From NCBI GenBank assembly GCA_027449165.1, contig DAIDMD010000032.1, positions 1 to 32,211 on the forward strand: a stretch of 32,211 bases of DNA, read 5' to 3'. The first letter of the stretch is position 1, and each line of letters begins with the position of its first letter. The notes under the pieces are model-generated. The model saw only the letters and a list, made by a program, of their open reading frames with translations. It was not told the DNA's origin and did not search any database. Below, piece by piece: positions 1 through 32,211 of the stretch. Source of the DNA: Acidiferrobacter sp. (GTDB lineage: Bacteria > Pseudomonadota > Gammaproteobacteria > Acidiferrobacterales > Acidiferrobacteraceae). The translations under genes were made by a program, and so were the position numbers.

Positions 1-527
1 TGACCGTGTCGCCCGGCTACAGCTACGAGCGGGCCCCGCGCCAGGACGTGTTCCTGCGGCGCGCCCAAAGCAAGACGCTCTTTCGCAAGGTGTTTGCCCT
101 CGGGCGCGACCGCGGCGCCAAATGGCGCTTCAACCAATCGAGCCTGTTTCTGGATTTCCTGGCCGGCAACCAGACCTACCAATGCACGCCGTGGAGCAAT
201 CCGACGCGCAACGTGTTCGGTTGGCAGAAGCCGTGCTATCTCCTGAGCGACGAGGGTTACGCGTCGAGCTTTGCCGAGCTGATCGAGACCACACCCTGGG
301 ACCGTTACGGGACCGGCCGTCATCCCAAGTGCGATAACTGCATGGTCCATTGCGGCTATGAGGGCACGGCGGTCAACGATACCTTCGCGCACCCCCTGAA
401 GGCCCTCAAGGTCTATTGGGGCGGCCCGCGCGTGAGCGGCCCCATGGCGCCCGAGCCGGAGCCGACTTACAACGATTCGGGCGTGGTCGTGACCGTGCAT
501 AGGGCCTCGCCCAAGAGCGCGGGCTAG
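1..527 (+). CDS. hpnH: HpnH, hopanoid radical SAM protein (adenosylhopane synthase), 3' part only
   Basis: This is the C-terminal half of the radical SAM enzyme that joins a 5'-deoxyadenosyl group to diplopterene-type hopene, the first step in adding the C5 side chain of extended hopanoids. The reading frame is open from base 3, so the start codon and the N-terminal CxxxCxxC cluster site lie upstream of the window. What remains is the conserved HpnH tail: the stretches FNQSSLFLDFLAGNQTYQC and NPTRNVFGWQKPCYLL, then the cysteine pattern CDNCMVHCGYEGTAVND. The stop is TAG at 525-527. hpnB follows after 22 bp, so the two are probably cotranscribed. The family call is secure from these motifs; activity cannot be judged because the catalytic half is not visible. 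Confidence 0.93.
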   Translation, partial: TVSPGYSYERAPRQDVFLRRAQSKTLFRKVFALGRDRGAKWRFNQSSLFLDFLAGNQTYQCTPWSNPTRNVFGWQKPCYLLSDEGYASSFAELIETTPWDRYGTGRHPKCDNCMVHCGYEGTAVNDTFAHPLKALKVYWGGPRVSGPMAPEPEPTYNDSGVVVTVHRASPKSAG

Positions 528-549
528 GCCGCTTAAAGGGCAAGCGCAG

Positions 550-1677
550 ATGGTGTGGGTCGATCTGGCGGCGGTCGCGGCCGGCGCGTGGCTGGCCTTG
601 CTGCTGGCACCGTGGCGTCCTTGGTGGACTGCGGAGCGGCTCGAGGCCGATCCGGACGCGGTCGTGTCCGGGACGGCCGCGGAGGTCACCGTGCTCATGC
701 CGGCGCGTGACGAGGCGGCGGTCATCGGCCGTTCGCTGGCCGCGCTTGCGCGCCAGGGGGCCGGGCTTGCGGTGATCGTGATCGACGACGGATCGAGCGA
801 CGACACGGCCGGGATCGCGGCGCGCGCGGGGCTTTTGGATCTGACCGTGATCCGTGCCCCTGCGCTTCCGGCGGGCTGGACGGGCAAGCTTTGGGCGCTC
901 GAGCAGGGGCGGCTTGCGGTCGCGACCCCCTACGTCTTGTTGCTCGACGCCGACATCGCGCTCGCCCCCGGTCTCGTGGCGACCTTGCTGGCCAAGGCCC
1001 GGCGCGAGGGTCTGGCGCTGGTGTCGCTCATGGCGGCCCCGGCCATGAGCGGCTTTTGGGATCGCTGGTGGATGCCGGTATTCGTCTACTTCTTCAAGCT
1101 TCTGTACCCGTTCCGTCTGGCCAATCGGCCCAAGGCGGCGACCGCCGCCGGCGCCGGGGGCTGCCTTATGGTGGCCACCGGCGCCTTGTCGGGCATCGGG
1201 GGCTTTGGCGCCCTGCGCGATGCAGTCATAGACGACTGCGCGCTGGCCGCGCTCGTGAAGCGGCGGGGGGCGGGAGGGACCTGGATCGGGCTGACCCGTT
1301 CGGCGGTCATGTTGCGCGCCACCGGCCTCAAGGGGTTCTGGCGCATGGTGGCGCGCACCGCCTTCACCCAGTTGCGCTATTCGTACGCCTTGCTCGCGGC
1401 CTGCGCGGTCGTGATGCTAATCGTGTTCGCGGTCCCGCCGGCGGCGATCCTCGCGGGCGGCCCCGCAGCACGCGTCCTGGGGCTTGCGGCGTGGGTGTTC
1501 ATGGGCGTGAGCTACGCGCCGACCGCGCGTTTCTATGGCCAGTCGCCGTGGGCGATCCCCGCCTTGCCCGCCGCCGGGCTCGCCTTTCTGCTTATGACCT
1601 TCACGTCGGCCCTGTGGTATGCTCGCGGCGTCCGGTCCCGGTGGAAAGGTCGCGACTATCGGCGCGGGCCGGTATGA
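550..1677 (+). CDS. hpnB: HpnB, hopanoid-associated family 2 glycosyltransferase
   Basis: This is a 375-residue membrane-attached GT2 glycosyltransferase of the HpnB type, found in hopanoid clusters; its exact acceptor is not established for the family. An N-terminal hydrophobic segment (about residues 5-22) is followed by the GT-A core: VTVLMPARDEAAVIG near 46-60, the nucleotide-binding stretch IDDGSSDDT at 78-86, and the DAD metal-binding motif at 133-135. The C-terminal third (about 280-360) holds several hydrophobic membrane segments, as expected for HpnB. The length is normal. Its TGA stop overlaps an ATG of the next frame (ATGA at 1674), although hpnM more likely begins at a better ATG at 1710. 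It sits between hpnH and hpnM within the hopanoid operon. Confidence 0.9.
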   Translation: MVWVDLAAVAAGAWLALLLAPWRPWWTAERLEADPDAVVSGTAAEVTVLMPARDEAAVIGRSLAALARQGAGLAVIVIDDGSSDDTAGIAARAGLLDLTVIRAPALPAGWTGKLWALEQGRLAVATPYVLLLDADIALAPGLVATLLAKARREGLALVSLMAAPAMSGFWDRWWMPVFVYFFKLLYPFRLANRPKAATAAGAGGCLMVATGALSGIGGFGALRDAVIDDCALAALVKRRGAGGTWIGLTRSAVMLRATGLKGFWRMVARTAFTQLRYSYALLAACAVVMLIVFAVPPAAILAGGPAARVLGLAAWVFMGVSYAPTARFYGQSPWAIPALPAAGLAFLLMTFTSALWYARGVRSRWKGRDYRRGPV

Positions 1678-1709
1678 CCGGTCCGGCGGCAACGGCAAGA
1701 GGGGTGGCT

Positions 1710-2348
1710 ATGGGACGGCAAGAGACGGGATCGCGCAAGGCGGGCCTATGGGTGGTGGCCGTGTGGCTCATGACCATGGGCGCACCGGCCTGCGCCGCGC
1801 AGACGGGTCCGGCGGTGGCCGTGGTCCGTCATTTCCAGGATACCTTGATCGCCGTCATGAAGGCCGGCAAACCCTTGGGGTTCAAGGGTCGTTACGCCAA
1901 GCTCCTGCCGGCCGTCCGCGGCAGCCACGATCTGTCGTTCATCGCCCAGCTGACCCTGGGGCCTTACTGGGGCAAGCTCGCGCCGGCCTCGCGCCAGGCG
2001 TTCGTGCACGCGTTCACGCAGCTTACGGTGGCCACCTACGCGGCGCAGTTCCGCCGCTATTCGGGGCAGGCGTTTCATCGGTCGGCCGCCCAGGCCACGG
2101 CGCAGGGCGGCGTTCTGGTCGAGACCGAGCTTATGACGCGCGGACACAAGGACGCCACCATCGACTACCTCGTGGCTCCGGCCGCCGGCCGCTGGCAGAT
2201 CGTCAACATCGTGGCCAACGGCGTGAGCGATTTGGCATTAAAGCGGGCGCAGTACACGGCCATCATGCGCAAGAAGGGATTTGCATCGCTGCTCGCGATG
2301 TTGCGGGACAAGATCGCGCAACTGAGCCACGGGACCCTGAAGGGCTAG
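1710..2348 (+). CDS. hpnM: HpnM, MlaC/Ttg2D-like periplasmic carrier
   Basis: This is a 212-residue exported protein of the toluene-tolerance Ttg2/MlaC family, the type called HpnM in hopanoid clusters. The family binds lipids in the periplasm and shuttles them between membranes. I chose the ATG at 1710 because AAGAGGGG lies six bases upstream and it gives a compact signal peptide (positive start, hydrophobic run LWVVAVWLMTMG, likely cleavage after ACA). An in-frame ATG at 1674, overlapping the hpnB stop, would add 12 residues and spoil that signal. The mature part carries family hallmarks such as FKGRYAKLLPAV near the start, FIAQLTLGPYWGKL and a W-Q-I-V-N-I strand near the end. mlaA begins 16 bp later and hpnN lies downstream, so the carrier is encoded together with an inner-membrane and an outer-membrane partner. 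Confidence 0.88.
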   Translation: MGRQETGSRKAGLWVVAVWLMTMGAPACAAQTGPAVAVVRHFQDTLIAVMKAGKPLGFKGRYAKLLPAVRGSHDLSFIAQLTLGPYWGKLAPASRQAFVHAFTQLTVATYAAQFRRYSGQAFHRSAAQATAQGGVLVETELMTRGHKDATIDYLVAPAAGRWQIVNIVANGVSDLALKRAQYTAIMRKKGFASLLAMLRDKIAQLSHGTLKG

Positions 2349-2364
2349 GGCATGGGCAGGGCGA

Positions 2365-3222
2365 GTGCCGCGCGGTCTCATGGCGGGTGATGCTTGGCGT
2401 TCGGCAAGGCGGGCCATCGGGCGGGTTCTGGGGCTTGGCTGTCTCATGGCGCTGGCGGGATGCGCGACCACCGGCGGCCCGGATCCGCTGGAACCGATGA
2501 ATCGGCAGTTCTACGCCTTCAATAGCGGCACCGATCGCCTGATCATGAGTCCGGTCGCGCGCGCCTACAAGGCCGCCACGCCCAAGCCCCTGCGGGCCTC
2601 GCTGACCAATTTTTTCCATAACGTCGCCTACCCCGACATCATCGTGAACGATTTGCTGCAGGGGCGGATCGGGCAGGGCGCCGACGACATCGGGCGTTTC
2701 CTGATCAACAGTACCGTGGGGGTCCTCGGCCTGTTCGACGTGGCGACCCCGCTCGGGTTGAAGGCCCACGTCGAGGACGCCGGGTTGACGCTCGGCCGCT
2801 GGGGGGTGGAGCGGGGCCCCTATCTCGTGCTGCCGTTCGTGGGCCCCGACACCCTGCGCAACACCCCAAGCCTCGTGGTGGGGATATTCACGAATGTCTT
2901 GTATTATATCGGCAACCCGGCGGTGACCATCCCCTTAACGGTGCTCGACGTCATCAACGCCCGGGCCAACGCCAGCGCCGAGCTGCGTTATATGCGTGAA
3001 AACGCCGTCGACAGGTACGTCTTTATGCGAGACGCCTATCTGCAGCACCGGAATTTCCTGCAAGACGGAGGGCATCTGCCGTTGAAGGCCGTCGAGCAGA
3101 TGATGTTGCCGCCGGCGACCGGACCCGCGCCGCCCGATCCGCCGCTCGCCGATCGGGCGCCCGCGGTCCGCGCACCGGGCGCGGTCCCGGGGCGATCGGG
3201 CGCCCCGGCCCCGGGCCGATAG
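2365..3222 (+). CDS. mlaA: MlaA/VacJ outer-membrane lipoprotein
   Basis: This is a 285-residue lipoprotein of the VacJ/MlaA family, which in other bacteria sits in the outer membrane and moves lipids between its outer leaflet and periplasmic carriers. A hydrophobic N-terminus ends in the lipobox LAGC (Cys33); the next residue is Ala, not Asp, which fits outer-membrane sorting. The family signature DPLEPMNRQFYAFN follows directly, and the core GRFLINSTVGVLGLFDVAT is intact. The last 40 or so residues are a Pro/Ala/Gly-rich tail with no family counterpart that I recognise. The GTG start at 2365 has GCAGG upstream; an ATG at 2380 is a workable alternative that shortens the leader by five residues. 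Placement between hpnM and hpnA suggests a paralog dedicated to hopanoids rather than the phospholipid Mla system. Confidence 0.9.
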   Translation: MPRGLMAGDAWRSARRAIGRVLGLGCLMALAGCATTGGPDPLEPMNRQFYAFNSGTDRLIMSPVARAYKAATPKPLRASLTNFFHNVAYPDIIVNDLLQGRIGQGADDIGRFLINSTVGVLGLFDVATPLGLKAHVEDAGLTLGRWGVERGPYLVLPFVGPDTLRNTPSLVVGIFTNVLYYIGNPAVTIPLTVLDVINARANASAELRYMRENAVDRYVFMRDAYLQHRNFLQDGGHLPLKAVEQMMLPPATGPAPPDPPLADRAPAVRAPGAVPGRSGAPAPGR

Positions 3223-3238
3223 CGGTCGAGGAGGGACG

Positions 3239-4249
3239 ATGAGGGCATTGGTGACGGGGGCGTCCGGTTTCGTGGGTTCGGCGGTGGCGCGCGCCTTGCT
3301 GGCCTCCGGGCACAGCGTGCGCGTCCTCGTGCGTCCGACGAGCGCGCCGGCCAACCTCGCCGGCCTTCCGGTCGAGCGCGTCGAGGGCGACCTGATGCGG
3401 CCGGCCTCCCTGCGCGGCATCATGGCCGACTGCGATGCCCTGTTCCACGTGGCCGCCGATTACCGGCTGTGGGTGCCCGACCCAGCGGCCATGTTCCGGA
3501 CCAATGTCGAGGGCACGCGGGCGCTGATGGAGGAGGCCATGACGGCGGGGGTGGCCCGTGTCGTCTACACAAGCAGCGTGGCCACCCTGGGATTGGTGCC
3601 GGGCGGCGTGGCCGACGAGGAGACGCCCGTCGCCTATGCGGACATGATAGGCCCCTACAAGCAGTCGAAGTTCCGGGCCGAGGAGGAGGTCTGCCGGTTG
3701 ATCCGTCTGGGCCTGCCGGCGGTGATCGTGAACCCGTCTACGCCGGTGGGCCCGCGCGACATCAAGCCGACGCCGACCGGACGGTTGGTGCGCGATGCGG
3801 CGCGGGGGCGCATACCGGCCTACGTCGATACCGGCCTCAACATCGTGCATGTCGACGACGTGGCGCAGGGTCATCTGCTGGCCCATGCGCACGGGCGCGT
3901 CGGCGAGCGCTACGTGTTGGGCGGGGACAACCTCACGCTCGAGGCGATCCTGACGCTCATAGCCGGCATGGCCGGGCGCAAGCCGCCTTCGCTGCGCCTG
4001 TCGCGCCACCTGCTTTGGCCGGTCGCCGTTGCCGCGCAGGCCTACGCGCGGCTGCGCCCATCGGCTGCGCCGCTCGTCACCCGGGACGAGCTGCGCATGG
4101 CGTCCAAGCGCATGTTCTTCAGTTCCGCCAAGGCCCAACGCGAGCTCGGCTATGCCCCGCGTCCGGCCGGGGAGGCGTTGGCCGACGCGGTGGCCTGGTT
4201 TCTGGGGGCCGCGCGCGCCCCCGGCGGCGGGCCCGCAGGCGCCGCCTGA
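3239..4249 (+). CDS. hpnA: HpnA, hopanoid-associated NAD-dependent sugar epimerase/dehydratase
   Basis: This is an extended short-chain dehydrogenase/reductase of 336 residues, the usual length for HpnA. The Rossmann glycine motif TGASGFVG is at residues 6-13, the conserved NVEGT is at 89-93, TSSVATLG is at 111-118, and the catalytic YxxxK pair is Y140-K144 with a Ser/Thr-rich strand just before it. The family probably acts on a nucleotide sugar or a sugar-like hopanoid side chain, but its exact step in the pathway is unsettled. The ATG is preceded by GAGGAGGG at good spacing. The stop codon overlaps the hpnI start (TGATG), which implies translational coupling. Confidence 0.9.
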   Translation: MRALVTGASGFVGSAVARALLASGHSVRVLVRPTSAPANLAGLPVERVEGDLMRPASLRGIMADCDALFHVAADYRLWVPDPAAMFRTNVEGTRALMEEAMTAGVARVVYTSSVATLGLVPGGVADEETPVAYADMIGPYKQSKFRAEEEVCRLIRLGLPAVIVNPSTPVGPRDIKPTPTGRLVRDAARGRIPAYVDTGLNIVHVDDVAQGHLLAHAHGRVGERYVLGGDNLTLEAILTLIAGMAGRKPPSLRLSRHLLWPVAVAAQAYARLRPSAAPLVTRDELRMASKRMFFSSAKAQRELGYAPRPAGEALADAVAWFLGAARAPGGGPAGAA

Positions 4250-5376
4250 TGGCCGGTTGGGTGTTGGCCGCGGCCCATGTCGCGGCGGTGCTGGGGGTTG
4301 CCGTGCTCCTGGCGCAGACCCTCGCGTTGGGGTCTTGGCCCAGGCGCGAGCCGTCCCCGGGGCATCTGCCGCCGATCTCGATCTTGAAGCCCCTGTACCG
4401 CGAAGGGCCGCGTCTCTACGAATGCCTGCGATCGTTCTGTGATCAGGACTATCCGGACTACGAGATCGTGTTCGGTCTGCAAGACCCGCAGGATCCGGCG
4501 GTCGCGGTCGTGCGGCGCCTGCAGGCGGAGTTCCCGGGGCGCACGCTGAAGCTGGTCATCGACCCCAGGCGGCGGGGGGGAAATGCCAAGGTCGACAATC
4601 TGGCCAACCTGATGGCCGAGGTTCGCCATGACGTCCTGGTGCTGGCCGACGCCGACATCCTGGTAGGTCCGGATTATCTGCGCCGCTTGGCAGGTCCCGT
4701 CCAGGATCCGGAGGTCGGGATCGTGACCTGCCTGTACCGCGGGTCCCCGGGGCGCGGGCTCTGGGAGCAGATCGGCGCGCTCTTCATCCAGGATTGGTTC
4801 GTGCCCCAGGTCCTCCTGGCCAGGGCGCTGGGATCTTCGGATTTCGCGTTTGGGGCGACGATCGCCCTGCGGCGTCCGGTGTTGGCGGCGGTGGGCGGTT
4901 TCGAGGCCTTGGCCTCGCAGCTCGCCGACGACTATGCGCTTGGGGCACGCAGCCGGGCGCTCGGCCTGCGCACCGTGCTATCGTCCTATCTGGTCGAGAC
5001 GGTGGTCGACGAGCCGCGGCTGAGCGATCTTGTCGCCCACCAGCTGCGGTGGCTGCGCACCATCCGCGTCATCAATCCCTGGGGGTATTTCTTCTCGGGG
5101 GTGACCTTCGGGTTGCCGTTGGCCGCGGGCGCGGCCGTGGTGAGCGACCAGGGGTGGATGTGGGGTCTGGCGTTTGTGGCCTTGGTCGTGCGGCTCATGC
5201 TACATTTGCGGGCTTGCGGGCGCCTTCATGCGCATCGGCGCCTCGGGCTCGTTCCCTTGGCGGATGCGCTGCTTTGCGGGCTGTGGGCCGCAGGGCTTGC
5301 GGGACGCAAGGTCAGATGGCGCGGCGTGGCACTGGCTGTGGGCCACGACGGGAACATAAAGGCGAATCGGGAGTAG
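4249..5376 (+). CDS. hpnI: HpnI, hopanoid glycosyltransferase (N-acetylglucosaminyl transfer to bacteriohopanetetrol)
   Basis: This is a 375-residue GT2 enzyme with an N-terminal membrane segment (about 5-27) and C-terminal hydrophobic segments, laid out like ceramide glucosyltransferases. HpnI is known to transfer GlcNAc to bacteriohopanetetrol, the first step of cyclitol-ether formation. Visible motifs are PPISILKPLYREGP at 41-54, the DAD metal site at 134-136, the catalytic ADD at 226-228, and QLRWLR at 265-270 (the Q-x-x-R-W signature). The start is the ATG at 4249, which overlaps the hpnA stop. A much longer upstream open frame exists but runs antiparallel to the sense of hpnA codons and is not used. 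hpnJ and hpnK, the next two enzymes of the same sub-pathway, follow immediately. Confidence 0.92.
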   Translation: MAGWVLAAAHVAAVLGVAVLLAQTLALGSWPRREPSPGHLPPISILKPLYREGPRLYECLRSFCDQDYPDYEIVFGLQDPQDPAVAVVRRLQAEFPGRTLKLVIDPRRRGGNAKVDNLANLMAEVRHDVLVLADADILVGPDYLRRLAGPVQDPEVGIVTCLYRGSPGRGLWEQIGALFIQDWFVPQVLLARALGSSDFAFGATIALRRPVLAAVGGFEALASQLADDYALGARSRALGLRTVLSSYLVETVVDEPRLSDLVAHQLRWLRTIRVINPWGYFFSGVTFGLPLAAGAAVVSDQGWMWGLAFVALVVRLMLHLRACGRLHAHRRLGLVPLADALLCGLWAAGLAGRKVRWRGVALAVGHDGNIKANRE

Positions 5377-5383
5377 TCCGACG

Positions 5384-6802
5384 ATGATGAAAACCCTTTT
5401 TCTGCATCCCCCGTCCTACGAGGGATTCGACGGCGGCGCCGGGTCGCGGTACCAAGCCAAGCGCGAGGTGCGGTCGTTTTGGTATCCGACATGGCTTGCC
5501 CAGCCGGCGGCTCTGGTGCCGGGCAGCAAGTTGATCGACGCCCCGGCGGCGGGGCTCGATCTGGAACAGGTCCTGCCCATGGCACAGGGCTACGAGCTCG
5601 CGGTTCTGCATACGAGTTCGCCCTCGTTCCCTTATGACGTCGAGGTCGCGGAGGCCCTGAAGAAGGCCTACCCGGATATGAAGATCGGCCTGGTCGGCGC
5701 CAAGGTGGCGGTGGCCCCCGAAGAGTCCCTGACGGCCTCGCCGGCCATCGATTTCGTGGCTCGGGAGGACTTCGACTTCACGATCAAGGAGGTCGCCGAG
5801 GGCCGTCCTTATGCGGAGATCGACGGACTGACCTTCCGCGACGAGAAGGGCATGGTGGTGCACACCCCCCATCGGCCACCGATCGAGGACATGGATCAGC
5901 TGCCATTCGTCACCGAGGTCTACAAGCGCGACCTGCGGGTCGAGGACTATTTCATCGGTTACCTGAAGCATCCCTATGTCTCCTTCTACACCGGGCGCGG
6001 CTGCAAATCGCGCTGCACGTTCTGTCTCTGGCCCCAGACGGTGGGCGGCCATCGCTATCTGGTGCGCAGCGCCGAGCACGTCGTGGAAGAGGTCAAGCTG
6101 ATTCAGCGGTATTTCCCGCAGGTGGCCGAGGTGTTCTTCGACGACGACACCTTTACGGACAACGCCCCGCGTGCCGAGGAGATCGCCCGCAGGCTCGGGA
6201 AGCTCGGCGTGACCTGGTCGTGCAACGCCAAGGCCAACGTGCGTTACGAGACCCTGAAGGTCATGCGCGACAACGGCCTGCGCCTGCTGCTCGTCGGTTA
6301 CGAGTCCGGCAACCAAAAGATCCTGAACAACGTGAAGAAGGGCGTGCGCCTGGATATCGCCCGGCAGTTCGCCAAGGATTGCCACAAGCTCGGCATCACC
6401 GTGCACGGTACCTTCATCCTCGGGTTGCCGGGGGAGACCCGCGAGACCATCGAGGAGACGATCCGGTTCGCGAAGGATATCAACCCGCACACCATCCAGG
6501 TGTCGCTTGCGGCCCCCTACCCCGGGACTTTTCTCTACAAGCAGGCCATAGAGAACGGCTGGCTTCAGGAGGAAAACAGCAAGCACCTCGTCAACGATCG
6601 GGGCGTGCAGATGAGCGCGCTCAGCTACCCGCACCTGAATCACACCGAGATCTACGATTCCGTGGAGTCGTTCTATAAACAGTTTTATTTCCGGTCGGGC
6701 AAGGTCGCCGAGATGCTGGGCGAGATGATCAAGAGCCCGCAGATGATGGGACGGCGCCTGCGCGAAGGGGTCGAGTTCCTGCGGTTCTTCAGGCAGCGCT
6801 AA
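5384..6802 (+). CDS. hpnJ: HpnJ, B12-type radical SAM enzyme forming the cyclitol ether
   Basis: This is a 472-residue radical SAM protein. HpnJ is the enzyme proposed to contract the glucosamine ring of bacteriohopanetetrol glucosamine to the cyclitol ether. The N-terminal 150 residues resemble a cobalamin-binding Rossmann fold. The radical SAM cluster motif CxxxCxxC is at C207, C211 and C214 (GRGCKSRCTFCLWPQ), followed by VFFDDDTFTD and, further on, GTFILGLPGETRETIEET, typical of SAM-radical barrels. The length is normal. Two adjacent ATGs (5384 and 5387) are possible starts; GGGAG lies 10-13 bases upstream. The gene sits 7 bp after hpnI and directly abuts hpnK. Confidence 0.93.
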   Translation: MMKTLFLHPPSYEGFDGGAGSRYQAKREVRSFWYPTWLAQPAALVPGSKLIDAPAAGLDLEQVLPMAQGYELAVLHTSSPSFPYDVEVAEALKKAYPDMKIGLVGAKVAVAPEESLTASPAIDFVAREDFDFTIKEVAEGRPYAEIDGLTFRDEKGMVVHTPHRPPIEDMDQLPFVTEVYKRDLRVEDYFIGYLKHPYVSFYTGRGCKSRCTFCLWPQTVGGHRYLVRSAEHVVEEVKLIQRYFPQVAEVFFDDDTFTDNAPRAEEIARRLGKLGVTWSCNAKANVRYETLKVMRDNGLRLLLVGYESGNQKILNNVKKGVRLDIARQFAKDCHKLGITVHGTFILGLPGETRETIEETIRFAKDINPHTIQVSLAAPYPGTFLYKQAIENGWLQEENSKHLVNDRGVQMSALSYPHLNHTEIYDSVESFYKQFYFRSGKVAEMLGEMIKSPQMMGRRLREGVEFLRFFRQR

Positions 6803-7657
6803 GTGACGCGGGCATGTCGCCGGCTGATCGTCACGGCCGACGATTTCGGGTTGTCGCCGGCCGTCAACGAGGCGGTCGAGCGGGCATCGCGCGAGGGTAT
6901 CCTCACGTGCGCGAGTCTGATGGTCGGCGAGGACGCGGCGCAGGACGCGGTGGAGCGGGCGCGCCGGCTGCCGTCGCTGCGGGTGGGCCTGCATGTCGTG
7001 GTGGCCGATGGCCGGCCGGTGCTCCCTCCGGGGCGCATCCCCGCGTTGTGTGATGGCCACGGCCGGCTGGACGGCCGCCTCGTGCGGGCGGGATTCCGGT
7101 TCTTTTTTCGGCCGAAGGCGGCGCGTCAGCTGGAAGACGAGGTCGAGGCGCAGTTCGCGGCCTTCGCACGGACCGGGCTTGCCCTGGATCACGTCAATGC
7201 CCACAAGCATATGCATCTCCACCCGACCGTCTTGGGCCTGATCCTGAGGATCGGCCGGCGTTACGGGATGCGCGCGGTCCGCCTCCCCTACGAGCCGCCG
7301 GCGGCCGCGCTCTCGCCGGCCGAGAGGCGGCGCTACTGGAAGACGATGGGCGTGGTCGGCGTGTGGACGCGGCTCATGCGCTGGCGCCTCGACCGCGCCG
7401 GCATCCGCCACAATGACAGGGTGCTGGGCCTTTTGCAGTCGGGGGCCCTGGACGAGGCGACGGTCCTGGCGCTCCTTCAGCGCCTTGCGCCGGGCGTGAC
7501 TGAACTCTATTGCCACCCGGCGACGGCCGACGAGGCCGCCGGGCTTGCGCTCGGATACCGGAAGGCCGCCGAATTCGCGGCCTTGATGAGCCCGAGGGTG
7601 GCCGGCGCCTTGCAGGAAGGCGGCGTCCTGCGGCTCGCCTTCGGCGATCTCGATTGA
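6803..7657 (+). CDS. hpnK: HpnK, YdjC/ChbG-like deacetylase acting on BHT-N-acetylglucosamine
   Basis: This is a 284-residue carbohydrate deacetylase of the YdjC/ChbG family. HpnK removes the acetyl group from the GlcNAc added by HpnI, so it acts between HpnI and HpnJ. The metal-binding site is clear: TADDFG with D13-D14, a histidine in GLHVVV (H63), and the cluster HVNAHKHMHLHP with H133, H135, H137 and H139. A late ELYCHPA motif is also present. Translation most likely starts at the GTG that directly follows the hpnJ stop (TAAGTG). That leaves no gap and implies coupled translation. I see no nearby ATG start in this frame. Confidence 0.9.
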   Translation: MTRACRRLIVTADDFGLSPAVNEAVERASREGILTCASLMVGEDAAQDAVERARRLPSLRVGLHVVVADGRPVLPPGRIPALCDGHGRLDGRLVRAGFRFFFRPKAARQLEDEVEAQFAAFARTGLALDHVNAHKHMHLHPTVLGLILRIGRRYGMRAVRLPYEPPAAALSPAERRRYWKTMGVVGVWTRLMRWRLDRAGIRHNDRVLGLLQSGALDEATVLALLQRLAPGVTELYCHPATADEAAGLALGYRKAAEFAALMSPRVAGALQEGGVLRLAFGDLD

Positions 7658-7671
7658 GGGGTAAGGCGTCT

Positions 7672-10329
7672 ATGCACGACAAGCGCCATTCAAGCGGCAT
7701 CGACCGGCTCGACCGTTTGTATTTCGGGGCTTTGATCGGGCTAGCCGACTTCTCGCGGCGCCGGGCCTGGTGGGTCCTGGCCGCGGCGGTGCTGGTGAGC
7801 GCGGCCTCGCTCGTTTATACCGTCACGCACTTCACCATCAGCACCAATATGAGCCGGATGCTCTCCCAGGATCTGCCTTTCGAACGCGCCCAGCGGCAGT
7901 TCAACAAGGCCTTCCCAGGGTTGAACAAGACCCTGCTTGTCGTCGTGCAGAGCGATTCGCAGGCGCTCTCGCGCCGTGATGCCGGGCGCCTGACGCATTG
8001 GCTGCGTCGCCATGGTCAGGGGATCACACAGGTCAGCCAACCGGACGGCGGCCGGTTCTTCGCGCGCCAGGGCCTGCTCTATCTGTCCCAAAAGGCCCTT
8101 TGGAGCCTGTCTGACCGTCTGTCCCAGGCCCAGCCGTTCATGGCGACGCTGGCCGCCCATCCGACGCTGCCGCGCTTCTCGGGGCTCCTGGAGGCCGCCC
8201 TGGCGCGTGCGCGGACCCCCGGGGAGACCCTCCCGGGGCTCGCCACCGTGCTCGACGGATTGCGGACGACCCTGCAGGGCCAGGAGCGCGGGCGCTATGC
8301 GACGATGCCGTGGGCAAGACTCATGGGGACCGTGGCGCCCGGCGGGGGGATGGCCGGTGACAGCTTCGTGATCGTAAAGCCCCGCTACAACTATGAGGGC
8401 GGGGCGCCCGTCCAGACCGCCCTGCGGAGTGTCCGTGCCGGGGCCCGCGCCCTCGGGCTCGATCCCGGGCATGGCGTGACGGTGCGCATAACCGGATCGG
8501 CGGCGCTCGACAACGAGCAGGTGAAGACCGTATCGCAGAGCGCCGGTCTGGCCACGGGGCTGTCGCTTGCCCTGGTGCTGGTCATGCTGGTGCTGGGCCT
8601 GCATCGCGCGCGCTACGTGGTGATCATCCTCGTGACGCTGTTCATGGGGCTGACCTGGACCGCAGCGTTCGCGCTGATGGCGACCGGACCCATGAACCTG
8701 ATCTCGGTCGCGTTCGCGGTGCTGTTCGTAGGCCTCGGGGTCGATTTCGGGATTCAGTTCTGCATACGCTATCAGGAGGAAGGCGAACACGGCGACAATG
8801 GCCAGGCGATATCGGCAACGGCCCGGGGCGCGGGCAGCGCGCTGAGCCTCGCGGCGGTGGCCGCGGCGATCAGCTTTTACTCCTTCGTGCCGACGAGCTA
8901 CGCCGGCATCGTCGATCTGGGGATCATTTCCGGTACCGGGATGTTTTTTGCGCTGTTTGCCAATCTGACGGTGACCCCCGCCTTGCTTACGCTCCTCATC
9001 AACGGACACGAGAGCGGCCGGCCGCGCGGCCGGCTGCGCGCGCTGCTGGCGCGCATCCCCGTGGCGCGTCATCCGCGCGCCATCGTCGCGGGCGCCGCAG
9101 TGATCGGGATCGGCCTCATCCCCATGATCCTTGCGAGCCGCTTCGACTTCGACCCTATGCACCTCCAGAATCCCCACAGCGAGGCGGTGGCGACCTTCGA
9201 GTCCTTGCTCAAAAACAAACGCATTTCGCCCTACCCCATCGACATCCTGGAGCCGAATCTCGCGGCCGCCCGGCGGGTGGCGGCGCGCCTTGCCCGGCTG
9301 AAGACGGTGGGGCGGGTGCTGACCGCCGACAGCTTCGTCCCCACCCACCAGAACGCCAAGCTGGCCGTGATTGCGCAAATGGCCCTCATCGTCCCGCCGT
9401 TTTCGATCCAGTCGGGTACCCCGCACCCGCTGTCGGCGGCCCGGATCCGGACCTCCCTGGAGCGGCTCCAAAGGGATCTGAACGCCTTTGCCGCGGCCCG
9501 CAAGCAGGGCCGCACCGTGCGCGCGGCGCGAGGCCTGAGCGCCGCCTTGGGGCCTTATCTCGCGCGGTTCGGCGGCGACCGGACGGCCCTATTGACCCTG
9601 CAGCGGCGCGTCATCGGGACCTTGCCCTGGCAGCTTGCAGGCCTGCAGGAGGCCATGGGCGCACGGCCCGTGACCCTGCAGACGCTGCCTGCATCCCTGC
9701 GCCGGCAATTCCTGAGCCCCGATGGGCGCGCCCGGGTCGAGGTCTTCTCCTCGCTCGATCTCAACCGCAACCGGAACATCCAGCGCTTTGTCCGGGATGT
9801 CCTGCGGGTGGCCCCGGATGCGGTCGGTCCGCCGGTGCTCCTTGTCGAGGGTGGGCGCGCGGTGGTCGCGGCCTTCAAGGAGGCGAGCGCGCTGTCTTTC
9901 GTACTGATCACGATCGTCTTGCTGCTCACGCTGCGAAACGTGGCCGATGCCCTGACCATCCTGGCACCCCTGGTGCTCGCGGCCATGACGGCGGTGGCGG
10001 TGATGTGGGCGTTCGGCATCTCATTCAATCTCGCCAATATCATCGTGCTGCCCTTACTCATCGGGCTCAGCGTCGCCTTTAGCATCTATCTGGTCGTGCG
10101 CTGGCGGCGCGGCGTACGGACCGCGCTCTTGCTCGACACCAGCACCTCGGAGGCAGTCGTGTTCAGCGCGCTGACTACCATGAGCTCATTTGGAAGCCTT
10201 GCGATTTCGTCGAATCCCGGCATGGCGGTCCTCGGCGAGACCCTTTTTATCGCCATGGGCGCGGCGCTTGTCACGATTCTCCTGGTGTTGCCCGCGATCC
10301 TGAGCCTGCGGCAGGCCGCCCGTGGATAA
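7672..10329 (+). CDS. hpnN: HpnN, RND-family hopanoid transporter
   Basis: This is an 885-residue inner-membrane protein of the RND/MMPL superfamily. HpnN proteins carry hopanoids from the inner membrane towards the outer membrane. One membrane segment (about 31-52) is followed by a large periplasmic region. A bundle of hydrophobic segments around 285-450 contains GLGVDFGIQF near residues 354-363. A second periplasmic region and a C-terminal bundle containing LPLLIGLSVAFSIYLVV complete the two-fold RND layout. The start is the ATG at 7672 with GTAAGG upstream; longer open frame upstream lies inside hpnK and is not used. Its last eight bases overlap the hpnL start. Together with hpnM and mlaA it suggests a three-compartment hopanoid export line. 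Confidence 0.92.
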   Translation: MHDKRHSSGIDRLDRLYFGALIGLADFSRRRAWWVLAAAVLVSAASLVYTVTHFTISTNMSRMLSQDLPFERAQRQFNKAFPGLNKTLLVVVQSDSQALSRRDAGRLTHWLRRHGQGITQVSQPDGGRFFARQGLLYLSQKALWSLSDRLSQAQPFMATLAAHPTLPRFSGLLEAALARARTPGETLPGLATVLDGLRTTLQGQERGRYATMPWARLMGTVAPGGGMAGDSFVIVKPRYNYEGGAPVQTALRSVRAGARALGLDPGHGVTVRITGSAALDNEQVKTVSQSAGLATGLSLALVLVMLVLGLHRARYVVIILVTLFMGLTWTAAFALMATGPMNLISVAFAVLFVGLGVDFGIQFCIRYQEEGEHGDNGQAISATARGAGSALSLAAVAAAISFYSFVPTSYAGIVDLGIISGTGMFFALFANLTVTPALLTLLINGHESGRPRGRLRALLARIPVARHPRAIVAGAAVIGIGLIPMILASRFDFDPMHLQNPHSEAVATFESLLKNKRISPYPIDILEPNLAAARRVAARLARLKTVGRVLTADSFVPTHQNAKLAVIAQMALIVPPFSIQSGTPHPLSAARIRTSLERLQRDLNAFAAARKQGRTVRAARGLSAALGPYLARFGGDRTALLTLQRRVIGTLPWQLAGLQEAMGARPVTLQTLPASLRRQFLSPDGRARVEVFSSLDLNRNRNIQRFVRDVLRVAPDAVGPPVLLVEGGRAVVAAFKEASALSFVLITIVLLLTLRNVADALTILAPLVLAAMTAVAVMWAFGISFNLANIIVLPLLIGLSVAFSIYLVVRWRRGVRTALLLDTSTSEAVVFSALTTMSSFGSLAISSNPGMAVLGETLFIAMGAALVTILLVLPAILSLRQAARG

Positions 10330-11365
10330 GGCGCCCGACAGCCGCGGCTCGCGCGCGCCCCGGCCGCTGGCGGCGGGGGCGTTGGCGCTCCTGGCGGCCG
10401 CCGGCATCGCCCTGACGGGCTGGCTGCTCGAGCGTTTCGGATGGCAGCAGGTCGCGGGGTTTTTGGCGCGGGCCGGCGCGGGCCTTCTCTGGCTCATCCC
10501 CTTGCGGTTTGCCACCGCCGCGTGCGAGGTGCGCGGCTGGGGCGCCCTGCTCGGGACCCGTCGGCGGATCTCCTGGGCGATGCTCGCATGGCTTGGCATG
10601 GTGCGCGATGCCGTCAATACCTTTTTGCCGGTCGCGCGCGTGGGGGGCGAGTTCGTCGCCATCCGCCTGTTGCGCCTGCACGGCGTGGGCGGGGCGACCG
10701 CCCAGGCGAGCGTCATCGTCGAGACCAGCGTGACGCTGGCCCTGCAGATCGTCATGACGTTGTGCGGCATCGCCTTGGTGCTGCCGATGGCCGGTATCGG
10801 CGCGTCCCTGCCGGGGTTGCTGGCGGGGCTTGCGGGGGCGGCTGCGGTGGTCGCGGGTTTCGTGGCGGTCCAGCTGCGCATCGGCCTCAAGGAATTTGCC
10901 GATCGTACCCTCGGACGTCTTTTGCGCGCGGCCGGCGGCCCAGACCTGCCGTTCGTCGCCGGACTGGACCGCAAGGTGCTGAGTCTGTACCGGCAGCGCA
11001 TGGCCTTGCTGCGTTGCGCGGTCTGGCAGGTGGTGGGGTTCCTGGGGGGCGCGGCCGAGATCGGGCTTCTCGCGGTGTTGATGCATATCCCGCTGACCAT
11101 CGCCCAGGTCCTCGTTTTCGAGGCGCTGATCCAGGCCGTGCATAGCGTGTCGTTCGTGGTGCCCGGGGCCCTGGGAGTCCAGGAGGGCGGCTTCGTCGGG
11201 CTTGCCGTGCTGCTCGGGGTCGCGCCGGACGCCGCTTTGAGTATCGCGCTCGGGCGCAGGTTGCGTCAGTTGGCGATCGGGCTTCCGGTGCTCGCCTCGT
11301 GGCAGTGGCACGAGTGGCGGCTGCGGCGCCTTTTGCCCACGCAGGCGGCCCCGACCAGCGGCTAG
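10322..11365 (+). CDS. hpnL: HpnL, lysylphosphatidylglycerol-synthase-TM-like membrane protein (copy 1)
   Basis: This is a 347-residue polytopic membrane protein of the family that resembles the flippase half of MprF (lysylphosphatidylglycerol synthase transmembrane region). HpnL is associated with hopanoid loci and may flip lipids; its activity is not established. Conserved motifs are AVNTFLPVARVGGEFVAIRL around residues 98-117, IVETSVTLALQIVMTL after it, and the C-terminal VPGALGVQEGGFVGLAVLLG. The GTG start lies inside the last codons of hpnN (8-base overlap). A paralog with the same motif order is found at 15286-16308, so the locus has two copies. About 120 bp separate it from the squalene synthase gene. 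Confidence 0.87.
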   Translation: MDKAPDSRGSRAPRPLAAGALALLAAAGIALTGWLLERFGWQQVAGFLARAGAGLLWLIPLRFATAACEVRGWGALLGTRRRISWAMLAWLGMVRDAVNTFLPVARVGGEFVAIRLLRLHGVGGATAQASVIVETSVTLALQIVMTLCGIALVLPMAGIGASLPGLLAGLAGAAAVVAGFVAVQLRIGLKEFADRTLGRLLRAAGGPDLPFVAGLDRKVLSLYRQRMALLRCAVWQVVGFLGGAAEIGLLAVLMHIPLTIAQVLVFEALIQAVHSVSFVVPGALGVQEGGFVGLAVLLGVAPDAALSIALGRRLRQLAIGLPVLASWQWHEWRLRRLLPTQAAPTSG

Positions 11366-11487
11366 CGCGGTCCGGCGAGTTCAAGAAGCGGACACTTTAT
11401 GATATGGTTCCGGCCGCCATGGCGAAGTGGGTCGGCGAGGCGCGGCCTTGAGAATCAAGCCACCGATAGCCCATCAGGGAAAGGGAC

Positions 11488-12549
11488 ATGTCCGTATCGG
11501 TAGAAGATCCAGTGGTGATGAGAGACGGTCAGGACGACGCGCGGTTCCAGGCCGCCATGCTGCAGGATGTGTCGCGGACCTTTGCGCTTACGATCCCGCA
11601 GCTGCCCCCGGGGTTGCGCGACGTGGTGGGTAACGGCTATCTGCTCTGCCGTATCGTCGATACCATAGAGGATGATCCGGACATGAGCAGCGCGCAAAAG
11701 CGGCGCTTCTGTACGCTCTTCGCCCAGGTCGTGGCGCGACGCGCCGATCCGGCGGAGTTCGCTCGGGGTCTCGATGCGGTTTTGGCCCCCACGGTGCCGC
11801 CCGCCGAGCGGCTCCTGGTGCGCGAGACCGGGCGGGTGATCGCGATCGCAGACGGCTTTACCCCCGGGCAGCGCAAGGCGCTCGAGACCTGCGTGGCGAT
11901 CATGGCCGACGGCATGGCCGAATTCCAGGAGCGCAAGGATCCGGCGGGTCTTCCGACCCTGGCCGACATGGACCGCTCTTGCTATCACGTGGCCGGCGTC
12001 GTGGGCGAGATGTTGACCCGGCTCTTTTGCGAATACTCGCCGCGTATGCGCCGCGACGAGGACCGCCTCATGGCGCTCGCGGTCTCGTTTGGGCAGACTC
12101 TCCAGATGACCAATATCCTGAAGGACATCTGGGAGGACAGGCGGCGCGGGGCCTGTTGGTTGCCGCAAGACGTATTCGCCCGCCACGGCTTCGCGCTCGC
12201 CGACCTGGATAGGGGCCCGGGCGATGCGCGATTCGGCCAGGGCCTCGCGGAGCTGGTGGGTGTGGCGCGGGCCCACGCGCGCGATGCGCTCGCCTATGTG
12301 CTGCTGATCCCGCGGGAGGAGGTGGGCCTGCGGAATTTTTGCCTATGGGCGCTTGGCATGGCGGTCTTGACCCTGCGCAAGATCGACCGCAGGCGGGATT
12401 TTTCCAGCGGCCAGGATGTAAAGATCACGCGCCGCAGCGTCAAGGCGACGGTGGTGACGAGCCGTCTGGCGGCCGGCCACGATCGGCTTTTACGGCTCCT
12501 GTTCACGCTTTTGGCGGGCTCCTCGCAGCCGTCGTTGCGCAACGTCTGA
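11488..12549 (+). CDS. sqs: Squalene synthase (farnesyl-diphosphate farnesyltransferase), eukaryote-like single enzyme
   Basis: This is a 353-residue head-to-head prenyl synthase that should condense two farnesyl diphosphates and reduce the product to squalene. The first aspartate motif is DTIEDD at 58-63, in the context GYLLCRIVDTIEDD. The second is DIWED at 213-217, within QMTNILKDIWEDRRRG. Between them CYHVAGVVGEMLTRLF (165-180) matches the active-site tyrosine region of eukaryotic squalene synthases (HYVAGLVG) better than HpnC or HpnD. The length also fits that class. A short hydrophobic stretch near residues 334-345 could be a weak membrane tail. The ATG has AGGGAAAGGG just upstream. No hpnC, hpnD or hpnE is in the window, and shc follows 37 bp later, so this gene probably supplies squalene to the cyclase. 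Confidence 0.88.
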   Translation: MSVSVEDPVVMRDGQDDARFQAAMLQDVSRTFALTIPQLPPGLRDVVGNGYLLCRIVDTIEDDPDMSSAQKRRFCTLFAQVVARRADPAEFARGLDAVLAPTVPPAERLLVRETGRVIAIADGFTPGQRKALETCVAIMADGMAEFQERKDPAGLPTLADMDRSCYHVAGVVGEMLTRLFCEYSPRMRRDEDRLMALAVSFGQTLQMTNILKDIWEDRRRGACWLPQDVFARHGFALADLDRGPGDARFGQGLAELVGVARAHARDALAYVLLIPREEVGLRNFCLWALGMAVLTLRKIDRRRDFSSGQDVKITRRSVKATVVTSRLAAGHDRLLRLLFTLLAGSSQPSLRNV

Positions 12550-12586
12550 CTTAAAAAGCGCGTCATTGCCCGAGGAAGTGCAAGGT

Positions 12587-14530
12587 ATGAAGAGTCAGGG
12601 GTTTCCGGCAAAGAACCGGGAGAGGCGGGAGTCTTTGGCGCAAGACGCGGACGGGGCGTTCCTCGACGCGGTCCTGGCGCAGGCCCGCGACCGCATCCTC
12701 GCCGAGCAGGCCCCCGAGGGGTACTGGTGCTGGCCGCTCGAGGCCGATTGCACCATCCCGTCCGAATACATTCTCATGATGCATTTCATGGACGAGATCG
12801 ACCCGGTGCTGGAGGCGAAGCTCGCGCGCTATATCCGCAGCCGGCAGACCGAGGAGGGGGGGTGGCCGTTGTATTACGACGGCCATTTCGACATGAGCGC
12901 GTCGGTCAAGGCCTATTACGCCCTGAAGCTCGCGGGGGACGACGTCGGCGCGCCGCACATGGCGAAGGCCCGCGCGCTCATCCTGAAGCGCGGCGGCGCC
13001 GCCCGCGCCAACGTCTTTACGCGCATCGCCTTGGCGCAGTTCGGCCAGGTCCCTTGGCGCGCGATCCCGTTCATGCCGGTGGAGCTCATCCTGGCCCCCC
13101 GCTGGTTCCCCATCACCTTGGCCAAGGTCTCGTACTGGTCGCGGACCGTGATGGTGCCGCTGCTCGGGCTTTGCAGCCTCAAGGTCCGGGCGCGCAATCC
13201 CCGCGGCATAGGGATATCCGAGCTTTTCGTGCGGCCACCGGACGAGGAGCGCGACTATTTTCCGGTCCGGTCGTTCATGAATTATGTTTTATGCAAGTTC
13301 GAACGGATCGGATTGGGCCTCGAGCGCGCGATCCCGGGCCGCTTGCGGGCCCGGGCCCTGGCCCGGGCCGAGGAGTGGATCATAGAGCGGCTGAATGGGA
13401 CCGGTGGGCTGGGCGCGATTTTTCCGGCGATGGTGAATGCCTACGAGTTCCTGGCGGTGCGCGGCTATGGCCCGGACCATCCCTACCGGCGCGATGCCCT
13501 GGCCGCTATCCAGAAACTCCTGCTGGTGGGCGATGATGAGGCCTACTGCCAGCCGTGCGTCTCGCCTATCTGGGATACGGGTCTCGTGTGCCTGGCGCTT
13601 CTCGAGGCCGACCGCGAGGGGACCAAGGACGCCGTGACGCGCGGCCTTCACTGGATGCGCGACCGCCAGCTGCTCGACGAGCCCGGGGATTGGCGCGACA
13701 GCAGGCCCGACCTGCCCGGCGGCGGCTGGCCGTTCCAGTTCGAGAACGGCCACTACCCGGACCTGGATGACACCAGCGTCGTGGCCTGGGCCATGGAGGA
13801 GTCTTGCGATCCGGCATTTGCCGAATCGATTCGGCGGGCGGCGGAATGGGTCGCGGGCATGCAGTCGCGCAACGGCGGATTCGCGTCGTTCGACGTCGAC
13901 AACACCCACTACTATCTGAACGAGATTCCGTTTGCCGATCATGGGGCCCTGCTCGATCCGCCCACGAGCGACGTGACGGCGCGTTGCATCACCCTGCTTG
14001 CGCGCGCCGGGGGCGGCGGACGCTATCGTGAGGCCATAGCGCGCGCGGTCGCCTACCTGCGCTCCGAGCAGGAGGACTGCGGGGCGTGGTTCGGGCGGTG
14101 GGGGACGAATTACATCTACGGGACCTGGTCGGTCCTGATCGGCCTGCGCGCCGCCGGGATCGGGCGCGACGATCCCGCCGTCTCCGCCGCGGTCCGTTGG
14201 CTCCTGTCCGTTCAGAGGGCCGACGGCGGCTGGGGGGAGAGCAACGATTCCTACCACGACTCGACCTCTGCCGGAACGGGTTCGCGCAGCACGAGTTTCC
14301 AGACCGCGTGGGCGATACTGGCGCTGCTGGCCGCGGGCGAGACGGACAGCGAGGGGGTTCGCCGGGGCGTGCGTTACCTTCTGGCGCACCGCGAACCGGG
14401 CGGCCTGTGGGAGGACGTGGAGTTCACGGCGCCGGGTTTCCCGCGGGTCTTTTATCTGAAGTACCATGGATATGCCCGATATTTCCCGTTATGGGCCCTG
14501 GCGTGTTACCGCAATCGGACGGTCCGCTAA
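12587..14530 (+). CDS. shc: Squalene-hopene cyclase (Shc/HpnF)
   Basis: This is a 647-residue type II triterpene cyclase that folds squalene into hopene/hopanol at the inner membrane, the committed step of hopanoid synthesis. The protonating motif DxDD is present as DLDD at residues 392-395, followed by T-S-V. Several QW-type repeats with the G-x-W/F pattern are visible, for example EGGWPLYYDGHFD early, GGWPFQFENGHYP before DxDD, NGGFASFDVDN, DCGAWFGRWGTNYIYGTW and ADGGWGESNDSY. The C-terminal FYLKYHGYARYFPLWAL is a cyclase hallmark. The ATG at 12587 is chosen because CGAGGAAG lies eight bases upstream; a TTG at 12566 would add seven residues. The length is typical for proteobacterial enzymes. 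The 3' end overlaps the likely hpnG start. Confidence 0.96.
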   Translation: MKSQGFPAKNRERRESLAQDADGAFLDAVLAQARDRILAEQAPEGYWCWPLEADCTIPSEYILMMHFMDEIDPVLEAKLARYIRSRQTEEGGWPLYYDGHFDMSASVKAYYALKLAGDDVGAPHMAKARALILKRGGAARANVFTRIALAQFGQVPWRAIPFMPVELILAPRWFPITLAKVSYWSRTVMVPLLGLCSLKVRARNPRGIGISELFVRPPDEERDYFPVRSFMNYVLCKFERIGLGLERAIPGRLRARALARAEEWIIERLNGTGGLGAIFPAMVNAYEFLAVRGYGPDHPYRRDALAAIQKLLLVGDDEAYCQPCVSPIWDTGLVCLALLEADREGTKDAVTRGLHWMRDRQLLDEPGDWRDSRPDLPGGGWPFQFENGHYPDLDDTSVVAWAMEESCDPAFAESIRRAAEWVAGMQSRNGGFASFDVDNTHYYLNEIPFADHGALLDPPTSDVTARCITLLARAGGGGRYREAIARAVAYLRSEQEDCGAWFGRWGTNYIYGTWSVLIGLRAAGIGRDDPAVSAAVRWLLSVQRADGGWGESNDSYHDSTSAGTGSRSTSFQTAWAILALLAAGETDSEGVRRGVRYLLAHREPGGLWEDVEFTAPGFPRVFYLKYHGYARYFPLWALACYRNRTVR

Positions 14531-15243
14531 TCGGGCGCTACGGTTTTGCCGTGGCGCTCATCGCCGAGGCGCGGGCCTTCGGCCGGCGGCCTGCGGCGCC
14601 CGGCGGCCTGCGGCCGTTGCCCGGCGGCCACTGGCTCGGGGTGTCGGGTATGGGGCCGGCGCGGGCCCGGCACATGGGTCTGGAGCTTGCGGCGCGGGGG
14701 GTGCGCGGACTCGTCAGTTTCGGTACCTGCGGAGGGCTTGCCCCGGGGCTCGCCGCCGGCGCGCTCATCTGCCCGCGCGTGGTCTGCGGCCAGCAGGGGA
14801 CCTCTTACCAGGCCTCCTGGCCGGCGGGGCTCGGCGATTTCCTGCCGGGGCTCGTGTCCGTCGACGCGCTTTTGTCGATCTCGGAACCGGTATGCGGCGT
14901 GACGCATAAGGCGGACTTGTTTCGGCGCTACGGCGCATCCGGCGTCGACATGGAGAGCGAGGCGCTCGCGCAAGTCGCTTGCGAGCAGGGTCTCGAGTTT
15001 TTCGCCTTGCGCGCGATCGTCGACCCTTTCGATGAACCGCTCCCCGAAGGGCTCGCGCACGCGGTCGACGCATGGGGGCGCCCGCGCGTGGGTGCGCTGC
15101 TCGCGGCGCTCGGGGTCGACGGCGCGCGCTGGCGGGCGCTGGCGCGCCTGCGGCAGAACTTCGTGGCGGCGCAAAGGAGTCTCGCCTTGGCGGCCGCCGC
15201 GCTGGTCGGTGCGGCGGCGCATCGGCCCGATCAAGGCGTCTAG
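14491..15243 (+). CDS. hpnG: HpnG, hopanoid-associated nucleoside phosphorylase (adenosylhopane to ribosylhopane)
   Basis: This is a purine-nucleoside-phosphorylase-like protein that removes adenine from adenosylhopane, the step after HpnH. With the ATG at 14491 it is 250 residues. Motifs are VALIAEARAFG near the start, the phosphate/ribose loop SFGTCGGLAPGL at 77-88, and DMESEA at 153-158, the family's nucleoside-binding signature. The start is uncertain: the ATG at 14491 overlaps shc by 40 bp, a GTG at 14503 overlaps by 28 bp, and a GTG at 14551 just upstream of ALIAEAR would avoid overlap but truncate the first strand. None has a good ribosome-binding site, which suggests coupling to shc translation. 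The C-terminal Ala-rich helix is normal for the family. Confidence 0.87.
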   Translation: MGPGVLPQSDGPLIGRYGFAVALIAEARAFGRRPAAPGGLRPLPGGHWLGVSGMGPARARHMGLELAARGVRGLVSFGTCGGLAPGLAAGALICPRVVCGQQGTSYQASWPAGLGDFLPGLVSVDALLSISEPVCGVTHKADLFRRYGASGVDMESEALAQVACEQGLEFFALRAIVDPFDEPLPEGLAHAVDAWGRPRVGALLAALGVDGARWRALARLRQNFVAAQRSLALAAAALVGAAAHRPDQGV

Positions 15244-15285
15244 CCGGGGGCTGGGTGTGACGAGGAAGGTCGCGGATGGTGATTC

Positions 15286-16308
15286 ATGATGGAGGCACCG
15301 AAAACCGGCGGCGCCGGCCGATGGCTGCGCCTCGTGCCGCTTGCCGCGGGCGTATTGGGTCTGGCCGGCGCGGTCACGCTTTTTGCGCGTAACGATCCCG
15401 GGCGTATCCTGCGTCTGGTCGCCTTCGCCGGATTCGGTATGTTGTGGCTCGTGCCGGTGCGACTGGCGGTGATGACCCTGAACGCGCAGGGCTGGCGTGC
15501 GCTCTTTCCGAAGCCGCGGACCGTGTCCCTGCGCCTCCTGACGTGGGTGGCGTTCGTACGCAGCGCGGTCAACACCTTGCTGCCGGTGGCGCACGTGGGC
15601 GGCGAGGTCGCGGCCGCGCGCCATCTGGCCCGAAAGGGGGTGCCGGCGCCGGTCGCGATCGGCGGCATCGTAGTCGAGACCACGGTGACGATCTTCGTGC
15701 AGATGGGTTTCACGTTGGTCGGTATCGGTCTATTGCTGTCCTACATGGGGACCGCGCCGCTTATCGGGCACCTATGGTGGGGGCTTGCCGTGGCGGTGCC
15801 CGCGGGGCTTATCTTCGTGTTCCTGCAGCGCCGATCGCGACCCTTTTCCCGTCTCCAGCGGGTGTTGGCGCGTGCCGCCGGGGGGCTTTCGGCCGCAGGC
15901 CTGCAGGGGGCCGCCGTGGACGACGCGATCGTTTCGCTTTACGGGCGGATGGGGGCGCTCGCGCGCTGCGCCTTTTGGCAGGCCCTGAGCCTGGCCGGGG
16001 GGGCCGGCGAATTCTGGGTCATCTTGCGGCTGCTTCACCATCAGGCCGGCCCGCGGTTGGCACTGCTGCTGGAATCCTTGGTGCAGGCGTTGCAGAGCGC
16101 GGCTTTCATGGTGCCTGGGACCCTGGGGGTCCAGGAGGGCGGTCTTATCGCCATCGGCGCCGCAGCCGGTCTCTCGGCGGATACGGCGCTCGCCATATCG
16201 GCCATACGGCGTGTGCGCCAGATCGGGATTTCTTTGCCGGTCCTCTGGCTATGGCTGCGCAAGGATCGGGGGACGCCGTCTGCGGACATCGGACCGCGGC
16301 CGGCGTGA
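15286..16308 (+). CDS. hpnL: Second HpnL-like flippase-family membrane protein (copy 2)
   Basis: This is a 340-residue polytopic membrane protein and clear paralog of the product of 10322-11365. The shared landmarks appear in the same order: SAVNTLLPVAHVGGEVAAAR, IVVETTVTIFVQMGF, a W-Q in the middle (CAFWQALSLAGGAGEF) and VPGTLGVQEGGLIAIGAAAG near the C-terminus. Identity is obvious in these motifs and low elsewhere, so this is an old duplication or a separately acquired copy. Two adjacent ATGs (15286, 15289) are possible; GAGGAAGG lies about 17 bases upstream, rather far. The gene follows hpnG by 42 bp and is followed by the sulfotransferase. A role in moving a modified hopanoid or its precursor across the inner membrane is inference. 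Confidence 0.83.
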   Translation: MMEAPKTGGAGRWLRLVPLAAGVLGLAGAVTLFARNDPGRILRLVAFAGFGMLWLVPVRLAVMTLNAQGWRALFPKPRTVSLRLLTWVAFVRSAVNTLLPVAHVGGEVAAARHLARKGVPAPVAIGGIVVETTVTIFVQMGFTLVGIGLLLSYMGTAPLIGHLWWGLAVAVPAGLIFVFLQRRSRPFSRLQRVLARAAGGLSAAGLQGAAVDDAIVSLYGRMGALARCAFWQALSLAGGAGEFWVILRLLHHQAGPRLALLLESLVQALQSAAFMVPGTLGVQEGGLIAIGAAAGLSADTALAISAIRRVRQIGISLPVLWLWLRKDRGTPSADIGPRPA

Positions 16309-16386
16309 ACGGGAGATGCGCCGGGCCCATGCGGGCTGCTAGGATCATGGGCGTCCGGGCGCGCAGGATCCATAAAAGGAGACGTG

Positions 16387-17394
16387 ATGGCAAACACGGT
16401 CTGGCCGAATCTTTTCGTCGTGGGGGCCGTAAAGAGCGGCACCACCTCGCTCTACGCCTATTTGAGGCAGCACCCGGATATCTATTTCCCGGAGATAAAG
16501 GAGCCCCATTTTTTTGCGAGGCTCGCGCCCTCGCGCGAGCAGAGGCACCTCATTACGTTCGTCGGCGACCAAGCGGATTACCTGCGCCTCTATGAGCAGG
16601 GCGCCCATTGCCGCTGGCGGGGCGATGCCAGTCCCTCGTATCTGTGGAGCGCGCCGGCTGCCGCCGGCATTGCCGAGGTGTCGCCGGATGCGCGCGTCAT
16701 CGCGATCTTGCGCGATCCGATTGAGCGCGCCTACGCGCAATATCTCATGGATTATTCGGAAGGCGCGATCGACCGGCCGTTTTTCGAGGCCCTTCAGATC
16801 GATTGGGGCCGGCCCGACAAGGGTTGGGGGGTGTCCCAGTTGTATGTCGAGCTCGGGTGCTATACCGAGCAGATTCGGCGTTATCGGACCCTGTTCGGGC
16901 GCGAGCGGGTGCTGGTCCTGCTGCTCGAGGATCTGAAGAAAGATGCGCGGGCCGTACTGGCGCGCATCGCGCGCTTTCTCGATGTCGCGGAAGGTCCGAT
17001 GGCCGTAGTCGACATCGCCGAGGCCCATAACCACTATAAGCAGCCCAAGGGCCAGTGGGCCCGGCGGCTTGCCGGGCATCCCTTGAGCCGCTTCCTGGGA
17101 GAGCGTCTCATCCCGCGGCGTCTCGGCGAGCACATATGGGAGCATTGGATGCAGAAAGAGGCGGCCAAGCCGCCGATCGACCCGCGGGCCGTGGCCTTCC
17201 TCCAGGAGATCTATACGCCGGAAATCATCGCCCTCGAGGCGGAACTCGGGCGCCCGTTGCCGGAGCTTCGCCGCAGCTGGGCGGGCATCGCCGATCCCGC
17301 GGCGCCGCGCGGCCCCGCCACGACCGGTGCCCCCCGGTCCCCGGGTGGGGGCGCGCTCGTCGAGGCCGGCGGGCCGACACACCGTATCGGCTAG
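16387..17394 (+). CDS. PAPS-dependent sulfotransferase at the end of the hopanoid locus
   Basis: This is a 335-residue soluble sulfotransferase of the heparan-sulfate/NodH-like type. The 5'-phosphosulfate loop is KSGTTSL at residues 16-22 (in VVGAVKSGTTSLYAYLRQHP), followed by KEPHFF. The 3'-phosphate motif is RDPIERAYAQY at 109-119. Both PAPS-binding motifs are intact, so sulfuryl transfer to a hydroxyl or amino group is likely; the acceptor is unknown. The ATG at 16387 has AAAGGAG six bases upstream; a GTG one codon earlier is less likely. The C-terminal 40 residues are low-complexity Pro/Gly/Ala. It is the last gene of the + strand hopanoid series, 78 bp after hpnL copy 2, and converges with the GMC oxidoreductase. 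I know of no sulfotransferase as a standard hopanoid gene. Cell-surface polysaccharide or another lipid is an alternative acceptor. Confidence 0.85.
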   Translation: MANTVWPNLFVVGAVKSGTTSLYAYLRQHPDIYFPEIKEPHFFARLAPSREQRHLITFVGDQADYLRLYEQGAHCRWRGDASPSYLWSAPAAAGIAEVSPDARVIAILRDPIERAYAQYLMDYSEGAIDRPFFEALQIDWGRPDKGWGVSQLYVELGCYTEQIRRYRTLFGRERVLVLLLEDLKKDARAVLARIARFLDVAEGPMAVVDIAEAHNHYKQPKGQWARRLAGHPLSRFLGERLIPRRLGEHIWEHWMQKEAAKPPIDPRAVAFLQEIYTPEIIALEAELGRPLPELRRSWAGIADPAAPRGPATTGAPRSPGGGALVEAGGPTHRIG

Positions 17395-17421
17395 CCGTGC
17401 CGTTCGGACCCGCTGGCCAAA

Positions 17422-17459
17422 GGATCCCGCCCGTCGCGCGGCGACAAGACGGGCGATCC
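17422..17459. terminator. Hairpin in the convergent gap (possible bidirectional terminator)
   Basis: GGATC plus GCCCGTC (17422-17426 and 17429-17435, with a two-base CC bulge) pairs with GACGGGCGATCC at 17448-17459 around a 12-base loop. It lies between the converging sulfotransferase and GMC oxidoreductase genes, where a two-way terminator is expected. No T-run follows on either strand, so intrinsic termination is only a possibility. Confidence 0.45.
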
Positions 17460-17489
17460 GGGACGGTCTGCAGGATGCGGCGGGGATGG

Positions 17490-17508
17490 CCAGGCCCGCG
17501 GGGCCTGG
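17490..17508. terminator. Perfect 8-bp hairpin in the convergent gap
   Basis: CCAGGCCC-GCG-GGGCCTGG is a perfect 8-bp stem with a three-base loop. It is the second strong hairpin in the 193-bp gap between two convergent genes. It lacks a T-tract, so it may block readthrough or stabilise the 3' ends rather than act as a classical terminator. Confidence 0.45.
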
Positions 17509-17587
17509 GATGTTGGGTGGCGGCGGCCGGTGCGCAGGCGACCGGTCGAGGGAGCGGCCACCCGGGCACGGGCCCGAGGCCCGAGGT

Positions 17588-19159
17588 TCAGCTTAGCCGT
17601 TCGACGATGCGGTCGGCCACGCGCAGGGCGTTGGCGATTATCGTAAGGGTCGGATTGACCGCGCCTATCGACGGGAAGAAGCTGGCATCGGCGACATACA
17701 GGTTGTCGACCTCGTGCGCCTTGCAATCGATATCGAGGACCGATGTCGCAGGATCGTCGCCGAAGCGCAAGGTTCCGGCTTGGTGGGCCGTTCCCGCTAC
17801 GGGGATGTCCTTCCCGAGATAGAGTGTGCGCTCCATCAGCAGGGGGTGGACGTCGAGCGAGCCCAAAAGCCGCTCCAATTGCCGGCGCAGCCCGCGATGC
17901 GCCGCCATGTTGTTCTCGGTAAGATCCAGGACGGTCCGGTCGCCGTCGTAGAATACGCGATTCTCCGGGCGCGGAAGGTCTTCGCTCGACAACCAAAAGC
18001 CCACGGTCCGATCAGCCAGCGCCTCGAAGGGTGCGGACGGCAGCCAGCCCAGCCAGTCGGGTAGCGCCTCCCCTTGGATCTGCGCCGGATGGGTCTTCGC
18101 GAGCATCTGGATGAGGCCGAGCGGATAGTCCTGGTCGGGGCCCCGGAAATAGTAGTCGCTGATCCCGAGCGTCTTTTGGAAGATTGTGCGATTGGGGTGG
18201 CGCAAGAGTGCCATGAGCACGGATTGATTGTGGCGCATGTAGTTGCGTCCGACCTGTCCGGAGCCATTGGCGAGACCTTGGGGGTGCCGGGCGTTCGCCG
18301 AGCGCAGGAAGAGCAGGGCGCTCGACAGGGCGCCGCAGGCCACGACGACGACGTCGGCGCAGTATTCCTCGCTCTGGCCCTGGCGCGTTACACACACCTT
18401 GGTTACCGTGCGTCCGGCGGCATCGGTCTCGAGCCGCGAAACGTAGGCGCCGGTCAGGAGCGTCAGCTGATCCGGGTGGGCCGCCAGCGCCGGATCGACG
18501 CAGACGACCTGGGAGTCGGCCTTGCCGTTCGTGGGGCAGGGGAAGCCGTCGAAGGCCTCGCAACGGATGCAGGGGCTCGTGGGCGACACCACGCCATCCT
18601 TCTCGTCGAGCAGGATCCCGAGCGGGAGGTGGAAGGGGCGGACGCCCGCCTTGCGCAGATCGCGGTCGAGGGCCGCGATCTCGGGCTCATGGGCGACCGG
18701 AGGGAAGGGATAGGGGGCGCTTGCCGGCGGCTCATTCGGGTCCTCGCCGCGTGCCCCATGGACATGGAACAGTTGTTCGGCCATCGTGTAGTAGGGTTCG
18801 AAGGCCGCATAGGGCAGTGGCCACGCCGGGGACACGCCCTCGGGGTAGGGGATTTCCCCGAAATCCCGTTCGCGCAGGCGAAACAGCGCGGCCCCGTAGA
18901 CCTTCGAGTTGCCGCCCACGAAATAGTGGAGGCCCGGATGGAAGGCGCGACCGGCGGCGTCGTACCAAGTCTCCTTGGCCTGGTACTTGGCGTCGACGAA
19001 GACGGCCTTGGCGTCCCAGTTTTCCGGCGAGCGCCTCAAATAATCGCCCCGCTCCAGCAACAACACCCGTTTCCCGCGCGCCGCCGCCCGGTATGCGACC
19101 GAGGCGCCTCCCGGGCCGCTCCCTATGACGATGAGATCGTAACGATCGTGCGTTGCCAT
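17588..19159 (-). CDS. GMC-family FAD-dependent oxidoreductase
   Basis: This is a 523-residue glucose-methanol-choline family flavoenzyme that should oxidise an alcohol (or similar) using FAD. The dinucleotide-binding loop is GSGPGG at 13-18 in DLIVIGSGPGGASVAYRA, followed by the acidic strand LLLERGDY. A cysteine motif C-x2-C-x6-C lies in SPCIRCEAFDGFPCPTNGK mid-protein, seen in one subgroup of the family. The C-terminal block has the usual histidine region AGTAHQAGTLRFG and the closing VADASFFPSIGAVNPTLTI, where N follows the second flavin-binding stretch. The ATG has GAGGG eight bases upstream. No signal peptide or membrane segment is evident. It lies 87 bp downstream of the EAL protein on the same strand and faces the sulfotransferase. 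Sterol/hopanoid oxidation is possible given position, but the substrate is unknown. Confidence 0.86.
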   Translation of the reverse strand: MATHDRYDLIVIGSGPGGASVAYRAAARGKRVLLLERGDYLRRSPENWDAKAVFVDAKYQAKETWYDAAGRAFHPGLHYFVGGNSKVYGAALFRLRERDFGEIPYPEGVSPAWPLPYAAFEPYYTMAEQLFHVHGARGEDPNEPPASAPYPFPPVAHEPEIAALDRDLRKAGVRPFHLPLGILLDEKDGVVSPTSPCIRCEAFDGFPCPTNGKADSQVVCVDPALAAHPDQLTLLTGAYVSRLETDAAGRTVTKVCVTRQGQSEEYCADVVVVACGALSSALLFLRSANARHPQGLANGSGQVGRNYMRHNQSVLMALLRHPNRTIFQKTLGISDYYFRGPDQDYPLGLIQMLAKTHPAQIQGEALPDWLGWLPSAPFEALADRTVGFWLSSEDLPRPENRVFYDGDRTVLDLTENNMAAHRGLRRQLERLLGSLDVHPLLMERTLYLGKDIPVAGTAHQAGTLRFGDDPATSVLDIDCKAHEVDNLYVADASFFPSIGAVNPTLTIIANALRVADRIVERLS

Positions 19160-19246
19160 GGCGAAGCCCTCGTTCCCAGGAAACGAGGACAGATTACCAC
19201 GAAGGCGTGGCCCCGAGACCCCTCCGTGATCGTACGCGGCCGGGTA

Positions 19247-21097
19247 TCAAGGTAGGGTGCCGGGAGCGTCCACGCGCGGATGGCCCAAAAAGTATCCTTG
19301 GCCCCAGTGAACCCCCATCTCCCGGAGGATCCTCCAGGAGAGCTCGTCTTCCACGTATTCGGCCACGGTGACCAAGCCCAGGTCGTCGGCGAGCGTCTGG
19401 ATGCTCTGCACCACCGTTCGCGCCTTGCGGTCATTGGCGATCTTTCGTACCAGTTCCCCCTCGAGCTTCACAAAGCTGACCGGCAAGTCGACCAGGTATC
19501 GGAACGAGGAGTACCCGCTGCCGAAGTCGTCGATGGCGATACGCAGTCCGAAATCGATGAGGGGCTTGAGCACGGCGAGCGCCGCCGCCGTGTCTCGCAC
19601 GAATTCGCGCTCCGTGACCTCGATGACCATGGGCTTTGGCGCCGTTGGGTCCTGGCCGCATACGCGGCATTGTTGCTGGATGAGGACGAATATCTCCTCG
19701 ATCAGACCGGTGTGCCGCAGGAAGGCCGCCGACATGTTCACGAAATGCAGCCGGGAGGCGCCTGCCAGGACCTGGGCTGCGCAGCGCGCCAGGGCCTCAC
19801 GCATGATGACGGCGTCGATTTCTTGCACGAGACCGAAGCGCGTGACCGTTTCTATGAAGCGACCCGCCGGGTATTCGGTGCCGCCATCGGGGGAGATCAG
19901 GCGCGCCAGCGCCTCCTCCGCCACCACCCGGCCGGTTGCAAGTTCGACTATCGGTTGGTAGGCGGCCCGGATGCGTCCCTCGGCAAGAGCCGTACGGATC
20001 TGCGCGATCAGGGACAGGTCGGCGTCGGTCTTCGGGCGGCGATGCGCGCCGCGGCCCTGGCGGGGCAGTCGGCCTCGGCCGAGGTGTCCGCCGGCTGCGG
20101 TGATCGCGCGCTCCACCGTCGAATGGCCCGGGAACCCTGCCGCACCGGCGCTGATGCGGGGCATCCCCCCCAGCAGGGCGACTATCGGCTCCTGGTGGAG
20201 GGTTTGCGCCAGACGTGCGGCCATCATCGCCGCCTCAGGCTCGGCGGTCCCTGGAAGCAGGCACGCAAACCCCGCGCCGCTCCAGCGCGCGACGGTGCTG
20301 TCCCGGGGCAGCAGTTGGACGATACGGGCACCGATCGCCTTGAGGAGCGCATCCCCGCGCTCGTAGCCGTACTCGTCATTGACGCGTTCCATCTGCTCGA
20401 TGTCGACCAGCAAAACGCTATAGACGTCGGTCCTGCGCCCGGCGCGCGCATGGGCCCGTCGGGCGATAGGAAGAAAGCCGCGACGGTTATAGAGTGCCGT
20501 CAGGGGGTCGCGGCGATCGGCATGCCGCAGCCGCTCGGCGGCGCGGGCGCGCGCCAAGTGCGCCGCGACGAGGTGCGCGAAGGCCTGGACCGGCACCACG
20601 CCGATCTCGGTCAGAAACCGTTGGTTCTCGATCCCCAGAATGACGAACTCATCCCCGGCATCCGTCTCCGGCTGCATGCCCAGGGCCACGATCAGGCTGA
20701 CCCCGGCCGCGAGCGCGTCGGCCCGCCAGTGCGCCATCCCGGGGGCGTCGACGCCGAGCACACGCGCCCCCAGGCTCCGCGCGCCCCGATCCCCCGGCCG
20801 CCCCTCGAGCAGGCCCATTCCGCCCGCCTGAAGCGTTCGGGCCGCGCCCGCCCCAGGGCCGGCGGCGTATCGAAGTCGGGTTACCCCCCTGAGCCCGTCC
20901 CGTTGGTACCATCCGGCGAATCGCACATACCCGACGCACCGCACAAGCGCGTCGCAGCAGCGCCTCGGGATGGCGTTCGCGCTCGCGTGCACGAGGTCGC
21001 CGCTCTCTTCGAGAAGCCTCTCCAAAACCGATTCACGAGCGAGTCCCCCTACGCCGGCTTCATCGGGAAGGGCACATTTGCGAGATCCTCTGTTCAA
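19247..21097 (-). CDS. GAF-like / degenerate GGDEF / EAL cyclic-di-GMP protein
   Basis: This is a 616-residue regulatory protein. Residues about 25-185 look like a GAF-type sensor domain. The GGDEF domain starts at DPLTALYNRRGF (197-208) and keeps VLLVDIEQMERVNDEYG. Its active-site loop, however, reads SGAGF at 273-277 in place of GGDEF, and its C-terminal end (about 331-352) lacks the usual AKxxGRN, so cyclase activity is unlikely. The EAL domain (about 362-610) looks intact: E395-A-L, VNMSAAF, IEVTE, IDDFGSGYSSFRYL, the later VKLEGELV, AEYVED and GQGYFLG. This predicts a phosphodiesterase degrading cyclic di-GMP, with the upstream domains as regulators. The start is a TTG preceded by GGTGGCGG; a TGA lies in frame upstream. 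Internal TTG or GTG starts are possible. The GMC gene may be cotranscribed behind it. Confidence 0.88.
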   Translation of the reverse strand: MNRGSRKCALPDEAGVGGLARESVLERLLEESGDLVHASANAIPRRCCDALVRCVGYVRFAGWYQRDGLRGVTRLRYAAGPGAGAARTLQAGGMGLLEGRPGDRGARSLGARVLGVDAPGMAHWRADALAAGVSLIVALGMQPETDAGDEFVILGIENQRFLTEIGVVPVQAFAHLVAAHLARARAAERLRHADRRDPLTALYNRRGFLPIARRAHARAGRRTDVYSVLLVDIEQMERVNDEYGYERGDALLKAIGARIVQLLPRDSTVARWSGAGFACLLPGTAEPEAAMMAARLAQTLHQEPIVALLGGMPRISAGAAGFPGHSTVERAITAAGGHLGRGRLPRQGRGAHRRPKTDADLSLIAQIRTALAEGRIRAAYQPIVELATGRVVAEEALARLISPDGGTEYPAGRFIETVTRFGLVQEIDAVIMREALARCAAQVLAGASRLHFVNMSAAFLRHTGLIEEIFVLIQQQCRVCGQDPTAPKPMVIEVTEREFVRDTAAALAVLKPLIDFGLRIAIDDFGSGYSSFRYLVDLPVSFVKLEGELVRKIANDRKARTVVQSIQTLADDLGLVTVAEYVEDELSWRILREMGVHWGQGYFLGHPRVDAPGTLP

Positions 21098-21117
21098 TAA
21101 CCGCCACCAAAGTCACC

Positions 21118-21136
21118 CTATACGGGACTAGTATAG
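21118..21136. repeat. Inverted repeat CTATAC-N7-GTATAG
   Basis: Exact 6-bp arms at 21118-21123 and 21131-21136 around GGGACTA. The right arm contains the candidate -10 box (TATACT on the minus strand) for the EAL gene, so the repeat could be an operator that blocks that promoter. It lies just upstream of the TTG start. Confidence 0.4.
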
Positions 21137-21160
21137 TCTGAGGGATATGACCAGACACAA
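21130..21160 (-). promoter_or_regulatory. Candidate promoter for the EAL gene
   Basis: On the minus strand, TATACT (21135-21130) is a good -10 box; the best -35 is TTGTGT (21160-21155) with a long 19-base spacer. Transcription would start near 21123 and leave a leader of about 25 bases with GGTGGCGG before the TTG start. The spacer makes this a weak prediction. Confidence 0.3.
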
Positions 21161-21172
21161 TCTTATCGGATA

Positions 21173-21203
21173 CCAGTCTAATAACATATTAATAAGATAC
21201 TGG
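21173..21203. repeat. AT-rich nested inverted repeat
   Basis: CCAGT (21173-21177) pairs with ACTGG (21199-21203), enclosing the inner palindrome TAATA-ACA-TATTA (21179-21191). The two centres differ by three bases. The element stands out from its GC-rich surroundings and lies between divergent genes, so it may be a regulator-binding site; no known operator was recognised. Confidence 0.35.
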
Positions 21204-21245
21204 CGAACACTACGCGCCGTACGCCTGCGCGAATTACGGTATCCT

Positions 21246-21266
21246 ACCCGGGCCACATGCCCGGGT
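21246..21266. other. Perfect 7-bp GC hairpin ACCCGGG-N7-CCCGGGT
   Basis: The arms at 21246-21252 and 21260-21266 are exact and flank CCACATG. No T-run follows on either strand. It lies about 190 bases upstream of the FNR-type site. It could limit transcript leakage or be a protein site; its function is unknown. Confidence 0.35.
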
Positions 21267-21453
21267 CTCTGCCGGCCCGCCTCTCACGGTCCCCGAAAGG
21301 AATCGCCGATCGATCCGATGACGGCGCGCGACCGGCGGCCCCGTGTCTGTTCTGGACCCGAATCCGCGCTCGGCGCCAAGCCCATTTTGCGCAACGCCTC
21401 GCCGTCCGTCACCGAGAGGGTACCAAGGCGTTTCGGCCAGGCGTCACTAGACG

Positions 21454-21467
21454 TTGATTCATATCAA
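21454..21467. promoter_or_regulatory. FNR/ANR-type binding site
   Basis: The sequence TTGAT-TCAT-ATCAA matches the consensus TTGAT-N4-ATCAA exactly. Its centre (21460.5) is 41.5 bases upstream of the start predicted from the -10 box at 21490-21495, the geometry of class II activation by FNR/CRP-family proteins. It stands ahead of a reductase operon of the kind normally induced without oxygen. ANR or DNR-type regulators would recognise the same site. Confidence 0.75.
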
Positions 21468-21489
21468 ATACACGCAGGAACGGCGCGCC

Positions 21490-21495
21490 TATAAC
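21490..21495 (+). promoter_or_regulatory. -10 box (TATAAC) of the FNR-type promoter
   Basis: TATAAC matches TATAAT at five of six positions. No good -35 box sits 16-18 bases upstream because that position is taken by the FNR-type site, as expected for activator-dependent promoters. The predicted start is about 21502, giving a leader of roughly 190 bases before the first gene. Confidence 0.6.
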
Positions 21496-21514
21496 AAACA
21501 AGATCTTACGACGA

Positions 21515-21542
21515 TTGTAGAATATCAGGCGCATCTTATATT
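21515..21542 (+). promoter_or_regulatory. Possible second sigma70-type promoter
   Basis: TTGTAG (21515-21520) and TATATT (21537-21542) are separated by 16 bases. Four of six and five of six positions match the consensus. Transcription would begin near 21549. It may give basal expression of the operon or be a chance match in an AT-rich stretch. Confidence 0.35.
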
Positions 21543-21692
21543 GGCTGCCTATAGGGAAGAGACCGGACCGGCAGGTGGATCAAGACCCATTCTGTCCGGC
21601 ATGTCTCAAGACGCGATCCTTAAGGAGGGCGGGGCCGGCTCATGACGCGTCTTCCGTATCGTGCGAATGGGTTTGCAGAGAGGGAGGTCAGC

Positions 21693-22736
21693 ATGGCGAC
21701 CAAAAACAGCGATCTCGATCCGGGGGGTCTGTCGCGCAGGGCCATCCTGAAGGGCCTTATGGGGGTGGCGGCCGGGGCCGCCATGCCCTTGGCGGCGCAC
21801 GCGGCGCTTCAATCCGGTCCGCCTGCCCGTAAGGCCGGTACGGGCCTGCCGCCCGAAACGCAGCCCGAACCCAGTTTGGATCCCCGCAAGAACCCCTCCT
21901 GGGAGGGGTGGAACAATCCGCGCCTCGGGCCTACCAACGGCTGGAGCGATGCGAGCGAGTCCGCGGCGTGGACAACCATTCTCAATCCGGATGGTTTGGC
22001 CATATATCACGATCGATTCTACCGGATACCGGAAAGCCATCCGAAACATCACTGGGTAATGGTGATGGATACGCGCAAATGCGTCGGTTGCCAGGCCTGC
22101 GTGGTCTCCTGCAAATCCGAGAATAATGTTCCGCTGGGCGTCTACCGGACATGGGTGGATGTCTACCAGACAGGCGATACGGTACCCGATCCGGAAGGGG
22201 ATGTCGTTCTGGACGGACGCCGCTATCGCATGGACGCCAAGGTTGTCAACATGCCGAAGATATGCAACCACTGTGCCCATCCTCCGTGTGTCGAAGTGTG
22301 TCCCGTCAAGGCCACGTTCAAGCGCCAGGACGGCATTGTCATGGTCGACCCGAGGCTTTGTATCGGCTGCGGAACCTGTGTCAACGCATGCCCATACGAC
22401 GCGCGCTTCATCAATCCCGTATCGCAGGTTGCCGATAAATGCACATTTTGCGTCGAACGCGTCGACGCGGGCCTTCTGCCGGCCTGCGTCACGAGCTGTG
22501 TGGGGCGTGCCAGGGTTTTCGGCGACATTCTCGATCCCAATAGCGAGGTCTCACACCTCCTGGCGCGGTATCCCCATTCGGTGCGCCATCCGGAGTTCGG
22601 TACCGACCCGCAAGTCTTCTACATCGGGGAAAGCGGGGACATATCGACGGATCCGGACCCGAATGTGCAGCACATGGTCTTTACCTACACCAGTAACGCC
22701 AATAGCAACGTACCGGGCGGGGTCGATGTGATATGA
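21693..22736 (+). CDS. ttrB: Tat-exported 4x[4Fe-4S] ferredoxin subunit of a TtrB/PsrB/NrfC-type reductase
   Basis: This is a 347-residue electron-transfer subunit that passes electrons from the membrane anchor to the molybdenum subunit. A twin-arginine signal, SRRAILKG at 14-21, precedes the hydrophobic LMGVAAGAAMPLAAHA. Four cysteine groups follow the family pattern: C130/133/136/140, C191/194/199/203, C223/226/229/233 and C250/253/265/269, enough for four [4Fe-4S] clusters. About 90 residues lie between the signal and the first cluster, longer than in Salmonella TtrB. I chose the ATG at 21693 because AGGGAGG is five bases upstream and the signal is compact. An ATG at 21642 with a distant AAGGAGG would add 17 residues. 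It is the first gene of the operon behind the FNR-type promoter. The substrate assignment rests on the catalytic subunit. Confidence 0.85.
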   Translation: MATKNSDLDPGGLSRRAILKGLMGVAAGAAMPLAAHAALQSGPPARKAGTGLPPETQPEPSLDPRKNPSWEGWNNPRLGPTNGWSDASESAAWTTILNPDGLAIYHDRFYRIPESHPKHHWVMVMDTRKCVGCQACVVSCKSENNVPLGVYRTWVDVYQTGDTVPDPEGDVVLDGRRYRMDAKVVNMPKICNHCAHPPCVEVCPVKATFKRQDGIVMVDPRLCIGCGTCVNACPYDARFINPVSQVADKCTFCVERVDAGLLPACVTSCVGRARVFGDILDPNSEVSHLLARYPHSVRHPEFGTDPQVFYIGESGDISTDPDPNVQHMVFTYTSNANSNVPGGVDVI

Positions 22737-22826
22737 CCGGGGCCGCGCGGCGGCGGCCGGAAGGCGCCGCGGACGGCCGTTATGAGGTGATCCGGGAAGA
22801 AAACGGTCCTACGGGAGGACAGCGTC

Positions 22827-24071
22827 ATGGATTTCGCGAACTCGACCCAGCTTTTCGGCCTTGAGCACGTCTATTGGCAGTTACCCCTGGTCGCCTATCC
22901 GTTCTTGTCCGGCCTGGTGGCGGGGTCGTTCATCGTCGGATCGCTCTCTCACGTGTTTGGGCTGAAGCGTTTCGAGCCGCTTGCCAAGATGGCGATCATC
23001 GTGACTCTGGCGTTCCTCATAGGGGCGGCATTGGCCCCGCTGGCCGAGGCTTGGCAGCGGGAGCGATTCTGGGAACTCATTACCCGCGACCATTTTCCCT
23101 ATTCCCCCCTCGGCATGTTCATCATCGTTTGGATAGCGTACGTCATCCTTGTTCTGGTCGAGATGTATTTTCTCTTTCGCCAAGACAACATCTACTTGGC
23201 CCAGCACGGACGGGGTTGGCGGAAAACCTGGCACGGCCTGTTGACATTCGGGTCGCGCAATCTGTCCGAACCATCATTAAAGCGAGATCATACTATCCTG
23301 GTGTGCCTCGCGGCGGCCGGAATCGTTCTTGCGTTCGCCTTTCATGGCTATGTGGGGTTCGTATTCGGGGCGCTGAAGGCGAGACCCCTGTGGAGTAGCC
23401 CGATGATGCCGGTGATATTCCTGATATCGGCCATCGTCTCGGGTATAGCGGCCATGATCACGGTATATACCCTGATCCAGGGGGGATTGGGCGAAAAGCC
23501 CGTCGATTCGGACATTCTGGACGGCCTAATGGGGCTCATGAAATGGGCGATATTCGTCGATCTTTTCCTGGACCTCATCGAGCTTCTGACGTCCGGGGTG
23601 CGGTCGTATGCCTCATTGCCAGTGTATCGAGGGTTCTCCGCGATCTTCTTTTCGTCTGGCCCGTTAGCATTCAATTATTGGGTCGTGCAGATCGGGCTGC
23701 TTATCGTGGTGCTGGTCATGACGTTCGTGCGCCCGCTCCGGAGATCCCTGGCGGGATCCAACATCGCGGCGTTCCTGGCGCTGGTGAGTGTCTTTGCCAT
23801 GCGCTACAACACGGTGATCGGGGCCGAATTGCAGCCGAAGGCCTCGCAGGGGCTGGTCCGCTATACCCCAACGTGGTTCGGCATGGACAGCTGGCAAGTG
23901 GTGATCGGGCTTTTTGCGATCGTGGTGTTTCTGGTCAGCCTATCGCTGCTGCTGTTGCCGTGGGAGCGCAGTTGGACCGCCTCGTGGTCGAATGAGGGCG
24001 CGGCGGTTCCGGTGCTGCCAGGGGCGGCCGCGGGCCACGCCGCGGGGCCAAAAAAGGGAGGGACGTCATGA
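22827..24071 (+). CDS. ttrC: NrfD/TtrC/PsrC-type quinol-interacting membrane subunit
   Basis: This is a 414-residue integral membrane protein with about eight or nine hydrophobic helices. The clearest span residues 17-41, 54-74, 96-117, 155-181, 193-217, 272-300, 312-331 and 356-378. The family anchors the ferredoxin and catalytic subunits to the periplasmic face and exchanges electrons with the quinone pool. GLEHVYWQLPLVAYPFLSGL at the N-terminus is typical of NrfD proteins. It is longer than Salmonella TtrC. A good GGGAGG lies before the ATG, and a small GC hairpin (GGCCGC-N6-GCGGCC at 22741-22758) sits in the 90-bp gap behind ttrB. Its TGA overlaps the ATG of the catalytic gene (ATGA), so the two are translationally coupled. 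Confidence 0.85.
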   Translation: MDFANSTQLFGLEHVYWQLPLVAYPFLSGLVAGSFIVGSLSHVFGLKRFEPLAKMAIIVTLAFLIGAALAPLAEAWQRERFWELITRDHFPYSPLGMFIIVWIAYVILVLVEMYFLFRQDNIYLAQHGRGWRKTWHGLLTFGSRNLSEPSLKRDHTILVCLAAAGIVLAFAFHGYVGFVFGALKARPLWSSPMMPVIFLISAIVSGIAAMITVYTLIQGGLGEKPVDSDILDGLMGLMKWAIFVDLFLDLIELLTSGVRSYASLPVYRGFSAIFFSSGPLAFNYWVVQIGLLIVVLVMTFVRPLRRSLAGSNIAAFLALVSVFAMRYNTVIGAELQPKASQGLVRYTPTWFGMDSWQVVIGLFAIVVFLVSLSLLLLPWERSWTASWSNEGAAVPVLPGAAAGHAAGPKKGGTS

Positions 24072-27000
24072 GCGCAATCGACAAGAAGGTCACGCGGCGG
24101 CAGTTTATTTTAGGGAGTGTCGCGGCCACCAGCGGGGTCGTGGCGGTTGGGGGGTCGTGGCCGTGGTTGCCGAAGATGTTTTACCGGCCCGGGACTTACA
24201 ACTACCCCATGCTCACCGAGGGCCAGAGTGCCGAGGAGGTGCGCTACAGCGTCTGCCGGCAATGCCGCAGTGATTGCGGCATCGAGGCGCGCGTGGTCAA
24301 TGGCGTTTTGGTCAAGCTGGACGGGAACCCCTATCACCCGAATACGACGGAGCCGCATCTGGACTACGCGACGCCGGTCGCGAAGGCGCGGATGGTGCCG
24401 GTAGCCCACTCGCTGTGCGCGCGCGGCCAAGCCGGGCGGCAAACGGTGTATGACCGCTACAGGATGTATTACCCGTTGAAACGCGCCGGCGCGCGCGGCT
24501 CCAACAAGTGGAAGACCATAAGTTGGGAGCAGCTGACCGACGAGGTCACCAACGGCGGCACCTTATTTAAGGACGTTCCCGGCGAAGAGTCGCGGTATGT
24601 CGAAGGGTTTCGTGACCTCTGGAAAAGCGGCCAGGGACCCAATATTCCCGTGGATCCCCGGCATCCGGACATGGGTCCCATCACGAACCAGTTTGTGGCG
24701 TTTTGGGGACGGGCGGAGCCCGGCCAAAGCGACTTCATCGAGCGGTTCGCAAAGGCATTCGGGTCCGTAAACGCCATTCCCCATGTCTCCATTTGCGAAC
24801 TGAGCCACCACGTGGCGACCAGAACGTCACTGAATGGCAAGATCAACATGATGAAGCCGGATTTCAAGAACTCCGAGTACGTGATCTTTTTCGGGGTGAA
24901 TCTGTACCAAGCCAATTTCCCGATGCAGACGGTAAGCCGAAAGGTGGCGGCGGCGGCTTCGGGCGAAGGGCCCAATCCGCCCCTTAAGTACGTGATCGTC
25001 GATTCCCGCACCCCGCAGGGCGTGGAGCGGGCCATCCGCCATGTGAAGGTCCAGCCCGGGTACGACGGGGCGCTCGCCATGGGCATGATCCGGCACATCA
25101 TCGAGACCCACCGGTATAACGCAAGTTACCTGTCTTATCCCAGTTCGGATGCCGCGGCCCATGCGAAGGAGTTGAATTTCACCAATGCCACCTGGCTTGT
25201 GGTTGCGGATCCTCATCATGCCTTGCATCGGCAGTTCCTGACCGCCGAGGCCGCGGGCCTGGCGCCTCGGGGCGGGGGGCCTGTCGTGATCGATGCCGCA
25301 ACCGGAAGGCCGGGTACCGCGGACCGCGTTGCGTCCGCGCGGCTGTGGCCGGGCAAGGATCTTTCCCCGGAGCCGATCCGGGTGAACGGCATAGCCTGCC
25401 AGACGAGTTTTCAGATCCTCTATGAGGAGGCGCGTTCCCATACCATAGAGGAGTACGCGGAGCTTGCCGGCATTCGCGAGGACGCCATCGTGGAGTTGGC
25501 CGAGGAGTTCACGGCGCATGGGCGCCGGGCGGCCGCGGACTTCTACAGGGGCCCCGTCAAACATACCAATGGGGCCTACAGCGGGCGGGCCATCATGACG
25601 CTGAATTTCCTGATCGGCTGCGTCGATTGGGCGGGCGGCTACATAACCGGCGGCAAGCCGGCCGATTACCTGGGCACATACAAAGGCGCGCCTTATAACC
25701 TGACGAAATGGCCATCGCATTCCCCCGCTCGCACGGTGCCCCCTGGGGTGGCCATATCCCGCGAAGGGAGCTTTTACGAAGAGACATCCTTGTATAAGGA
25801 GGCTGTGACGGCCGGGAAGGATCCGTTCCCGACCCCCCGGCCGTGGCTGCCGTTCGGCTTCGGCATATGGCAGGAGCTTTTTGGCGGCGCGTGGAGTCAG
25901 TACCCGTATCCCGTGAAGATCCTTTTTATGCACGAGGCGAACCCCGCGTGGTCGGCGCCCCCGGGGATGAGCGGCCACCCGGACGAGAACCTGTCGTTTT
26001 TCCGTCTGATCAAGGATCTCAAAAAAGTCCCGCTGTTCATTGCCAGCGATATCCTCGTCGCCGAAACATCGAGCTATGCAGACTACATCGTTCCGGATAC
26101 CAACTATCCGGAGATATGGGGGATGCTGCCGGGGTTCCCAACGGTTCCGACATCCGTCATAGGCGTGCGCCATCCCGTCATCGAGCCGCTGACGGCGAAG
26201 ACCCCGACGGGTGCCCCGATGTGTATGGAGAACTTCCTGATCGATGTCGCCAAGAAGCTCGGTATGCCGGGCTTCGGCAAACACGCCTTTCTGGAGGGCG
26301 GAGACCTCAATGAGCGGGAAGACCTTTATCTCAAGATGATAGCCAATATCGCCTACGACCCGTCGTTACTGCGGCGCGAAGGCGGGCGGTTGGTGGCGAC
26401 GGGCCCCGTGCCAGACGCCTCCACGCCGGAGGATTGGAAGGAGGCGAATCGATTCAAGGCCCGGCACGGCGCGGCGTTGCGCGAGGCGCAGTGGGCCAAG
26501 GTCGCCTACGTGCTTTCCCGCGGCGGCCGTTTCGAGGATTACGACGTAGGCTACCTGCCCGACAGGCCGGAGGTCATGACGTACCGGTATGGGGCCGGAA
26601 AATTGCCGTGTCAGATTTACAATCCGATTGTGGCCAGGACCCACAACACCGTAAGCGGAGAGTGGCTTTCTGGTGTGGCGAAGTTCGAGCATCTGCGCTT
26701 GTTGGATGGCAGGCGGCTCGATGCGCTGGACTCGAAGGAGAAGTATCCGTTCGTGCTCATTACCTACAAGCAGCCGATCCACAGCAAGAGTCGCACCTGG
26801 GCGGATCAATGGCTGGTCGAATTGATGCCCGAGTCCTTCGCGGAAATTAACCCGTTCGATGCGCGCAATCTTGGCGTGAAAGACGGCGATTGGGTGATCA
26901 TCCGTTCGGCGACCTATCCCAAGGGATATAAGACCCAAGTGCAGATTATGCCCGGCGTGCGGCCCGGCGTGGTGTCGTTTCCGGCGGCCTTCGGCCACTG

Positions 27001-27244
27001 GCACTACAACTCCGGTCACTGGACCATAAACGGGGAGACGCATCGCGGCGACGACGCCAAGAATACCCGCACGCGCATGAACCATCTTATGCGCCTCGAC
27101 CCCAGCATTACCGCCGAGGGCGGCTGGGGCACCTGTCTGCAGGATCCGTACGGGGGTAGTGCGTGCTATTACGATACGCGCGTCCGGATCGAGAAAACGA
27201 CGGCGCCCAAGGAAGGCATGTATATGCGGGAAGCGCGTGTCTGA
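24068..27244 (+). CDS. ttrA: Molybdopterin catalytic subunit, tetrathionate-reductase-like (TtrA family)
   Basis: This is a 1058-residue periplasmic bis-MGD enzyme of the DMSO-reductase superfamily. It has a twin-arginine signal (TRRQFILG, residues 9-16). The N-terminal [4Fe-4S] ligands are C63, C66, C70 and C117. C243 in SICELSHH is the likely molybdenum ligand, as in PsrA, TtrA and ArrA enzymes. From memory, its segments line up with Salmonella TtrA: GNPYHP, ALAMGMIRHIIETHRYNASYL, FTNATWLVVAD, the YPYPVK region, ADYIVPDTNYPEIWG and LSRGGRF. Length and segment order also fit TtrA better than PhsA/PsrA (about 750 residues). Tetrathionate reduction is therefore the first choice; sulfur/polysulfide reduction (SreA-type) or arsenate reduction cannot be excluded by eye. 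Translation is coupled to ttrC, and a TorD-like chaperone follows. Confidence 0.82.
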   Translation: MSAIDKKVTRRQFILGSVAATSGVVAVGGSWPWLPKMFYRPGTYNYPMLTEGQSAEEVRYSVCRQCRSDCGIEARVVNGVLVKLDGNPYHPNTTEPHLDYATPVAKARMVPVAHSLCARGQAGRQTVYDRYRMYYPLKRAGARGSNKWKTISWEQLTDEVTNGGTLFKDVPGEESRYVEGFRDLWKSGQGPNIPVDPRHPDMGPITNQFVAFWGRAEPGQSDFIERFAKAFGSVNAIPHVSICELSHHVATRTSLNGKINMMKPDFKNSEYVIFFGVNLYQANFPMQTVSRKVAAAASGEGPNPPLKYVIVDSRTPQGVERAIRHVKVQPGYDGALAMGMIRHIIETHRYNASYLSYPSSDAAAHAKELNFTNATWLVVADPHHALHRQFLTAEAAGLAPRGGGPVVIDAATGRPGTADRVASARLWPGKDLSPEPIRVNGIACQTSFQILYEEARSHTIEEYAELAGIREDAIVELAEEFTAHGRRAAADFYRGPVKHTNGAYSGRAIMTLNFLIGCVDWAGGYITGGKPADYLGTYKGAPYNLTKWPSHSPARTVPPGVAISREGSFYEETSLYKEAVTAGKDPFPTPRPWLPFGFGIWQELFGGAWSQYPYPVKILFMHEANPAWSAPPGMSGHPDENLSFFRLIKDLKKVPLFIASDILVAETSSYADYIVPDTNYPEIWGMLPGFPTVPTSVIGVRHPVIEPLTAKTPTGAPMCMENFLIDVAKKLGMPGFGKHAFLEGGDLNEREDLYLKMIANIAYDPSLLRREGGRLVATGPVPDASTPEDWKEANRFKARHGAALREAQWAKVAYVLSRGGRFEDYDVGYLPDRPEVMTYRYGAGKLPCQIYNPIVARTHNTVSGEWLSGVAKFEHLRLLDGRRLDALDSKEKYPFVLITYKQPIHSKSRTWADQWLVELMPESFAEINPFDARNLGVKDGDWVIIRSATYPKGYKTQVQIMPGVRPGVVSFPAAFGHWHYNSGHWTINGETHRGDDAKNTRTRMNHLMRLDPSITAEGGWGTCLQDPYGGSACYYDTRVRIEKTTAPKEGMYMREARV

Positions 27245-27345
27245 CCTGGCGCGGGAAAGACCCTATCATCAGAGGTGATGGGACGTTTTGCGGCCCATGG
27301 CCATGGGGGCTGCTCGGCCGGTTTTGAGGGATGGCGGGGGTTGCG

Positions 27346-27984
27346 ATGGCTGCGCTAGGCGAACGACAGGCGATTTCCGAAGTGCTTCGAATATTTTCCG
27401 GCCTGTTCGATGGGCCGCCACCGCCCGCGGTGGTGGAGGTGTTGCTGCACGATACGATTCCGGCGTTACAGCGGATAGGGGATCGCCCGCCCCACGATCA
27501 CGGCGCGCAAATCGGCGACTTCGAGAGGGAGTACGAGGCGCTCTTTCTCATCCCTACGCATGATCATATAAGCCCTTACATTTCCCACCATCAGCAAAAA
27601 GGCGAGCGGCCCCGGGACGGCCTTGTGGCGGACCTGGCGGCGCTTGCCGCGGCTATGGGCATCCCGTGGAGAAAAGACACATTTGTGCCGGGCAGGGCAT
27701 TTCCGGTCTCGCCGGATCATATCAGCGTAGCGATCGGAATGGCCGCGATCCTCTTCGTGGCGGGCGAGGAAGGGGCGTCCCACGCCCAGCGCGCGGCATT
27801 CTGGGTTCGGGAGATTCTGGCCGCGTGCGCGGGGGCCTTAAGCGATATGCGGGAGTATATTCAATCGCTCGAGCGGCCCCCCCGCGCCTATGGTGCGGTT
27901 GTGGAGTTGGCGGCCGCCTATCTGGAGCGATGCCTGAGGGAGGAGGTGTGGGAGATCAGGGAGGACGATGCCTTATCCGCTTGA
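27346..27984 (+). CDS. TorD-like chaperone for the molybdoenzyme
   Basis: This is a 212-residue, mainly helical acidic protein of the TorD/DmsD/NarJ type. Such proteins hold the Tat-exported molybdoenzyme until cofactor insertion is complete and guard its signal peptide. The family-like core is FEREYEALFLIPTHDHISPY followed by a long helical C-terminal half ending in the acidic EVWEIREDDA. The ATG at 27346 is chosen because GGCGGGGG lies five bases upstream; an ATG at 27331 would add five residues but has its SD abutting the start codon. It follows the catalytic gene by 101 bp on the same strand and is the last gene before a terminator-like hairpin. The family call rests on context, length and weak motifs. 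Confidence 0.72.
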   Translation: MAALGERQAISEVLRIFSGLFDGPPPPAVVEVLLHDTIPALQRIGDRPPHDHGAQIGDFEREYEALFLIPTHDHISPYISHHQQKGERPRDGLVADLAALAAAMGIPWRKDTFVPGRAFPVSPDHISVAIGMAAILFVAGEEGASHAQRAAFWVREILAACAGALSDMREYIQSLERPPRAYGAVVELAAAYLERCLREEVWEIREDDALSA

Positions 27985-28000
27985 CTAGGATGGTGCAATA

Positions 28001-28034
28001 TTGCGGCGTTCGGCGCACGCCGAGGTGCAATTTT
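28001..28034 (+). terminator. Terminator-like hairpin after the reductase operon
   Basis: CGGCGT (28004-28009) pairs perfectly with ACGCCG (28017-28022) around a seven-base loop, and TTG/CAA can extend the stem past a bulge. TTTT follows at 28031-28034. It lies 17 bases after the chaperone stop and before the convergent brnA end, a natural place for an intrinsic terminator. Confidence 0.5.
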
Positions 28035-28065
28035 CACTCTCTGGTTACCAGCAAGTTACCAAAAT

Positions 28066-28353
28066 TCATGATTGATAGTGTGCATCGAGCCATTCTTTAA
28101 GGACCGCCTCCAAGCGGGTTTGCCATCCCGGACCGGAGGCGCGAAATCTGGCCACGACCTCGCGAGACAGACGTATGGTCACGCGTTCTTTCGTCGCTGC
28201 GGCCGGAGGGCGCTCCGATCTTTTCAGTTTACGAAACTCAGTATCTGTTAACTCGTAGGTATCCGGATCCTGGGCAATCCCCGCCTGGATGGCGGACTCT
28301 TCTTCGGGCATGGGCAGATCAAATATCCGCGCCGACTTAGATTTGACTGGCAT
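28066..28353 (-). CDS. brnA: BrnA-family antitoxin
   Basis: This is a 95-residue antitoxin of the BrnA type, which neutralises the BrnT ribonuclease and represses its own operon through a ribbon-helix-helix-like C-terminal domain. Recognisable parts are the N-terminal DPDTYELTDTEFRKLKR and the C-terminal VTIRLSREVVARFRASGPG with WQTRLEAVLKEWL, a strong BrnA signature. The ATG at 28353 is chosen because GAGAGG lies nine bases upstream; an ATG at 28374 with GGAAGG three bases upstream would add seven residues. The gene overlaps the 3' end of brnT by 17 bp in the normal toxin-antitoxin order. It converges with the reductase operon. Base composition is lower in GC than the hopanoid locus. Confidence 0.85.
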   Translation of the reverse strand: MPVKSKSARIFDLPMPEEESAIQAGIAQDPDTYELTDTEFRKLKRSERPPAAATKERVTIRLSREVVARFRASGPGWQTRLEAVLKEWLDAHYQS

Positions 28354-28579
28354 AACGTCCGACCTCTCTTGCATTGGCCTTCCTGAGGCTGACAATGCGG
28401 CGCTTGTCACCGCGATCCGTAAAGACCACGCAAAACACCCGAGCCCCGATAGGTGCGTATCCGATCATGCCCAACTCGCCATAATCGCGGCGCGTATCCG
28501 GTTGAGCCCGTAGCCCATCCCACTCCAGTTCCGATGCCAGCGCCAGAGATACGTCGTACTTGGCGTTACAGCGCAACAA
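28337..28579 (-). CDS. brnT: BrnT-family toxin, apparently N-terminally shortened
   Basis: The core of the BrnT ribonuclease toxin is clear: KYDVSLALA, then DTRRDYGELGMIGYAPIG, RVFCVVFTDRGDKRR and IVSLRKANAREVGRY. Intact BrnT proteins begin about 12 residues earlier with a conserved FDPAK/EWDxxK strand. Here the frame opens at a TTG directly before CNAKYDV, and the conserved strand is missing. Reading upstream on the minus strand in all three frames I could not find it, and an in-frame TAA lies farther up. No good ribosome-binding site precedes the TTG. The toxin may therefore be a truncated remnant, or an unusual start is used. Annotated length would be 80 residues, a little short for the family. 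Confidence 0.68.
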   Translation of the reverse strand: MLRCNAKYDVSLALASELEWDGLRAQPDTRRDYGELGMIGYAPIGARVFCVVFTDRGDKRRIVSLRKANAREVGRYASQI

Positions 28580-28899
28580 ATTATGTGGCTGCGCGAGAAA
28601 AGCCCGAAACTGGGCAATTTATTGCTTTTTCTCGAAGCTCCGTTTCCGAATTTTATAACTATGCGCGCTGGAAAGCCAAAGAAGGTCCCGTTGTGGTCAT
28701 TTGATCGCCGCCCGCCCTGTCACATTGCCTACACGAACCCGCCTGCGTCCGTTCACTTTACCGCAATAATGGCTTCCTATAGTCGCGCCCATCGGAGGTA
28801 ATCGCAGGACGCGGAAAGCCGACTGAAACGGCGTCCGGCAATGTGCCCGAAGCCGCGATGCTGGGCCCGCGCGGGGTTTCGTAAATCTTAGGGGGGCGT
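28580..28899. other. Gap between brnT and the TonB receptor, no recognisable gene
   Basis: About 320 bp of lower-GC DNA. Short open frames exist on the plus strand (for example 28583-28801), but none shows motifs, codon bias or a ribosome-binding site that I can support. It may hold the lost 5' end of the toxin locus and the leader of the receptor gene. No riboswitch pattern was recognised. Confidence 0.55.
28757..28784 (+). promoter_or_regulatory. Weak candidate promoter for the TonB receptor gene
   Basis: TTTACC (28757-28762) and TATAGT (28779-28784) are 16 bases apart, with four and five matches to the sigma70 boxes. The start would be near 28791, leaving about 110 bases of leader. No Fur box or other known operator was recognised nearby. 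Confidence 0.3.
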
Positions 28900-31281
28900 A
28901 TGAGGGAAAGACATTCGCGGGAAAACAGCGTCGTAGTGCGACCGATGAAGACGGCCTTGGCGGTGGCGCTCGGGCTAGTCTTAGCAGGAACGCCTTTGGA
29001 TGGTCGGGCGGCGACCACAACAGGCTCCGCAGCGCCGCAAGTGAACGGGGGCACGACATCGAAGGCTGCCGTAAATATCGGTGAGGTGGGCGCTGTATCC
29101 GGCGCGGCACGCCGCAAGAGTAAAGCGCGTGTGCCACTCAAGGCGCCCTACTCGGAGCACGTTATCGGCGCCCAGGCTATTCATGACGCGTCCTTGGCCC
29201 AAAATGCCCAGACTATTTTAGCCCGCAAGCCTTCAATCAATGCCTTCAGTACGGGGCCGAACGGGGTACGCAGCACGATCACTTTCCGCGCCTTCAATAG
29301 CGGCCAGTTCTCGGAGACCTTCGACGGTGTACCGTTGAACGACATGTTTAATGGTGGCACTACGAATCAGGCGTCGAACCGGAACGCCATCCCGCTCACC
29401 CTGAACGATACCGCCGGCATTCAGATCTATAACGGCATCAACAATCCCGCAGTCAATGCCTATAACTCCCTCGGAGGTACGATCAACTTCCTTCCCCGTC
29501 AGCCGAGCCGCCACCCAGGCGGCTCGCTGGGAGTGGGGTATGGAAGCTTCGGGACCTTTGACTGGAATGCGGCGGCCGACACCGGGTCTTTGGGAGGGTT
29601 GCGCTCCCTCTTTGCCTATAACCGGCAAATTAGCCAGGGATGGGTCAATAATTCCGGCGATCAGAACAGCAACTTCTATTACGCCGGTATCCTACCCTAT
29701 AACGGTGGCCGGTCCCGAGTCTCCAGCTATCTTATCGTGAATCACAATGTGGGTTACACCCCCCACAGCGTGCCCTTGCCACTCATTCAAAAATACGGGA
29801 CCAGCTATGACTGGCCGCTGAACTATGACTCCACCCGAAATAACGACAGGGAAATCACCGGCATTCTCGCCGACCGGAGCCTACTTACGCAGACGGCGAT
29901 CCTGCATAATAAGGTCTTTTTCCAAAGCAACAATTATACCCGCACGTCTTACAGTAACCCCGCGTTCGCAGAGAGCGCGAGTCAACCCTATTACTTACCC
30001 AATCAAGGGACCGGTTATCCCTTCTGGCTGTCTTACCCGACCGGTCCCACATACGATCCAGCCGCGGTCTTTGGGTCGACGCAGTACGGGACGGACTATC
30101 ACCTCTATGAGGATGTTTCCTCAGATTTAGGCTACAGTCCCAGCCTGACCTTCCTGCTCCCGGACAATGTGGTTAAAATCGGCGGTAACGTCACCTACGG
30201 GGTGCTGCACTCCGCCGAATATTGGTACGGAAGCGCCCCAGTGCCCCAGCAATCCGGCTATAATAATGCCTGGAATGAGCGGGACTCGCGCATTTACTCA
30301 TCGGTTTACGCGCAAGATGACATTAGCCTTTTTGGCCGTACGCTTCATATCACGCCCGGCGTGAAATACCTGGATGCCCAGACAACATCCGCCGATAATA
30401 TCGGCTTTTATTATCCAATCGGCGGCACGGTTTCCAACAACGAAGGCTTTGTGTCGCCGACACTTGGCATCAATTACGCGCCGCTCCAGGGTTTTAGTAT
30501 CTACGGGGCCTACGGGCGGAACATAAAGTTTCCAAATATCAGCGCCTTCTATAGCAATATCGCCGAACAGAATGCGGCCGGGCAGTATGTTGTAGTGCCG
30601 GTCCATCTGACCCCGGAATATGCCACCGATTACGAGTTAGGAACGCGGTATGAAGGGTATGGCTTCGCTGGGACTGTGAATGTCTACAGGGAACTCTTTA
30701 CCAATACGTTCATCAATACGACCAGCCCTGTTTCCGGATTGAGCACTACCGTCAATGGAGGCAGCTCGCGCTACCAAGGTGCTGAACTCGGGCTCATACA
30801 GCATTTCCGGGCCCTTCCCATAGGGCGCTTCAGTGTTTTCGGGAACTACTCGTATAACCAGGCGGTCTTCACGTCTTCGTTCAACTCGGCGTATGCGGGG
30901 CAGGTCTCTGCGGGTCAGCCTTTAGCCAATGTTCCTACAAACATGGTTAACATTGGGGTCGGATGGACGCAGGGTGGGGTCCATGTGGGAATTGATGAGA
31001 AATATGTGGGACCCCAGTATGTCAATCAACAGTTTGCGGGGGTTTCCGGAGGCTTGACGATTCCGGGTTATGCTGTCACCAATATCGGTGTCTTCGATAC
31101 CATCCCATTTCATGAGGTGGACATGAAGAGTATTAAATTGGCATTGAACATCGACAATATATTCAATAAACACTATATTCCAAAGGCATTGAGCAACACT
31201 GACTACTATGGAAATCCCTACTTGTCCGTGTTCGCAGGCATGCCGTTTTCCATCTACGGAAGCGCGACCGTGAGGTTTTAG
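28900..31281 (+). CDS. TonB-dependent outer-membrane receptor
   Basis: This is a 793-residue outer-membrane gated channel that takes up a ligand using TonB energy. After a 15-residue extension comes a signal peptide (MKTALAVALGLVLAG, likely cut after GRA near residue 37). A TonB-box-like stretch NIGEVGAVSG is at 59-68. The plug domain spans about 85-205 with TITFRAFNSGQFSETFDGVP, and the rest is a beta-barrel rich in Tyr, Asn and Ser. It ends in a C-terminal Phe, with NIDNIFNKHYIPKALSNTDY close to the end as in the family. GGGGGG precedes the ATG at 28900 by three bases. No transporter, regulator or biosynthesis neighbour points to a ligand; iron chelates, cobalamin or other nutrients are possible. 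Its GC content is visibly lower than that of the hopanoid genes, which suggests transfer. Confidence 0.9.
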   Translation: MRERHSRENSVVVRPMKTALAVALGLVLAGTPLDGRAATTTGSAAPQVNGGTTSKAAVNIGEVGAVSGAARRKSKARVPLKAPYSEHVIGAQAIHDASLAQNAQTILARKPSINAFSTGPNGVRSTITFRAFNSGQFSETFDGVPLNDMFNGGTTNQASNRNAIPLTLNDTAGIQIYNGINNPAVNAYNSLGGTINFLPRQPSRHPGGSLGVGYGSFGTFDWNAAADTGSLGGLRSLFAYNRQISQGWVNNSGDQNSNFYYAGILPYNGGRSRVSSYLIVNHNVGYTPHSVPLPLIQKYGTSYDWPLNYDSTRNNDREITGILADRSLLTQTAILHNKVFFQSNNYTRTSYSNPAFAESASQPYYLPNQGTGYPFWLSYPTGPTYDPAAVFGSTQYGTDYHLYEDVSSDLGYSPSLTFLLPDNVVKIGGNVTYGVLHSAEYWYGSAPVPQQSGYNNAWNERDSRIYSSVYAQDDISLFGRTLHITPGVKYLDAQTTSADNIGFYYPIGGTVSNNEGFVSPTLGINYAPLQGFSIYGAYGRNIKFPNISAFYSNIAEQNAAGQYVVVPVHLTPEYATDYELGTRYEGYGFAGTVNVYRELFTNTFINTTSPVSGLSTTVNGGSSRYQGAELGLIQHFRALPIGRFSVFGNYSYNQAVFTSSFNSAYAGQVSAGQPLANVPTNMVNIGVGWTQGGVHVGIDEKYVGPQYVNQQFAGVSGGLTIPGYAVTNIGVFDTIPFHEVDMKSIKLALNIDNIFNKHYIPKALSNTDYYGNPYLSVFAGMPFSIYGSATVRF

Positions 31282-31290
31282 GGGGATCGG

Positions 31291-31309
31291 ACCAAGCTCA
31301 ATCCTTGGT
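31291..31309 (+). terminator. Small hairpin after the TonB receptor gene
   Basis: ACCAAG (31291-31296) pairs with CTTGGT (31304-31309) around seven bases, ten bases after the receptor stop. There is no T-tract, so termination is uncertain. Confidence 0.3.
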
Positions 31310-31339
31310 ATGAGGTGTTACGACATCGAAGGATAAAGG

Positions 31340-32211
31340 ATGAACAACGGTAGCCGTTGGTACCCAAAGATCCGAGCCTCCCAGGCGGACGACAAATGGG
31401 TCCCGCACAAGAAGGCCCAGGTGGCGCTGGCGCGCTACGCGAAACTCCACCCCCATAACATCAGCCAGAAGGTGGTCGTCATCGTCGAGCACTTCCGCGC
31501 CCACGTCGCACAGAAACTGGAAGGAAGAGCGAAGGCCATGGTAGTCACAGACAGCCGGGTGGCGGCCGTGCGCTACAAGCTCGCCATGGACCGGTATCTG
31601 AAGGACCAGCGCTATACGGACATGGAGACGTTGGTGGCCTTTTCAGGGCGCGTGGCCGACCTCGACTCCGGCCCCGATGAGTTCAGCGAGTCGAACATGA
31701 ACCCGCAGCTCCATGGCATGGACCCGGCGCAGGGCTTCAAGGACGACGGCTACCGCGTGTTGATTGTGGCCAACAAATACCAGACGGGCTTTGACCAGCC
31801 GCTTTTGCAGGCCATGTACGTGGACAAGCGGCTCGCAGGGGTGCTTGCCGTGCAGACGCTCTCGCGACTGAACCGCACCTATCCTGGCAAGGAAAATCCC
31901 TTCGTCCTCGACTTTACCAACAAGCCTGAGGAGATTCTGGAGAGCTTCCTGCCCTATTACCGCGCCGCCCGCCTCGAGGAGGTCACCGACCCCAACATCG
32001 TCCACGAGCTGCAGACGAAGCTCGACCAGGCCCCCGTCTATCTGCCCGCCGAGGTCGAGGCCTTCGCCGAGGCCTTCTTCAATCCGAAGCGCCAGCAGGC
32101 GGGCCTTCATGCCCATCTCAAACCCGCCGCCGACCGCTTCAAGCAGCTCCCGGAAGAAGAGGCCGACCAGTTCCGCAAGGATTTGGGCACGTTTCTCAGG
32201 ATGTACGATTT
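31340..32211 (+). pseudogene. hsdR: Type I restriction HsdR (R subunit) fragment, 5' part missing, runs off the window
   Basis: The frame is open from an ATG at 31340 to the end of the window (290 codons visible). From about residue 18 it matches the middle and C-terminal part of type I restriction R subunits: KKAQVALARYAKLHPHNISQ, HFRAHVAQKLEGRAKAMVVT, LVAFSGRVADLDSGPDEF, VANKYQTGFDQPLLQAMY and the helicase motif VI region QTLSRLNR at 172-179. An intact HsdR would need several hundred residues upstream for the nuclease domain and helicase motifs I-III. These are absent because the TonB receptor gene ends only 58 bp before. The first 17 residues have no counterpart in the family. It is therefore a 5'-truncated remnant, although translation of the fragment cannot be excluded. 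Confidence 0.85.

Follow-up and report, generated by a model that had tools for sequence, protein, structure and literature searches.

The inverted repeat TTGATTCATATCAA, found ahead of a four-gene molybdoenzyme operon in Acidiferrobacter sp., is in all likelihood (probability roughly 0.85) an FNR operator in the class II position, which would switch on the operon when oxygen is lacking. The whole stretch of DNA that was analysed, 32,211 nucleotides of one contig, is referred to as the window, and its relevant features are collected in Table 1. In the course of events that we propose, FNR would keep its [4Fe-4S] cluster when oxygen is absent, dimerise and bind the palindrome, and the bound protein would recruit sigma-70 RNA polymerase to a weak promoter, formed by TATAAC and a start near 21502. 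Expression of the operon would then yield a periplasmic, quinol-linked molybdoenzyme (gene order B-C-A-chaperone), by which the cell might respire an alternative acceptor. We infer FNR binding, the start site, the oxygen response and the substrate from sequence; control of the operon by oxygen through FNR is well supported but unproven, and it constitutes a solid, testable prediction for a draft genome. An FNR-switched reductase operon is in itself ordinary biology.

Table 1. Features of the predicted FNR-type promoter and of the reductase operon in the window
Feature	Position	Strand	Remarks
FNR-type palindrome	21454-21467	.	direct sequence reading
Probable -10 hexamer TATAAC	21490-21495	+	22 nt after the palindrome; 22-nt spacing common to six homologous promoters
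Predicted transcription start (+1)	21502	+	from the -10 position; site centre at -41.5
TtrB-like 4Fe-4S ferredoxin subunit (B)	21642-22736	+	twin-arginine leader SRRAILKG
NrfD/PsrC-type membrane anchor (C)	22827-24071	+	
Molybdopterin catalytic subunit (A)	24068-27244	+	1058 aa; twin-arginine leader; Mo-ligand Cys in SICELSHH
TorD/NarJ-type maturation chaperone	27331-27984	+	PF02613

The palindrome and the predicted promoter

The letters of the palindrome were read directly, and a pattern scan finds it to be the only exact match to TTGATN4ATCAA in the 32-kb window, which bears out the preliminary description of a perfect consensus site at this place. Taking position 21495 as -7 sets +1 at 21502 and the centre of the site, 21460.5, at -41.5, and the coordinates likewise agree with the earlier claim that TATAAC implies such a centre, given the predicted start. 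TATAAC matches the -10 consensus at five of six positions and is without the T at -7, the chance of a 5-of-6 hexamer being about 0.005 at one given position and about 0.015 within three positions. Two rival hexamers further downstream also match at five of six positions, TAGAAT (21518) and TATATT (21537), and would put the centre of the site at -69.5 and -88.5, respectively. A generic promoter scan gave no sigma-70 sites, because it accepts only hexamers that end in T and are accompanied by a -35 box; where a class II activator acts, a weak -35 is expected. In the opposite direction from the palindrome, on the strand of the divergent GGDEF/EAL gene, no -10 is found at the 22-nt spacing, and the site therefore points to the reductase operon; action of the palindrome on the GGDEF/EAL gene was rejected for the same want of a -10 at the right distance.

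The spacing may be judged against TtrA-like operons gathered from other orders, named halophiles, Marinobacter and plasmids, which together with the window make up 16 loci. Eight of these, the window included, carry an upstream site with no more than one mismatch, as compared with 0.25 expected. In seven of the eight, again counting the window, the site is followed at exactly 22 nt by a -10-like hexamer (TATAAC in the window; TATACT, TATTAC, TATTTT, TATAGT, CATACT and TATGTT elsewhere), while the E. coli plasmid ttr operon, whose site has one mismatch, lacks the hexamer at 22 nt. At this spacing the -10 scores of the site-bearing loci sum to 32, the mean for shuffled sequence being 13.9 (p ~5e-6), bearing in mind that the eight loci are not fully independent since two of them (L128 and L129) are close relatives, and when spacings from 5 to 49 nt are scanned the best score other than that at 22 nt is 21. 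Since the 22-nt spacing is conserved in homologous operons, the predicted -41.5 of the window is unlikely to be a lucky choice.

FNR and its regulon in the genus

Two checks proposed in the preliminary description, a genome scan for the palindrome and a search for an fnr/anr gene with its cysteine cluster, were carried out and both had a positive outcome. In the genome (77% complete, 2.08 Mb) the exact TTGATN4ATCAA pattern occurs five times, compared with none for the reversed control pattern, and one of these sites lies about 100 bp upstream of the start of fnr itself. Two others, in contigs C50 and C128, fall within the prkA and nuoC reading frames and were for this reason not accepted as regulatory, and that in contig C108 has a transposase and ABC-transporter fragments as neighbours. 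The FNR encoded in this genome is canonical (244 aa, contig C137, L045:4814-5548, minus strand): it has all four cluster cysteines, three of them in RCSNCSLREIC (Cys-x2-Cys-x5-Cys) and the central one in VCEIP, as well as a recognition helix of the ExxSR type (LKLETVSRMF, with ETVSR), and it aligns over its full length with the solved FNR structures 5CVR/5E44. Its NCBIfam score of 222.8 is just under the cut-off of 228, yet the defining residues are present.

The gene is found in all 14 genomes of the genus, and an upstream site that departs from the consensus at one position at most is located at about -104 to -115 from its start codon in 12 congeners as well as in the present genome, the comparison covering every congener with a complete fnr gene and upstream region (12). 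A similar site precedes hemN at -61/-62 from the start in 10 congeners and the present genome, in one case with two mismatches and in the others with at most one. Across the genus the arms of the fnr and hemN sites persist, whereas the sequence around them and the four bases at the centre vary. Both genes are classic FNR/ANR targets, and hemN adjoins ubiT/ubiD-type genes, which like hemN are expected in an anaerobic regulon. Three one-mismatch FNR-type sites occur in this region (C137, L061 3336, 4877 and 6679), around ubiT/ubiD, hemN and a small cytochrome-like gene. The fnr site has no activating distance from any obvious -10 and probably represents autoregulation, presumably by repression, rather than an example of class II activation, and the hemN promoters were left out as support for the geometry, as they have merely a weak -10 some 22-23 nt after the site. 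The earlier notion that the reductase operon is expressed from a class II promoter of the FNR type is supported by the canonical FNR, by the fnr/hemN regulon of the genus and by the 22-nt spacing in homologous operons.

It could be argued that the palindrome arose by chance and that the operon is read from another promoter, given that at least two of the five exact sites in the genome are inside genes and that alternative -10 hexamers are present, but dinucleotide shuffling of the 541-bp intergenic region never produced an exact match in 5000 trials and the geometry is conserved in homologous operons, which renders this explanation most improbable. A further alternative is that the site is bound mainly by an NO-sensing Crp-family regulator of the DNR/NNR type, in which case the operon would answer to NO or denitrification besides or instead of oxygen. 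The genome does encode a second, DNR-like protein of the Crp family, with DNR as best solved match (3DKW, E 1.7e-37); its recognition helix, ETFSR, has the same ExxSR signature as FNR, which makes the protein a serious competitor for this sequence, and it is without the N-terminal cysteine cluster. However, the best NCBIfam match of this protein is FtrB, below cut-off, the same sites are found ahead of hemN and of fnr itself, and the site is kept in homologous operons of unrelated families, and we consider it unlikely that FNR is not the main regulator.

The reductase operon and its distribution

The genes downstream of the FNR-type site are of an anaerobic-respiration type, as previously claimed, comprising an Fe-S subunit, an NrfD anchor, a Mo subunit and a TorD-like chaperone. 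For the B subunit an ATG at 21694, with GGGAGGT ahead of it, is a likelier start than 21642. The enzyme is probably periplasmic, as predicted from the twin-arginine leaders on A and B, and the Mo-ligand cysteine of A aligns with its counterpart in 2VPW, the structure of the Thermus polysulfide/thiosulfate reductase. Immediately beyond the end of the operon, at 28066-28640 on the minus strand, reading of the translation suggests a probable BrnT/BrnA-like toxin-antitoxin pair, and a hopanoid-type cluster elsewhere in the window (11488-14530) comprises genes for squalene/phytoene synthase and squalene-hopene cyclase, an MMPL transporter being close to them.

The operon is accessory, either recently gained or often lost. 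Among 57 genomes of the order it is intact and of high identity only here, two others having relatives at about 31-37% identity, and the operon genes have a GC content of 59-63%, lower than the 68% of the initial 19 kb of the window. Apart from the present genome, only one member of the genus, G009, has any vestige of the operon, with the same downstream neighbours as here. In its remnant (L044 6964-9735, G009:C2) the A gene is frameshifted, residues 170-889 being gone and residues 81-169 and 890-1058 kept; the chaperone gene is split in two, by about 1.2 kb, and B, C and the promoter were not detected in G009.

Kinship of the catalytic subunit and the question of substrate

Subunit A is a Cys-ligated Mo subunit, with FeS and NrfD partners, that is nearest to the TtrA/SrdA/alternative arsenate reductase clade. 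In published phylogenies the reductases of tetrathionate and selenate share a clade with the archaeal-type arsenate reductases (PMC7331816, PMC10100899), and as far as sequence can tell the operon belongs within this wider clade, in which SrdA and the Pyrobaculum members are placed by published phylogeny. A comparison with archaeal/Aquifex 'SreA' was dropped, since published trees put those enzymes elsewhere (PMC10100899).

The preliminary description had proposed facultative anaerobic sulfur respiration, and the operon would indeed serve sulfur respiration if it encoded a genuine tetrathionate reductase, for which it speaks that TtrA and TtrB are the best curated families of A and B and that the B-C-A order is that of ttrBCA. 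However, A attains 550 bits with the TtrA profile, where the cut-off is 1750 and an annotated TtrA scores 2075, B attains 239 bits with the TtrB profile against a cut-off of 416, A is 33% identical to curated TtrA versus about 40% to enzymes with a CExSHH motif, and a ttrSR pair was not recognised among the family-searched genes of the window. The Mo-ligand motif is furthermore unlike that of TtrA, being YCGxxYR or YCGxxFR in the TtrA group and SICELSHH in the window; CELSHH is also found in L128, L129 and the Citrobacter protein, CEVSHH in L130 and CEQSHH in L116. We therefore regard a genuine tetrathionate reductase as possible but rather doubtful, and the proposal of sulfur respiration is not supported: it is undercut by the profile scores and the motif, and further weakened by the facts that characterised members of the clade reduce tetrathionate, selenate or arsenate (PMC10100899, PMC7331816) and that ars operons are neighbours of relatives sharing the motif of the window. 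For TtrA-like operons, sulfur respiration should consequently not be the default reading.

In the tree the window forms a long branch, whose support for joining the Citrobacter/L128-L130 group is weak (0.04), and the motif is therefore the stronger link to this group. A phylum-wide search for further CExSHH enzymes returned eight of ten with the YCG motif and two of ten with an unreadable motif. An uncharacterised TtrA-like molybdoenzyme operon is seen on conjugative arsenic plasmids of Citrobacter/Enterobacter (L134 7154-12549, L150 4154-9549), and in the L134 copy an FNR-type site is followed at 22 nt by a -10. The copies in Citrobacter arsenatis and on pEL-ars2 of Enterobacter ludwigii, which probably represent a single element, are arranged divergently to arsRDABC, as is the L129 operon to an ArsC-like/ArsD/ArsA cluster. 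Genes of the ars type were not recognised among the family-searched genes of the window, L128 and L130, nor was ArsD found in the present genome (77% complete).

An arsenate, selenate or polythionate-type oxyanion as acceptor fits the clade; a sulfur compound as substrate is unproven, and the enzyme may instead act on arsenate or selenate. Arsenate as the predicted substrate is a lead, not a result, and it is only tentatively that we envisage an uncharacterised, FNR-switched TtrA-like branch with a CE(L/V/Q)SHH motif, respiring arsenate (or antimonate/selenate) and residing on conjugative Enterobacteria ars plasmids as well as in this genus. If the CExSHH branch does reduce arsenate, this would amount to FNR-controlled arsenic mobilisation on conjugative plasmids of Enterobacteria and in other orders.

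Comparison with known systems

In the FNR/ANR class II promoters of E. coli and P. aeruginosa, TTGATN4ATCAA is centred at -41.5 upstream of the -10, and the window is alike in operator and, by prediction, in centre and -10. The operon furthermore resembles ttrBCA of Salmonella and Enterobacteria in its B-C-A order, the twin-arginine leader of A and the NrfD-type anchor, and, as Salmonella ttr expression needs FNR (discussed in PMC11293645), FNR dependence would by prediction be a likeness as well. It is unlike ttrBCA in that A is 33% identical and far under the TtrA cut-off, that CELSHH is found here and YCGxxYR there, that ttrSR is adjacent to ttrBCA and none was recognised here, and that the TorD-like gene is extra here. 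With srdBCA of Bacillus selenatarsenatis and the Pyrobaculum-type alternative arsenate reductase it shares the clade, according to published phylogeny (PMC7331816, PMC10100899), as well as the subunit plan. The operon of Citrobacter arsenatis and Enterobacter ludwigii pEL-ars2 differs by its identity of about 40% and by the divergent arsRDABC, not recognised among the family-searched genes of the window, but it is alike in having B-C-A followed by a downstream small gene, and the C. arsenatis copy and the window have the CELSHH motif, the FNR-type site and the -10 at 22 nt in common.
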